The position numbers were made by a program, and so were the translations under genes. From Bacillota bacterium (lineage in GTDB: Bacteria; Bacillota; Clostridia; Clostridiales; Clostridiaceae), in the NCBI GenBank assembly GCA_021781655.1, contig JAJXWJ010000015.1:1-54475 (forward strand): a stretch of 54,475 nucleotides of DNA, read 5' to 3'. Below are positions 1 to 54,475 of the stretch, one piece after another. Under the pieces are notes generated by a model. It did no database searches, had not been told where the DNA came from, and worked only from the letters and a program-made list of their open reading frames with translations. Position 1 is the first letter of the stretch. The number at the start of each line of letters is the position of its first letter.

Positions 1-422
1 TGGACAAGATGCTTTGCTTTAAAATATATTCATCTTCTAAATTGATAATTAGGTTATATAAACCGATTTTAGATAAATTAAAACTTACTTATCCACAGTA
101 TGTTGTTATGATTGCACTTTGGGAAAATGAGGAGATGTTTTTTAAAGATTTAAGCAGTAGAGTAATGATGAAGACGGGCACCTTAACACCAATTTTGCAA
201 AAGTTAGAAGCTATGGGCAATATAAGAAGAGAGAAAGATAAAATAGATGAAAGAAATGTACATATCATATTGACCTATAAGGGCAAAAGCCTTGAAAAAG
301 AAGCAAAAGATGTTTTAAGTGCCATAAATAAAAAAATTGGTATTACTAAAGAGCAGTATGCTGAATTTTTAAGTGAGACAAACTCTTTGTTTGATATTTT
401 AAAAAATGTAGATAATAATTGA
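1..422 (+). CDS. OhrR-like MarR-family regulator (5' end cut by window)
   Basis: This is a MarR-family winged-helix regulator whose frame is open to the window edge. Codons for Asp-Lys precede the first ATG at 9, so the true start lies upstream. The visible N-terminus, LCFKIYSSSK followed by LYKPILDKLKLTYPQY, matches OhrR. In that family the Cys is the organic-peroxide-sensing residue and the two Tyr are its hydrogen-bond partners. The central segment with SGTLTP-like MKTGTLTPILQKLE is the recognition helix, and DERNVHI is the wing. OhrR normally represses an ohr peroxidase; no ohr is in view. The next gene, fabF, starts 38 bases downstream on the same strand, so the two are probably co-transcribed. 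The family call is strong; the OhrR subtype rests on the Cys and Tyr positions. Confidence 0.85.
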   Translation, partial: DKMLCFKIYSSSKLIIRLYKPILDKLKLTYPQYVVMIALWENEEMFFKDLSSRVMMKTGTLTPILQKLEAMGNIRREKDKIDERNVHIILTYKGKSLEKEAKDVLSAINKKIGITKEQYAEFLSETNSLFDILKNVDNN

Positions 423-459
423 ATTCAAAAGTTAACAAAGTAATTAGGAGTGATATTTA

Positions 460-1695
460 ATGAAAAGAGTAGTAGTTACAGGTATTGGAATCATATCAGC
501 CTTAGGCTCAGATAAGAATTCAACCTGGAAGGGGTTAATTGAAGGAAAATCAGGAATTAAAAATATAAGTGCCTTTGATACAACAGATTATACATGTAAG
601 GTTGCAGGTGAAGTAAGAGATTTTATTCCTGAAAATTTCATATCAAAAAAAGAAATAAAAAAAATGGGAAGGTTCGCAATGTTCGCTATTGCTGCTTCTA
701 AGATGGCATTAGAGGATGCAAAATTAGCAGTTAATGAAGAAAATGAAAATGAGATAGGGGTAGTTGTAAGCTCTGGCATTGGTGGAATTGAAATAATGGA
801 GAAGGCTCATGAAACGCTAATGGAAAAAGGGGCAAGAAGAATTTCACCTTTTACAGTACCATCAATGATAGTTAATATGGCAGCAGGTAATATAGCAATT
901 GAGATAGGCGCAAAGGGACCAAGCAAAAGCATAACTACTGCATGTGCTACTGGAACAAATTCTATAGGAGATGCCTATGATATGATAAGACTGGGAAAAG
1001 CAAAGGTAATTGTTGCAGGAGGAGCAGAGGCATCTATTACACCACTTTCAATTGCTTCCTTTTGTGCTGCAAAAACATTATCTACTGCTTATAATGATAC
1101 ACCAGAAATAGCATCCAGACCTTTCGATAAAAAAAGAGATGGTTTTGTTATGGGAGAAGGAGCAGGTGTTTTAATTTTAGAGGATTTAGATTATGCGTTA
1201 GCTAGAAATGCTAAAATTTATGCTGAAATAGTTGGTTATGGAGAAACCAATGATGCATATCATATTACAAGCCCAGCTCCAGGAGGGGAAGGAGCAGTAA
1301 GGGCCATGCAAATTGCTTTAAATGGTGCACATATAAGTGAAGATAAAATAAATTACATAAACGCCCATGGAACAGCCACAGCAGTTAATGATTTCACAGA
1401 AACCTTGGCTATAAAAAAAGTTTTTGGACAAGCTGCAAAAAATTTATATATAAGTTCAATAAAAGGAGCAATTGGACATTCTCTTGGTGCAGCAGGTGGT
1501 ATTGAGGCTGCTGTAACTGCCCTTGCAATAAAGGAAGGCATTGTTCCACCAACTATTAATTATGAGAATAAAGATGAAGATTGTGATCTAAATTATGTCC
1601 CAAATAGCTTTGTAAAAGCAGATATAGAATATGCAATGTCAAATTCTTTTGGATTTGGAGGTCATAACAGCGTTTTGGTTTTTAAAAAATATTAG
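460..1695 (+). CDS. fabF: 3-oxoacyl-ACP synthase II (FabF)
   Basis: FabF condenses malonyl-ACP with acyl-ACP in cytosolic type II fatty-acid elongation. The 411-residue length is normal for the family. The thiolase-fold catalytic triad is visible: Cys162 in TTACATGTNS, His303 in NAHGTAT and His340 in GAIGHSLGAAGG, with Lys335 also present. The start at 460 is set by GGAGTGAT upstream. The gene stands apart from any other fab genes in this window and directly follows an OhrR-like regulator, so it may be a secondary or stress-regulated copy. No transcription terminator is obvious before the next small gene. Confidence 0.95.
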   Translation: MKRVVVTGIGIISALGSDKNSTWKGLIEGKSGIKNISAFDTTDYTCKVAGEVRDFIPENFISKKEIKKMGRFAMFAIAASKMALEDAKLAVNEENENEIGVVVSSGIGGIEIMEKAHETLMEKGARRISPFTVPSMIVNMAAGNIAIEIGAKGPSKSITTACATGTNSIGDAYDMIRLGKAKVIVAGGAEASITPLSIASFCAAKTLSTAYNDTPEIASRPFDKKRDGFVMGEGAGVLILEDLDYALARNAKIYAEIVGYGETNDAYHITSPAPGGEGAVRAMQIALNGAHISEDKINYINAHGTATAVNDFTETLAIKKVFGQAAKNLYISSIKGAIGHSLGAAGGIEAAVTALAIKEGIVPPTINYENKDEDCDLNYVPNSFVKADIEYAMSNSFGFGGHNSVLVFKKY

Positions 1696-1751
1696 GCTCA
1701 AATTATAAATAAATTCATACAATAAATTATAGGGATTTTTTGGGGGTATAT

Positions 1752-2117
1752 ATGGAAAGGAAAAATGAAGAACTGGAAATGATACCGTTGGAAGATTATT
1801 ATCGTATGAACTTAAAAAAAATATACGAAGATAGCTTAATGAAAACAAATAAAATAACCTTTGATGATTATATTGATGATATAGAAGAAATAAGTGATGA
1901 TGAACTTAGGGTAAATGAAGGATACAATGATATTAAAAAAGGGCAGGCATATGGAAATATGTATTTAGAAAATGATTACCATGGATATAATATTCCATAT
2001 CATGGATATAATAATGATTCAAACTATATGTATTATTTAAACTCGTATTATTATCCTATTTATCCTTACGATTCAAATTTGAACTATCTTCCTTTTTTTT
2101 ATTATGATCCGTTTTAA
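1752..2117 (+). CDS. Tyr/Asn-rich small protein of unknown function
   Basis: This encodes 121 residues starting MERKNEELEM. I chose the ATG at 1752 over the upstream in-frame TTG at 1740 because GGGGG lies six bases before it. The N-terminal half is acidic (runs such as DDYIDDIEEISDDE). The C-terminal third is exceptionally rich in Tyr, Asn and Pro, with the duplicated motif YHGYN and an end of FFYYDPF. It has no signal peptide or membrane helix. I do not recognise the family. Tyr-rich low-complexity tails are common in spore coat and spore-surface proteins, and a germinant receptor operon follows, so a spore role is possible but unproven. Confidence 0.7.
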   Translation: MERKNEELEMIPLEDYYRMNLKKIYEDSLMKTNKITFDDYIDDIEEISDDELRVNEGYNDIKKGQAYGNMYLENDYHGYNIPYHGYNNDSNYMYYLNSYYYPIYPYDSNLNYLPFFYYDPF

Positions 2118-2125
2118 TAGTTAAT

Positions 2126-2171
2126 AGTTAATAGTTAAGAGTTAAGGACTCTTAGTTATTAACTTTTTTTT
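2126..2171 (+). terminator. Rho-independent terminator after the Tyr-rich gene
   Basis: A 16-base arm at 2126-2141 pairs with 2149-2164 around a 7-base loop, with two mismatches, and is followed by a run of T. The left arm is made of short direct repeats of the TTAATAG type that begin right after the stop codon. It ends the transcription unit ahead of the ger operon. Confidence 0.75.
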
Positions 2172-2229
2172 ATTAAAAGTTAATATAATAAAAAATTAAA
2201 ATATGGGAAAAATAAATTTGGTGATTTAA

Positions 2230-3711
2230 ATGACAGACAAAATTATAAAGGATAGTGATACTTTAGTTTTAGATTTTATAGCTAACATTTCCAAATTAGA
2301 ACAAGAGCTCAAAAATTGTCCGGATATAATACGAAGAAAGGTCACTTTAAAGATTGGAAAGGAAGGCTATTTTTTTTATATTCAAGGGTTAGCTGATACA
2401 AATTTAATACAAAGAGACTTCATTAGTAATGTGTTAAATCTTGAAAGCTTAGATTTTACTATGCCTAAGTACTTGCAAGACAAAATACCTGTAGCAGGTA
2501 TAAGTTTTCCAGTTTATATAAAAGATATTGTTTCGGAAATATTAAATGGGAAAACTATATTTATTGGAAATGATATTAACTATGCAATTGCCTGTGACTT
2601 AAAAAAATATAATAAAAGAGATATAACAGAACCGCAAACAGAAAAGGTGGTAAGAGGAGGTCATGATGGTTTTATTGAAGATATTGTTACAAACATAGCT
2701 ATTTTAAGAACAAAAATCAAAAATTCAAATCTTAAATTTATAGAGTTTACAGTAGGTAAGGTTACAAATCAAAAACTTGTAGTGGCATACTTAGATAATA
2801 TAGCAAATAAAAACATTCTTAAAATATTATGCAATAAAATAAGTAAGTTAAACTTTGATGGTTTTATAGGTTCTGGATATATAGAACATATAATTACGGA
2901 TCATCCAATGTCACCATTTCCTCAGTATTTAGCTACAGAAAGAGCAGATAAAGCTACAGCGGCTTTACTAGAAGGAAAATTCGTAATTATTTTAGATGGA
3001 ACGCCTGTTACCATAATAGCTCCAGTAAATATATTTTCTTTTTTTCAAGCTACGGACGATTATACCACAAGTTGGATATCTGGAAGTATAGTAAGGTTTG
3101 GCAGAATCTTTGCTTGCTTTATAGCTTTGTTTCTTCCTGGTATATATATTGCTTTATTAACCTTTCATTATTACATGATTCCCTTAACTTTATTAGTTCC
3201 TTTAGCAGAATCCAGAGCGAGAGTTCCTTTTACCCCTATAGTTGAAGGTTTAATTATGGAATTTGTAATAGAACTAATTAGAGAATCGGCAATAAGGCTA
3301 CCTACATATATAGGAGCATCCATAGGTGTTGTTGGGGGTATAATAATAGGTCAGGCAGCAGTTCAAGCTGGAATCGTTAGTAATCTAATGGTAATAATAG
3401 TATCTGTAACAGCTATTGCTGCCTTTGCTATACCAAATTACGATATGTCATTAACTGTAAGAATTATTAGATTTGCAATAATGATCTTTGCAGCAATCTT
3501 TGGTATAGTCGGAATTATTGTGCCAATAGCATTTTTAATTTATCATGTAATTATTTTAGAATCTTTAGGAGAACCATATTTACAACCAATAGCACCATTA
3601 AAATTTAGAGATTTTAAGGATACTTTTTTTATTATGCCTATAAGGTTTTTAAAGAAAAGACCAGATATTGCAAAGCCTACAGATAATACAAGGGGAAAGA
3701 GTAATGAATAA
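2230..3711 (+). CDS. Spore germinant receptor subunit A (GerA/GerKA family)
   Basis: This is the A subunit of a GerA-type nutrient germinant receptor in the inner spore membrane. Its 493 residues are typical of the family. There is a soluble N-terminal region up to about residue 290, including the family block LDGTPVTIIAPVNIFSFFQATDDYTT, then several hydrophobic segments from about 290 to 460, including the PLAESRARVPFTPIVEGLIMEF block conserved in GerAA proteins. The start follows GGTGAT. It overlaps the B-subunit gene by eight bases, which suggests translational coupling. Expression is presumably under forespore sigma-G, but I could not place a convincing sigma-G promoter. Confidence 0.95.
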   Translation: MTDKIIKDSDTLVLDFIANISKLEQELKNCPDIIRRKVTLKIGKEGYFFYIQGLADTNLIQRDFISNVLNLESLDFTMPKYLQDKIPVAGISFPVYIKDIVSEILNGKTIFIGNDINYAIACDLKKYNKRDITEPQTEKVVRGGHDGFIEDIVTNIAILRTKIKNSNLKFIEFTVGKVTNQKLVVAYLDNIANKNILKILCNKISKLNFDGFIGSGYIEHIITDHPMSPFPQYLATERADKATAALLEGKFVIILDGTPVTIIAPVNIFSFFQATDDYTTSWISGSIVRFGRIFACFIALFLPGIYIALLTFHYYMIPLTLLVPLAESRARVPFTPIVEGLIMEFVIELIRESAIRLPTYIGASIGVVGGIIIGQAAVQAGIVSNLMVIIVSVTAIAAFAIPNYDMSLTVRIIRFAIMIFAAIFGIVGIIVPIAFLIYHVIILESLGEPYLQPIAPLKFRDFKDTFFIMPIRFLKKRPDIAKPTDNTRGKSNE

Positions 3712-4801
3712 TAGAAAAAATCAAATTACCTCTAAGCAGTTAATGAGTTTTGTTATAGCTACACAACTTGGTACAGGTATGCTTTGGTATCCTAACAGTT
3801 TAGCTATGAAGGTAGGACATGATGGTTGGATTTCGGTAATTATTTTTGGTAGCATCATAACTTTTTTTATTGTATTCATGATATTGCTATTAAAAAGATA
3901 TGAAAACCAAAATATATTTTCAATTAATAAAAACATATATGGGAAGGTTATTGGATTTTTTATTAATAACGGGATTATAGTATATTTATTTATATTAACT
4001 TGCATAAGTTTAAGGATATTTATAAATATAGTGAAATTAATAGCATTGCCACTTACTCCAGGTATTATAGTTACAATATTTACCTTTTTACCATCTTTGT
4101 ACTTAGTGAGCTATGGACTAAAATTTATAGCAAGAGATACTATATTTGCATATTATGCTATTTTATTTTGTTTAATAATATTTTTTTTAGAAAGTAAAGA
4201 TTTTCACTTTACTTTTTTACAGCCCATTGGTAAGTGTGGTGTTAATAAAATAATATCAACTACACCAGAAAGCTTGCATGCTTTTTTGGGGTATGAACTC
4301 ATCGCTATAATATATCCAGAAATAACAAATAAAAATAAAGTTATGATATATTCCATTTGTGCAAATTTTGTAACTACAATAATGTACATAATAATAACTA
4401 TTGTGTCAACAATAGTTCTAGGTGAAAATTTTCTAAAAAGTACATTATACCCTATTATAAACCTTTCAAGGTACTATGAAGCACCTATTTTTCAAAGAAT
4501 AGATTTGTTTTTTCTTGCAACTTGGTTTTTTATTATGGCTATGGATTCTAGGGCCTATTTCTTTGCAGCATACTATAGCATAAATAAGGTTTATGATTTA
4601 AAAATGAGTAAAATATTTCTTTTTTGTTTTTGGGTAGTTGTAATAGCTGCAACAAGATTTCCTAATAGCGATTTTAAAATGCATTATTGTGAAAGTATAA
4701 TGGAAGTATTAGGGGCTATAGTAACGATTAATATGTTACTTTGTTATATTTTATCCTTCATTAGAAAGAAAGGAATAAGAACAAATGATAAAGTATTTTA
4801 A
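3704..4801 (+). CDS. Spore germinant receptor subunit B (GerB/GerKB family permease)
   Basis: This is the integral-membrane B subunit of the germinant receptor, related to APC-superfamily transporters. About ten hydrophobic segments span a chain of some 365 residues. The conserved N-terminus TSKQLMSFVIATQLGTGML marks the family. The start chosen is the ATG at 3704, preceded by GGGGAAAGAG; an upstream in-frame start at 3668 would lie deep inside the A-subunit gene and lacks a ribosome site. It overlaps both neighbours, so the three ger genes are tightly coupled. Confidence 0.93.
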   Translation: MNNRKNQITSKQLMSFVIATQLGTGMLWYPNSLAMKVGHDGWISVIIFGSIITFFIVFMILLLKRYENQNIFSINKNIYGKVIGFFINNGIIVYLFILTCISLRIFINIVKLIALPLTPGIIVTIFTFLPSLYLVSYGLKFIARDTIFAYYAILFCLIIFFLESKDFHFTFLQPIGKCGVNKIISTTPESLHAFLGYELIAIIYPEITNKNKVMIYSICANFVTTIMYIIITIVSTIVLGENFLKSTLYPIINLSRYYEAPIFQRIDLFFLATWFFIMAMDSRAYFFAAYYSINKVYDLKMSKIFLFCFWVVVIAATRFPNSDFKMHYCESIMEVLGAIVTINMLLCYILSFIRKKGIRTNDKVF

Positions 4802-5912
4802 TAAAAAATTTAAAATAATTATTATATTGATTTTTTTTATATTTATACTTTGCGGCTGCTGGGATGAAAAAATATTTGAAAAAACAGGATTTATTACTAT
4901 TATGGCTATTGATTATTTAGATGGAACCTTGAAGGTAACATATGGCATACCAGTTACAGAACCTGAAACTATAGAAAAAGCTGAAATTATAGAAACTAAA
5001 GCATCACTTTTAAGAGAAGCAAGAGAAAAGGTTAGAATGAAAGCATCTAAAAATTATGAAGGTGGAACCTTGCAAGTAATATTAATATCAAGAGAAATTG
5101 CTGAAAGAGGTATTATTTCTTTAGTTAATGATGTGTTTGAAAGGGATACAAGTAATCCCGCACTAGCATGGGAAGTAATTGTAGATGGTAATGCAGATGA
5201 CTGGTTAAAAAAGATGGAAAACTTGCCGGATAAACCAAGAACGTCAATATATTTAGAAAGTCTGCTTGAAAGAAATGAAAAAGCGGGATACATACCTAAA
5301 ACTAAAATTTATAGTTATGACATTATTAACTATGCAAAAGGAATTGATAATGTAGCTCCGTTGATAAAAGTAAGAGATAAACATATAGAAGTTAAAGGAA
5401 CTGCTCTATTTTCCAATGGAAAAATGGTTGGAAATATAGATGCTAAAAGTACTGGACTTCTTTTAGCTATGGAAGGAAAACTAAAGGATAAAAATTATGA
5501 ATATATTTCACAAGGTATGCCTAATGATCCAGGAGGACCAAAAGGAGGTATTGCAAATTTAATTTCTGAAAAGAATAGAGAAATTGATGTGAAAATAATA
5601 GATAATAAACCAGTAGTTAATATTAAGCTTGATTTATTTGGTTCAATTGAAGAATATAGGACAGATGACTTAAACAATAATGTTACATTAGAAAATATAA
5701 GTAACAGCGTGAAAATTCAGCTTGAAAAAGATTGCTTAAGTCTAATAAAATATATGCAAAGTGTAGGAAGCGATCCAATAGGGATTGGTGATATTGTAAG
5801 AGCAAAATATAATAAATACTTTAATTCAAAAGATTGGCATGAAATGTATAAAAGTGCAAAAATAAATGTTCAGGTAAAATATTTTATTAATCATTATGGA
5901 ACTATTTCTTAA
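4785..5912 (+). CDS. Spore germinant receptor subunit C (GerC/GerKC lipoprotein)
   Basis: This is the lipoprotein C subunit of the germinant receptor, exposed on the outer face of the inner spore membrane. The 375-residue chain opens with a basic and hydrophobic signal peptide ending in a lipobox, ILCGC, followed by WDEKIFEKTGF, a hallmark of Ger(x)C proteins. The C-terminal part contains the usual repeated alpha/beta domains. It starts 17 bases inside the B-subunit gene. The order A-B-C matches gerK/gerA operons, so this is a complete receptor; its nutrient ligand cannot be read from the sequence. Confidence 0.93.
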   Translation: MIKYFNKKFKIIIILIFFIFILCGCWDEKIFEKTGFITIMAIDYLDGTLKVTYGIPVTEPETIEKAEIIETKASLLREAREKVRMKASKNYEGGTLQVILISREIAERGIISLVNDVFERDTSNPALAWEVIVDGNADDWLKKMENLPDKPRTSIYLESLLERNEKAGYIPKTKIYSYDIINYAKGIDNVAPLIKVRDKHIEVKGTALFSNGKMVGNIDAKSTGLLLAMEGKLKDKNYEYISQGMPNDPGGPKGGIANLISEKNREIDVKIIDNKPVVNIKLDLFGSIEEYRTDDLNNNVTLENISNSVKIQLEKDCLSLIKYMQSVGSDPIGIGDIVRAKYNKYFNSKDWHEMYKSAKINVQVKYFINHYGTIS

Positions 5913-5915
5913 TAT

Positions 5916-5965
5916 AATAATAAGAAAAGAAAAATTTAACTAAAGGATTATCTTTTCTTATTATT
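5916..5965. terminator. Convergent hairpin between ger operon and the minus-strand gene
   Basis: A perfect 15-bp stem (5916-5930 with 5951-5965) encloses a 20-base AT-rich loop midway between two convergent genes. There is little T-run on either side, so it could act as a weak bidirectional terminator or as an mRNA 3' end. Confidence 0.5.
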
Positions 5966-5988
5966 AAGTTGAATGGTAGAAAAATGTA

Positions 5989-6630
5989 TTATTTATACAT
6001 AAAGTAACTTATAGCATTAGTTTTATCGGTTGAAAAATTTATATTTCTTAGATGAAATAGTTTACCATACTCTAAAACTTGGTTATCGCAAACGTAAGCG
6101 TAATCATGCTTTCCTGATTTTTCCCATCCCATAAAAATATAAGTGTGAGCAGGTCGTACTTTATCTATCTCAAGTGTTGTAAAGCAAATATCTCCAGGAA
6201 GTAAATTTGATAAATCTGTGCTCTTTTTAAAGCCTTTTGATTGTAGTTTAAGAGTTAAATCGTCAGTAGTTGCTGTGGAAGCTGGTATGCTTACGCCAGT
6301 TTTCCTTAATGCTTCACTTGCAAAATATACGCAGGAATTGCGAAGGGTTCCATTATGCAATTTTTTTGCAATACTTGCTATATATGTTCTGTTTTTTTCG
6401 TTGTTTAAAAGTTCAAATAACCGCTTTTCAAATACAGATTGAGTTCTAGTGGATACTTGAACTTTTTTAACATTATTACAGGCACTATTGTTCTTGGTAT
6501 TATTTGATTTAGTAATTTTATGAGTTGTTTTAGTAGTTGCTTTAATGGTTTCTGTACTATTTGAAAAAGAAAACATTAACGCTGATAATATTATGCCAAA
6601 GATGGCAAACATTAAAAATAATTTTCTCAT
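5989..6630 (-). CDS. Secreted papain-like (NlpC/P60 or CHAP-type) hydrolase, putative
   Basis: This encodes 213 residues from the ATG at 6630, which sits after GAGGTGATTTCA; an upstream in-frame extension lacks such a site. Residues 1-25 form a signal peptide or membrane anchor (MRKLFLMFAIFGIILSALMF). A low-complexity Thr/Lys/Asn linker follows. The C-terminal domain has NSCVYFASEALRKTG (Cys in a helix start), then LPGDICFTT and AHTYIFMGW with a His. This Cys-then-His layout with a PGD turn resembles the NlpC/P60 and CHAP peptidoglycan hydrolases. The assignment is by motif order only. It could cleave cell wall or spore cortex peptide stems; it stands alone on the minus strand. Confidence 0.55.
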   Translation of the reverse strand: MRKLFLMFAIFGIILSALMFSFSNSTETIKATTKTTHKITKSNNTKNNSACNNVKKVQVSTRTQSVFEKRLFELLNNEKNRTYIASIAKKLHNGTLRNSCVYFASEALRKTGVSIPASTATTDDLTLKLQSKGFKKSTDLSNLLPGDICFTTLEIDKVRPAHTYIFMGWEKSGKHDYAYVCDNQVLEYGKLFHLRNINFSTDKTNAISYFMYK

Positions 6631-6822
6631 TGAAATCACCTCATTTTGGGAAAAATAATACATACATAAAGACATTATACATGTATTATAACATAAATGT
6701 AAATGATTTCAAAAAATATTTGCTTATTTATTATATAGAACAAATATTTTATAATAAAGGATTTCAAAGGGTAAATGTCGAATTTTAGTATAAATATACA
6801 TTAAAATTGGAGGGTAGCCTTT

Positions 6823-8400
6823 ATGGATAGGACTGCAGAAATATTTAAAATGGAATTAGAGCTTGCAAAGGTTAGTAATAGATTAAAACTTGCAACTCAT
6901 GCAGCAAATATTGGTATATGGGAAGTAGATATTGAATCTGGACTATTAGAATGCAATGAGGTTATGTTTAAGCTTTATGGCGTTGAAAACAATGAGACTT
7001 TAAAATATTACAAGAGTTGGATGGAACTAATTCATCCTGTAGATAGAAAGAAGTTTTTGGATAATTTTATGCTGGCTTTTGAAGGCAAAAAGCCTTTAAA
7101 ATTAGAGTTTCGTACAATATGGAAGGATGGAACTATTCATTTTATCAAATCCGAATCGGTAATTGTTAGAAATTCAGAAGGAAAAGTTATGAAACTAATT
7201 GGAACAAATTTAGATATAACTAATGAAATGCAATACGAATTAGAACTTTTAAAGGCAAAAGAGCAAGCTGAAATTGCAAATGGACTAAAGAGTCAGTTTC
7301 TTGCTAATATGTCGCATGAAATAAGAACACCAATGAATGGTATTATAGGTTTTTTAGATTTATTACAGTTTACAAAGCTAACGTATGAACAAGTTGAGTA
7401 TGTTAAGGAAGCTAAGATAGCTTCTACAATGCTATTACATCTAATAAATGACATTTTAGATTTTTCTAAAATTGAAGCAGGCAAAATAATTATGGAAGAC
7501 GATGCTTTTAATCTTAGAAAGACAGTTGATGATGTAGTTTCAATGCTTTATCCTAGAGCTAAAGAAAAAAACATTGATATTTTTGTAAATATTAATGAAA
7601 ATGTCCCGGATAGCTTATCAGGAGATGCAATAAGATTGAAACAAGTTTTAAATAACTTAATAGTAAATGCAATAAAATTCACCCATAAAGGAAAAATAGA
7701 CATTATTGTTTCGCTCAATAAAATTAAGAATGGATTAGTATCTGTAGGATTTATAATAAAAGATACAGGAATAGGAATAAGTGAAGAAAATCAAAAAAAG
7801 TTATTTATGCCTTTTGTACAAGCAGATACTTCCACAACTAAAAGTTTTGGAGGAACAGGGCTTGGACTTATTATATCTAAGAAAATTGTAAATTTGATGG
7901 GAGGTGATATTGAACTTGAAAGCGAATTTCTAAAGGGTTCTACCTTTAAGTTTTCTGTTATATTAAAAATCACTGGAAATTTGAAAAAAAGCAAGGATGA
8001 AAATGAGATGGAGGAGGATTATGGAATTATTGATAATAAACCTAATATATTGTTAGTAGAAGATAATGAAACAAATCGTATGATCCTAATTAAAATGCTT
8101 AAACATAAAAATTATTGTTGTGACGTAGCGTCAGATGGAATGGAAGCTATACAAGCTGTACAAAAAAAAGATTATGATATTATTTTTATGGATTGCCAAA
8201 TGCCTAAATTAAATGGATATGAGGCAACTAAAAAAATAAGAGAATTACAAGGTAATAATAAGCATTCTACTATTATTGCAATGACAGCTGCTGCGATGGC
8301 AGGGGATAAGGAAAGATGCATTGAAGCAGGTATGGATGAATATATAAGTAAACCTATAAATTTTAATGAAGTTTATAGATTAATTGAAGAAAATATATAA
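6823..8400 (+). CDS. Cytosolic PAS-domain hybrid sensor histidine kinase
   Basis: This 525-residue protein combines several signalling domains. A PAS/PAC domain spans about residues 20-140, with WKDGTIHFIKSE and GTNLDITNE. A HisKA dimerisation domain has the phosphoacceptor His165 in MSHEIRTPMNG. An HATPase domain shows N, G1 (DTGIGI) and G2 (GGTGLGL) boxes over about 265-385. A C-terminal receiver has Asp457 in MDCQMPKLNG and Lys510 in SKP. No membrane segment is present, so the signal is presumably intracellular. There is no separate response regulator or phosphotransfer protein beside it, so the output is not visible. The start follows GGAGGGTAG. Confidence 0.93.
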   Translation: MDRTAEIFKMELELAKVSNRLKLATHAANIGIWEVDIESGLLECNEVMFKLYGVENNETLKYYKSWMELIHPVDRKKFLDNFMLAFEGKKPLKLEFRTIWKDGTIHFIKSESVIVRNSEGKVMKLIGTNLDITNEMQYELELLKAKEQAEIANGLKSQFLANMSHEIRTPMNGIIGFLDLLQFTKLTYEQVEYVKEAKIASTMLLHLINDILDFSKIEAGKIIMEDDAFNLRKTVDDVVSMLYPRAKEKNIDIFVNINENVPDSLSGDAIRLKQVLNNLIVNAIKFTHKGKIDIIVSLNKIKNGLVSVGFIIKDTGIGISEENQKKLFMPFVQADTSTTKSFGGTGLGLIISKKIVNLMGGDIELESEFLKGSTFKFSVILKITGNLKKSKDENEMEEDYGIIDNKPNILLVEDNETNRMILIKMLKHKNYCCDVASDGMEAIQAVQKKDYDIIFMDCQMPKLNGYEATKKIRELQGNNKHSTIIAMTAAAMAGDKERCIEAGMDEYISKPINFNEVYRLIEENI

Positions 8401-8543
8401 TTTACACAGGAGAGATAGCTTTAGGAATGTTTTAAATGATGAACATTATGGTATAATGTGGTATAATCTTTTTCGTAGAATTAGCTAAAATACAAAAAAG
8501 ATTAGGCTAATTTTGAGTTAAGAAGTTCAAAGGGGGATTTTAT

Positions 8544-8897
8544 ATGTCAGAAAGCAAGGTTATTTTTCACATCGATGAGCTTGATAAATGGGATTTATTA
8601 TTGAAGGATGTAAGCATTTTGTTAGATGCTATGAAGTCTAATGATTTCAAAATTGAGGTTTTAGCTAATTCAGAAGCTGTAAAGTTTTATGATAAAAACA
8701 GCATTATGGAAATGGATAAAAATTTCATGTGTAATTTAAGTAATAAAGGGGTATGTTTTGTTGCTTGTAATACGTCATTAAACAGTTATAGCATGAATCA
8801 AAATGATATCGTTGATTTTGTTAATTTAGTACCTAAAGGTACAATGGAACTAATAAATAAACAAAGTGACGGATTCATTTACTTAAAGGCATGGTAA
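8544..8897 (+). CDS. DsrE-like small protein
   Basis: This 117-residue soluble protein resembles the DsrE/DsrF-like family, which carries sulfur as cysteine persulfide or acts in redox relay. It opens with a beta strand (KVIFHIDELDKWDLLLKDV), has the ILANSEAVKFY-like block characteristic of the group, and has a Cys in GVCFVACNTSL that could be the reactive residue. The start at 8544 follows AAGGGGGATTT. It is followed by a hairpin and a convergent argJ, so it is monocistronic. A role in sulfur transfer is inferred from the fold family only. Confidence 0.75.
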   Translation: MSESKVIFHIDELDKWDLLLKDVSILLDAMKSNDFKIEVLANSEAVKFYDKNSIMEMDKNFMCNLSNKGVCFVACNTSLNSYSMNQNDIVDFVNLVPKGTMELINKQSDGFIYLKAW

Positions 8898-8909
8898 AGT
8901 GAAATAAAA

Positions 8910-8947
8910 GGCAGCCTTGAATAGAACTTTTACTATTTAGGGCTGCC
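8910..8947. terminator. Shared hairpin between the DsrE-like gene and argJ
   Basis: The two-part stem pairs GGCAGCC (8910-8916) with GGCTGCC (8941-8947), with an inner AATAG/CTATT. On the minus strand it is followed by TTTTATTT, giving a good argJ terminator. On the plus strand the T-run is absent. Confidence 0.7.
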
Positions 8948-8965
8948 AATAGTTTATGTTGATTT

Positions 8966-10192
8966 TTAGCTTCTGTAAGAACCATTTATTTTAACGTAAT
9001 CATATGTTAAATCACAGCCCCAGGCAGTTGCACAGCATTCGCCGTCGTTTAAATCTATAGCTATAGTAATTTTATCTTCATCGAGAATCTGTTTAGCTAA
9101 AATTTCATCAAATTCTAGGTGCCCACCGTTTTTACAAATTTGAATACTGCCAATTTGATTACTAAAAAAAACATCAACACCATCAACTCTAAAGTTTCCG
9201 CCGCCATAGCCTAAAGCACAAAGTATTCTTCCCCAATTTGCATCGGCACCAAAAAATGCAGCCTTTACTAAGCTAGAAGTTATTACTGATTTAGCACAAA
9301 GCTTTGCATCTTTTACGGAACAAGCATTATAAACTTTAACTTCTAAAAGTTTCGTTGCGCCTTCTCCATCCTTGGCAATCATTTTTGAAAGTTCAGTGTT
9401 TACTTGGTGAAGAGCCTTTTTAAATACAAAATAATTAATATCCTCTGAGTCGATTAAAATATTTTCAGAAGCGCCATTAGCCAGTACTATTACCATATCA
9501 TTAGTGCTAGTATCACCATCAACTGAAATCATGTTATATGAATCTTCTACGCTTTCTTTTAAAGCTTTATTTAACATACTTTTAGTAATATTGGCATCTG
9601 TAGCTATAAAGCTTAACATTGTTGCCATGTTAGGATGAATCATACCAGAGCCTTTTGCCATGCCGCTTATGTGAGCTACCTTATCGCCTAGGTGGAATTC
9701 AACTGTGTAAATTTTTTCACAAGTATCAGTAGTCATAATCGCTCTAGCTGCATCAATTCCACCAGTTTTTGAAAGGTTCTTGGAGGCTTCTTCGATACCA
9801 GAAACAATTTTTTCAATTGGTAGAGGGACACCGATAACACCTGTTGATGCCACCATTACTTCATTTGGAGCTATATTTAAAGCTGAAGCTGTCTTTTTTG
9901 ACATTAAAACAGCTTTTTCATATCCATCATCGCCAGTACAAGCATTTGCATTTCCGCTATTTGCTACTATAGCTTGAATATTATCGCCTTCGATATTTTT
10001 CATATTTAATAAAACAGGAGCGGCTTTTACTTTGTTAGTAGTAAAGGCTGCTGCAGCAACGGCTTTTTTTTCACTATAGATTATACACAAATCTTTATTT
10101 CCGTTATTTTTTAATCCACATGCTACTCCAGTTGCTTTAAAACCAGATACATCTGTTATGGTTTTGTTTTCTAGTACCTTAATTAAATCCAT
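8966..10192 (-). CDS. argJ: Bifunctional ornithine acetyltransferase / N-acetylglutamate synthase
   Basis: ArgJ transfers the acetyl group from N-acetylornithine to glutamate, recycling acetyl in arginine synthesis. The 408-residue chain starts at the ATG at 10192, after AAGAAGG; an upstream in-frame start would overlap the argC stop. The self-cleavage site is clear in KGSGMIHPNMATML, where Thr becomes the N-terminal nucleophile of the beta chain. Other conserved blocks are SGNANACTGDDGY near residue 70-85 and FFGADANWGRILCALGYGG. It lies 29 bases after argC and shares its ArgR-type promoter. Whether it is bifunctional (also using acetyl-CoA) cannot be read here. Confidence 0.95.
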   Translation of the reverse strand: MDLIKVLENKTITDVSGFKATGVACGLKNNGNKDLCIIYSEKKAVAAAAFTTNKVKAAPVLLNMKNIEGDNIQAIVANSGNANACTGDDGYEKAVLMSKKTASALNIAPNEVMVASTGVIGVPLPIEKIVSGIEEASKNLSKTGGIDAARAIMTTDTCEKIYTVEFHLGDKVAHISGMAKGSGMIHPNMATMLSFIATDANITKSMLNKALKESVEDSYNMISVDGDTSTNDMVIVLANGASENILIDSEDINYFVFKKALHQVNTELSKMIAKDGEGATKLLEVKVYNACSVKDAKLCAKSVITSSLVKAAFFGADANWGRILCALGYGGGNFRVDGVDVFFSNQIGSIQICKNGGHLEFDEILAKQILDEDKITIAIDLNDGECCATAWGCDLTYDYVKINGSYRS

Positions 10193-10221
10193 AATATACC
10201 TTCTTTCATTAAGTTTATAGG

Positions 10222-11259
10222 TCATGGGAACATAGGTAATGTATTGATTGCCAAAGTTTCTTCTAGGCCAAATAATATGTTCATATTTTGAACAGCTTGA
10301 CTAGCAGCACCCTTCATAAGGTTATCTATGGCACTAACTACAATTACCCTGTTTGTTCTTTTATCAACTCTAACAGAGATATCGCAAAAATTAGAACCTT
10401 TAACCCATCTTGTCTCAGGGATAGAATCTATTACTCTAACAAAATATTCATTTTTATAAAAATTATTATAGATATCTAAAAGTTCTTCAGTTTCCATTGA
10501 AGAGTTTAGTTTTCCATAACAAACACTTAAAATACCTCTATTCATAGGTACTAAATGAGGAGTAAAGGTTAAAGTTATGTCCTCACCTGCTAGTAAAGAA
10601 AGATTTTGCTCTATTTCTGGAGTATGTCTATGAGTAGTAACACCATAGGCTTTTATGGAATCATTACATTCTACAAATAGATTTGCAGTGGAGGCGTTTC
10701 TTCCAGCACCAGAAACTCCAGATTTTGCATCGATAATAATGGAAGTATTATCGATTAAATTATTTTTAACTAAAGGTGCTAAAGCAAGGGTACTTGCTGT
10801 TGGATAACAACCGGGGTTAGCAACTATTGTCTTTCCTTTGATTTCTTCTCTATTTATTTCAGGAAGTCCATAAACTGCATCCTTTAGAGCTTCAGTATAA
10901 TTATGGTCATACTTGTACCATTCCTTATAAAGTTCTTTAGTTTTTAAACGAAAATCAGAACCTATATCTATTACTTTCACATTGTTTGAAACAGCAGCTT
11001 TAGCAAAATCAATAGCCTTTCCTGAAGGCAGTGCGGTAAAAAGAACATCTATGTTTTTTATATTAAGAATAGCTTCTTTATCGCTAATACATTTGTCGTT
11101 TATAAGTTTTTTATAATTACCGTATAAACTATTATAAGCTTCTCCTGCATAACTATGCGAGCATAAAAAGCTGATTTCAACTTCTGGATGATTTAACAAT
11201 ATTCCAGCAAGTACTTCACCAGCATATCCTGTTGAACCGATTATTCCGGCATGTATCAT
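10222..11259 (-). CDS. argC: N-acetyl-gamma-glutamyl-phosphate reductase
   Basis: ArgC reduces N-acetylglutamyl phosphate to the semialdehyde with NADPH. The 345 residues begin with the nucleotide-binding motif [11 protein letters not shown], and the catalytic Cys is in [20 protein letters not shown] carries the conserved His. The start follows GGAGTGAT. It is the first gene of a leftward argC-argJ unit facing argB-argD. Confidence 0.96.
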
Positions 11260-11292
11260 AATATCACTCCAATCATCTTGACTTCATAGAAA

Positions 11293-11321
11293 ATTATACA
11301 TAATATATATATAGGATTCAA
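11293..11321 (-). promoter_or_regulatory. argCJ promoter overlapping an ArgR-like half-box
   Basis: Read on the minus strand, TTGAAT (11321-11316) and TATAAT (11298-11293) are separated by exactly 17 bases, upstream of argC. The -10 lies inside TATGTATAATTTTC, which resembles one arm of an ARG box. Confidence 0.7.
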
Positions 11322-11339
11322 TATTTTTTTACAAAATAA

Positions 11340-11374
11340 TTGAATTTTTATTTTTGAAAATGTATAATTATACA
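11340..11374 (+). promoter_or_regulatory. argBD promoter with ARG-box palindrome over the -10
   Basis: TTGAAT (11340-11345) and TATAAT (11363-11368) are spaced 17 bases apart. The -10 is embedded in the 14-bp palindrome TGTATAATTATACA (11361-11374), which fits the ArgR/AhrC operator pattern. Arginine-dependent repression is inferred. Confidence 0.75.
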
Positions 11375-11399
11375 TGTATATTTAAAGGTGGTGCATAGT

Positions 11400-12287
11400 A
11401 TGAAATTAGAAACAGCAGCAGAAGATTTGGAGCCTTTGCCTAAATACAAAAATAAAACTTTTGTAATTAAGTATGGCGGAAGTATTATGAAGAGTCAGAA
11501 GGCAATTAAGGAATTCATCGAAGACGTAAAAAGACTCAAAAACGAAGGTGTAAACATAATTATAGTACATGGCGGTGGGCCTATGATTTCATCTTGGTTA
11601 GATAAAATAGGTATAGAAACCGAGTTTATTCATGGACTTAGGGTCACGGATGAAAAAGTTATGAATGTTGTTCAAATGGTACTTTCAGGAATGGTAAATA
11701 AAGAATTATCTTTAAATTTAAGCATTAATGGAATTAGTGCAATTGGACTTAGTGGTGTTGATGGCAATTTGATAAAGGCACAAAAAAAGTATATTTATAA
11801 AAATGGTAAAAAATTGGATATTGGATTTGTCGGAGAAGTTTCTGACGTAAATGATAAAATGCTAACGGATTTTCTTAAAAATAATCAAGTTCCTGTTATT
11901 TCCCCAATAGGATATGATGATAATGGGAATATTTATAATATAAATGCAGATTATGCCGCATCGTATATCAGTTCTAAAATAGATGCAGATAAGTTAATAA
12001 TACTCACGGATGTAGATGGGGTTTATAGAGACATAAATGACAAAGACAGTCTTATTCCAAGCTTAACCTTAGGAATGATAGAAAAGTATATTGATGACGG
12101 AACAATTAGAGGCGGCATGATTCCTAAAATGGAATGTTGTATAGATGCCATTAGAAAAGGCACAAAAATGGTTCATTTAGTTGATGGAAGAAAAGAGCAT
12201 TGTTTAATAAATGACTTAATAAACAATAATGGAACTAGTATTATCGGAGAAGAGGAAGTGGAATTGGAATGTCAAAAAGCTATGTAA
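11400..12287 (+). CDS. argB: Acetylglutamate kinase
   Basis: ArgB phosphorylates N-acetylglutamate, the second step of arginine synthesis. The chain has 295 residues from the ATG at 11400, placed eight bases after AGGTGG; upstream in-frame GTG codons lie inside the ribosome site. Amino-acid-kinase motifs are visible: FVIKYGGSIM near the N-terminus, IIVHGGGPMISSWL, and LTDVDGVY. In arginine-feedback-inhibited enzymes an N-terminal helix precedes the core; about 20 residues precede FVIKYGG here, so inhibition is possible. The 3' end overlaps argD by 19 bases. Confidence 0.96.
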   Translation: MKLETAAEDLEPLPKYKNKTFVIKYGGSIMKSQKAIKEFIEDVKRLKNEGVNIIIVHGGGPMISSWLDKIGIETEFIHGLRVTDEKVMNVVQMVLSGMVNKELSLNLSINGISAIGLSGVDGNLIKAQKKYIYKNGKKLDIGFVGEVSDVNDKMLTDFLKNNQVPVISPIGYDDNGNIYNINADYAASYISSKIDADKLIILTDVDGVYRDINDKDSLIPSLTLGMIEKYIDDGTIRGGMIPKMECCIDAIRKGTKMVHLVDGRKEHCLINDLINNNGTSIIGEEEVELECQKAM

Positions 12288-13438
12288 TGAATACATACGG
12301 TAGGTATGATGTAAGCTTTGAAAAGGGCAAGGGAGCAAAAATTTATGACACAGAAGGAAATGAATATATTGATTTTGTTTCAGGAGTTGCAGTTAACTGT
12401 CTAGGACATGCAAATCCAGTTATAACAAATGCAATTACTGAGCAGTCACAAAAATTAATGCATATTTCTAATTATTATTGGAATGAAAACGCAAAGGAAC
12501 TTGCTAAAATACTTTGTGAAAACAGTAATCATGAAAAAGTGTTTTTTTGCAATAGCGGAGCGGAAGCTATCGAAACTGCTTTAAAACTTGCAAGAAAATA
12601 TGGTTCATTAAGTAAAACTCCTGATAAAAATGAAATAATATATATGGAAAATTCCTTTCACGGAAGAACAATGGGGGCGCTTTCGGTTACAGGTCAAGCA
12701 AAATATCAAGAGAGCTTTAAACCTTTAATTGGAAATGTTAAAAGCGTAAAATTTAACGACCTTGATGAAATAGAAACTGCAGTTTCTGAAAAAACTTGTG
12801 CAATTATTGTTGAACCAATTCAAGGTGAAGGCGGAATAATTAAAGCACAAGTAGATTTCTTAAAAAAATTAAGAGAGCTTTGTGATAAGTTTGATGCAGT
12901 TTTGATTTTTGATGAGGTACAATGTGGTATTGGAAGGACAGGTTCACTATTTGCATACAAGAAATTTGGGGTAGTTCCAGACGTAATTTGTATGGCAAAA
13001 GCATTAGGAGGCGGTTTCCCAATCGGTGCTGCTATGGCAAATAAAAAAGTGGCTGAAGCTTTTGTACCAGGTGACCATGGAAATACTTATGGTGGCAATC
13101 CTCTTGCAGCAGCTGTATCTTTAGCAATAATGAAAGAGCTTATTAATGGAGGAGTTATATCTAAAGTAGATGAAAAAGCAAAATATATTGTTGACAGACT
13201 TGAGGAAATGAAAGAAAAGTATAGTCAAATTACTGAAATAAGAGGAATGGGACTTTTAATAGGAATTTGTTTGGACACGGATATTAAAGCTTTTACAAAA
13301 AAATGCTTTGATAAAAGGCTTTTAGTAATTACCGCTGGATCAAATGTTGTAAGACTATTACCACCTTTAAATGTTACGGAAGAAGAAATGAAGGCAGCCC
13401 TTGATACGTTAGAAGAAGTATTTAAAGAAATAAACTAG
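12269..13438 (+). CDS. argD: Acetylornithine aminotransferase
   Basis: ArgD is a PLP-dependent class III aminotransferase making N-acetylornithine; in many bacteria it also serves succinyl-diaminopimelate synthesis. The 389 residues include NSGAEAIETALKLAR, the PLP-contacting FDEVQCGIGRTG and the Schiff-base Lys in CMAKALGGGFPIGA. The start at 12269 lies within the argB end, with GGAATTGGA just upstream; a second in-frame Met seven codons in is a possible alternative. It closes the argB-argD unit and is followed by a strong terminator. argF, argG and argH are not in this window. Confidence 0.95.
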   Translation: MSKSYVMNTYGRYDVSFEKGKGAKIYDTEGNEYIDFVSGVAVNCLGHANPVITNAITEQSQKLMHISNYYWNENAKELAKILCENSNHEKVFFCNSGAEAIETALKLARKYGSLSKTPDKNEIIYMENSFHGRTMGALSVTGQAKYQESFKPLIGNVKSVKFNDLDEIETAVSEKTCAIIVEPIQGEGGIIKAQVDFLKKLRELCDKFDAVLIFDEVQCGIGRTGSLFAYKKFGVVPDVICMAKALGGGFPIGAAMANKKVAEAFVPGDHGNTYGGNPLAAAVSLAIMKELINGGVISKVDEKAKYIVDRLEEMKEKYSQITEIRGMGLLIGICLDTDIKAFTKKCFDKRLLVITAGSNVVRLLPPLNVTEEEMKAALDTLEEVFKEIN

Positions 13439-13458
13439 TTTTTACCAATATATAAAAT

Positions 13459-13510
13459 AAAAGGGTATAGCTATTAGCATATTATTTTATGCTAATGGCT
13501 ATACCCTTTT
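13459..13510. terminator. Strong terminator after argD
   Basis: A 22-bp stem (13459-13480 with 13489-13510) contains a single G-U pair and closes an 8-base loop. Its right arm ends in TTTT. It is nearly symmetrical and should end transcription from argBD. Confidence 0.88.
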
Positions 13511-13585
13511 ATTTGTGGGATAAAGCTTACAGTCGTCACAGCTTTAAATTTATATTCATAATATGAATAAGGAGGGGATGGGGCA

Positions 13586-14455
13586 TTGGAAAGTTTATGT
13601 GTATGCAACACTTCAGAGGATAGCATTTCAATAATTGATCTTATTAATTTTAAAGAAAAATCTAGAATTTCACTAAAAGCAATAGAAAGAGTAGGACCAC
13701 ATGGTATTTGTAAATACAATAGTGAGATAATAACGGCAAATAATTTTAGTAATTCAATTTCAAAAGTTAATATTCATGATGACTATATTGTTAGTGAGCA
13801 TTTTATAGGAATGAATTGTAATGATGTAAAGATATTTGAGGATAAGGCGTTTATAATTTGTGGCGATTGCAACAATATAATTTGCTTTGATTTAATTGAA
13901 AATAAGGTTATATATGAACTTCCTTGTGGCGATTTTCCTCATAGTATTGCAATGTATAACCAAAAGATTGTTACTGCGGATATGAATAGCGATAGCATAA
14001 CTGTTTACGATTCACTTATTAAGAATGGATTTTCAAAACGAGTGGGAGCGTTTCCTACAAAAGCTGTATTTAATGAGGATGGTAAAAATATTATTGTTTG
14101 TGAAAGCAACATTGGTAGTGACAAAAATGGAACTATTAGTGTACATGATACTGATAACTTAAATTTACTATATAAGCTTGAAGTAGGTAATTGCCCTGTT
14201 GATTTATGTGTAAACAATAATATTTGCTTTGTGTCAAATTACTGTGAAGGAACTTTAAGTATATTAGATTTAAAAGCTTTAAAAGAAATAAATAAAATTT
14301 ATATTGGAGGTATGCCAAGAGGTGTAATAAAAAAAGACTTAAACTTATACGTGGGAGATAGTTATAAAAATAGAGTATGTAAGGTAAGTTTAGATAGTAT
14401 GGAAATTGAAAATGTTGCAGTAGGAAAAGAACCTACCGCATTATTATTTATCTAA
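13586..14455 (+). CDS. YncE/YVTN-type beta-propeller protein
   Basis: This 289-residue protein is built of repeating four-strand blades, seen as recurring units such as NTSEDSISIIDLINF, NMNSDSITVYDSL-like MNSDSITVYDS, NGTISVHDTDNL and EGTLSILDLKAL. This is the pattern of YncE/YVTN beta-propellers. There is no signal peptide, so it is likely cytosolic, which is unusual for a family that often acts outside the membrane. The best start is a TTG at 13586, about ten bases after AGGAGG; no in-frame ATG is nearby. Function unknown. Its stop overlaps the stop of the convergent DUF4364 gene. Confidence 0.75.
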   Translation: MESLCVCNTSEDSISIIDLINFKEKSRISLKAIERVGPHGICKYNSEIITANNFSNSISKVNIHDDYIVSEHFIGMNCNDVKIFEDKAFIICGDCNNIICFDLIENKVIYELPCGDFPHSIAMYNQKIVTADMNSDSITVYDSLIKNGFSKRVGAFPTKAVFNEDGKNIIVCESNIGSDKNGTISVHDTDNLNLLYKLEVGNCPVDLCVNNNICFVSNYCEGTLSILDLKALKEINKIYIGGMPRGVIKKDLNLYVGDSYKNRVCKVSLDSMEIENVAVGKEPTALLFI

Positions 14456-14979
14456 TCTTCAATCAAAATATTAATTATTTTTGTATATAGCTCAGATGAG
14501 TGATTTTTCCATTTTGAACATAGTTCTCGTGCCTGATTGTTGGAAACTACATTCAATTTTAAGTCGATAAGTGTTATATCGTTTTCCGTTGCTTTAAGGT
14601 TAACAGTAAAACTATTATTGTTTGCTATAGTGTAATCAGCAGATAGACTAATTTCATTTTTAATAATATTTATATTCTTTTTAACAAAGTCGTCTACTAA
14701 GTTTTTTTTCATATCAGATAATCTGTTTGAAAACATATTTAAAACCTTGTCCCCATTTAAAGTAACTACAAGTCTTGATTTATCATTAATTTCATTTTGC
14801 TCAATGAAATTTGCAGAAATCAGTTCTGAAATATACTGTTGTAGGGTAAAATAGTTTAATAAATTATTTTCAAGAACTATTTCTGTTAGCTGATTTTTAG
14901 TAAGGGGCAAATCTATTTGCTTTAATATATATAATAAAAGAAGTTTGTTTTCGGCAAGTTCCAGTGTATCATCAAACAT
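14452..14979 (-). CDS. DUF4364 family protein
   Basis: This 175-residue protein begins MFDDTLELAENKLLLLYILKQ, a signature of the DUF4364 family of clostridial proteins. The N-terminal 80 residues look like a winged helix (LTKNQLTEIVLENNLLNYFTLQQYI, then a strand RLVVTLNGDKVL), suggesting a DNA-binding or regulatory role. The C-terminal part is a beta-rich domain. The start follows GGAGGTACTAAAAAG on the minus strand. Its stop codon shares two bases with the stop of the convergent propeller gene. Confidence 0.8.
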   Translation of the reverse strand: MFDDTLELAENKLLLLYILKQIDLPLTKNQLTEIVLENNLLNYFTLQQYISELISANFIEQNEINDKSRLVVTLNGDKVLNMFSNRLSDMKKNLVDDFVKKNINIIKNEISLSADYTIANNNSFTVNLKATENDITLIDLKLNVVSNNQARELCSKWKNHSSELYTKIINILIED

Positions 14980-15169
14980 CTTTTTAGTACCTCCTTGTAT
15001 TCAATTATAATTAGTATTATATCATAATAGCTTTAGCATTTGAAAGTAAATTTAATTGTAAAAAACGATTATGCAATTTCAAATAATATAGCTCTAATTA
15101 TAATAATTTGAAAAATATGCGGAAGTAAAATATTAAATTATTAAATTTTCTCCGATACTTTTTTAACAA

Positions 15170-15199
15170 TTGACATTTTTATTGTTTCTTTAGTAAAAT
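15170..15199 (+). promoter_or_regulatory. Probable amt promoter within a 306-base gap
   Basis: TTGACA (15170-15175) and TAAAAT (15194-15199) are 18 bases apart. They lie about 85 bases before amt in an otherwise gene-free stretch (14980-15285). I see no riboswitch or clear nitrogen-regulator box in the rest of the gap. Confidence 0.5.
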
Positions 15200-15285
15200 A
15201 AGACATGTTACGTTTTGTATAGCTATATAAAGTTATGTTTATTTTTGTAATGTAATGTCTAAATATAAAAAAGGGGGCAATAATT

Positions 15286-16521
15286 TTGAATGGATTAAAT
15301 ACTGGTGATATTTCTTTTGTGATTTTTGCAGCAGCGCTTGTAATGTTTATGATACCAGGACTTGCATTATTTTATGGTGGATTAGTAAAAAGCAAGAATG
15401 TACTTAGTACAACCTTACATAGTTATGCCGCATTGATTGTTATTTCAATTCAATGGGTAGTAATAGGATATACTTTAGTGTTCGGACAAGACATAAGCGG
15501 ATTTATTGGTAATTTACATTTAGCATTTCTAAATAATATGAACTTTTTTGCTGCAAATAAAGACTATGCAAATTCAATTCCACAGCTTTTGTTTGTAGCT
15601 TTTCAAATGATGTTTGCAGTAATTACAATTGCAGTTGTTTCAGGTTCTTTTGCAGAAAGAATGAGATTTTCAGCATTTATTGTTTTTGCACTGTTATGGA
15701 GTACCTTAGTTTATGACCCAATAGCTCATTGGGTTTGGAACAGTTCAGGTTGGCTACACAAATTAGGAGTACTTGATTTTGCTGGCGGTAATGTTGTAGA
15801 AATAAATTCGGGAATTTCTGGACTGATTACAGCGTTAATATTAGGCAGAAGAAAAAGGACAACTCCAGAGCCACATCATATTCCTATGGCTATACTTGGA
15901 GGAGGAATACTTTGGTTTGGTTGGTTTGGATTTAATGCTGGTAGTGCTTTTCATGCAAATGGAGTAGCGGTAGTTGCTTTTATGACTACAAATCTTGCAG
16001 CAGCAGCAGGTGCTGTATCCTGGATGGCTATAGAATGGTTTAGGAATAAAAAACCTACCGCTCTTGGTGCTGTTACGGGTGCCATTGCAGGTCTCGTTGG
16101 AATTACTCAGGGTGCAGGCTATGTTACACCAGCAGCATCTATACTAATAGGTTTTGTTGCAGGAGTTGCAAGCTATATTGCAATTAGCTTTATAAAAGAA
16201 AAATTTAAATATGATGATGCACTTGATGCTTTTGGATGTCACGGAATAGCTGGCATATGGGGGGCAATAGCAACAGGTATATTTGCAACAACCTTAGTTA
16301 ATAAAGGTGGAAGTAATGGACTAATTTATGGTAATCCGAAACTGTTAGCAGTTCATATTATTGCAGCTTTAAGTTGTGCAGCTTATGCAGCAATAATGAC
16401 TTTTATTATATTAAAGGTAATGGGATTATTTATGAAATTGAGAACAGATAAAATAGAAGAAGATGAGGGACTAGACGTTTCATTACACGGTGAGGAAGCT
16501 TATAATGGGTTAAGAATTTAA
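15286..16521 (+). CDS. amt: Ammonium transporter (Amt family)
   Basis: Amt is an inner-membrane channel for ammonium uptake. The 411 residues carry about eleven hydrophobic segments, with LVMFMIPGLALFYGGLVKSKNVLST at the N-terminus. The twin pore histidines are in DPIAHWVWNSSGWL and DAFGCHGIAGIWGA. The best start is a TTG at 15286, about eight bases after AAGGGGGC. In many bacteria a PII protein gene (glnB/glnK) follows amt; here there is none, and a terminator follows at once. Confidence 0.95.
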   Translation: MNGLNTGDISFVIFAAALVMFMIPGLALFYGGLVKSKNVLSTTLHSYAALIVISIQWVVIGYTLVFGQDISGFIGNLHLAFLNNMNFFAANKDYANSIPQLLFVAFQMMFAVITIAVVSGSFAERMRFSAFIVFALLWSTLVYDPIAHWVWNSSGWLHKLGVLDFAGGNVVEINSGISGLITALILGRRKRTTPEPHHIPMAILGGGILWFGWFGFNAGSAFHANGVAVVAFMTTNLAAAAGAVSWMAIEWFRNKKPTALGAVTGAIAGLVGITQGAGYVTPAASILIGFVAGVASYIAISFIKEKFKYDDALDAFGCHGIAGIWGAIATGIFATTLVNKGGSNGLIYGNPKLLAVHIIAALSCAAYAAIMTFIILKVMGLFMKLRTDKIEEDEGLDVSLHGEEAYNGLRI

Positions 16522-16567
16522 AAAATACGCAGGCTAATTTAATATTAGTTTGCGTATTTTTTTTTTT
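16522..16567 (+). terminator. Rho-independent terminator after amt
   Basis: The stem pairs AAATACGCA plus GGCTAAT (16523-16538) with ATTAGTT plus TGCGTATTT (16544-16559). It closes on a five-base loop and is followed by a long T-run through 16567. Confidence 0.9.
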
Positions 16568-16612
16568 GCTACGAATATAATTTTATTAAAATGGCTAAAT
16601 GGAGGTTTATGG

Positions 16613-17380
16613 ATGCATGTAATTATCATAAATAGGTTGACAATTATTAAAGTGTTAATTGCTCTTTTTTTTATAATTTTTATTTTTGGTGGGATAACGA
16701 TATATGAGAATAGAGATTTGAAAAGTTCAAATAATATACCTAGAAAACTGCCGATTTATTGTGTTGGGACTGATGAAAAGAAAGTTGCTATAACCTTTGA
16801 CACAAGTTGGGGACAAGACCATACTAAAGAAATTTTAAATATTTTAAAACAAAATCAAATTAAAGCTACCTTTTTTGTTGTTGGAAGATGGGCAGAAGAA
16901 TATCCAAACAAGGTAAAAGAAATTGCAGCAAATGGGCACGAGATAGGTAATCATTCTGACAAGCATTCTGACTTTACTAAATTATCAAAAAACGATATTA
17001 CAAATGACATAGCTATATCTGATGCTAAAATAGCAGCACTAACTGGTGCAAGGCCTGTTATTTTTAGATTTCCAGAAGGAAACTACAATGATTTAAGTGT
17101 TGATGCTGTTATTAGGACAGGACATACACCGATTCAATGGGATGTAGACAGCATAGATTGGAAAAATCAAGGCTATGATATAGAATACAATCGTGTAATA
17201 AATAAGGTTAAGCCTGGCTCTATAATATTATTTCATAATACGGGAGCCTACACCACAAGGACATTACCAAAAATCATAGAAAAATTAAAAAAAGATGGAT
17301 ATTCATTTGTAAAGATAACTGAATTAATTTATAATAATAACTATACAATAGACAATTATGGAAAACAAATGAAAAATTAG
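16613..17380 (+). CDS. PdaB-like polysaccharide deacetylase
   Basis: This is a 255-residue CE4-family deacetylase with an N-terminal membrane anchor (about residues 8-31). The catalytic domain shows motif 1 as TFDTSWG (Asp63 base), motif 2 as HSDKH (His114, His118), motif 3 as RFPEGNYND, motif 4 as DVDSIDW and motif 5 as ILFHNTGAY. The second Asp of the usual TFDD motif, a metal ligand, is Thr here. The same TFDxSWG form is found in PdaB, a sporulation deacetylase, so a sporulation cell-wall role is likely. The start follows GGAGG by seven bases; two other ATGs within eight bases are out of frame. Confidence 0.82.
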   Translation: MHVIIINRLTIIKVLIALFFIIFIFGGITIYENRDLKSSNNIPRKLPIYCVGTDEKKVAITFDTSWGQDHTKEILNILKQNQIKATFFVVGRWAEEYPNKVKEIAANGHEIGNHSDKHSDFTKLSKNDITNDIAISDAKIAALTGARPVIFRFPEGNYNDLSVDAVIRTGHTPIQWDVDSIDWKNQGYDIEYNRVINKVKPGSIILFHNTGAYTTRTLPKIIEKLKKDGYSFVKITELIYNNNYTIDNYGKQMKN

Positions 17381-17584
17381 ATATTGTAATTTAAAGCAAA
17401 GTTGTATTATAATGGAAGTATGCTTGAAATAATAAAATTCAACGAATTACTGTTGGCATTATTTATATGTTTAAATGTTTTATAAAGTAAGGAATTATTT
17501 ATGTAATATAATGGTAATAATTTTCTATGATTTGAATATTTATTATTGTAAGTAAATAAAAAAACTAATGGAAAGAGGGATTCG

Positions 17585-18289
17585 ATGGACAATTTAATGT
17601 TGAATAATAAGCTGTATCTGGAAGGGAAGATTTCTTCGAAGCTTGAATTTAGCCATGAAATGTATGGAGAAGGGTTTTACACCTTTAACATGTTTGTACA
17701 AAGATTAAGTGATACAAAGGATAAACTTTATGTCACTGTATCTGAAAGACTCATAACCGGAATCGATTTAAGTGAAGGTAATGATATTATTGTTGAAGGT
17801 CAGTTAAGATCTTATAATAAATTTGTAGATGGTGGAAATAGGCTTATACTAACAGTGTTTGCAAGAAATATTGAACCTTGCATAGAAAAAAGCAAAAATC
17901 CAAATCAAATCTATCTAGACGGTTTTATTTGTAAAAAACCTGTTTATAGAACTACACCCTTTGGTAGGGAGATAGCAGATATGCTTTTAGCTGTAAATAG
18001 AGCATACAACAAGTCTGACTACATACCTACAATTGCATGGGGTAGAAATTCAAGGTTTTGTGAAACACTAAATGTAGGAGACAATATTAAAATTTGGGGA
18101 AGACTTCAAAGTAGGGAATATCAAAAAAAGATATCTGAAAATGAAGTGGTAAAAAAAATAGCTTATGAAGTTTCAATTTCGAAAATGGAAAAGGTTAACA
18201 AAGATTCGGAAAATGACGTTGTGAACGTGGATGAAAATTTTGATGAGGAAGACTACAAGATGAGTTCAATTAATAAGGATGCAATATAA
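17585..18289 (+). CDS. Double OB-fold, SSB-like protein
   Basis: This 234-residue protein contains two tandem OB-fold repeats. The first (about 7-105) reads NKLYLEGKISSKLEFSHEMYGE...FNMFVQRLSD...VTVSERL...DIIVEGQLRSY. The second (about 107-205) repeats the pattern with QIYLDGFICKKPVYRTTPFGREIADMLLAVNRAYNKSDYIP, close to bacterial SSB and PriB. The C-terminal tail is acidic, but lacks the DDDIPF tip of true SSB. A paralogue of this kind is common in clostridia; single-strand DNA binding is inferred. The main ssb gene is not in the window. Confidence 0.75.
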   Translation: MDNLMLNNKLYLEGKISSKLEFSHEMYGEGFYTFNMFVQRLSDTKDKLYVTVSERLITGIDLSEGNDIIVEGQLRSYNKFVDGGNRLILTVFARNIEPCIEKSKNPNQIYLDGFICKKPVYRTTPFGREIADMLLAVNRAYNKSDYIPTIAWGRNSRFCETLNVGDNIKIWGRLQSREYQKKISENEVVKKIAYEVSISKMEKVNKDSENDVVNVDENFDEEDYKMSSINKDAI

Positions 18290-18293
18290 AAAT

Positions 18294-18329
18294 AAGAGAA
18301 TGTTGTAAAAAGATTTGCAACATTCTCTT
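18294..18329. terminator. Convergent terminator between the SSB-like gene and dapH
   Basis: A perfect 12-bp stem (AAGAGAATGTTG at 18294-18305 with its complement at 18318-18329) has a 12-base loop. On the minus strand it is followed by ATTTTTA, so it can also end dapH. Confidence 0.8.
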
Positions 18330-18346
18330 GAAACCATAATTGTCAG

Positions 18347-19057
18347 TTACTTTCTAAGGTCATCCATTAATTTTGTTTTGTCCTTAGTTTGGTTGTCAAC
18401 TTGTTTTATTATTTTAGCTGGAGTTCCTGCAACTACAACATTTTCAGGTACATCTTCAACAACAACAGAGCCTGCTGCTACAACAGAACCTTTGCCGATT
18501 TTTACACCTTCTAAAATAACAGCATTAGCTCCAACTAAAACATCATCTCCTATTTCGCTAGGTGATTTGCTAGGTGGCTCTAGTACACCGGCAAGCACTG
18601 CTCCAGCACCTAGATGAACTCTTTTACCTATTTTACCTCTTGCACCTACAACAGCATTCATATCTATCATTGAGCCTTCACCAATTTCTGCTCCGATATT
18701 AATAACTGCTCCCATCATAATTACAGCATTTTTATCTATGCTTACTTTATCTCTGATTATTGCACCAGGCTCGATTCTTGCATCTATAGATGTTATATCC
18801 ATTAAAGGTATAGCGGAATTTCTTCTGTCTTGCTCTAGTCTAAACTTGTTTATTTTGTCCTTGTTTTTAATAATTAAATCTGACACACTTGAACTTTCAC
18901 CAAAGACTACATAAAAATTGTTTGAACCATATATTTCAATTCCATCTTCAAATATATTCGATAAATCTCCATCTACATAAACTTTTACAGGTGTAGATTT
19001 TTTTGCTTCTTTTATGTATCTTGCAATTTCATATGGATCTGTTAAATCGTAACTCAT
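18347..19057 (-). CDS. dapH: Tetrahydrodipicolinate N-acetyltransferase
   Basis: DapH acetylates tetrahydrodipicolinate in the acetyl branch of lysine/diaminopimelate synthesis. The 236-residue protein has the N-terminal domain of the family ([20 protein letters not shown]). A left-handed beta-helix of hexapeptide repeats follows, such as [32 protein letters not shown] broken by a loop [18 protein letters not shown]. The start follows GAGGAGGAAAAAA. It is divergent from a PatA-like aminotransferase that would act two steps later in the same branch. Together with dapB and asd further along, it indicates an acetyl-type DAP pathway. Confidence 0.94.
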
Positions 19058-19196
19058 TTTTTTCCTCCTCGCATTAAAAAAAACTAAAAAATACTCTGAA
19101 TTTAATTATAATAAATAATTAACTTAATGAAAAGAAAAAAATAAAAAATGTGATATAATTAGAAACTAAAGAGATAAATTGATTGGAGATAGTGGA

Positions 19197-20348
19197 ATGG
19201 AAAATAAAGTATCACAAAGAGTTAAGAACATTGAAATTTCTGGAATAAGAAAATTTTACAATAAAGTTGTTAAGGTTGATGGAGCTATTTCATTAACAAT
19301 AGGCCAGCCGGATTTTCCGGTACCTGACAAAATTAAAAAAGCTATGATTGATGCAATAAATGAAAATAAAACAGGATATACTTCTAATGCAGGAATTTTA
19401 GAATTAAGACAGGAAATAAGTGATAATTTAAAAAAGGACAACATACATTTTGATGCAGATGAAATTTGTATTACAGTAGGTGGAAGTGAAGGTATTATGT
19501 CTGTATTCTCAGCAGTACTAAATCCGATGGATAAAGTTTTAATTCCTACGCCGGCATATCCTGCTTATGAAAATTGTGTAAGAATTGCTGGTGGAGAGAC
19601 AATTGAGTATGAGCTTAATAATAGTGATTTTTCAATAAATATTGACGGTTTAAAGGATTTAATAAAATTACATAAACCAAAAGCAATTGTACTTTCCTTT
19701 CCATGTAATCCTACAGGTGCAGTTTTGAGTAGAGAAGCTAGGGATGGGCTTTGTGAAATACTAAAAAATGAAGATATAATTATAATAACAGATGAGATGT
19801 ATAGTGCCTTAACCTACACAAAGGAATATTACTCTGTAGCACAATTTGAAGAACTTAAAAATAAAATTATTTTAATTAATGGTTTTTCAAAAATTTTTTC
19901 CATGACAGGTCTTAGAATTGGTTATGTATGTGCACCTAGGTGTTTTATGGATCATATTATGAAGGTTCACCAGTATTCCGTTTCTAGTGCACCATCTGTT
20001 GTTCAATATGGTGCACTAATTGGACTTAGAAGCTGTATTGATGAAGCTAAAGAAATGAGAGACCAATTCAAAATAAGAAGAGATTTTTTATATGAGGGGT
20101 TAATAAAGTTAGGTTTTGATGTTAAGTTGCCAGACGGAGCCTTTTATATGTTTCCTTCCATTAAGAAATTTAATATGGATAGCGAAAAGTTTTGTGAAAA
20201 GCTTCTTGAAAATGCAAAGGTAGCAGTAGTTCCAGGCTCTGCTTTTGGCATTGGTGGGGAAGGATATTTTAGGGCATCTTATGCCTGTAGCATTGAACAA
20301 TTGAAGGAAGCTTTAAAAAGAATTGAATTGGAAATCAAAAAATGGTAA
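19197..20348 (+). CDS. PatA-like class I/II aminotransferase (probable N-acetyl-LL-DAP aminotransferase)
   Basis: This is a PLP-dependent fold-type I aminotransferase of 383 residues. The Schiff-base Lys is in NGFSKIFSMTGLRIGYVC. Other conserved blocks are YTSNAGILELRQEI, VGGSEGIMSVFSAVL, FPCNPTGAVLS and DEMYSALTY. The start at 19197 follows GGAGATAGTGG by a good spacing; an in-frame TTG at 19179 is a weaker option. Class I aminotransferases are hard to assign by substrate; the divergent dapH next door makes acetyl-DAP aminotransferase (the PatA role) the best inference. A hairpin terminator lies about 95 bases downstream. Confidence 0.82.
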   Translation: MENKVSQRVKNIEISGIRKFYNKVVKVDGAISLTIGQPDFPVPDKIKKAMIDAINENKTGYTSNAGILELRQEISDNLKKDNIHFDADEICITVGGSEGIMSVFSAVLNPMDKVLIPTPAYPAYENCVRIAGGETIEYELNNSDFSINIDGLKDLIKLHKPKAIVLSFPCNPTGAVLSREARDGLCEILKNEDIIIITDEMYSALTYTKEYYSVAQFEELKNKIILINGFSKIFSMTGLRIGYVCAPRCFMDHIMKVHQYSVSSAPSVVQYGALIGLRSCIDEAKEMRDQFKIRRDFLYEGLIKLGFDVKLPDGAFYMFPSIKKFNMDSEKFCEKLLENAKVAVVPGSAFGIGGEGYFRASYACSIEQLKEALKRIELEIKKW

Positions 20349-20441
20349 TAGTATTTTAGCATAAATAAACATGGTATTTTATGTTGATTATTTGATCAAA
20401 AAATTAATAAAAAAATAATAAAAAAATAATAAGAAATTAAT

Positions 20442-20475
20442 AAAAATAAGTGATTGAAAAATCACTTATTTTTTT
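20442..20475 (+). terminator. GAAA-tetraloop terminator after the aminotransferase
   Basis: An AT-rich stem ending in AAGTGATT, GAAA loop, AATCACTT, then ATTTTTTT (20442-20475). It lies in the 457-base gap between patA-like and oppB1. Confidence 0.85.
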
Positions 20476-20681
20476 GATATAAAACAGGAAAAGTAATTAA
20501 CGTATATGGTAATATATTACATTAATATTCATAAAAATTCAATTATAAAAAATATTTATCAAAAAAATATTATAATCATAAATGGATTAATATTTATCTT
20601 TTAAATAAATTATCATTTTATCAACAATGTAAATAAAATGCTGGTGTTATATAGTAAATTATGAATAAAACTGCTTAAATA

Positions 20682-20710
20682 TTGACAATGTGATAAAAGC
20701 GTGGTATGAT
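20682..20710 (+). promoter_or_regulatory. Sigma-A promoter for the first opp operon
   Basis: TTGACA (20682-20687) and TATGAT (20705-20710) are separated by exactly 17 bases. They lie about 95 bases ahead of oppB1. The rest of the gap 20349-20805 holds only AT-rich sequence and the upstream terminator. Confidence 0.78.
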
Positions 20711-20805
20711 TTTTTTCGACATATCTTAAATTGAATTATACAAATAAAAAAATGAAATTTAATATATAAATACAAAATACAAATTTATTGGAGGAGACAA
20801 CAAAA

Positions 20806-21729
20806 ATGCTAAACTACATTTTAAAAAGACTGCTTTCGAGCATTATTACATTGTTTGCAGTTATAACCATAACATTTTTCTTGGTTCATGCTATTCCCGG
20901 GGGACCATTTACAGGTGACAAAGCTTTATCGCCTGCCATACAGCATAATCTTGAAGTTAAATATGGTTTGGACAAACCGTTAGGTCAGCAGTATGTTATT
21001 TACTTAGAAAATTTATTACATGGTGATTTAGGACAATCTACTAGTTCAGAAGGAAGAAGTGTAAATCAAATAATTCACGATTGTTTCCCTGCTTCTGCTA
21101 AGGTTGGATTATGTGCACTTTTATATGCCATCATTTTAGGAATGATAATGGGAATAATAGCTGCTTTAAAGCACGGAAAGTTTTTGGATAATTTTTGTTT
21201 GGTACTATCTACTTTTGGAGTTACGATTCCAAGTATGATTTTAGCACCGATTTTAGTATATATATTTGCAGTTAATCTGAATCTTCTTCCAGCAGTTGGA
21301 CTAGATGGAGGGATATCAAATTACATTTTACCAGCTATTTCCTTAGGTTCTTTATCTATGGCATTTATAACAAGATTAATTCGTTCAAGCCTTCTTGAAG
21401 TTTTAAAACAAGACTATGTAAAAGTTGCAAGAGCTAAAGGACTTTCTAAAAGTAAAATTGTAATTAAGCATGCACTTAGAAATTCATTAGTGCCTCTTAT
21501 AACTTATCTTGGACCATTAACTGCCGCAGTATTAACAGGAAGCTTTGTGGTTGAAACAGTATTTGGAATTCCTGGAATTGGACAACAGTATGTTACAAGT
21601 ATTTCTAATAGAGATTATCCTGCTGTTCTTGGAATTACTATTTTCTTCTGTGCTTTTTTAATTGCTGCAAATTTCATTGTTGATATTTTATACGTTGTTG
21701 TTGACCCAAGAATAAAAATAGACAAATAG
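20806..21729 (+). CDS. oppB: Oligopeptide ABC transporter permease, first copy (OppB)
   Basis: This 307-residue inner-membrane permease is the first gene of a peptide import operon. It has about six membrane segments, the N-terminal MLNYILKRLLSSIITLFAVITITFFLVH and the ATPase-docking EAA-type loop in DYVKVARAKGLSKSKIVIKHALRNSLVP. FGIPGIGQQYVTSISNRDYP is a family signature. The start at 20806 follows GGAGGAG; an upstream in-frame TTG would place the ribosome site inside the gene. Substrate class, dipeptide versus oligopeptide, is not fixed by sequence. Confidence 0.93.
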   Translation: MLNYILKRLLSSIITLFAVITITFFLVHAIPGGPFTGDKALSPAIQHNLEVKYGLDKPLGQQYVIYLENLLHGDLGQSTSSEGRSVNQIIHDCFPASAKVGLCALLYAIILGMIMGIIAALKHGKFLDNFCLVLSTFGVTIPSMILAPILVYIFAVNLNLLPAVGLDGGISNYILPAISLGSLSMAFITRLIRSSLLEVLKQDYVKVARAKGLSKSKIVIKHALRNSLVPLITYLGPLTAAVLTGSFVVETVFGIPGIGQQYVTSISNRDYPAVLGITIFFCAFLIAANFIVDILYVVVDPRIKIDK

Positions 21730-21740
21730 GAGGAAAATTG

Positions 21741-22655
21741 ATGAACATTTCTAAAGACATGTTTGAGTTAGTACCTAAAGAAGAAAAAAATAGCGATAAA
21801 GTTATAAGACCGAGCTTAAGTTATTGGCAAGATGCATGGAGAAGAATTAAAAAAAATAAGCTAGCAATGGTCAGTTTAATATTTATTATAATAATGGTTT
21901 TGGCTGCAATTTTTGGACCAATCCTTTCAAGATATAATTATACAACTCAAGATTTATCTAGTTCGGATTTATTTCCAAGTACTACTCACTGGTTTGGGAC
22001 AGATAAATTTGGAAGAGATCTTTTTGTTAGAGTTTTAATGGGAGCAAGAGTTTCACTAACAATAGGTTTAGTGGCAAGTGTACTTAGTATTTTTATAGGA
22101 GTATTGTATGGAGGAATCTCAGGATATTTTGGTGGACTAGTTGATAATATTATGATGAGAATTGTGGAAGCGATTTATGCAATTCCTATGACTATATATG
22201 TAATCCTAATAATGATAGTTTTGAAACCAGGATTAACGAGCATAATAATAGCATTGACAATTTCATTTTGGGTAACTATGGCCAGAATTGTTAGAGGTCA
22301 AATAATATCTTTAAAAGAGCAGGAATTTGTTCTTGCTGCAAAGACAATAGGTGCTTCACCACTTAGAATTATTTTGAAACACCTTATCCCAAACTGTATT
22401 GGAACAATAATAGTAACTTTAACACTTTCAGTTCCAGATGCAATATTTCAAGAAGCCTTTCTAAGCTTTATTGGGCTTGGAATAGCACCTCCACTTGCAT
22501 CTTGGGGTAGCTTAGCATCAGACGCTTTAGGTGGATATCAGCTATATCCATATCAATTAGCATTTCCAGCAATCGCTATTTGCTTAACTATGCTAGCGTT
22601 TAATTTATTGGGTGACGGCTTAAGGGATGCATTAGATCCAAAGATGAGAAGGTAG
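21741..22655 (+). CDS. oppC: Oligopeptide ABC transporter permease, first copy (OppC)
   Basis: This second permease subunit pairs with OppB to form the channel. It has 304 residues, with a cytosolic N-terminus ending in SYWQDAWRRIKKNKLAMVSLIFI, the TDKFGRDLFVRVLMGARVSL block and the docking loop QEFVLAAKTIGASPLRIILKHLIPN. The end DALDPKMRR is typical. I took the ATG at 21741, directly after an in-frame TTG, because AGGAGG sits eight bases before it. Confidence 0.93.
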   Translation: MNISKDMFELVPKEEKNSDKVIRPSLSYWQDAWRRIKKNKLAMVSLIFIIIMVLAAIFGPILSRYNYTTQDLSSSDLFPSTTHWFGTDKFGRDLFVRVLMGARVSLTIGLVASVLSIFIGVLYGGISGYFGGLVDNIMMRIVEAIYAIPMTIYVILIMIVLKPGLTSIIIALTISFWVTMARIVRGQIISLKEQEFVLAAKTIGASPLRIILKHLIPNCIGTIIVTLTLSVPDAIFQEAFLSFIGLGIAPPLASWGSLASDALGGYQLYPYQLAFPAIAICLTMLAFNLLGDGLRDALDPKMRR

Positions 22656-22664
22656 GAGGGTATC

Positions 22665-23675
22665 ATGGAAAAATTATTGCAAATTAATAATATACACACT
22701 TCCTTTAAAACTCATATGGGGGAAGTTCAATCGGTTAGAGGAGTAACACTTGATTTATATAAAGGTGAAGCTATAGGAATAGTTGGAGAATCAGGTAGTG
22801 GAAAAAGTATTACAATGATGTCTTTAATGAAGCTTTTAGATGAAAATGGAACAATAAAGGATGGCGAAATTATTTTTTCGGGAAAAGATTTGGTAAAACT
22901 TTCGGAAAAAGAGATGGAAGCGATTCGTGGAAATGAAATAGGCATGATATTTCAAGATCCAATGACTTCTTTAAATCCAGTATTAACTATCGGCGATCAG
23001 CTTTCGGAACCTCTTATTAGACATAAAAATCTAAAAAAAGGTGAAGCGATGGATAAAGTAGTAGAGATGCTAAAGCTTGTAGGTATACCAAGTCCAGAAA
23101 AGAGGATAAAACAATATCCACATGAATTTTCTGGCGGAATGAGACAAAGAGTAATGATAGCCATGGCACTGATTTGTGAGCCAAAGCTTTTAATTGCAGA
23201 TGAGCCAACAACAGCACTTGATGTTACGATTCAAGCTCAAATCTTGGAATTAATGAAAGAATTAAAAGAAAAACTGCATATGTCAATTATTCTTATAACA
23301 CATGATTTAGGAGTAGTTGCAGATGTATGCAATAGAATAAATGTTATGTATGGTGGTTTGGTAGTGGAAAGCGGAACAGCTAAAGAAATATTTTATAATC
23401 CAAAACATCCTTATACATGGGGGCTTTTGAGGAGCATACCAAATCCAAAGCAAGATATTAAAGAAAGACTAAAGCCTATAGAAGGTACTCCACCTGATTT
23501 GCTAAAGCCACCTGTAGGATGTCCTTTTGCAGAAAGATGTGAATATGCTATGAAGGTTTGCATAGAAAACAGACCAGAAAATTATGAAATATGTGAAGGA
23601 CATCATTCAGCTTGTTGGCTTAATCATCCTGATGCACCAAAAGTTGAATGGAATTTTAATGGGAGGAATAATTAA
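22665..23675 (+). CDS. oppD: Oligopeptide ABC transporter ATP-binding protein, first copy (OppD)
   Basis: This ATPase energises peptide import. It shows Walker A GESGSGKS, Q-loop FQDPMTSLNPV, signature SGGMRQR, Walker B LLIADEPTTALD and switch His in ITHDLGVVADV. The C-terminal Cys-containing oligopeptide domain reads VGCPFAERCEYAMKVC; in some Opp/Dpp ATPases these cysteines hold an iron-sulfur cluster. The stop overlaps the start of oppF by one base. The start follows AGGAGGGTATC. Confidence 0.95.
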   Translation: MEKLLQINNIHTSFKTHMGEVQSVRGVTLDLYKGEAIGIVGESGSGKSITMMSLMKLLDENGTIKDGEIIFSGKDLVKLSEKEMEAIRGNEIGMIFQDPMTSLNPVLTIGDQLSEPLIRHKNLKKGEAMDKVVEMLKLVGIPSPEKRIKQYPHEFSGGMRQRVMIAMALICEPKLLIADEPTTALDVTIQAQILELMKELKEKLHMSIILITHDLGVVADVCNRINVMYGGLVVESGTAKEIFYNPKHPYTWGLLRSIPNPKQDIKERLKPIEGTPPDLLKPPVGCPFAERCEYAMKVCIENRPENYEICEGHHSACWLNHPDAPKVEWNFNGRNN

Positions 23676-24655
23676 TGAAGGAAAAGGAAACACTAATTGA
23701 GATTAAAGATTTAACAAAGTTTTTCCCAATTAAAAAAGGAATTTTCAACAAAAAGATAAGTAACGTTAAGGCTGTTGACGAGGTTTCATTTTCAATAAAA
23801 AGAGGTGAGACTTTAGGACTTGTAGGTGAGTCTGGTTGTGGTAAAACTACTACAGGCAGAACGATTATAAAGCTTTATGAGCCTACTTCAGGTCAAATTA
23901 TTTATGAAGGTAAAGATATTGCAAAGCTTACTCATGCTCAAATGATGCCATACAGAAAAAAGATGCAAATGATATTTCAAGACCCGTATGCATCATTAAA
24001 TGCAAGAATGACTGTTGGCGACATAATAGGTGAGCCAATTGATATTCACAAGTTAATGGGTAAGAAGGAAAGGTTAGAAAGAATTCATTATTTATTAAAT
24101 AGAGTAGGTCTCAATCCAGATCATGCTAATAGATATCCACATGAGTTTTCCGGTGGTCAAAGACAAAGGGTTGGCATAGCAAGAGCGCTTGCTGTTCAAC
24201 CAGAATTTATAGTTTGTGACGAGCCTATTTCGGCGTTGGATGTTTCGATTCAAGCTCAAGTAGTAAATATGCTAGAAGATTTGCAAAATGATTTAGGTTT
24301 AACATATTTATTTATAGCTCACGATTTATCTATGGTTAAACATATCTCCACAAATATTGGAGTTATGTATCTTGGAAAATTGGTGGAAATTGCAAGCAGT
24401 AATGAACTTTACAAAAATCCACTTCATCCATATACAAAGGCACTATTATCCGCTATACCTGTTCCTGACCCAGATATGGCAGCAAGCAATAAAAGAATTA
24501 TGTTAGAAGGAGAAATACCATCTCCAATAGACCCTCCACCAGGTTGCAGATTTAGGGGAAGATGCAAATATGCGAAACCAATTTGTGCTGAAGTTCAGCC
24601 ACAATTAAAGGATTTGGGTGGAGACCACAAAGTGGCATGCCATTTGTATGAATAA
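23675..24655 (+). CDS. oppF: Oligopeptide ABC transporter ATP-binding protein, first copy (OppF)
   Basis: This second ATPase (326 residues) pairs with OppD. Motifs are GESGCGKTT, FQDPYASLNARMTVGDII, SGGQRQRVGIARAL, VCDEPISALDVS and AHDLSMVKHIS. The C-terminal part has CRFRGRCKYAKPIC. It is one base overlapped with oppD. It is followed after 58 bases, containing a weak hairpin at 24661-24689, by oppA1. Confidence 0.95.
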   Translation: MKEKETLIEIKDLTKFFPIKKGIFNKKISNVKAVDEVSFSIKRGETLGLVGESGCGKTTTGRTIIKLYEPTSGQIIYEGKDIAKLTHAQMMPYRKKMQMIFQDPYASLNARMTVGDIIGEPIDIHKLMGKKERLERIHYLLNRVGLNPDHANRYPHEFSGGQRQRVGIARALAVQPEFIVCDEPISALDVSIQAQVVNMLEDLQNDLGLTYLFIAHDLSMVKHISTNIGVMYLGKLVEIASSNELYKNPLHPYTKALLSAIPVPDPDMAASNKRIMLEGEIPSPIDPPPGCRFRGRCKYAKPICAEVQPQLKDLGGDHKVACHLYE

Positions 24656-24660
24656 ACGAA

Positions 24661-24689
24661 ATTAGTGAAATTTATATATATACACTAAT
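24661..24689 (+). promoter_or_regulatory. Weak intercistronic hairpin between oppF1 and oppA1
   Basis: ATTAGTG (24661-24667) can pair with CACTAAT (24683-24689), followed by AAAAAA rather than a T-run. It may be an mRNA processing or stability site, not a terminator. Confidence 0.35.
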
Positions 24690-24713
24690 AAAAAATATAA
24701 AGGGGGACTCTTA

Positions 24714-26393
24714 ATGATTAAAAACAAAAAATCAAAGCTGTTTACTGTTGTACTTATATCAGTAATAACAGGATCACTTTTAAGTGGTTGCGGTAATAGC
24801 AGTAGCAGCAGTAGTAACAGTAATCCTTCAACTCCTACAGGAGTTCAAAAAATTACTGCAAACATCGATGCAAATCCAAAAACTATCGATCCAGGTTTAA
24901 ACGATTCGGTTGAAGGTATGGATGTTATCACAAATGCCTTTGAAGGATTAACAACTCTTGATGCAAACAATAAGGTAATACCTGGTATAGCATCAAGCTG
25001 GGACGTATCTAAAGATGGATTAAACTATGTATTCCATTTAAGAAAAGATGCAAAATGGTCAGATGGAAAACCTGTTACAGCACACGATTTTGAATATGCT
25101 TGGAAAAGAGCATTAAATCCAGCAACAGCATCTGATTATGCATATCAACTTTATTACTTAAAGAATGGTGAATCATATAATACTGGTGGAGGTGCTACAG
25201 CTAACGATGTAGGAGTTAAAGCAGTAGATGATTATACATTAGATGTTACACTTCAAAATCCTACACCATACTTCTTATCATTAATGGCATTTGATACTTA
25301 TATGCCAGTTAGACAGGACATAGTTGAAGCACATCCAAATGATTGGGCTACAAATCCTGCTACTTATGTAAGTGACGGTCCATTCAAATTAAAACAATGG
25401 AACACTAATGATAGATTAATATTAGTGAAAAATCCTTACTACTGGAATGCTAAAAATGTAAAATTACAAGAGCTTGATTTAACAGTTTTAAGTGATGAAA
25501 CAAGTTATATGTCTGCATATCAATCTGGACAAATAGACGTTATCGATCAACCACCAACAGAACAAATACCTTCATTAGTTAAAGAAGGAAAAGCTAAGAT
25601 TCTTCCAAACCTTGGAGTTTATTACTACAGCTTCAACTTGGATCCAAAAGCTACTACTGTACCAGCAGATGTAAAAGCTGCAATCGATAATCCTAAGGTT
25701 AGAGAAGCTATTTCGCTTGCTATAAACAGAACGCAAATAGTTAATGATGTAGCAAAAGGTGGTCAAAAGCCTGCAACAAGTTTTGTACCTTCAGGAATAA
25801 TCGGACCAAATGGAAAAGACTTTAAAAATAAAAGTTATCTTCCTGCAACAGCTGATGTAACTGAAGCTAAGAAATTACTTTCAGAAGCAGGATATCCAAA
25901 TGGAAAGAACTTCCCAAGTGATGTTGAACTTATATATAACAGTTCACAACAAAATCAAGAAATTGCAGAAGCAGTTCAAGCAATGCTTAAACAAAACTTG
26001 AATATAAATATTTCAGTTAGAGCAGTAGAAAGAAAAGTTCAACTTACAGAAACAACTTCTCACACATATACAGCGATGGCAAGAAATGCATGGACAGCAG
26101 ATTATGCTGACCCTATGACTTTCCTAGACATGTGGACTTCAACTAGTGGAAACAATGTTTCTGGATGGTCAGATCCAACTTATGATGCTTTAATAGCAAA
26201 AGCTAAGGCTGAAACAAATCTAAGTAAGAGATATGATGAAATGCATCAAGCACAAGATATATTAATGAATAGTTATTCAGTAATACCTATCTATGAATAT
26301 ACAGAAGTTGAATGTAAAAAAGACTATGTAAAAGGTGCATTTAGAACATCTCTTGATGTATTATATTTTAGAGATGCTTATGTTCATAAATAA
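24714..26393 (+). CDS. oppA: Oligopeptide-binding lipoprotein, first copy (OppA)
   Basis: This extracellular substrate-binding lipoprotein of 559 residues belongs to the SBP_bac_5 family. A signal peptide ends in the lipobox LLSGCG, followed by a Ser/Asn linker. Family blocks are WDVSKDGLNYVFHLRKDAKWSDGKPVTAHDFEYAWKRAL-type (about 90-130), VREAISLAINRTQIV and TWSDPTYDALI-like GWSDPTYDALI. It is the last gene of the opp1 operon; having the binding protein last is less common than first. The start follows AAGGGGGACTC. A bidirectional terminator follows. Confidence 0.95.
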   Translation: MIKNKKSKLFTVVLISVITGSLLSGCGNSSSSSSNSNPSTPTGVQKITANIDANPKTIDPGLNDSVEGMDVITNAFEGLTTLDANNKVIPGIASSWDVSKDGLNYVFHLRKDAKWSDGKPVTAHDFEYAWKRALNPATASDYAYQLYYLKNGESYNTGGGATANDVGVKAVDDYTLDVTLQNPTPYFLSLMAFDTYMPVRQDIVEAHPNDWATNPATYVSDGPFKLKQWNTNDRLILVKNPYYWNAKNVKLQELDLTVLSDETSYMSAYQSGQIDVIDQPPTEQIPSLVKEGKAKILPNLGVYYYSFNLDPKATTVPADVKAAIDNPKVREAISLAINRTQIVNDVAKGGQKPATSFVPSGIIGPNGKDFKNKSYLPATADVTEAKKLLSEAGYPNGKNFPSDVELIYNSSQQNQEIAEAVQAMLKQNLNINISVRAVERKVQLTETTSHTYTAMARNAWTADYADPMTFLDMWTSTSGNNVSGWSDPTYDALIAKAKAETNLSKRYDEMHQAQDILMNSYSVIPIYEYTEVECKKDYVKGAFRTSLDVLYFRDAYVHK

Positions 26394-26400
26394 ATAAAAA

Positions 26401-26428
26401 AATATACCCTTTTGGGTATATTTTTTTA
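26401..26428. terminator. Bidirectional terminator between oppA1 and dapB
   Basis: AATATACCC (26401-26409) pairs with GGGTATATT (26414-26422) around TTTT, with T-runs on the plus strand to 26427 and A-runs before it that serve the minus strand. Confidence 0.88.
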
Positions 26429-26430
26429 TG

Positions 26431-27183
26431 TTAAATTTTCAATACATCATCCATATCGTACAAACCTGAAATTTGATTTGCCATAAATATACATGCTTTA
26501 ATAGCTCCAACGGCAAAAACTTCTCTAGAAATTGCGGTGTGCTTTATTTCTATAGTTTCGCCTTGACCAGCAAAAATAACTTCGTGCTCACCAACTATCG
26601 AGCCACCTCTAACTGCATGAATTCCAATTTCGTTTTTTTCTCTTTTTTTAATTCCTTCTCTTCCATTTACATAAAAAGTGTTATCAGATATAGATGCTTT
26701 AATGGTATCGGCAAGAAGCAGTGCTGTTCCACTTGGAGAATCAACCTTTTGATTATGATGTTTTTCTATTATTTCTATATCGAAATCTCCGTACAAAATA
26801 GAAGCTACATTTTTTAGTATATTGTTTATAATGTTTATTCCTAAAGACATATTACCAGATCTAAAAATAGGATTAGTCTTGCTAAAAGCTTGGATATTAT
26901 TTAATTGCTCTTCAGAAAAACCAGTAGTACACATTACAACAGGAAGATTTTTGATTTTTGCAAATTGTAAAATAGAATCTAAGGCTTCAGGTCTTGAAAA
27001 ATCTAAAATAACATCGCAAGAAACAGAGCATTCTGAAATATTTTTGAAAACTGGATAGCCCATATTATCTAAACAGAAGCTGTCAATTCCTGCTGCAATT
27101 TCAGCATTATTATATTTTTTTACTGTTTCGGTAACCATTTTTCCCATTTTACCGCCACAGCCTACTAAAAGTATTTTTACCAT
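26431..27183 (-). CDS. dapB: 4-hydroxy-tetrahydrodipicolinate reductase
   Basis: DapB reduces hydroxy-tetrahydrodipicolinate with NAD(P)H in lysine/DAP synthesis. The 250-residue chain starts at [17 protein letters not shown], the dinucleotide-binding site; an upstream extension lacks a ribosome site while AGGAGGATATTC precedes 27183. The catalytic [16 protein letters not shown] block is intact. It lies 23 bases after asd on the same strand, so the two form an operon. dapA is not in the window. Confidence 0.95.
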
Positions 27184-27206
27184 GAATATCCTCCTCATTA
27201 AATAAT

Positions 27207-28202
27207 TTATTTCATGTTTTTTATTATCCATTCTGCAATTTGAATTGCATTTGAAGCTGCACCTTTTCTAATATTGTCGGCAACTACCCAAAGATTAAGG
27301 CCGTTGTCTATACTAAAATCTCTTCTGATTCTTCCTACATAAACTTCATCATGTCCAGCAGCTTCAAGTGGTGTTGGATAAGAAAGGTTAGAAGGGTCAT
27401 CCTTTAAAACAATATTTTCTGCAGAAGAGTAAAGGTCAAATATATCTTTTACATCAAATTCATTTTTTAATTCCACATTAATGCTTTCGCTATGACCATA
27501 AAAAACTGGTACTCTTGCAGTAGTTGCAGTGATTTTTAATGAATCATCATGAAGAATCTTTCTTGTTTCATTAATCATCTTTTCTTCTTCTTTAGTGTAG
27601 CCATTTTCTAAAAATACATCGATATGAGGTAAAATGTTGTATGCTATAGGATAAGGGAATTTTTCTTCTTTTTCTCCTTTAACACCATTTTCTAAGTCTT
27701 TATATCCACCTATTCCTGCACCTGAAACAGCTTGATAAGTAGAATAAACTATTCTTTTTATTCCATACTTATCATATAAAGGCTTAAGAGCTACAACAGC
27801 TTGTATTGTTGAACAGTTTGGATTTGCAATAATTCCTTTGTTCCATTTAATATCTTCTGGGTTAACTTCTGGAACAACTAGTGGAACGGTAGGATCCATT
27901 CTCCAGGCACTGCTGTTGTCTATTACAGTTGAACCGTATTTTGCAAAAATAGGTGCAAATTCTGTACTAGTTGAGCCACCAGCTGAAAACAAAGCAAAAT
28001 CTATCTTTTTATTTTTTATATTATCTTCCTTTAATTCTTCAACTTCTACTTCAGTGTTTTTAAATTTAAGTATTTTTCCAGCAGAACGCTTAGAAGCAAA
28101 AAAGTATATTTCATTAACTGGAAAATTTCTTTCTTCTAAAACTTCTATAAATTTGTTACCCACCATTCCAGTGGCACCTACAACGGCAACGTTGAATTTC
28201 AT
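27207..28202 (-). CDS. asd: Aspartate-semialdehyde dehydrogenase
   Basis: Asd reduces aspartyl phosphate to the semialdehyde, the branch point to lysine, threonine and methionine. The 331 residues show the NADP site [14 protein letters not shown], the catalytic Cys in [12 protein letters not shown] and the base His in [15 protein letters not shown]. The start follows GGAGGGATAAAT. It leads an asd-dapB operon. The 5' leader to the minus-strand promoter is short on recognisable structure; I looked for a lysine riboswitch and did not find one. Confidence 0.96.
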
Positions 28203-28448
28203 ATTTATCCCTCCAAAAATGTCTTTGGTTTCTATTATATATCGTATGAAAGAAAAATCATATAGTTTTCAAATAATTAAGGTAAATTTATATTGAAAAA
28301 TGATTGTATCATAATGCAAAAATGCATATAATAAATTATCGAAAAATGACAGCTGTTGATAAATTGTCAAAATGGGCACATAATATTTGAAATAATTAAT
28401 AAATAGTTATAAATTGTAACGATAAATTATGAAAGTGCAAATTGATTA

Positions 28449-28477
28449 TTGACGTTAAAATTATATTATGGTATTAT
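28449..28477 (+). promoter_or_regulatory. Probable sigma-A promoter for the second opp operon
   Basis: TTGACG (28449-28454) and TATTAT (28472-28477) are spaced 17 bases apart. This would give a leader of about 300 nt before oppA2. Confidence 0.55.
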
Positions 28478-28714
28478 TAAGAAATAAAAATTCAATAAAA
28501 TAGTAATTTAACAGTAATATAGATAAATTGTATCGTGTCGAAACTAATGTAAAATTGTCGATATTATGAAAAAACTTAAATAGATTGAAATTTTAATTTA
28601 TTTAAAAGTATATTTAATTTTTGTGCTATAAAAATTTACATTATTTATGTTTCATAAGGATATCTTCATAATAATATGCACAAATTAATAAATGGGGAAA
28701 TTCTTTTTGATAAA

Positions 28715-28757
28715 GCTTGTAAAATTTTATTTATCTTGTTTAAAAAGATTTGCAAGC
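28715..28757 (+). promoter_or_regulatory. Leader hairpin 27 nt before oppA2
   Basis: GCTTGTAAA (28715-28723) pairs with TTTGCAAGC (28749-28757), with an inner ATCTT/AAGAT. It has no T-run, so it may stabilise the mRNA or regulate translation; the role is inferred. Confidence 0.4.
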
Positions 28758-28783
28758 AGTTGAATAATAAAGGGGGAAATTTA

Positions 28784-30502
28784 ATGAAAAAAGGAAAATT
28801 GACAGTAGCGTTGTCAAGCGCATTGCTATTAGCATTAGCAGTGACAGGATGTGGTTCAAATGCTACGGGAACAACAGCAGCAAAAACAGATTTAACTTCA
28901 AAAACTACTGAGCTTATAAGTGCAAAAAGCCCAGACAAAGTACCTGCAAGTGCAAAGGCTAGAAAGGATACTTTAATTATTGGAATGGATGCACCAGATG
29001 GTACTTTCAACTTATTATTTTGTACATCTTCCTACGATCAGTATATTGCGGAAACAGTAATGGATGGACTTATGGCTTCAGATGATAATGGAAATATGGT
29101 TCCAGCTATTGCAGATAAGTACACTATATCTTCTGATGGCTTAAATTATACTTTTCATATTAGATCAAATGCTAAATTTAGCGATGGAACACCAGTAACT
29201 GCTGATGACGTTGCATTTACTTATACAGTAATGGCTGACCCAGCATATGCTCAAGACGGTTCTCAAGATATTTCAGGTGTTGGAATTAAAGGCTTTAATG
29301 CTTACAATTCTGGAAGTGCAACAAGCGTTTCTGGTATTAAGGTTGTAGATCCAAGCACTATAGAATTTACTTTAAACAAACCAAATTCTTCAGCTTTAGT
29401 TCAACTTGGTGGAATGGGTATCATGTCCAAAGCATACTATGGAAAAGGCTACACTAAAGGGAATTTAAAATCTATTGAGGCATTAAATTCAGCACCAATG
29501 GGCTGTGGTCAATATATATTTAAATCCTTTAAGCCAGGTCAAGAAGTTGATTTAGTTGCTAACGACAATTATTATAGAGGAAAGCCTAAAATTAAAAATA
29601 TAATTTATAAAGTTACTACTGACACTAATAGAGTTACAGAATTAACTTCTGGTGATACAGATATAGATATGGAAGCTGGTTCACCACAATATTATCAACA
29701 ACTTGAAGCTGCAGGATTTTTAAACATACAAACATTCCCAACTAACGGATATGGTTATATTGGATTAAATGATAAAGATCCTATTTTAAGCGATGTAAGA
29801 GTTAGACAAGCATTAGCTTATGGCTTAAACAGAAAAGAAGTAGTAAGTGCAGTATATAAGCAATATGCTGATGTTATGAATATTCCGGTTTCAAAGGTTT
29901 CACCAACATTTACAACAAGTGGAGTAACAGACTATACCTTCGACCCAGCTAAAGCTAATAAGCTATTAGATGAAGCAGGCTGGAAAAAAGGTGCAGATGG
30001 AATAAGACAAAAAGATGGAAAGATATTACAACTTAATTTTTTAGCTTCTAACCCTAATGTAGTAAATGATGCTTTAATACCTATAGCTGAAAAAGATTAT
30101 CAAGATATAGGAATCAAATTTGTTCCAGAAACTATGGACTTTAACACAGTTTTAAGCAAGGCTAAAAGTTATAATTATCAAATGTTATTTATAGCATCTG
30201 GCTTAACTTCTGATCCGACAACAGATTTACAAATTAGTTATGGAACTAAGGGTGCTCAAAACTACTCTCAATACTCTAACCCAGCTTTAGACAAAGCAAT
30301 TAGCGATGCATACGGTCAGCTTAATGCTGCAAAGAGAACAACTATTTTACAAGGCGCTTACAAGATAGTAAACAATGATTTGCCAAGTATACCTTTATAT
30401 CAAAGAAAAGACTTGTGGGCAATTAGTTCTAGAGTAACTGGTTTCGATATAACACCTTACAAAGATTTCACAAATAGCTTGTGGAAAGTACAAATTAAAT
30501 AA
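28784..30502 (+). CDS. oppA: Oligopeptide-binding lipoprotein, second copy (OppA)
   Basis: This second SBP_bac_5 lipoprotein has 572 residues from the ATG at 28784 (after AAAGGGGGAAA); the open frame continues upstream but has no ribosome site there. The lipobox is AVTGCGS. The domain blocks KYTISSDGLNYTFHIRSNAKFSDGTPVTADDVAFTY and VRQALAYGLNRKEVV are present. It differs clearly from the first OppA in linker and core sequence, so the two transporters likely take different peptides. It begins the opp2 operon and is separated from oppB2 by a strong hairpin. Confidence 0.95.
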   Translation: MKKGKLTVALSSALLLALAVTGCGSNATGTTAAKTDLTSKTTELISAKSPDKVPASAKARKDTLIIGMDAPDGTFNLLFCTSSYDQYIAETVMDGLMASDDNGNMVPAIADKYTISSDGLNYTFHIRSNAKFSDGTPVTADDVAFTYTVMADPAYAQDGSQDISGVGIKGFNAYNSGSATSVSGIKVVDPSTIEFTLNKPNSSALVQLGGMGIMSKAYYGKGYTKGNLKSIEALNSAPMGCGQYIFKSFKPGQEVDLVANDNYYRGKPKIKNIIYKVTTDTNRVTELTSGDTDIDMEAGSPQYYQQLEAAGFLNIQTFPTNGYGYIGLNDKDPILSDVRVRQALAYGLNRKEVVSAVYKQYADVMNIPVSKVSPTFTTSGVTDYTFDPAKANKLLDEAGWKKGADGIRQKDGKILQLNFLASNPNVVNDALIPIAEKDYQDIGIKFVPETMDFNTVLSKAKSYNYQMLFIASGLTSDPTTDLQISYGTKGAQNYSQYSNPALDKAISDAYGQLNAAKRTTILQGAYKIVNNDLPSIPLYQRKDLWAISSRVTGFDITPYKDFTNSLWKVQIK

Positions 30503-30510
30503 TACTTTTT

Positions 30511-30537
30511 TATGCCTGACGTTTTTCGTCAGGCATA
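30511..30537 (+). terminator. Hairpin between oppA2 and oppB2 (attenuator or stabiliser)
   Basis: A perfect 11-bp stem (TATGCCTGACG at 30511-30521 with 30527-30537) has a TTTTT loop. The sequence after it is TATTAACG, not a T-run, so it may only attenuate transcription or protect the oppA 3' end and raise binding-protein levels over the permease. Confidence 0.65.
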
Positions 30538-30560
30538 TATTAACGAAGATGGAGGATAAG

Positions 30561-31523
30561 ATGAAGCAATATATTATAAGAAGAGTACTTCTGATGATAC
30601 CTATATTAATAGGCGTATCATTTTTGATTTACATGATATTTACATTGGCTCCAGGTAATATTGTTACAGTTAGGTCAACAGGTCATATGACAGCAGCAAC
30701 TCAGGCTAAAATGATGCATGAATATCATTTAGATCAACCTAAAGTTGTTCAATATTTATATTGGGCAAAGGATGCAATAGTAGGTAATTTTGGTGAGTCT
30801 TATAAATTTAAGGCACCAGTTTCTAAGGTAATGGGTGAATTTATTTGGAATTCCTTCTTTTTGTCGTTAGCGTCCTTTATAGCAGCCTTTGCTATTGCTA
30901 TTCCTATAGGAATAATTTCAGCTACAAAACAGTATTCAATTTTTGATAAAGTTTTCACCGTAATTTCTTTAGCAGGTATTTCTATACCATCTTTCTTTTT
31001 AGGATTGGTTTTGATAAAGATTTTCGCTATTGATTTACCTATTTTTCCACTTTCAGGCATGACGACTACTGGAAGCAATAATACTGGTTTGGCTTTTGTA
31101 GGTGATGTACTCTATCATATGGTGCTTCCATTTTTAGTGTTAACCTTCCAAAGTATTGCAAGTATAATGAGATATGTAAGAACTAGTATGCTAGAGGTTA
31201 TAAGGCAAGATTACATTAGAACAGCTAGAGCTAAAGGTTTAAAAGAAAAAGTTGTAATTTATAAGCATGCTTTGAGAAATGGATTAATTCCAGTAATAAC
31301 TTTATTTGGAATATTATTACCATCACTATTTGCAGGTGCAATAGTTACTGAATATATATTTTCATGGCCAGGAATTGGTAATGTAACACTTCAAGCAGTT
31401 AATGTTAGAGATTATCCTTTGTTAATGGGAATAAATATGCTTTTAGCTGTATTAACATTAGTTGGTAACTTGATTGCAGACGTTAGTTATGCAGTAGTAG
31501 ACCCTAGAATTAGACTAAAGTAG
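30561..31523 (+). CDS. oppB: Oligopeptide ABC transporter permease, second copy (OppB)
   Basis: This 320-residue permease starts MKQYIIRRVLLMIPILIGVSFLIYMIF, with the docking loop DYIRTARAKGLKEKVVIYKHALRNGLIP and the end SYAVVDPRIRLK. The ATG at 30561 follows GGAGG by five bases; the ATG at 30549 is in frame but would place that site inside the gene. It forms the membrane channel with OppC2. Confidence 0.93.
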   Translation: MKQYIIRRVLLMIPILIGVSFLIYMIFTLAPGNIVTVRSTGHMTAATQAKMMHEYHLDQPKVVQYLYWAKDAIVGNFGESYKFKAPVSKVMGEFIWNSFFLSLASFIAAFAIAIPIGIISATKQYSIFDKVFTVISLAGISIPSFFLGLVLIKIFAIDLPIFPLSGMTTTGSNNTGLAFVGDVLYHMVLPFLVLTFQSIASIMRYVRTSMLEVIRQDYIRTARAKGLKEKVVIYKHALRNGLIPVITLFGILLPSLFAGAIVTEYIFSWPGIGNVTLQAVNVRDYPLLMGINMLLAVLTLVGNLIADVSYAVVDPRIRLK

Positions 31524-31534
31524 GAGGTGAAGTA

Positions 31535-32449
31535 ATGGAAAGTAATGTTGAAATAAAAATAAATAAAGATGAAGTAAAAACTGTAAGGCCTGCTTTAGTT
31601 GTTTGGAGAAGATTGAAGAGAAATAAGCTTGCTATTGCCGGATTAGTAATTTTAATTTGCATGATACTAATTTCAATTTTTGGGCCATTTTTATCACCTT
31701 ATAATCTAGAAAGTATGGATACAGCAAATCTTTATAGCCCACCATCCTTTGCACATTTATTAGGAACAGACCAGCTTGGACGAGATATATTATATAGAGT
31801 AATGTATGCTGGAAGAATATCTATTGCAGTTGGATTTGTTGCTATTATACTAGAAGTAATACTTGGAAGTATTTTGGGTTCTATTGCAGGATATTATGGT
31901 GGAATTGTAGATACTATAATAATGAGATTTGTAGATATTATGCTTTGTGTTCCTATGCTTCCTATTTTGATTGTTCTTGCTACAGTAATGTCTGATTTAA
32001 AGGTTCCTACTCAATATAGAATTATTGTAGTTATGTTTATAATTGGAATGCTGTCTTGGCCAAGCTTATGCAGAATTATAAGAGGACAAATTCTTACTTT
32101 AAGAGAGCAGGAATTTATGCAAGCTGCAGAAGCACTTGGTTTATCAGATAGAAGAAAAATGTTTAAGCACTTATTACCAAATACTGTACCTACAATAATT
32201 GTAACCGCAACTTTAGATATTGGCGGAGCAATACTATATGAATCTATTTTAAGCTTTTTAGGTCTTGGAGTTATACCGCCTACACCATCTTGGGGAAATA
32301 TGGTACAAGTTGTATCAGACCTTTATTCAATGCAAAATTATCCATGGCTTTGGATTCCACCTGGTATTTGTATTTTTGTGACTGTTATGTCTATTAACTT
32401 GTTTGGTGATGGGCTAAGAGATGCCTTGGATCCAAAACTTAAAAGATAG
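31535..32449 (+). CDS. oppC: Oligopeptide ABC transporter permease, second copy (OppC)
   Basis: This 304-residue permease has the cytosolic N-terminus ending RPALVVWRRLKRNKLAIAGLVIL and the GTDQLGRDILYRVMYAGRISIAVG block. The docking loop is QEFMQAAEALGLSDRRKMFKHLLPNTVP, and the end is DALDPKLKR. The start follows AGGAGGTGAAGTA. It is the partner of OppB2. Confidence 0.93.
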   Translation: MESNVEIKINKDEVKTVRPALVVWRRLKRNKLAIAGLVILICMILISIFGPFLSPYNLESMDTANLYSPPSFAHLLGTDQLGRDILYRVMYAGRISIAVGFVAIILEVILGSILGSIAGYYGGIVDTIIMRFVDIMLCVPMLPILIVLATVMSDLKVPTQYRIIVVMFIIGMLSWPSLCRIIRGQILTLREQEFMQAAEALGLSDRRKMFKHLLPNTVPTIIVTATLDIGGAILYESILSFLGLGVIPPTPSWGNMVQVVSDLYSMQNYPWLWIPPGICIFVTVMSINLFGDGLRDALDPKLKR

Positions 32450-32461
32450 AGGAGAATACCA

Positions 32462-33442
32462 ATGAAAAATGATTTAGTACAATTTAAAAATTTAAAGACA
32501 TATTTTTATACGGAAGAGGGCATCGTAAAAGCGGTAAATGATGTGAGCTTTAAAATTAAAGAAAAAGAAACTGTATGTGTAGTTGGTGAATCTGGCTGTG
32601 GTAAAAGTATTACAGCAATGAGTCTTTTAAGATTAATTCCAAATCCACCGGGAAAAATAGTAGGAGGAGAGATTTATTTTAAGGGAAAAAACATATTAGA
32701 GCTTAGCGATGAAGAGATAAGAGATATACGAGGAAATAAAATATCAATGATTTTCCAAGAGCCGATGTCTTCGCTAAATCCTGTATTTACAATAGGAAAT
32801 CAAATTCAGGAATCATTAATTTTACATAAAGGTATGATGCCTGATGAAGCAAAAAAAGCGGCTATAGAAATGATAAAGATAGTTGGAATACCGAGAGCAG
32901 AAAAAATTGCAGACAGCTATCCTCACGAATTAAGTGGAGGAATGAGACAAAGAGCAATGATAGCTATGGCTATATCCTGTAATCCTGAGCTTTTAATTGC
33001 TGATGAACCTACAACTGCCCTAGATGTTACTATACAAGCACAAATTTTAGATATAATGAGGGACTTAAAAGAAAAATTAAATATGTCAATAATGCTTATC
33101 ACTCATGACCTAGGAGTAGTTGCGGAAATGGCGGATTATGTAGTTGTTATGTATGCTGGAAAAGTAATTGAAGAAGCAAATGTTTTGGAGATTTTTAGCA
33201 ATCCAATGCATCCTTATACTATTGGTTTGTTAAAATCAAAACCAATAATTACAGAAGAACAAGAAAGACTTTATTCTATTCCAGGACAAGTTCCTAGCCC
33301 AATTGGTATGCCTGAATGTTGTTATTTTTGTGAAAGATGTGATAAGGCAATGGAGATATGCAAAGAAAAGCAGCCACCTTTAAAATATGGAAGAGATGGA
33401 CATAAAGTTGCATGTTGGTTATACAACAAGGAGGAAGAATAA
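32462..33442 (+). CDS. oppD: Oligopeptide ABC transporter ATP-binding protein, second copy (OppD)
   Basis: This 326-residue ATPase has Walker [24 protein letters not shown], signature SGGMRQR, Walker B LLIADEPTTALD and ITHDLGVVAEMA. The C-terminal cysteines sit in PECCYFCERCDKAMEIC, one more than in the first OppD, consistent with the family's possible metal-cluster site. It abuts oppF2 with no gap. Confidence 0.95.
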   Translation: MKNDLVQFKNLKTYFYTEEGIVKAVNDVSFKIKEKETVCVVGESGCGKSITAMSLLRLIPNPPGKIVGGEIYFKGKNILELSDEEIRDIRGNKISMIFQEPMSSLNPVFTIGNQIQESLILHKGMMPDEAKKAAIEMIKIVGIPRAEKIADSYPHELSGGMRQRAMIAMAISCNPELLIADEPTTALDVTIQAQILDIMRDLKEKLNMSIMLITHDLGVVAEMADYVVVMYAGKVIEEANVLEIFSNPMHPYTIGLLKSKPIITEEQERLYSIPGQVPSPIGMPECCYFCERCDKAMEICKEKQPPLKYGRDGHKVACWLYNKEEE

Positions 33443-34408
33443 ATGTCGGAAACTATTTTAAAAGTAGAAAATTTAAAAAAGTATTTTCCTATTACAGATG
33501 GTGTTTTCCAAAGAAAAGTTGGAGATGTAAAAGCTGTTGATGGAGTTTCTTTTGAACTAAAAAGAGGAGAAACCTTAGGTTTAGTTGGAGAATCAGGCTG
33601 CGGAAAAAGTACCACAGGAAGAACAATAATAAGACTTATGGAAAAAACTTCTGGAGAAGTTATTTTTAAAGGTAGAGATATATTTGCATTAAAGAAGAAA
33701 GAACTAAGAAAAGAAAGAACTAAAATGCAGATTATTTTCCAAGATCCATATAGTTCTCTAAATCCTAGAATGACTGTAGGCGAGACGGTTGGAGAAGCTT
33801 TAAAAGATCATAAGCTTTATTCTAAAAGTGAAATTGATAATAAGGTGCGAGAAACACTTCAAATATGTGGACTAGCACCATACCATATTAATAGATATCC
33901 TCATGAATTTTCAGGTGGACAGAGGCAAAGAATAGGTATTGCAAGAGCACTTATTTTAAATCCAGAATTTATTGTGGCAGATGAGCCAGTTTCTGCCCTT
34001 GATGTTTCTATTCAAGCTCAAATTGTAAATCTTTTAAGAGATTTACAACAAGAAAATGGATTTTCGTATTTATTTATTTCTCATGATTTGAGTATCGTAA
34101 AACATATTAGTAACAGAGTTGGAGTAATGTATTTAGGAAATTTAGTTGAAATCAGCAGTAAAAATGAGATGTATGATAACCCTCTTCATCCATATACGAA
34201 GGCACTTTTATCTGCGGTTCCAATACCAGATCCTACCTTGAAAAGAAATAGAATAATATTGAAAGGTGATATGCCAAGCCCTGCTAATCCGCCAAAAGGA
34301 TGCAAGTTTAATACTAGATGTCCTTATGCTAAAGATATATGCAGAGAAGAAGTTCCGGAATTTAGAAATGTTGGTGGAGATCATTTCGTTGCTTGTCATA
34401 TTGTATAG
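33443..34408 (+). CDS. oppF: Oligopeptide ABC transporter ATP-binding protein, second copy (OppF)
   Basis: This 321-residue ATPase has [53 protein letters not shown] and [11 protein letters not shown]. The C-terminal segment is [14 protein letters not shown]. It completes the A-BCDF operon. A short membrane-protein ORF begins 11 bases after its stop. Confidence 0.95.
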
Positions 34409-34419
34409 ATGATTTGTAT

Positions 34420-34596
34420 ATGAAAGAAGAAGAAAATAAGATTGAAAAAAATTCTGACAGTAATAAAGCAAAAGGAAATGATTTATTAGCGCTTATCATT
34501 GCAGCTTTTCAAATTGTGTTACCAATAGTAATAATTGCAATTTTATTTTATACAATAGTTTTTGTTTTTTTAGCTAAAGTTTGGTTAAAAACATGA
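34420..34596 (+). CDS. Small single-span membrane protein after the opp2 operon
   Basis: This 58-residue ORF has a charged N-terminal half (MKEEENKIEKNSDSNKAKG) and a hydrophobic stretch of about 30 residues beginning LLALIIAAFQIVLPIV. It ends KVWLKT and is followed by a good terminator. The start is uncertain: the ATG at 34420 has no clear ribosome site, and an in-frame TTG at 34393 lies inside oppF2, so coupled translation is possible. I do not recognise the family; it may be an accessory membrane peptide of the transporter. Confidence 0.5.
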   Translation: MKEEENKIEKNSDSNKAKGNDLLALIIAAFQIVLPIVIIAILFYTIVFVFLAKVWLKT

Positions 34597-34600
34597 CTTA

Positions 34601-34640
34601 AAAAGATGGTTACTTAAATAAATAGTAACCATCTTTTTTT
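34601..34640 (+). terminator. Terminator ending the opp2 operon
   Basis: A 12-bp stem (AAGATGGTTACT ending at 34614, pairing with the arm starting AGTAACCATCTT at 34623) has an 8-base loop and is followed by a run of T. Confidence 0.9.
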
Positions 34641-34731
34641 ATATAAAATAATACATAATTATTATTGGTTTTGTAAAAAATACTCATATAATGTTGTATT
34701 ATAATGGCTAACATTTATGGAGGAAAATTTT

Positions 34732-34989
34732 ATGAGTAAAACACCGTTAAAAAAGATTATTAAAGCTAAGCTAAAGTCAAATACAAAATTAAACCCTATG
34801 GAAGAAATGAGAGAAAAAATAAAGTATGAAATTGCGGAGGAGCTTGGCTTAAAAGAGAAAGTAGATAAAATAGGCTGGGGAGGACTTACTGCTGAAGAAA
34901 CGGGTAGAATAGGGGGCAATATGACAAAAAGAAAAAAAGAATTAAATATTCCTAAAAATTCGGAAATATTAAAAATAAATAGGGATTGA
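34732..34989 (+). CDS. Alpha/beta-type small acid-soluble spore protein
   Basis: This 85-residue DNA-binding spore protein has the GPR protease site KYEIAEELGL and the second conserved block WGGLTAEETGRIGGNMTKR, both diagnostic of alpha/beta-type SASPs. These coat forespore DNA, protect it from UV, and are degraded at germination. It carries a longer Lys-rich N-terminus than the classical 60-70 residue forms and a short extra tail. The start at 34732 follows GGAGG; an ATG 15 bases upstream lies before that site. Forespore (sigma-G) expression is expected, but no clear promoter was placed. Confidence 0.9.
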   Translation: MSKTPLKKIIKAKLKSNTKLNPMEEMREKIKYEIAEELGLKEKVDKIGWGGLTAEETGRIGGNMTKRKKELNIPKNSEILKINRD

Positions 34990-35070
34990 TATATGCAATT
35001 GTATGACTTGCACAACTTTAAAATATTAAATATAATATAATTTGATAACTTATTTTAGAGGGAGTACAAT

Positions 35071-35820
35071 ATGCAGTGTTATAATCAGTTTGCTCATATT
35101 TATGATGAGCTTATTAATTCGGATATAAACTATGAAGAGTGGTCACAAGTGATTTTAAATGTATTTAAAGAGCAAGGTGGAGAGACTTTAGATTATTTAG
35201 ATTTGGCTTGTGGAACGGGTAACTTAACTTCAATAATAGCTGGAGAGTTTCAAAACGTTTGGGGTGTGGATTTATCAGAGGAAATGCTTATTGAGGCTGA
35301 TGATAAACTAAGAAAACAAGGTATTAAGGCAAAGTTAGTTTGTCAAAACATATGTGATTTAAATTTAAATAGAAAGTTTGATTTGATTACTTGTGCACTA
35401 GATTCTACTAACTATATTATTGATAAGAACCAGCTTAAAAATTACTTTATAAATGTAAAAAAGCATTTGAAAAGCAATGGAATATTTATTTTTGATATAA
35501 ATTCATATTATAAATTAAATAATATTTTAGGAAACAATGTATTTACTTACGATGATGAAGATGTAGTTTACATTTGGCAAAATCAGTTGGAACATAATAT
35601 TGTGGACATGTTTTTAACATTTTTTATAAAAAGAGAAGGCCTTTATGAAAGGTTTGATGAAGAACATTCAGAAAGAGCTTATAAAGAAGATGAAATAGAA
35701 GAGGTTATAAATGCTTCAGCTTTGAAGATAGTACAAAAGATGAATAATTACAAAAAAGAAGAAATCATAAATACTACAGAAAGAATTGTTTACGTTTTAA
35801 AAAATGATGAGGAGAACTAA
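35071..35820 (+). CDS. Class I SAM-dependent methyltransferase
   Basis: This 249-residue Rossmann-fold methyltransferase has motif [10 protein letters not shown], motif [13 protein letters not shown] and a later motif [14 protein letters not shown]. It has no membrane segment. The start follows GAGGGAGTAC. Its stop lies one base before hslO, so they are translationally coupled; its own final bases provide the hslO ribosome site. The substrate is unknown. Pairing with hslO hints at a stress or repair role, which is inference. Confidence 0.88.
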
Positions 35821-35821
35821 A

Positions 35822-36706
35822 ATGGAAGATAAATTATTAATTGCAACAGCTAAGAATGATGAAGTTAGAATTATTGCTGCAACAACTACTGAGCTTGTTA
35901 ATGAAGGTGTAAAAATGCATAAATGTGCACCTACAGCAGCGGCTGCACTTGGAAGGTTTCTTACTGCAGGCTCCTTGATGGGTGCAATGATGAAAAATGA
36001 TAAAGATGTACTTACTTTAAAAATAGATGGAGGCAAAGAAGCAAGGGGGGTTGTGGTAACAGCTCATAGCGACGCTAGCGTAAAAGGATATATAGGGAAT
36101 CCTAACGCTGATTTGCCTGCCAATGCAATTGGTAAATTAGATGTAAGTGGAATAATCGGTAAAGATGGAAGTCTTACTATAATTAGAGATTTAGGGCTAA
36201 AGGAGCCATATGTTGGACAAGTACCTATTTATACTGGTGAAATAGGTGATGATTTGGCTTATTATTTTACATCTTCAGAACAAGTTCCATCTGCAGTTGG
36301 ACTAGGCGTGTTAGTTGATACTGATTTATCTATAAAGGCAGCAGGAGGCTTTATTATTCAAATGATGCCAGACTATAATGAGCTTACTGCCGATTTGATA
36401 ACATATAGGCTTGAGGAAATTCCGTCTATAACAAAATTAATGACTGACGGAATGAATATTGAAGAAATTTTAAATTTCATTTTCGAAGGAATGGATTTGA
36501 AAATAATAGGTGAAATGAAACCAAAATATAAATGTGATTGTAGTAGGGAACGTGTTGAAAGAGCACTTATGAGCATTGGTAAAGATGAACTAAAGAGTTT
36601 GTACGAGGATGGAAAATCAGAAGAACTTAGATGTAATTTTTGTGATAAAGTATATGAATTTACTCATGAAGATATAGGTAAGATGTTAAGGGGATTAGGG
36701 AAATAG
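35822..36706 (+). CDS. hslO: Hsp33 redox-regulated chaperonin
   Basis: Hsp33 is a cytosolic holdase that is activated by oxidation. The 294-residue chain has the typical N-terminus with [23 protein letters not shown]. The zinc-binding C-terminus carries Cys238-Cys240 (CDC) and Cys271-Cys274 (CNFC). Oxidation of these four Cys releases zinc and switches on the chaperone. The start at 35822 follows GAGGAG; the upstream in-frame Met lies in the methyltransferase gene. Confidence 0.96.
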
Positions 36707-36739
36707 GCGATAAAAGCAATTAGAGTTTACTAAATATAG

Positions 36740-37318
36740 TTAATGAAACAATATTTTATTTTTAGTCATAGTGTAGTTTTCAAAAAAGTATATGAGTAAA
36801 ATATCAAATTTTGAAAACTGTTTTGGAATAGCAGAGCCTTTTAACGCAAATATAATATCAAATTTTGATAATAGGAAACTGGAGCGTTTTAGATGCCATG
36901 GAGAAGTAACTACAAGGGCAGAATGCCAGTTTCTTTTTTTTATTATTTCATAACAGTTAAAAATATTACTATAAGTATTAAGAGAGTTATCCTCAATAAT
37001 TATGGCTTCTGTTGGAACTCCTTTTGCTATTGCTAGATTAGCCATTATTGTAGCCTCACAATGTTCATTATGTGCACTACCTCCTGAGCAAATAATATTA
37101 AATGAATAACCACTTTTAAATAGCTCTACAGCTTTATAAACCCTTTCTAGCATAATTGGGGAGGGTTTGCCATCCTTTAATGCAGGATAACCTAAAATTA
37201 TTATGGTATCATATTTTTTTAGTTTTAATTCGGTTATAGGCGGTTTATAAAATAAAAGTGGATATATATTTATGAATATTAGCATTAATAAAAATAATAT
37301 GATAAGTAAAATAAACAT
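36740..37318 (-). CDS. YdcF-like DUF218 membrane protein
   Basis: This 192-residue protein has one N-terminal hydrophobic span (MFILLIILFLLMLIFINIYP) and a DUF218 domain. Markers are IIILGYPALKDGKPSPIMLERVYKAVELF, ICSGGSAHNE, EDNSLNTYSN and VTSPWHLKRSSFL. Family members such as SanA and YdcF are linked to cell envelope or vancomycin sensitivity, and the fold may bind a nucleotide. The specific role is unknown. It is monocistronic and read away from the tRNA cluster. Confidence 0.85.
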   Translation of the reverse strand: MFILLIILFLLMLIFINIYPLLFYKPPITELKLKKYDTIIILGYPALKDGKPSPIMLERVYKAVELFKSGYSFNIICSGGSAHNEHCEATIMANLAIAKGVPTEAIIIEDNSLNTYSNIFNCYEIIKKRNWHSALVVTSPWHLKRSSFLLSKFDIIFALKGSAIPKQFSKFDILLIYFFENYTMTKNKILFH

Positions 37319-37439
37319 GATTATCCTCCATTTTCCTATTTATTATTATATTAAGATATTGTGTAAAGAAGAGCAATAGAAAGATTTTGGTTATTATAAT
37401 CTTGAATCAGAAAAAAATAAAAAAGTTGCAATAATTATA

Positions 37440-37468
37440 TTGACAAAATGGAGTAATCGTTATACAAT
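37440..37468 (+). promoter_or_regulatory. Sigma-A promoter of the tRNA operon
   Basis: TTGACA (37440-37445) and TACAAT (37463-37468) are exactly 17 bases apart, 23 bases before the first tRNA. Confidence 0.85.
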
Positions 37469-37490
37469 ATTAATTGTCTTGAAAATCTAT

Positions 37491-37566
37491 GGGCGCATAG
37501 CTCAGCTGGGAGAGCATCTGCCTTACAAGCAGAGGGTCACAGGTTCGAGCCCTGTTGTGCCCACCA
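37491..37566 (+). tRNA. tRNA-Val (anticodon TAC)
   Basis: This is a 76-nt cloverleaf: acceptor GGGCGCA with TGTGCCC, anticodon stem CTGCC/AGCAG around TTACAA, T-arm GGTTCGAGCC, and an encoded CCA end. Confidence 0.97.
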
Positions 37567-37575
37567 TAGAAATTA

Positions 37576-37652
37576 GGCCTGGTGGCTCAGATGGTTAGAG
37601 TGCTGGCCTGTCACGCCAGAGGTCGAGGGTTCGATCCCCTTCCAGGTCGCCA
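37576..37652 (+). tRNA. tRNA-Asp (anticodon GTC)
   Basis: 77 nt with acceptor GGCCTGG and CCAGGTC (one G-U), anticodon loop CTGTCAC, T-arm GGGTTCGATCCCC, and encoded CCA. Confidence 0.97.
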
Positions 37653-37688
37653 ATTTTATATATTTTAATTTATTTTTATAGTTATTAA

Positions 37689-37764
<76 letters not shown>

Positions 37765-37771
37765 TATATTT

Positions 37772-37846
37772 GCGGGAGTGGCTCAGTGGTAGAGCGTCAC
37801 CTTGCCAAGGTGAACGTCGCGAGTTCGAATCTCGTCTTCCGCTCCA
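37772..37846 (+). tRNA. tRNA-Gly (anticodon GCC)
   Basis: 75 nt with acceptor GCGGGAG and CTTCCGC, anticodon loop TTGCCAA, T-arm GAGTTCGAATCTC, and a CCA end. Confidence 0.97.
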
Positions 37847-37849
37847 AAT

Positions 37850-37923
37850 GGCGCTATGGCCAAGTGGTAAGGCATAGGTCTGCAAAACCTTGATCCCCAG
37901 TTCAAATCTGGGTGGCGCCTCCA
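37850..37923 (+). tRNA. tRNA-Cys (anticodon GCA)
   Basis: 74 nt with acceptor GGCGCTA and TGGCGCC, anticodon loop CTGCAAA, T-arm CAGTTCAAATCTG, and a CCA end. It starts only three bases after tRNA-Gly. Confidence 0.97.
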
Positions 37924-37931
37924 AAATTAAG

Positions 37932-37963
37932 ATCTTTGAAAATATTTGTTTTCAAAGATTTTT
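37932..37963 (+). terminator. Terminator of the tRNA operon
   Basis: An 11-bp stem (ATCTTTGAAAA with TTTTCAAAGAT) has a 6-base loop and ends in TTTTT, right after the last tRNA. Confidence 0.9.
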
Positions 37964-37972
37964 AACTTTATT

Positions 37973-38034
37973 AAAGATTTCTTTAGGAATTGTCTTAAAG
38001 AAATCTTTATGTTTTTTGTACTGAAAAACATAAA
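37973..38034 (+). repeat. Two further tandem hairpins after the tRNA terminator
   Basis: Hairpin A pairs AAAGATTTCTTTA (37973-37985) with 37996-38008, a perfect 13-bp stem. Hairpin B pairs TTTATGTTTTT with AAAAACATAAA (38007-38034) around TGTACTG. The arms of A and B share two bases, so they cannot both be full length. Role unknown. Confidence 0.65.
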
Positions 38035-38078
38035 GTCGAAAAGTACAAAAAAATAAAGAAACTTGTCTTAATTTGTCA

Positions 38079-38135
38079 TTGACATATGATTTATATTGTA
38101 ATAAAATGATACCGTTAACGTGAACAATATTGTTC
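38079..38135 (+). promoter_or_regulatory. Promoter with palindromic operator before the 45-aa gene
   Basis: TTGACA (38079-38084), 17-base spacer, TAAAAT (38102-38107). Just downstream lie CGTTAACG (38113-38120) and the perfect 14-bp palindrome GAACAATATTGTTC (38122-38135), positioned around the transcription start where a repressor could bind. Confidence 0.6.
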
Positions 38136-38196
38136 CATATATTTGCAAGAGCAATACGTACACTTATTATTTTTGTAAAAAAAGAGTGAGGTAGTT

Positions 38197-38334
38197 ATGA
38201 GCGAAAGTGAAAAAAGATTAAGAATTGCAGAGCTTCAGAATAGTTTAAAGGTTCTAAAACCTTTAATACCAGAAGAACAATATAGACAACATGAAGCAGA
38301 AGTAACTAGAAAAATTGAAGAACTTAGCAAATAG
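38197..38334 (+). CDS. Small charged helical protein, 45 aa
   Basis: This ORF reads MSESEKRLRIAELQNSLKVL and ends KIEELSK. The composition and spacing of hydrophobic residues suggest two short helices, perhaps a coiled coil, broken near LIPEEQY. It starts 8 bases after GTGAGGT, is preceded by a sigma-A promoter with a palindrome, and is followed by its own terminator, so it is a complete one-gene transcription unit. I do not recognise a family. Confidence 0.65.
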   Translation: MSESEKRLRIAELQNSLKVLKPLIPEEQYRQHEAEVTRKIEELSK

Positions 38335-38356
38335 GATATGACTTAAATATTGACAT

Positions 38357-38386
38357 GCACTTAGAAGTTAATCTAAGTGCTATTTT
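38357..38386 (+). terminator. Terminator after the 45-aa gene
   Basis: GCACTTAGA (38357-38365) pairs with TCTAAGTGC (38372-38380) around six bases, followed by TATTTTT. Confidence 0.85.
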
Positions 38387-38440
38387 TGAGTATAAAAAAT
38401 TATATAATTCACATAATAATTTAAAAAGGAGTATTCCTAT

Positions 38441-38590
38441 ATGAGCAAAAAAATGACTAAAATGCAATTGAGAATGGCTGCAATAGGTAATAATATGCTA
38501 GATACTGGAGCGGAATTTTATAAGAGTGCTAAAATAAGAGAAGAAATTAAAAATAAAATTAAAATGAAAAAAGAAAAAGATGAGGCATAA
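38441..38590 (+). CDS. Small basic protein, 49 aa
   Basis: The ORF reads MSKKMTKMQLRMAAIGNNML and ends KKEKDEA, very rich in Lys and Met, mostly helical. The ribosome site AAGGAG precedes the start by about 11 bases, slightly far. No family recognised; it ends five bases before the left end of the MITE-like repeat, so the inserted repeat may have supplied its transcript end. Confidence 0.5.
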   Translation: MSKKMTKMQLRMAAIGNNMLDTGAEFYKSAKIREEIKNKIKMKKEKDEA

Positions 38591-38594
38591 AATA

Positions 38595-38864
38595 ATATTA
38601 CGCACTAACTCTTAAGCTTAAATAGATAAAAAGTGAAACGCATTATATATTAATTGACATTTGACAATGGACAATTGACAATGATGGTGGATTTTCCTAC
38701 GCTTAGCTACAGAAAATCTTTAAACAATTGTAATTGCCTAAAAATAATAATTTGTAGTTTTTCTGACTGAAAGGAAGAAAAATGTCCTTCATTGTCCATT
38801 GTCAATTAAATCTCACTGCGGTTTTCTTTATAACGATTTTTAAAAGTAACTTAGTGCGTAATAT
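38595..38864. mobile_element. MITE-like element, 270 bp, nested terminal inverted repeats
   Basis: The outer inverted repeat is perfect over 14 bases: ATATTACGCACTAA at 38595-38608 and its complement at 38851-38864. Imperfect pairing continues inward. A second inner repeat has TTGACAATGGACAATTGACA-type units at about 38652-38682, complementary to TCATTGTCCATTGTCAA at about 38799-38816. A further small hairpin, GATTTTC/GAAAATC, sits in the core near 38690-38718. TA bases flank the TTACGC ends, consistent with a TA target duplication. No transposase is encoded, so it would be a non-autonomous element. Confidence 0.65.
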
Positions 38865-38993
38865 CTTTCTATTATGAAACCGCCTCTGAATTTGTAAATT
38901 GTTAATTTTATATAATAATAATATAAAGCTATAATTTTAAGGTATAATATTGTACATAAGAAAAAAATAAATATATATGTGGGAGTTGAGAAA

Positions 38994-39536
38994 ATGTCAG
39001 AAAATAAATGGCTGGTTATTGTATATAATTTACCTTCGGAACCTTCTAAATTAAGAGTTAGGGCTTGGAGAAATTTAAAAAAACTTGGAGCTATAAATAT
39101 TAGTCAATCAATGTGGATATTGCCATACAATGAAAAGAATCATTCAACTTTGCTAACTTTATCTGAGGAGTTAGAAAATGATAATGGAGAAACTTTCATT
39201 ATGAAGACAGCTTTTATGGAGGATAAATACGAAAAGAGAATCATTTCATATTTTAATGCTGCAAGGAAAATTGAGTATGAAGAAATAATCGACAAATGTG
39301 AAGATTATTTTAATGAAATAGAAAAAGAAACGGAAAGAAAAAACTTTACTTTTGCTGAAGCAGAAGAGAATGAAGAAGAGCTAGAAAAGCTTTTAGCTTG
39401 GTTTCTGAAAATAAAAAATAGGGACATATATAATTCTGAACTAAGAAAGCCTACTGAAGAGGCACTTGAAAAATGTAAACATGTTTTTGAAGAATTTAGT
39501 ACAAGGGTTTATGAGATTGAAAGTACAAATACATAA
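38994..39536 (+). CDS. ChrB N-terminal-domain protein
   Basis: This 180-residue protein matches the ChrB N-terminal family, with KWLVIVYNLPSEPSKLRVRAWRNLKKLGAINISQSMWILP. ChrB senses chromate and regulates the ChrA efflux pump, but many standalone members have no such link. The C-terminal half is helical and charged. No chrA is near. The start at 38994 follows GGGAG; an upstream GTG is in frame but would contain that site. It is bounded by the MITE upstream and a terminator downstream. Confidence 0.8.
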   Translation: MSENKWLVIVYNLPSEPSKLRVRAWRNLKKLGAINISQSMWILPYNEKNHSTLLTLSEELENDNGETFIMKTAFMEDKYEKRIISYFNAARKIEYEEIIDKCEDYFNEIEKETERKNFTFAEAEENEEELEKLLAWFLKIKNRDIYNSELRKPTEEALEKCKHVFEEFSTRVYEIESTNT

Positions 39537-39542
39537 TATTAA

Positions 39543-39594
39543 ACTAAAATGCCATTTAGAATACTATATTCATTCTAAATGGCACTTTTAGTTT
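39543..39594 (+). terminator. Terminator after the ChrB-like gene
   Basis: A long stem centred on TGCCATTTAGAAT (39550-39562) with ATTCTAAATGGCA (39572-39584) extends outward through ACTAAAA/TTTTAGT, giving about 20 bp with one imperfection, and ends in TTTT. Confidence 0.85.
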
Positions 39595-39639
39595 TACAAA
39601 GGTTAAAAAATGATTAACATTGAATTAACCATTTCTTAA

Positions 39640-39682
39640 TGTAACGTAAGTTACAATATTATATAATGTAACTGATGTTACA
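39640..39682 (+). promoter_or_regulatory. Paired palindromic operators over the metal-transport promoter
   Basis: Two copies of TGTAAC-N4-GTTACA lie 27 bases apart: spacer GTAA at 39640-39655 and spacer TGAT at 39667-39682. The second extends to AATGTAAC/GTTACATT. A -10-like TATAAT (39662-39667) lies between them, touching the second copy, which fits a repressor that covers both -35 and start. The regulator is unknown; it does not look like Fur, MntR or Rex boxes. Confidence 0.7.
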
Positions 39683-39795
39683 TTTAGTTTTTAAGATTTT
39701 ATGCAATGCGCGCAAAATTGACAAATTTTAATTAACAGGACCCTTTAAAAATCTTTTTACTTGTGTAATGAAAAATTATTTTAAGGAGAGATACT

Positions 39796-40848
39796 ATGAG
39801 TTCCAAAAAATTAAAATCTGTAATTGTTTTAGCTGTAATTTCCACTCTAGTTTTTTCGCTGTCAGGCTGTGCAAGCAGTAGTGCTTCAAGTTCTACACAA
39901 TCTAATAAACAATTAGTATTATATTCTGCTCAAGGATATGACAGTGCTGTAGCAAAAGCATTTGAGAAGAAAACAGGAATTAAAGTTAAATTGGTTGATG
40001 ACTCTACTGGTTCCATAGCAGCAAAAATGGAAGCGGAGCGCTCTAATCCACACTGGGATGTTGCATGGTTTGATGGAGATGCAACAATGCAATCTATGGA
40101 TAATCAACAAATGCTTTTAACTGGTTATTCACCATCAGACATTGGTAACTACACTGAGCTAGGAAATTCACTTTTACCAAAAGATAAAGGATATTTTCCG
40201 GTAAGTGTTACAGCAGCAGCTGCAATTGGAGTAAACACTAAACTAGTTTCACCTGCAGATTATCCTACAGATTGGAATGATCTAAAAAAACCTTTCTTTA
40301 AAAACAGTATTGCAATGAATGATCCAAGTACATCAGGACCTACATATCCATATGTAAGCGGTATGCTAAGTACCTTAGGCGATGCAAATGGTAAGCAGTT
40401 TTATGAGGATTTAAAATCAAATGGATTAAAAGTGTTTCCAACTAATGACAATACACTTCAGGCATTAATTTCAGGACAAGTTAAAGCTATAACTATTCAA
40501 AATTCTGCACTTATAAATTCAGAAGTCAGTGGAAATCCTATTAAAATTATATATCCATCCTCAGGTGTATTTACACTTCCAGGTGTCATGGCTATCGATA
40601 AAAATGCTCCAGACATGGATGCAGCAAAACAGTTTGTAGAATATTGCTTATCACCTGAAGGACAGGCTGTAATGTTAAATCCTAAAAATGGTGGAGGAGA
40701 TTCATATTTTAATCCTATTATAAAAGGCGTTAATCCGAATAAAGAAGTACAAGTTGAAAATGTTAAATGGATAAAAACTAATCCAATATCTGCAGCAAAA
40801 AATGAAGATAGTATAAAGAAGTGGTTCCATGATAACATATATCAATAA
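39796..40848 (+). CDS. Iron(III)-type ABC transporter binding lipoprotein (FbpA/AfuA-like)
   Basis: This 350-residue extracellular lipoprotein has a signal peptide ending in the lipobox LSGCAS and a Ser-rich linker. The mature part has the FbpA-family layout: QLVLYSAQGYDSAVAKAFEKKTGIKVKLVDDSTGSIAAKMEAE and later GVFTLPGVMAIDKNAPDMDAAKQFVEYCLSPEGQ. The family binds ferric iron, sometimes other compounds such as phosphonates or thiamin, so the ligand is not certain. The start follows AAGGAGAGA. Its end overlaps the permease gene by 20 bases. Paired palindromes sit at the promoter. Confidence 0.88.
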   Translation: MSSKKLKSVIVLAVISTLVFSLSGCASSSASSSTQSNKQLVLYSAQGYDSAVAKAFEKKTGIKVKLVDDSTGSIAAKMEAERSNPHWDVAWFDGDATMQSMDNQQMLLTGYSPSDIGNYTELGNSLLPKDKGYFPVSVTAAAAIGVNTKLVSPADYPTDWNDLKKPFFKNSIAMNDPSTSGPTYPYVSGMLSTLGDANGKQFYEDLKSNGLKVFPTNDNTLQALISGQVKAITIQNSALINSEVSGNPIKIIYPSSGVFTLPGVMAIDKNAPDMDAAKQFVEYCLSPEGQAVMLNPKNGGGDSYFNPIIKGVNPNKEVQVENVKWIKTNPISAAKNEDSIKKWFHDNIYQ

Positions 40849-42634
40849 AATTAAGAATGGATTATTTGAAAGATTGGATTCCTTGTTAGGGGTTTGTGCA
40901 ATGCTGATTCTTGTAGTTTATGCACTATTTGCTTTATTGATTCAGTCTATATTTCCCCACATATTTGATAAGAATTCCAGTTTAGTACCGTCAATAAATG
41001 GATTAGTTAATGTTTTTTCCGATAAGATGAATTTTTTAGCTGTATATAATTCTTTTACTATAGGTATCATGGCAACAATTATTGCTGTTGTTTTAGGTAT
41101 TTTTGCTGCAGTAGCTGTTAAAAATATGGGCAGAAGGCTTTCAAAAGTAACAAATGCACTAATTTGGATTACTTTTTTTATGCCATCTTATGTGATAACA
41201 CAAGGTTGGATAATATCTTTGCAGGATGGCGGTATTATTTCACAAATATTTAAACTTCAAAGTGGATGGTCAAAGATATTTTTCACAAGATATGGTGTGG
41301 CCATCATAATGGGACTTAGGTTTTTCACATATGTTTACTTTGGTTTGCAGCAAGCTTTAATGAATATTGGTGATGAACTTATAAAAGCAGGAAAAATTGC
41401 TGGGGCATCAAAATTTAAAAGATTTTTCAAAATCACCCTTCCGCTTTTGACACCTGCTATATTAGCAGGGGCTTCCATAGCTTTTGCTGAGGGCTTTGGT
41501 GATTTTGGAATAGCCGCTGCTATAACGCCAAATTCTCATATTCCACTTTTAACTTATCAAATATATTCATCATTAAATCAAGACCCAGTAGATTATTCAA
41601 ATGCTGCTTGCTTGTCTGTGATTGAAATAATGGTAACAACAATAGCTATACTTTTGCAGTTTGCTATAATGCGTAAAAAATCGTATATTACGAATCCGGT
41701 TGTTAAAAGTAAGGATAAAGCTTCAGAAAACAATAAAAATCATCCGGTATTAATAACAGGTATAGTTATATTGCTTTTATTTTCCTTAGCGCTTCCTTTA
41801 GTATCTAATGTGATAGCTTCCTTTTGGAAAGTATGGGCTAATGGTATTAGTTCAACAAATTGGACTTTAGCAAATTATAATAAGGTTATGTCCTTAAATA
41901 GTGATGGCTATAATTCAATAATAAGATCTATTTTTTATTCGATTTTAGTTACGATTATTGCTTTACCTTTTGCTCTTACAGTAGCATATCAGTTAGTGTT
42001 TAAAAAGACTAAAGTCAGCAAGTTTATTAATGTATTAAATATGTCTACCATTGCTATACCGGGTGTAGTAATGGCTGCAGGGTTTGTATTTGCTTGGAAT
42101 GCAGTTTGGTTAATACCTCTCAATTTAGTTTTATATGGTACTCCAATATGTCTAGGAATGGCATATCTTGCTGGTGCATTGCCATATTCAATAAGATTAC
42201 AAACTGGTGCACTGAGTACTTTGCCTACTAATCTTATAAAATCAGCAAAAATTTTTGGAGCCAATAATTCTCAAATAATATTTAGAATAATAGTTCCTCT
42301 TGTAAGTACAACCACTATATCAACCTTTTTTATGTCTTTTTCAGGCATTATGTTTGAACTTCCTGCAGCATCTTTATTGTATCCAGCTGGGCAACCACCT
42401 TTTTCTGTTGTAATACAATCTGAATTTAATAATTCCAATTGGTCAAAGGGCTCAGCTCTAACAATAGTAGGAATATTGATAGTGTTTGTAGTGTTTATTA
42501 TTACTAAGCTTTTAATTTGGCTGATTAATGGAAAGGGTATTAATAAAGTTGTTAAAGTAAATGAAATAGAAATCAAAGAAACAAAAACAATTATTAAACC
42601 CCAGCCTGGTATTTCCAGTATAGAGCAAAACTAA
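40829..42634 (+). CDS. Fused iron(III)-type ABC permease (FbpB-like)
   Basis: This 601-residue protein has twelve or so membrane segments in two homologous halves. Each half has an ATPase-docking EAA loop: GDELIKAGKIAGASKFKRFFKITLP near residue 190 and TNLIKSAKIFGANNSQIIFRIIVP near 470. This tandem fusion is typical of FbpB/SfuB. It would form the channel for the neighbouring lipoprotein and ATPase. The start at 40829 has only a weak ribosome site and overlaps the lipoprotein stop, so coupled translation is likely. Confidence 0.9.
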   Translation: MITYINKIKNGLFERLDSLLGVCAMLILVVYALFALLIQSIFPHIFDKNSSLVPSINGLVNVFSDKMNFLAVYNSFTIGIMATIIAVVLGIFAAVAVKNMGRRLSKVTNALIWITFFMPSYVITQGWIISLQDGGIISQIFKLQSGWSKIFFTRYGVAIIMGLRFFTYVYFGLQQALMNIGDELIKAGKIAGASKFKRFFKITLPLLTPAILAGASIAFAEGFGDFGIAAAITPNSHIPLLTYQIYSSLNQDPVDYSNAACLSVIEIMVTTIAILLQFAIMRKKSYITNPVVKSKDKASENNKNHPVLITGIVILLLFSLALPLVSNVIASFWKVWANGISSTNWTLANYNKVMSLNSDGYNSIIRSIFYSILVTIIALPFALTVAYQLVFKKTKVSKFINVLNMSTIAIPGVVMAAGFVFAWNAVWLIPLNLVLYGTPICLGMAYLAGALPYSIRLQTGALSTLPTNLIKSAKIFGANNSQIIFRIIVPLVSTTTISTFFMSFSGIMFELPAASLLYPAGQPPFSVVIQSEFNNSNWSKGSALTIVGILIVFVVFIITKLLIWLINGKGINKVVKVNEIEIKETKTIIKPQPGISSIEQN

Positions 42635-42660
42635 ACTTCCATATAAGCAATTTTTTAATA

Positions 42661-42693
42661 GGGACTGTGCAAAATTTGATTTTGTACAGCCCC
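42661..42693 (+). repeat. Intercistronic hairpin between permease and ATPase
   Basis: GGGACTGTGCAAAAT (42661-42675) pairs with ATTTTGTACAGCCCC (42679-42693), one mismatch and one G-U, around TTG. No T-run follows. It may partly terminate, process the mRNA, or be a small repeated element. Confidence 0.6.
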
Positions 42694-42722
42694 TCTGTAA
42701 AAAAATGATAGAGGTGATTTTT

Positions 42723-43802
42723 ATTTTTATTAAAGTTGATAAAGTTACTAAATATTATGGTTCAAGGCTTATTTTAGACGGTATATCATTAGAAGTTGAA
42801 AAAGGAGAGTTTTTAACTTTGCTAGGCTCTTCAGGATGTGGAAAGACGACTCTCCTTAATTCGATAGCTGGTTTAACAAATATCGATAGCGGCGAAATAA
42901 GTGTAAATGAATCGGTTTGGTCTAAGAAAAAGTATACTATGCCAACAGAGCATAGAAATATAGGTATGGTATTTCAAGATTTTGCACTATGGCCTCATTT
43001 AACAGTGTTTGACAATATTGCCTTTGCTTTAAAGCTTAAAAAAGATAAGAAGTATACAAAAGAAAAAATATCACAAAGGATAGAGGAAGTTTTAGATGTT
43101 GTACAGATGAATGGATATCAAAGGTATTATCCTCATCAACTTTCAGGAGGTCAAAAGCAGAGAATAGCTGTTGCTAGAGCCTTGGCACCAAATCCATTTT
43201 TTTTATTGATGGATGAGCCTCTTTCTAGTCTTGATGCTAAAATGAGGGAAAGAATGAGGTGGGAACTTTTAGAAATTGTTAAAGGCGCGCAAATAACTAC
43301 AATTTATGTAACTCATGATCAAATTGAAGCTTTAAGTATGTCAGATAATATTATTTTATTAAATGGAGGGAAAATTGAACAGGAAGGAACGCCTGTGCAA
43401 TTGTTCAAAAATCCTAAAACAGAATTTGCTGCTAATTTTTTAGGTGCTTCCAATCTAATTCAAGGAAAACTACTTGATATTAAAGAGGAAAAAATGCTTA
43501 TAGATTGTAATGGATTTAATATTATTACAAAGCCAATAGACGATGTGAAGGAATTTCTTGATATAAGAATTCATCCTTCTGATATACTAATAAATTCAGA
43601 ATATGAGGGAGAAAGCACTAAGCTTACTGGTATCATTAAACAAAGAGCATTCCAAGGAAGTTCTTGGCAATACAAAATAAAGTTAGTAGCTACTGAAAAT
43701 ATATATCTTGAGGTTTTCAGTAGAATAGAAAAACCTATAGATAGTGAAGTTGATCTATGTTTGCCAGCATCAAGCTGTCATGTTGTTTCAAGAATAGCTT
43801 AA
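42723..43802 (+). CDS. Iron(III)-type ABC transporter ATP-binding protein (FbpC-like)
   Basis: This ATPase of about 359 residues has Walker A GSSGCGKTT, FQDFALWPHLTV, signature SGGQKQR, Walker B LLMDEPLSSLDAKM and THDQIEALSMSDNI. A C-terminal TOBE-type regulatory domain spans from about 235. The start is unusual: the first in-frame ATG (42705) lacks a ribosome site and lies before GAGGTG (42711-42716). The ATT at 42723, six bases after it, would give MFIKVDKVTKYYGS, the expected family N-terminus. An AUU start is therefore likely, though a sequence error in the leader is possible. Confidence 0.85.
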   Translation: MFIKVDKVTKYYGSRLILDGISLEVEKGEFLTLLGSSGCGKTTLLNSIAGLTNIDSGEISVNESVWSKKKYTMPTEHRNIGMVFQDFALWPHLTVFDNIAFALKLKKDKKYTKEKISQRIEEVLDVVQMNGYQRYYPHQLSGGQKQRIAVARALAPNPFFLLMDEPLSSLDAKMRERMRWELLEIVKGAQITTIYVTHDQIEALSMSDNIILLNGGKIEQEGTPVQLFKNPKTEFAANFLGASNLIQGKLLDIKEEKMLIDCNGFNIITKPIDDVKEFLDIRIHPSDILINSEYEGESTKLTGIIKQRAFQGSSWQYKIKLVATENIYLEVFSRIEKPIDSEVDLCLPASSCHVVSRIA

Positions 43803-43828
43803 ATTTATATTTCAAAAGGAGGACTATT

Positions 43829-44605
43829 ATGATTTGGTCATCAGTATTACCATCATTTTTTGCTTCAATGGTTGAATTTGTTGAAGCACTTACTATTGTA
43901 CTTGTTGTGGGAGTAACTATTAATTGGAAGAGTAGCCTTTTAGGTGCAGGTGCTGCAATGGCAGTATTAAGTATATTAGTTGCACTATTAGGTTCAACCT
44001 TAGTAGTTTTTGTACCTATTGAGGTATTAAGATTAGTTGTAGGAATAATACTTATACTTTTCGGACTTCAATGGCTAAAAAAAGCGGTGCTAAGGTTCAG
44101 CGGTTTTAAAGATTTACACGATGAGGCAGCTATATATCAAAAGAAGATGAACGATATGAAAAGGGTAGGAAAGTCTAGCTCCCAAAAATTTAACGGCTTT
44201 GGTTTTGCTACATCCTTTAAGAGCGTACTATTAGAAGGTTTAGAGGTAGCATTTATAGTTATTACCTTTGGTACAACATCAAATGTAGATAAAGTTAATG
44301 GAATTTGGACAGCTGCCCTTGGAGCTGCTTTAGCTTTTGTCATAGTTGTAGCTCTTGGCTTTGCTTTACGTGCCCCATTGACTAAGATACCAGAAAATAC
44401 GCTTAAATATATTGTTGGAATTATGCTCGTTTCCTTTGGAACCTTTTGGGGCGGTGAAGGACTTGGGATTGTGTGGTTCTTATCAGACTTTTCTATTTTA
44501 GTTCTTATTGCCTTTTTCTTGTTATTTAGCGGAATAATTATAAATTGGCTTAAAACATATAAGTTAGAAGCTAATAATTTAAGAGAAAATTTGGAGGCAA
44601 AATAA
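43829..44605 (+). CDS. COG4280-type membrane protein with two ExxE motifs
   Basis: This 258-residue protein has about seven hydrophobic segments and closely resembles what I recall as the uncharacterised COG4280 family. It contains two internal repeats, each with an acidic motif in a membrane segment: Glu16-x-x-Glu19 (VEFVEAL) and Glu136-x-x-Glu139 (LLEGLEV). The latter resembles the REGLE motif of FTR1 iron permeases. Between them is a charged cytosolic loop about residues 90-125. Placement directly after an iron-type ABC operon suggests metal transport, but no function is established. The start follows AAGGAGGAC. Confidence 0.75.
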   Translation: MIWSSVLPSFFASMVEFVEALTIVLVVGVTINWKSSLLGAGAAMAVLSILVALLGSTLVVFVPIEVLRLVVGIILILFGLQWLKKAVLRFSGFKDLHDEAAIYQKKMNDMKRVGKSSSQKFNGFGFATSFKSVLLEGLEVAFIVITFGTTSNVDKVNGIWTAALGAALAFVIVVALGFALRAPLTKIPENTLKYIVGIMLVSFGTFWGGEGLGIVWFLSDFSILVLIAFFLLFSGIIINWLKTYKLEANNLRENLEAK

Positions 44606-44606
44606 T

Positions 44607-44822
44607 ATGGGGGCTATAGTTAAATTTTTTAATAAAGTATTTGATTTTTTCTGCGGAGACTGGATTGTTTTCTTTGGAATGTGCATTACTATATTAGTAA
44701 TTGAAATTATTAATAAGACTTTTTCCTTAGAAAGTTTAGGTGCTATAAGCGGAGTTTTATTTGTTTTAGGAATAGCAATAAGCTTTATAATAGCTATTAA
44801 GAGAGAAGTAAGTAAGCAGTAA
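44607..44822 (+). CDS. Small two-helix membrane protein
   Basis: This 71-residue protein has two predicted spans, about 17-38 (GDWIVFFGMCITILVIEII) and 43-64 (LGAISGVLFVLGIAISFIIAI), with a basic C-terminus. It begins one base after the COG4280 stop and has its own GGAGG, so it is co-expressed with that permease, perhaps as an accessory subunit. I do not recognise the family. A strong terminator ends the operon. Confidence 0.7.
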   Translation: MGAIVKFFNKVFDFFCGDWIVFFGMCITILVIEIINKTFSLESLGAISGVLFVLGIAISFIIAIKREVSKQ

Positions 44823-44878
44823 AAATAACCTGTAAGAAATGCAACCTTAAAAGGCAGCATCTTACAGGTTATTTTTTA
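44823..44878. terminator. Terminator ending the metal-transport operon
   Basis: An outer stem (AATAACCTGTAAGA with TCTTACAGGTTATT) encloses an inner hairpin CCTT/AAGG, followed by TTTTTT. The stop codon of the convergent DUF6873 gene overlaps its right end. Confidence 0.88.
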
Positions 44879-45574
44879 TATAGAAATTATAGTGCCTCTG
44901 TCAATAAGATTTTCATCACTTAAATATACAGGTTTAACATCATGTTTTAATAAAAAATTTAAAACTTCATTTCCATATTTATATTTTTGTAAATTTCCAT
45001 AAAAGGCTAGAGTGCCTTCATCTAAAAGTCCACAGGAGCCACCAATAAAACCATAATCTAAACCTTCAAGCAATATATCCTTTGGAGGAAGCAGCAAAAC
45101 ATCAACACCTTCATGCTTTAAAGCTTTGCTAATACATATATCGCTTGTAATCACTGCGTTATTATTTATTATTGCAGTAGAGCATTTAGTATAACCTTGT
45201 TTAACATTTATTTGCTTTTTGCCTCTAACAGCCTTTAAAAGCACAGGATCAGTATATTTTAAATTATGCATAAAAAGAGTATCTAAATTTACAGCATTTA
45301 AAAGTATGTCATTTGGATAAGAATCACAAAGACCTTTATGTGTTGTCATTACTTTGTAGTTAAAGGATATAAGAGTATTTATAAAGTTTTTAGGCATATC
45401 CTTATGAACCAAAATTTCTTCGTTAGTAATTTTATGAAGTAGCATGTCAGGATGTCCTGATACTGCTTTATATAAAACTTTGCTTGGAGGTACTTTTATT
45501 GAATGGTATCCAAGTTTATATAAATTTATTTCCTCTGTTTCAGTGATTCTATAATCTACTAGTACATTTTTCAC
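44876..45574 (-). CDS. DUF6873 GME-fold (pentein-like) protein
   Basis: This 232-residue protein fits the DUF6873 family, which is predicted to share the guanidino-group-modifying (pentein) fold. Conserved blocks are KQGYTKCSTAIINNNAVITSD and FIGGSCGLLDEGTLAFYGNL, each with a Cys that could be functional. The typical pentein Cys-His-Glu triad is not evident to me, so catalysis is uncertain. The start is a GTG at 45574, seven bases after AGGTAA on the minus strand. Substrate unknown. Confidence 0.75.
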   Translation of the reverse strand: MKNVLVDYRITETEEINLYKLGYHSIKVPPSKVLYKAVSGHPDMLLHKITNEEILVHKDMPKNFINTLISFNYKVMTTHKGLCDSYPNDILLNAVNLDTLFMHNLKYTDPVLLKAVRGKKQINVKQGYTKCSTAIINNNAVITSDICISKALKHEGVDVLLLPPKDILLEGLDYGFIGGSCGLLDEGTLAFYGNLQKYKYGNEVLNFLLKHDVKPVYLSDENLIDRGTIISI

Positions 45575-45746
45575 AGTTTATTACCTCGTATATGATGAAA
45601 TTTTAACAAAATTTTATTTAAAAATATCATTTTATTTAAAAAAAATCAACATAATTATATAAATGTTAACTTATAAATTTGTTATTAAAAATAGTGTATA
45701 TACGTAAATAATACTCACATACTAATTAGAGGAAGAGGTGAGAAAA

Positions 45747-46643
45747 GTGCTTCTCAAATCAATTGTATTTAATAAAGACAATGAGGGTATTATAAACGGA
45801 TTAAAATATATACAGCATAATTTTAGTGTTAAAAATGTAAAAATAGGCATAGTTGAACAAATGGAAAAGGAAACTCATTTTGTTAAAGTTTTTTGTGATG
45901 ATAAAGACTATAACGATAGGATAAATGTTCGGTTTAACTTTTATTTAAGCATAACTTTGTACAGAATAATAGCAAAGCAATTTTTAAAATTTAAGCTGGA
46001 AGCTTTTATTAGGGATAATTATTTCTTTTTAAAAAGCAGTGAGGTTGAAGATATTAAAAGAATGTGTAAGGAAGCTTTTATTTATGAGGGGAAAATAAAA
46101 GATGAAAATAATGTTTTTTATATAAATAAAAGAAACATTATTTCAAAAAAAATAGCAAAGTGTCTTGAGGAATATTTAGAAATAAATGTAGATGGGTTAA
46201 CAACCTTTAGAACAAGGCAATTTGAAAAATACTTTTTTTCTATAGTGGATAGAGTTATTGAAAAATATATGGCAGAAAAGGAGTACAAAGAATTTATTAA
46301 GCTTTTAAAATATTTTGTTGAAATACAAGAGAGCAAATTAGATGAAATAAACATATATATAAACAAAAAAGGAGAATATTTCATAAAGGATAATATAGAA
46401 TTTAAAGAGATAGCAGCAATAATACATGAGAATAGTTACTCCAAATTAAGAAATGAGGCTTCAGTAGAAGATATAATAATAAGTGAGCTTATTACGATAG
46501 CACCTAAAAAGATTATCATTCATGGTGAGGACAACTGTAGAAATAAGGAATTTTTAGCTACTATAAAAAGTGTTTTTGATAATAAGGTTGAGATATGCAA
46601 TAATTGTGATTTTTGTAAGGATAATAATTTAGTATTGACATAA
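45747..46643 (+). CDS. ytxC: Sporulation protein YtxC
   Basis: This protein of about 298 residues matches the YtxC family. It has HFVKVFCDD near residue 45, a helical central part, SIVDRVIEKYMAEKEYKEFIKLLKYFVEIQESK and a C-terminal KKIIIHGEDNCRNKE...ICNNCDFC with several Cys. Start choice: the GTG at 45747 follows GAGGTGAG; the GTG at 45738 is inside that site. In Bacillus subtilis ytxC also sits next to thrS, which supports the call. Its function in sporulation is not defined. Confidence 0.85.
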   Translation: MLLKSIVFNKDNEGIINGLKYIQHNFSVKNVKIGIVEQMEKETHFVKVFCDDKDYNDRINVRFNFYLSITLYRIIAKQFLKFKLEAFIRDNYFFLKSSEVEDIKRMCKEAFIYEGKIKDENNVFYINKRNIISKKIAKCLEEYLEINVDGLTTFRTRQFEKYFFSIVDRVIEKYMAEKEYKEFIKLLKYFVEIQESKLDEINIYINKKGEYFIKDNIEFKEIAAIIHENSYSKLRNEASVEDIIISELITIAPKKIIIHGEDNCRNKEFLATIKSVFDNKVEICNNCDFCKDNNLVLT

Positions 46644-46659
46644 TTAAGGGTTTGACATA

Positions 46660-46911
46660 AAATATGACTATATAAATGACTATGAAGAGGAAGAGTAAGT
46701 TGAAAAACTGTTCTAAGAGAGAGAAGCTATTAGCTGAGAGGCTTCTTGAATAAGTGTCACTGAAAACCACCTTGGAGTTGAAGACTGAATTTAGTAAGTT
46801 TATTCCGCTAGCTGGCGTTAGAGTATCGAGTGAATAAAACATTTTTTTGTTTTGTTAATTTGGGTGGAATCGCGAAATTACTCGTCCCATTATTGGGACG
46901 GGTTTTATTTA
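46660..46911 (+). ncRNA. T-box riboswitch (threonine) before thrS
   Basis: The leader has a stem I region from about 46683 (GAAGAGGAAGAG, AGAGAGAAG), and the specifier triplet ACC (Thr) at 46766-46768 just before the conserved TGGAG. The T-box motif TGGGTGGAATCGCG is at 46861-46874. The terminator stem CGTCCCA/TGGGACG (46883-46900) is followed by GGTTTT. Uncharged tRNA-Thr should stabilise antitermination. A slightly variant T-box (GGAATCGCG rather than GGTACCGCG) is noted. Confidence 0.92.
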
Positions 46912-46938
46912 TTTTTTGAAAGAGAAGGAGGAAGCAAA

Positions 46939-48852
46939 ATGTTAAAGGTAACATTAAAGGATGGAAAAGTTTTAGAGGTTGAAAAAGGAACAAAAATTGC
47001 AGATGTTGCAAAGAGCATCAGCACTGGGCTTTATAAAAAGAGCTTGGGAGCAAAGCTTAACGGAAAAAGGGATGAACTAATGACTTCTATTGAAGAAGAT
47101 AGTAATCTTGAAATATTAACTTTTGAAGATGAAGATGGAAGATGGATTTTAAGGCATACAGCATCGCACATATTAGCACAGGCAGTAAAAAGACTTTATC
47201 CAGAAGTAAAGCTTGCTATTGGACCGGCTATAGATAACGGTTTTTACTATGATTTTGATGCGGAATTTCCAATTACAGAAGAACTTTTAGGAAAAATAGA
47301 AAAGGAAATGGAAAAGATAGTAAAAGAAAATCTTGAACTTGAAAGATTTGAACTTCCTAGAGATGAAGCAATTAAGTTTATGGAACAAAAAAGTGAACCA
47401 TATAAGGTTGAACTTATAAAGGATTTACCTGAAGGTGAAATAATCTCCTTTTATAAACAAGGAGAATTTGTAGATCTTTGTGCAGGCCCTCATGTAGAGG
47501 CTACAGGAAAGGTTAAGGCACTTAAGCTTTTATCAGTTGCAGGTGCATATTGGAGAGGAAATGAAAAAAATAAGATGCTCCAAAGAATATATGGAACTGC
47601 TTTCATTAAAAAAGCTGATTTAGATGAATATTTAAATATGCTTGAAGAAGCAAAGAAAAGGGACCACAGAAAAATAGGTAAGGAATTGGATTTATTCAGT
47701 TTAAACGAAGAAGGACCTGGTTTTCCATTTTTCCATCCAAAGGGTATGGTAATAAGAAATATTTTGGAAAGTTACTGGAGAGAAGTTCATGTTAAAGCTG
47801 GCTATGATGAAATAAGAACACCTATAATTTTAAATGAAGCTTTATGGCATCAATCTGGTCATTGGGATCACTATAAGGAAAATATGTATTTCACAAAAAT
47901 CGATGATGGCGATTACGCAATAAAACCAATGAACTGCCCAGGCTCAATGCTTGTATATAAAAACTCCTTACATTCATATAAAGAACTTCCAATAAGACTT
48001 GCAGAACTTGGACTTGTTCATAGACATGAAAAGTCTGGTGCTCTTCATGGACTTATGAGGGTTAGAAATTTTACTCAAGATGATGCACATATATTTATGA
48101 CAAAGGATCAAATTACAGATGAAATACTTTCAGTAATAAAGCTTATAGATTCCTTTTATAAGGTATTTGGATTTGAATATAATGTGGAACTTTCTACTAG
48201 ACCAGAGGATTCTATGGGAAGCGATGAAGACTGGGAAGCAGCTACTAATGGACTAAGAAACGCCTTAGATGCAGCTGGGTTAAAATTTAAAATTAATGAA
48301 GGAGATGGAGCGTTTTATGGTCCTAAAATAGATTTTCATCTTAAAGATTGCATAGGAAGAACATGGCAATGCGGAACTATACAGCTAGATTTCCAAATGC
48401 CTGAAAGATTTGACTTGAGTTATGTAGCAGCAGATGGTGAAAAGCATAGACCTGTTATGGTTCATAGAGTAGTTTTTGGAAGTATAGAAAGATTCATTGG
48501 AATACTTATAGAGCATTATGCAGGAGCTTTCCCTGCTTGGCTTGCACCAGTTCAAGTTAGAGTTATGAATATAAGTGAAAACCAAGCTGAATATACAGAA
48601 AAGATTGTTAATGATTTGAAAGCTAGAGGCTTTAGAGTTGAGAAGGATATAAGAAATGAAAAAATTGGATATAAAATTAGAGAAGCACAGCTTCAAAAGA
48701 TTCCTTATATGCTTGTAATTGGTGACAATGAAGTCAAAGAAGGAAAGCTTTCAGTTAGAAGCAGAAAAGAAGGAGACCTTGGAAGCTTAAGCATAGAAGA
48801 TTTTTCTTCAAAACTTTATAATGAAGTTAAGGAAAAGACTTTTAGTCTATAG
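46939..48852 (+). CDS. thrS: Threonyl-tRNA synthetase
   Basis: ThrS charges tRNA-Thr in the cytosol. The 637 residues from the ATG at 46939 (after AAGGAGGAAGC) hold the TGS domain (about 1-60), the SAD/editing domain with HTASHILAQAVKRL and the Cys/His residues of GEFVDLCAGPHVE. The class II catalytic core has MNCPGSM and motif 3 GSIERFIGIL, and an anticodon-binding domain begins near 540. Length is normal. It is controlled by the T-box just upstream and follows ytxC. Confidence 0.97.
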   Translation: MLKVTLKDGKVLEVEKGTKIADVAKSISTGLYKKSLGAKLNGKRDELMTSIEEDSNLEILTFEDEDGRWILRHTASHILAQAVKRLYPEVKLAIGPAIDNGFYYDFDAEFPITEELLGKIEKEMEKIVKENLELERFELPRDEAIKFMEQKSEPYKVELIKDLPEGEIISFYKQGEFVDLCAGPHVEATGKVKALKLLSVAGAYWRGNEKNKMLQRIYGTAFIKKADLDEYLNMLEEAKKRDHRKIGKELDLFSLNEEGPGFPFFHPKGMVIRNILESYWREVHVKAGYDEIRTPIILNEALWHQSGHWDHYKENMYFTKIDDGDYAIKPMNCPGSMLVYKNSLHSYKELPIRLAELGLVHRHEKSGALHGLMRVRNFTQDDAHIFMTKDQITDEILSVIKLIDSFYKVFGFEYNVELSTRPEDSMGSDEDWEAATNGLRNALDAAGLKFKINEGDGAFYGPKIDFHLKDCIGRTWQCGTIQLDFQMPERFDLSYVAADGEKHRPVMVHRVVFGSIERFIGILIEHYAGAFPAWLAPVQVRVMNISENQAEYTEKIVNDLKARGFRVEKDIRNEKIGYKIREAQLQKIPYMLVIGDNEVKEGKLSVRSRKEGDLGSLSIEDFSSKLYNEVKEKTFSL

Positions 48853-48970
48853 TTGTGAATTTACGAAAGAAAGTACACACCTTTGAGGTTTGGGCTTGCC
48901 AATTTGATTGTTGAACAAACATTTTGCAGGCTCAAACTTTAAAAATTAAAATAATAGGGTGAGTTCACAA
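48853..48970. repeat. Imperfect inverted repeat after thrS
   Basis: Outer TTGTGAA (48853-48859) pairs with TTCACAA (48964-48970), and an inner arm at 48886-48899 pairs with 48926-48939 with G-U pairs. It starts at the thrS stop. No clear T-run follows, so it is a weak terminator or decayed repeat. Together with the promoter and leader below it accounts for the 324-base gap before infC. Confidence 0.45.
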
Positions 48971-48983
48971 ATTAAAATAATTA

Positions 48984-49012
48984 TTGACATTATAAAATTA
49001 TAATAGTATAAT
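48984..49012 (+). promoter_or_regulatory. Sigma-A promoter of the infC-rpmI-rplT operon
   Basis: TTGACA (48984-48989) and TATAAT (49007-49012), both consensus, are spaced exactly 17 bases apart. Confidence 0.9.
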
Positions 49013-49019
49013 AATTAAC

Positions 49020-49124
49020 GTTAAGAAGAAACATGCCGTTTCTCACCTTGCAGCTCTTTGCTAGTAAGGTTAAGTATAACTAAATTGTTATAATACAGGA
49101 CGGCTTTTGTCGTCCTTTTATTTT
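49020..49124 (+). ncRNA. L20 (infC operon) leader with terminator
   Basis: The stretch ACATGCCGTTTC and CACCTTGCAGC, followed by a TTTGCTAGTAAGG half, resembles the Firmicute L20-binding leader, which mimics 23S rRNA. It ends in a terminator: AGGACG (49098-49103) with CGTCCT (49111-49116) and then TTTATTTT. Excess L20 would promote premature termination of infC-rpmI-rplT. Confidence 0.75.
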
Positions 49125-49176
49125 GTGTATAGTTTTTACGCATGTTTCTTTTCTATTATTTTCGGAGGTGAAAGTT

Positions 49177-49695
49177 ATAAGTAAGAATAAAAATTTCGTC
49201 ATGAATGAAGAAATTAAAGAAAAAGAAGTTAGGGTTATAGGTGATGATAATTCCCCAATGGGAATTATTGATACAAAAGAAGCTATTAGAATGGCAGAAG
49301 AAAAAGATTTAGATCTAGTACTTATATCACCAAATGCGGTTCCTCCAGTTTGTAGGATCATGGACTTTGGAAAATTCGTTTATGAACAAGCTAAGAAGGA
49401 AAAAGAAAACAAGAAAAATCAAAAGGTAGTAGTACTTAAAGAAGTTAGATTAAGTGCTTCTATCGAAGAACATGATGTAGAAATTAAGGCTAACAATGCT
49501 AGAAAATTTCTTACTGAGGGAGACAAAGTAAAGGTTACTGTTAGATTCAGAGGAAGAGAAGCGGATTACTCATTTAAAGGTACCAAAATACTAGACAATT
49601 TCTTTAAAAAGATTGAGGATCTCTCTGTTATAGAAAAGCCAGCAAAGCTAGAAGGAAAAAATATGACTATGATTGTAGCTCCTAAAAGAGCATAA
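49177..49695 (+). CDS. infC: Translation initiation factor IF-3 (rare AUA start)
   Basis: IF-3 controls start-codon selection on the 30S subunit. The protein has about 172 residues, with the N domain [21 protein letters not shown] and [16 protein letters not shown] linker, and the C domain [25 protein letters not shown]. The only start with a proper ribosome site (GGAGGT at 49164-49169, seven-base spacing) is the ATA at 49177, giving [13 protein letters not shown], the expected N-terminus. The in-frame GTG at 49168 lies in the site and the Met at 49201 has none. infC uses a rare AUU start in E. coli and Bacillus for self-repression, so AUA is plausible. Confidence 0.93.
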
Positions 49696-49715
49696 TCGAG
49701 GGGAGGAATTTTAAA

Positions 49716-49913
49716 ATGCCAAAAATGAAAACTAAGAAAGCTGCAGCTAAGAGATTTAAACTTACAGGAACAGGAAAGCTAAAAAGATCAAAAGCTTTTA
49801 AAAGTCACATATTAACTAAGAAAAGCACAAAAACTAAAAGAAATTTAAGAAAGACTGGATATGTATCGGTTGAACAAGAAAAAACAATGAAAAAATTGTT
49901 ACCATACCTATAA
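49716..49913 (+). CDS. rpmI: 50S ribosomal protein L35
   Basis: This is the 65-residue, strongly basic large-subunit protein bL35, with [20 protein letters not shown] and [10 protein letters not shown]. It sits between infC and rplT in the standard IF3-L35-L20 operon. The start follows GGGGAGGAATT. Confidence 0.97.
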
Positions 49914-49940
49914 TTAGTTGTATTACGAGGAGGATTTTAA

Positions 49941-50300
49941 ATGGCAAGAGTAAAAAGAGCTGTAAATGCTCGTAAATATCATAAAAAAGTATTAAAACTT
50001 GCAAAAGGTTATTATGGCGGAAAAAGCAAGTTGTTTAAAACAGCTAATGAAACAGTTGTTAGAGCTTTAAGAAATGCATATGTTGGAAGAAGACTTAAAA
50101 AGAGAGATTTTAGAAAACTTTGGATTGCAAGAATAAATGCAGCTACTAGAATAAATGGATTATCTTATTCAAGATTCATGAATGGAATCAAGTTAGCAGG
50201 AATCGACCTAAACAGAAAGGTTCTTTCTGAAATAGCTATAAACGATCCTAAAGCTTTTACACAATTAGTAGAAGCAGCTAAAAAACAACTTAACGCTTAA
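49941..50300 (+). CDS. rplT: 50S ribosomal protein L20
   Basis: This is bL20, 119 residues, basic and helical, with [29 protein letters not shown] and [19 protein letters not shown]. It nucleates 50S assembly and in Firmicutes represses its own operon through the leader upstream of infC. The start follows AGGAGGATTT. A terminator follows. Confidence 0.97.
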
Positions 50301-50310
50301 TACATAAAAA

Positions 50311-50333
50311 ATCAGCCTTTAGGCTGTTTTTTT
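50311..50333 (+). terminator. Terminator after rplT
   Basis: CAGCC (50313-50317) pairs with GGCTG (50322-50326) around TTTA, followed by seven T. Confidence 0.85.
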
Positions 50334-50354
50334 ATATAATAAAGGTGATAATGA

Positions 50355-51128
50355 ATGGAAGTAATAAAAAGTAAAGATAACAAATTAATTAAAGATATAA
50401 AAAGGTTAAAAGAAAGAAGATATAGAACTTCAAGCAATAAATTTATAGTTGAAGGTTTTCGTTTTGTTAGAGAAGCTTTAGCTTCTTCTTTTAATGTACC
50501 TTATGTATTACTTTCTGAAAATAAGAAGGATAAATTTTTACTTGAAGAAAATTTAAAATTTGGAACAAAATTTTTTTTGGTTTCGGATGAAATATTAAAA
50601 AGCATTTGCTCTACGGATACGCCACAAGGAATAGTTGCTATAGTAGAAAATAAAAAAGTACATGTAGATGATTTAGAAGGTTTTTATATATTAGTTGATA
50701 AAGTACAAGATCCAGGAAATATGGGTACAATAATAAGAACAGCTAATGCTGCTGGTGCTAAAGGTGTAATTATAACTAAAGGTTCAGTAGATATATATAA
50801 TGACAAAACCTTAAGAGCAACTATGGGATCAATATTTAAAATACCAATAATAATAGATGAAGATTTAATTGTATTGAGAAGTCTTAAAGCTAAAGGCTTT
50901 AAGCTTGTAGTAAGTTCTTTAGATACTAATAACAATTTTTACGATGTGAATTTGAAGGAAAAAATTATTATAGCTGTAGGAAATGAAGGAAATGGTATAA
51001 GTGAAGAAATATTTAGCCTTCAAGATATAAAAATAAAAATTCCTATGCCTGGAGATGCAGAATCTCTAAATGTAGGTATAGCAGCAGCTATTATGATGTA
51101 TGAAGCAGTAAGGCAACGAAACAGTTGA
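50355..51128 (+). CDS. SpoU/TrmH-family RNA 2'-O-methyltransferase
   Basis: This 257-residue SPOUT methyltransferase has an N-terminal substrate-binding domain (KDNKLIKDIKRLKERRYRTSSNKFIVEGFRFVREAL). Its knotted SAM-binding domain has motifs 1 (DPGNMGTIIRTANAAGAKGVI), 2 (VGNEGNGIS) and 3 (IPMPGDAESLNVGIAAAIMMYE). It methylates ribose in rRNA or tRNA; the exact site is not determined by sequence. Adjacency to pheS is common in Firmicutes. The start at 50355 follows AAAGGTGAT. Confidence 0.92.
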   Translation: MEVIKSKDNKLIKDIKRLKERRYRTSSNKFIVEGFRFVREALASSFNVPYVLLSENKKDKFLLEENLKFGTKFFLVSDEILKSICSTDTPQGIVAIVENKKVHVDDLEGFYILVDKVQDPGNMGTIIRTANAAGAKGVIITKGSVDIYNDKTLRATMGSIFKIPIIIDEDLIVLRSLKAKGFKLVVSSLDTNNNFYDVNLKEKIIIAVGNEGNGISEEIFSLQDIKIKIPMPGDAESLNVGIAAAIMMYEAVRQRNS

Positions 51129-51164
51129 AATTATTTTGTTTTAACGTTATAATAAATAATATGC

Positions 51165-51383
51165 ATTGAAGGAGAGAGTAGGCATTATAAATGCTTTAAG
51201 GGAGAAAAGATCTTGGACTGAAAGTCTTTTTAAGCTGGTATTGCTGAAGGTTCGCTCTGGAGCTCTGATGGTGAAGTTATTTGTAGCCACCGGCGGTTAA
51301 AACCGTTATATTTATAAGTGGGCAGTAATGTCAAATTGGGTGGTACCGCGGATAATCCGTCCCTTTGTGGGAGGGTTTTTTTG
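51165..51383 (+). ncRNA. T-box riboswitch (phenylalanine) before pheS
   Basis: The leader has stem I sequence GGAGAGAGTAGGC and the specifier TTC (Phe) at 51251-51253 before TGGAG. The T-box motif TGGGTGGTACCGCGG is at 51337-51351. The terminator CCGTCCC/GGGAGGG (51357-51375) is followed by seven T. The tRNA-Phe it senses is encoded at 37689 in this window. Confidence 0.96.
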
Positions 51384-51424
51384 TTTTTTGTGTAAAAAGT
51401 AATATAAAGGAGAGGAGAAAAGAA

Positions 51425-52444
51425 ATGAAGGAAAAATTACAAGCAATAAAAAATAGTGCTCTTGAAGAATTAAAAAATTCAGTTAGTAAAGATCAAATAG
51501 AAAATTTAAGAGTAAAGTATCTTGGAAAAAAAGGTGAACTAACTCAAATATTAAGAGGAATGGGGAGCCTTTCTAAAGAGGAAAGACCTGAAATTGGTAA
51601 AATTGCAAATGAAGTAAGAGAAAACATAGAGGGGTTAATTGATACCTTAACTTCAAAAATCAAACTTACTGAAAAGGAAGAAAAACTTAAAAACGAGGTT
51701 ATTGATATATCACTTCCTGGTAAGAAACAAAACCTTGGTCATAGAAATCCTTTAAGCATAACGCTAAATGAAATTGAGGATATATTCGTATCTATGGGCT
51801 TTACAATTGAAGAAGGTCCAGAAGTAGAATATGACAAATATAATTTTGAAATGCTTAATATACCTAAAGATCATCCAGCAAGAGGAGAGCAGGATACATT
51901 TTACATAAACGATAACATTGTACTTAGAACTCAAACTTCACCAGTACAAATAAGAACTATGCTTAACCAAAAGCCTCCGATAAAAATGATATCCCCAGGT
52001 AAGGTATATAGATCAGATGCAGTAGATGCTACTCATTCACCAATTTTTCATCAAATAGAAGGGTTGGTTATAGATAAAGATATTACTTTTGCTGATTTAA
52101 AAGGTACTCTTGAAATGTATGTAAAAAAGATGTTTGGTGAAGATGCTAAAGTAAAATTTAGACCACACCATTTCCCATTTACAGAGCCATCTGCAGAAAT
52201 GGATATGTCATGCTTTGCATGTAAGGGTGAAGGTTGTAAGGTATGTAAAGGTGAAGGCTGGATAGAAATATTGGGCTGTGGAATGGTGCATCCAAAAGTG
52301 CTAGAAAATTGCGGCATAGACCCTTTAGTATATAGTGGCTTTGCTTTTGGCTTCGGATTAGATAGAATGGTTATGCAAAAGTTTGATATGGATGACATAA
52401 GGCAGTTATATGAAAGCGATATGAGATTTCTAAATCAATTTTAG
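51425..52444 (+). CDS. pheS: Phenylalanyl-tRNA synthetase alpha subunit
   Basis: PheS carries the class II catalytic core of the alpha2beta2 enzyme. The 339 residues have an N-terminal coiled coil (1-85), motif 1 near [17 protein letters not shown], motif 2 with [24 protein letters not shown], and motif 3 [31 protein letters not shown] insertion has four Cys, suggesting zinc binding as in many Firmicute PheS proteins. The start at 51425 follows GGAGAGGAGAAAAG. It is 30 bases before pheT. Confidence 0.97.
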
Positions 52445-52474
52445 TTATAAAACGATATTATAGGAGGTAAAAAA

Positions 52475-54475
52475 ATGAAGGTTCCAGTAAAATGGTTAAA
52501 AGATTATGTTGATATAAATATTAGCTGCAAAGAACTTGGAGATTTATTAACCCTCTCAGGTTCAAAGGTAGAGGAAGTTATTGTTAGCGGTGATGAGATA
52601 AAAAACGTGGTTACAGCTAAAATTTTAAAAATTGAGCAGCATCCAGATGCTGAAAAACTAGTGGTATGTCAGCTTGACATTGGTACTAATGAGGAGCTTC
52701 AAATAGTAACAGGTGCAAAGAACATGAAAGAGGGAGATATAGTTCCCGCAGCTCTTCATGGCTCAGAATTACCTGGCGGAGTGAAAATAAAAAAAGGAAA
52801 GCTTAGAGGAATTGTTTCAAATGGAATGATGTGCTCGGAGGAAGAACTTGGTATACCAACTAAAGAACCAGTGCATGGACTTATGATACTTCCACAGGAT
52901 ACACCTATTGGTAAAGATATAGTTGAAGTTTTAGCATTAAGAAGCGAAGTGCTAGATTTTGAAATAACTTCAAATAGACCAGATTGTTTAAGCATAGTTG
53001 GTATGGCAAGAGAAACTGCTGCAACCGTGCATACCAATTATAAAATGCCAAGCACAAATTATGTAGCAAATAACAGTGCTAAAATTCAAGATGAAATATG
53101 TGTTGAAGTTAAGGATTCTCTTTGCAGAAGATACATGGCTCGTGGAATAAAAAATGTAAAAATAGCACCATCACCTTCTTGGATGGCTGAAAGACTATTG
53201 GAAGCAGGGGTAAGGCCAATTAACAATATTGTAGATATAACAAATTTTGTTATGATAGAGCTTGGTCAGCCGATGCATGCTTTTGATAAAAGAATGATTA
53301 GCTCAAATTGTATTGTGGTAGATAGAGCAAAGGATGGCGAAAGGTTTTTTACCTTAGATGATGTAGAAAGAGACTTAAACTCTGATACACTAGCAATTAA
53401 AGATGGAGATAAAACTATAGGAATAGCTGGAATAATGGGAGGACTAAACTCTGAAGTTAAAGATGATAGCACAGAAATAGTGTTTGAGTGCGCTAATTTT
53501 GATGGAACCAATATTAGATTAACTTCTAAAAGACTAGGCCTTAGAACAGAGGCTTCTGGAAAATTTGAAAAAGATTTAGATCCAAATTTAGTTAGCTTAG
53601 CTATGGATAGAGCTTGTCATTTAGTTTTAGAACTTGGTGCTGGCGAAGTTATGGATGGCACAATCGATATATACAAGGAAAAGGTTGAAAAGCATACTTT
53701 AGAGGTTGACTCAAATTGGGTAAATAAATTTCTTGGCTTAAATTTAACTAAAGAAAAAATGAAAGAATGTCTAGATAGCTTAGATTTAAATACAGAAATA
53801 AAAGAAGATAAGCTTATAATTACTGTTCCTACTTTTAGAAGTGATATAAATATAAGAGAAGATGTAGCAGAAGAAATTGCACGAATATATGGGTATAATA
53901 ATGTACCAACTACAATTATAAAAGGTGAAAGCGTTAGAAATGGAAAATATAAAAATCAAGTAATTAAAGAAAAAATAATAAGTGCCCTTTTAGGAAGTGG
54001 TTTAAATGAGGCTATATGCTATTCTTTCGTAAGTCCAAAGGTTTTTGATAAAATTTTACTTGAAGAAGACAGCGAGCTTAGAAATGCTGTTAAAATAAAA
54101 AATCCTTTAGGTGAAGATTATAGTATTATGCGAACAACTACAATTCCTTCAATGATGGAAGCCTTGAGTAGAAATTATTCTAGAAATAACGAAATTGTAA
54201 GACTATTTGAAGTTGGAAAGGTATATGTCAAAAATATTGATATTAAAAAAATTCCTGATGAAAAAAATAAAATCACGATTGGATTATATGGAAATGCTGA
54301 TTATCTAGATTTAAAAGGTATAGTTGAGAATGTATTTGAAGCTCTAAAAATAGAAGGCTTAAGCTTTGAAAGAGAAACAGAAAATCCATCCTTTCATCCA
54401 GGTAAAACAGCAAAAGTATGTTTCAAAAATATATGTTATGGAATTTTAGGAGAAATTCATCCAGATGTAGCAGAA
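52475..54475 (+). CDS. pheT: Phenylalanyl-tRNA synthetase beta subunit (3' end beyond window)
   Basis: The frame from the ATG at 52475 (after TAGGAGGTAAA) is open through the last base, 667 codons, so the 3' end is missing. It starts [20 protein letters not shown]. It shows the tRNA-binding OB domain (about 40-150), the FDY/B3-B4 editing region, the [15 protein letters not shown] block and [20 protein letters not shown]-terminal region near the window end reads [12 protein letters not shown]...[13 protein letters not shown] complete PheT is about 790 residues. Confidence 0.96.

Follow-up and report, generated by a model that had tools for sequence, protein, structure and literature searches.

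A candidate ChrB_N-controlled clostridial operon linking a putative organic-anion importer to a conserved COG4280–small protein membrane pair

Introduction

In ferric solute-binding proteins (SBPs) of the FbpA type, two adjacent tyrosines serve as iron ligands. Antiporters of the GDT1 type, which carry the motif ExGD(K/R), export metal, and PaaX has an N-terminal winged helix. Sugar binding by AfuA is attributed to residues H205, D206 and E229 in a report whose authors were also concerned that misannotation may affect other predicted iron transporters (PMC4546632). FTR1 is described as having an R-E-G-L-E motif (PMC8065604), and the partner gene in FTR1/EfeU systems is described as encoding an oxidase or EfeO/EfeB/P19 (PMC9174327). 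In the account of O. tritici ChrB, loss of R18 and R23 makes the protein constitutive, and the chromate-response residues R180, R187 and H229 lie in its C-terminal half (PMC3817168). Here we compare these systems with an operon found in the window, which is the whole 54,475-nt stretch of DNA that was analysed. Our best explanation, whose chances we put at roughly even, is that a ChrB_N protein controls the operon and that the operon combines an importer of organic anions with a metal permease made of two parts.

Results and Discussion

The operon consists of five ORFs on the + strand. They encode a lipoprotein SBP with the lipobox LSGC (39796..40848), a fused ABC permease with two BPD_transp_1 stretches (40829..42634), an ABC ATPase with a TOBE domain (42705..43802), a COG4280-type ExxE membrane protein (43829..44605) and a 71-aa two-span membrane protein whose first span is preceded by a GD motif (44607..44822). 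The longest ORF for the COG4280 protein begins at 43757; ATG 43829 was chosen as the start because it is preceded by AGGAGG. A strong hairpin with a T-rich 3' arm (44821..44876, + strand, folding at -26.1 kcal/mol) ends the operon, in agreement with the first-pass annotation, which had described five co-directional ORFs with a single end terminator. This hairpin is missing from the list of the consensus terminator scan. Another strong hairpin lies between the permease and ATPase genes (42661..42693, + strand); it is real, has one copy in the genome and is not followed by a T run. When five related operons were folded, inspection by eye showed no comparable hairpin at this junction, and the single-copy element yielded no function.

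The order SBP-permease-ATPase-COG4280-small protein was also found in four other genomes, namely G166 (same family), Desulfosporosinus acididurans, G379 and Acididesulfobacillus acetoxydans, and the genes are arranged divergently in Dictyobacter kobayashii. Because the gene order recurs, the objection that the co-occurrence might be limited to this genome falls away, and the view that the genes belong together is supported. The genome COG4280 loci sampled were the best 80 of at least 555 confirmed, those most like the window protein, and all frequencies describe that sample. Locus counts exclude L017, L107 and L108, taken as duplicates of L111, L025 and L024, and ATPase matches were dropped below 33% or below 38% identity in two listings.

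The AlphaFold2 model of the COG4280 protein (pLDDT 81.7) has seven long helices arranged 3+3+1, with the ExxE motifs predicted at E16/E19 in helix 1 and E136/E139 in helix 4. The protein scored 45.8 bits against PF16955 (cut-off 26.9), assigning it to the OFeT/iron-lead transporter family, and PF16955 was matched by all 32 COG4280 homologues (E 0.01), PF03239 (FTR1) by 4 of the 32. The protein is like OFeT/FTR1/EfeU permeases in its PF16955 match, in having seven helices and in carrying one ExxE motif in each of the first and fourth long helices. It differs from them in lacking the REGLE arginine (V15 and L135 precede the two motifs), in having a constant small two-span partner and in that no oxidase or EfeO/EfeB was seen. 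The 25 commonest Pfam families among 121 ORFs neighbouring COG4280 genes (115 rarer families left out) included no ferroxidase, EfeO/EfeB or P19, and this tally held no recurrent partner beyond MFS (5/121) and ArsR-type HTH (4/121); the 121 were what remained of 148 listed ORFs once identified ABC and ChrB_N genes and some long or near-duplicate rows had been dropped. Of the earlier proposal of a metal channel, perhaps for ferrous iron, the kinship to metal permeases is supported through PF16955; the choice of ferrous iron is not supported, none of these partners being among those 25 families. In a fold search no PDB entry reached E 0.001, and a second structure comparison gave a single Z over 8 (9.8, to SLC33A1), the remaining values being middling and to unrelated transporters; the comparison speaks neither for nor against FTR1 or GDT1. 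A profile search of PDB sequences found nothing at E up to 1. No paper was found under the name COG4280 in the open PMC literature.

Directly 3' of the COG4280 gene, a small two-span ORF was present at 78 of 90 loci; when a control distance was used instead, the count was 0 of 77 (among the matches listed; of 93 loci, 90 offered enough DNA, and spans were called by a simple hydropathy rule). At least two of the 12 misses do carry a homologue of the small protein, detected by tblastn at L027 and by clustering at L056. COG4280 and the small two-span protein are a conserved pair. The two may form a two-subunit transporter of the OFeT/iron-lead family, in which a metal ion would pass via the two ExxE helices.

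The same pair could instead serve in metal defence by exporting a toxic metal, with the ABC unit importing a metal-binding or protective organic anion and ChrB_N sensing metal or envelope stress. We consider this somewhat unlikely. PF01169 (GDT1) was matched by 22 of the 32 COG4280 homologues, but weakly (best 1.4e-06) and over part of the protein. The window protein reached the GDT1 gathering score (29 bits vs 27) with a best stretch of only residues 32-79, and its OFeT_1 match was stronger. It has no ExGD(K/R); the motifs there are VEFVEA and LEGLEV. Three of the seven plasmid loci viewed lie near metal-resistance genes, as export would predict (L020, RND efflux and dmeF; L022, heavy-metal P-type ATPase; L120, CDF and P-type ATPase), but the other four have no clear genes of this kind. 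The names of some hosts, D. acididurans, A. acetoxydans and Sulfobacillus acidophilus AMDSBA3, are those of acid or mine-site bacteria, which also fits a defence role.

The first-pass annotation had read the ABC unit as an Fbp-type Fe(III) importer partnered by a ferrous-iron channel. The SBP shares its superfamily and an Fbp-like permease with FbpABC importers but lacks their Tyr-Tyr pair at its place, where all seven SBP homologues have other residues (Ser-Ala in six, Thr-Gly in one). The NNYY of HitA aligns to Q-D-S-A of the SBP family profile, with residue matches to HitA and AfuA read by hand from printed alignments. The SBP at L035, alone, has Tyr-Tyr two residues further on. The window ATPase scored 258.7 bits against the ferric ATPase model PRK11432, far below its cut-off of 496, and none of the iron models listed passed its own cut-off. 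A PDB search placed 8x1a, named an iron-compound (ferric) binder, nearest to the SBP, followed by AfuA, which binds sugar phosphates, and P5PA, which binds PLP; of the three nearest solved structures, two thus bind phospho-compounds. Fbp-type iron import was rejected on the absence of the ligand pair at its place. The combined ferric-importer and ferrous-channel model is very unlikely in our view, even though many PDB relatives of the SBP, 8x1a included, are named ferric-binding proteins and COG4280 has a match to OFeT_1, a family of iron permeases; the ATPase score, the phospho-compound binders and the neighbour tally described above all count against it.

AfuABC, P5PA and PhnSTUV-2-type importers (SBP_bac_6/8) are among its best PDB and NCBIfam relatives and share an Fbp-like permease and ATPase with it. 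The window unit differs from these in that their models score below cut-off and the AfuA sugar residues are replaced. The models for the 2-aminoethylphosphonate importer PhnS2/PhnU2/PhnT2 gave 112.3, 105.1 and 323 bits against cut-offs of 392.75, 593.25 and 457.7, and none of the NCBIfam models listed for the ABC unit reached its cut-off. AfuA residues H205/D206/E229 correspond to Ser/Ala/Leu in the SBP (mapped by hand on the HMMER alignment, assuming an offset of 2) and the phosphate contact T150 is not conserved, and sugar-phosphate import of the AfuA kind was rejected since these determinants are absent. The substrate of this AfuA/P5PA/PhnS2-like SBP would be a small organic anion, most likely of a phosphate-ester or phosphonate-like type, rather than Fe(III). 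The organophosphate idea is built on distant relatives, the nearest, 8x1a, being the one with an iron-compound name. The importer illustrates the misannotation concern expressed in the AfuA report (PMC4546632).

Directly upstream of the operon lies a gene for a 180-aa stand-alone ChrB N-domain protein (38994..39536, + strand, from ATG 38994; the longest ORF starts at GTG 38979), a candidate regulator. The earlier annotation omitted this gene and the two palindromes upstream of the operon. A terminator-like hairpin follows the gene (39546..39588, folding at -22.9 kcal/mol), which the scan reports for the - strand. The protein matched PF20229 with E 4e-41 (141 bits, cut-off 23) and PaaX_M with 1e-6; its AF2 model (pLDDT 92.8), a Cas2-like domain and a three-helix bundle, had PaaX 8a39 as best PDB match (E 6e-4), and the best hit among PDB sequences was at E 0.049. 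The Cas2-like domain is shared with PaaX, but the predicted ChrB_N structure starts at that domain and lacks the N-terminal winged helix. With ChrB of chromate operons it shares the N-terminal DNA-binding domain, both key arginines and a palindrome of 16 bp close to where the gene starts, whose Cupriavidus version has TGTAGA. The arginines, R21 and R26, are invariant in 15 of 15 proteins and were matched to R18 and R23 by way of L126 and L134, in which positions 18 and 23 are Arg, not via the O. tritici protein sequence. In contrast to those ChrB proteins, it has no chromate-sensing half, another operator and other neighbours. In the open PMC literature we found no joint treatment of ChrB with TMEM165, and no paper combining three of the terms ChrB, DNA-binding, PaaX and Cas2-like.

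The ChrB family domain of the regulator could point to a response to chromate or a related oxyanion. The C-terminal half, which bears R180, R187 and H229 in the description of O. tritici ChrB (PMC3817168), is absent, however, the protein having 180 aa vs 309-330 aa in seven two-domain proteins, and chromate is therefore unlikely to act as in classical ChrB. Classical chromate sensing was rejected on this absence and on the different operator, which was found at none of the seven two-domain chrB genes. As the adjacent ORFs also show no chromate transporter, such a response system is a most unlikely account of the locus.

Two exact TGTAAC-N4-GTTACA palindromes, probable operators, lie 5' of the operon: TGTAACGTAAGTTACA (39640..39655) and TGTAACTGATGTTACA (39667..39682). 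A TATAAT hexamer (39662-39667), read from the sequence and not listed by the promoter scan, abuts the second. Elsewhere in the genome the exact pattern occurs at one other place, likewise paired 27 bp apart, compared to 0 for a reversed-pattern control. When 33 chrB-like genes were scanned, over the 200 nt 5' of each, for all 6-mer half-sites with a gap of 4, TGTAAC ranked first (11/33) and TGTTAC second (5/33), while 200 shuffles, which kept base composition alone, never exceeded 3. Of the 31 stand-alone chrB genes, 14 had the palindrome on their 5' side with up to 2 mismatches, vs 0 of 7 two-domain chrB genes, stand-alone status being assigned from match coverage and annotation, with fused domains not individually checked. 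In 7 of the 14 its distance to the estimated start is exactly 30 nt, and the bearers come from Bacillota, Alphaproteobacteria, Actinomycetota and Chloroflexota. The other 17 genes, one of which is the mcr-5 plasmid copy L121, have none within 200 nt at 2 mismatches; 8 of these loci have it instead before their SBP or COG4280 gene, and at L119 an exact copy sits at -262. The chrB_N gene of the window itself lacks an upstream operator, its best site having 3 mismatches. Upstream of COG4280 genes, half-site TGTAAC counts (5/91) equalled the shuffle maximum of 5, whereas the palindrome with up to 2 mismatches was found at 10 of 91 vs 0-2 in 50 shuffles that likewise preserved base composition alone, the sole COG4280 count above chance (both among the matches listed). 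In A. acetoxydans (L028), which has the operon, the locus holds no palindrome at 2 mismatches and ChrB_N is represented only by a partial match elsewhere; 8 of 18 COG4280 genomes searched had no ChrB_N match, and some matches in the other 10 are partial or in longer frames. For O. tritici ChrB, a promoter with a mutated inverted repeat is described as still bound (PMC3817168).

These distributions bear on whether the ABC unit and the COG4280-small protein pair might have unrelated substrates and share no more than a regulator and, in a few lineages, a transcript. It fits such independence that the full ABC set is linked to COG4280 at 6 of 94 loci, in two phyla, and not nearby at the other 88, some on short contigs (among the matches listed); linkage counts are lower bounds because of the short contigs. 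ABC or SBP genes of the same family also lie away from COG4280 at L145, at L144, a second ABC operon in G166, and at L117, an orphan SBP paralogue in this genome, the last two with the palindrome 5' of them, and at L025, L104 and L105 the palindrome precedes both the SBP and the COG4280 gene, which thus has its own operator. We nevertheless regard independence as unlikely. Close SBPs (at least 49% identity) occur in 5 of 621 genomes, all five within the nine that have a strong COG4280 match; a more distant SBP (34%, G290) is present without COG4280. In G166, moreover, the ABC beside COG4280 is a different paralogue from the window's, yet the COG4280 proteins pair (SBP node 90/92, COG4280 node 97/96), so two different ABC paralogues occupy the same place before COG4280.

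In the joint operon that we favour, a dimer of stand-alone ChrB_N would bind the two operators in the SBP promoter region and repress transcription until released by an inducing signal, as conservation suggests. The lipoprotein, fused permease and ATPase would then import the small organic anion, and the COG4280 pair would move metal. What was a vague 'iron operon' now has testable parts: a regulator whose defined 16-bp candidate operator was seen across four phyla, a conserved membrane unit of two proteins and an importer for which no ferric annotation is warranted without a test. A broader proposal, possible but somewhat short of an even chance, is that stand-alone ChrB_N proteins form a widespread, overlooked class of transcription factor with a Cas2/PaaX-like fold, apparently no winged helix and the site TGTWAC-N4-GTWACA, governing an envelope/metal stimulon, and that COG4280 and its small partner make up a kind of two-subunit metal transporter without a described member. 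This stimulon would include the COG4280-small protein pair, MFS proteins, a peptidoglycan transglycosylase, perhaps mcr-5 (mobile colistin resistance) and, here, the organic-anion importer. The inducer of ChrB_N-type regulators is worth knowing because, on a resistance plasmid, the gene immediately 5' of mcr-5 encodes a regulator of this kind.

A probable ChrB_N regulator gene and two palindromes precede the operon

All five open reading frames of the first-pass annotation (39640-44822) are present as described. Pfam assigned the solute-binding lipoprotein (SBP) to SBP_bac families, the permease to BPD_transp_1 (two stretches), the ATPase to ABC_tran and TOBE_2, and the ExxE membrane protein, COG4280, to OFeT_1; the 71-aa protein had no Pfam family above cut-off. 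A hairpin (-26.1 kcal/mol) ends the operon. Directly 5' of the operon, beyond the annotated span, a gene (38994-39536) with a separate 3' hairpin encodes a 180-aa ChrB_N protein (PF20229, E 4e-41), and two exact TGTAAC-N4-GTTACA palindromes, 27 bp apart, lie between it and the SBP gene. We regard this overlooked regulator and its palindromes as the most informative part of the locus. A TATAAT hexamer, read from the sequence, overlaps the gap between the palindromes; it was absent from the promoter scan output and no good -35 was seen, so that repression of the SBP promoter by a palindrome-bound regulator, through occlusion, is a tentative reading. An inverted repeat noticed by eye 5' of chrB_N (38650-38809, ends like TTGACAATGGACAATTGACAATGA) is possibly a small mobile element. 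The window also holds five clustered tRNA genes (37491-37920) and two T-box leaders (46673-46892 and 51157-51367), the first followed by an ORF that we take to resemble threonyl-tRNA synthetase.

ChrB of Ochrobactrum tritici binds its own promoter; mutation of R18 or R23 makes expression constitutive, while R180, R187 and H229 are required to respond to chromate (PMC3817168). Mapped through two-domain proteins with Arg at 18 and 23 (L126, L134), the equivalents of R18 and R23 are R21 and R26 in the window protein, invariant in 15/15 homologues. The window protein lacks the half that carries R180-H229. Its structure, predicted with confidence (pLDDT 92.8), comprises a Cas2-like domain and a three-helix bundle; PaaX was the best PDB match and the sole one at E <=0.001, with many Cas2 structures next.

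The palindrome is a candidate operator

Every half-site was ranked across 33 regions upstream of chrB-like genes against 200 shuffles. TGTAAC came first (11/33) and TGTTAC second (5/33), the shuffle maximum being 3. The palindrome (<=2 mismatches) lies within 200 nt of 14/31 stand-alone chrB genes, in records from four phyla, and exactly at -30 in seven of the 14; at L119 an exact copy lies beyond 200 nt. It was found upstream of 0/7 two-domain, chromate-type chrB genes. From this distribution, its reader is very likely the stand-alone ChrB_N protein. Counting against this are the lack of a palindrome upstream of the window's own chrB_N, the 17/31 stand-alone genes with no palindrome nearby, and the absence of a ChrB_N match from 8/18 COG4280 genomes. 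At eight of the 17 loci, however, a palindrome lies ahead of SBP or COG4280. Before COG4280 itself the palindrome (<=2 mismatches) occurs at 10/91 loci vs 0-2 in shuffles; in the half-site scan of these 91 loci, TGTAAC was no more frequent than the shuffle maximum. A two-domain Cupriavidus chrB (L123) has an exact TGTAGA-N4-TCTACA palindrome at -54 (TGTAGAGATCTCTACA, about 2923-2938), an arrangement other than the repeat drawn in the O. tritici paper.

Elsewhere in the window genome only one other pair of exact palindromes was found. It has the same 27-bp spacing and lies upstream of an orphan SBP gene (L117, contig C99:1-14000, 2620-3796) that is 75% identical to the window SBP, has nearly the same promoter region and adjoins no permease or ATPase gene. 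In G166, a genome of the same family, palindromes precede chrB_N (1 mismatch), SBP and COG4280 (locus L104), and a second ABC operon elsewhere has one exact palindrome and no COG4280 alongside (L144, 8062-12192). Two further loci (L025, L105) have palindromes before SBP as well as COG4280. Among 12 plasmid loci with stand-alone chrB, the next gene encodes an MFS protein in six (L122, L124, L125, L127, L128 and L129; at L127 by ORF sequence alone), with a small DUF1127 gene intervening in L125 and L129; COG4280 in three (L021, L022, L120); and mcr-5 (L121), a transglycosylase (L118) or an unmatched 442-aa protein (L119) in one each. At L121, a Salmonella plasmid (4001-6205), the ChrB_N gene is directly 5' of mcr-5, and the palindrome match upstream is poor (4 mismatches).

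The ABC unit adjoins COG4280 in a minority of loci and is very probably not Fbp-type

We sampled 225 genomes from the window's order and 398 from its phylum, 621 distinct ones by handle count. Strong COG4280 (E below 1e-50) occurred in nine and a close SBP (>=49% identity) in five, all among the nine; by hand arithmetic that ignores kinship, a random draw would give this about 1 time in 6 billion. G290 has a more distant SBP (34%) without COG4280, and in G592 the two are on separate contigs. Strong COG4280 is rare in the window's order (2/225), a rarity that would fit lateral transfer. ChrB_N is linked to COG4280 in 21/94 loci, window included, and a full ABC unit in 6/94 (window, L025, L028, L035, L104, L105). 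The earlier view that the operon genes belong together was right.

The window COG4280 groups with that of L104 (support 97/96). The window SBP groups with L117 and L144 (100/98), the L144 ABC genes being the closer relatives of the window's, and the L104 SBP falls outside a six-member group (90/92), in an SBP tree with strong support for only 2/8 inner branches. Two different ABC paralogues thus hold the same place before COG4280, and this favours a working link between the two units. Elsewhere in the window genome lies a further, more distant ABC set without palindrome (L146, 4645-8267; SBP 32-34%, ATPase 40%, permease 24%).

The Tyr-Tyr pair of HitA provides iron ligands. Its position is Ser-Ala in the profile of the window SBP's family (Ser-Ala in 6/7 members, Thr-Gly in 1/7); the L035 SBP has Tyr-Tyr two residues beyond. 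NCBIfam matches numbered 196 for the ATPase and 29 for the permease; with the best 25 of each considered, the top models were the putative 2-aminoethylphosphonate set, all under cut-off, and the ferric ATPase model was farther below. An Fbp-type iron importer, as first proposed, is therefore unsupported, as is the iron account as a whole, and the unit is very probably of another type. By a profile of seven homologues, the three best solved relatives of the SBP were 8x1a (an iron-compound binder by its depositors' naming only), AfuA structures and P5PA, with well-known ferric binders lower. Published work describes AfuA as a predicted iron binder later shown to bind sugar phosphates (PMC4546632) and P5PA as a pyridoxal-phosphate binder (PMC8427247). 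By hand mapping, the AfuA sugar residues H205, D206 and E229 are replaced by Ser, Ala and Leu, and the phosphate contacts Ser37 and T150 by Thr and Pro. Because of these replacements, that of Tyr-Tyr and the nearest solved relatives, the ligand is probably an anion that is neither hexose phosphate nor Fe(III); an organophosphate-like substrate is a tentative suggestion.

COG4280 and the small protein form a conserved pair

In the 90 of 93 loci with enough DNA, we searched for ORFs of 48-110 aa that encode two or more hydrophobic spans and begin -20 to +160 nt from the COG4280 stop. Such an ORF was found in 78/90 loci, and in 0/77 by the same test 2.5 kb downstream. In the small protein, a conserved (G/D)D motif precedes span 1 (G or D in 78/79, then D in 62/79, window included). 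We are highly confident that the two form a conserved pair. COG4280 homologues matched OFeT_1 (32/32), GDT1 (22/32) and FTR1 (4/32) at E 0.01. Across 32 sequences E16, E136 and E139 never vary and E19 is almost invariant; in the predicted structure, E16/E19 sit in the first long helix and E136/E139 in the fourth. Sequence and fold comparison with solved structures gave no help. From these residues and families COG4280 reads as a probable metal transporter, a metal permease being the natural interpretation. PAP2 phosphatase genes lie near COG4280 on two alphaproteobacterial plasmids (L019, 7021-8714; L022, 6598-8747) and ~1.6 kb 5' of chrB_N in Priestia (L118), and a link to the envelope is possible.
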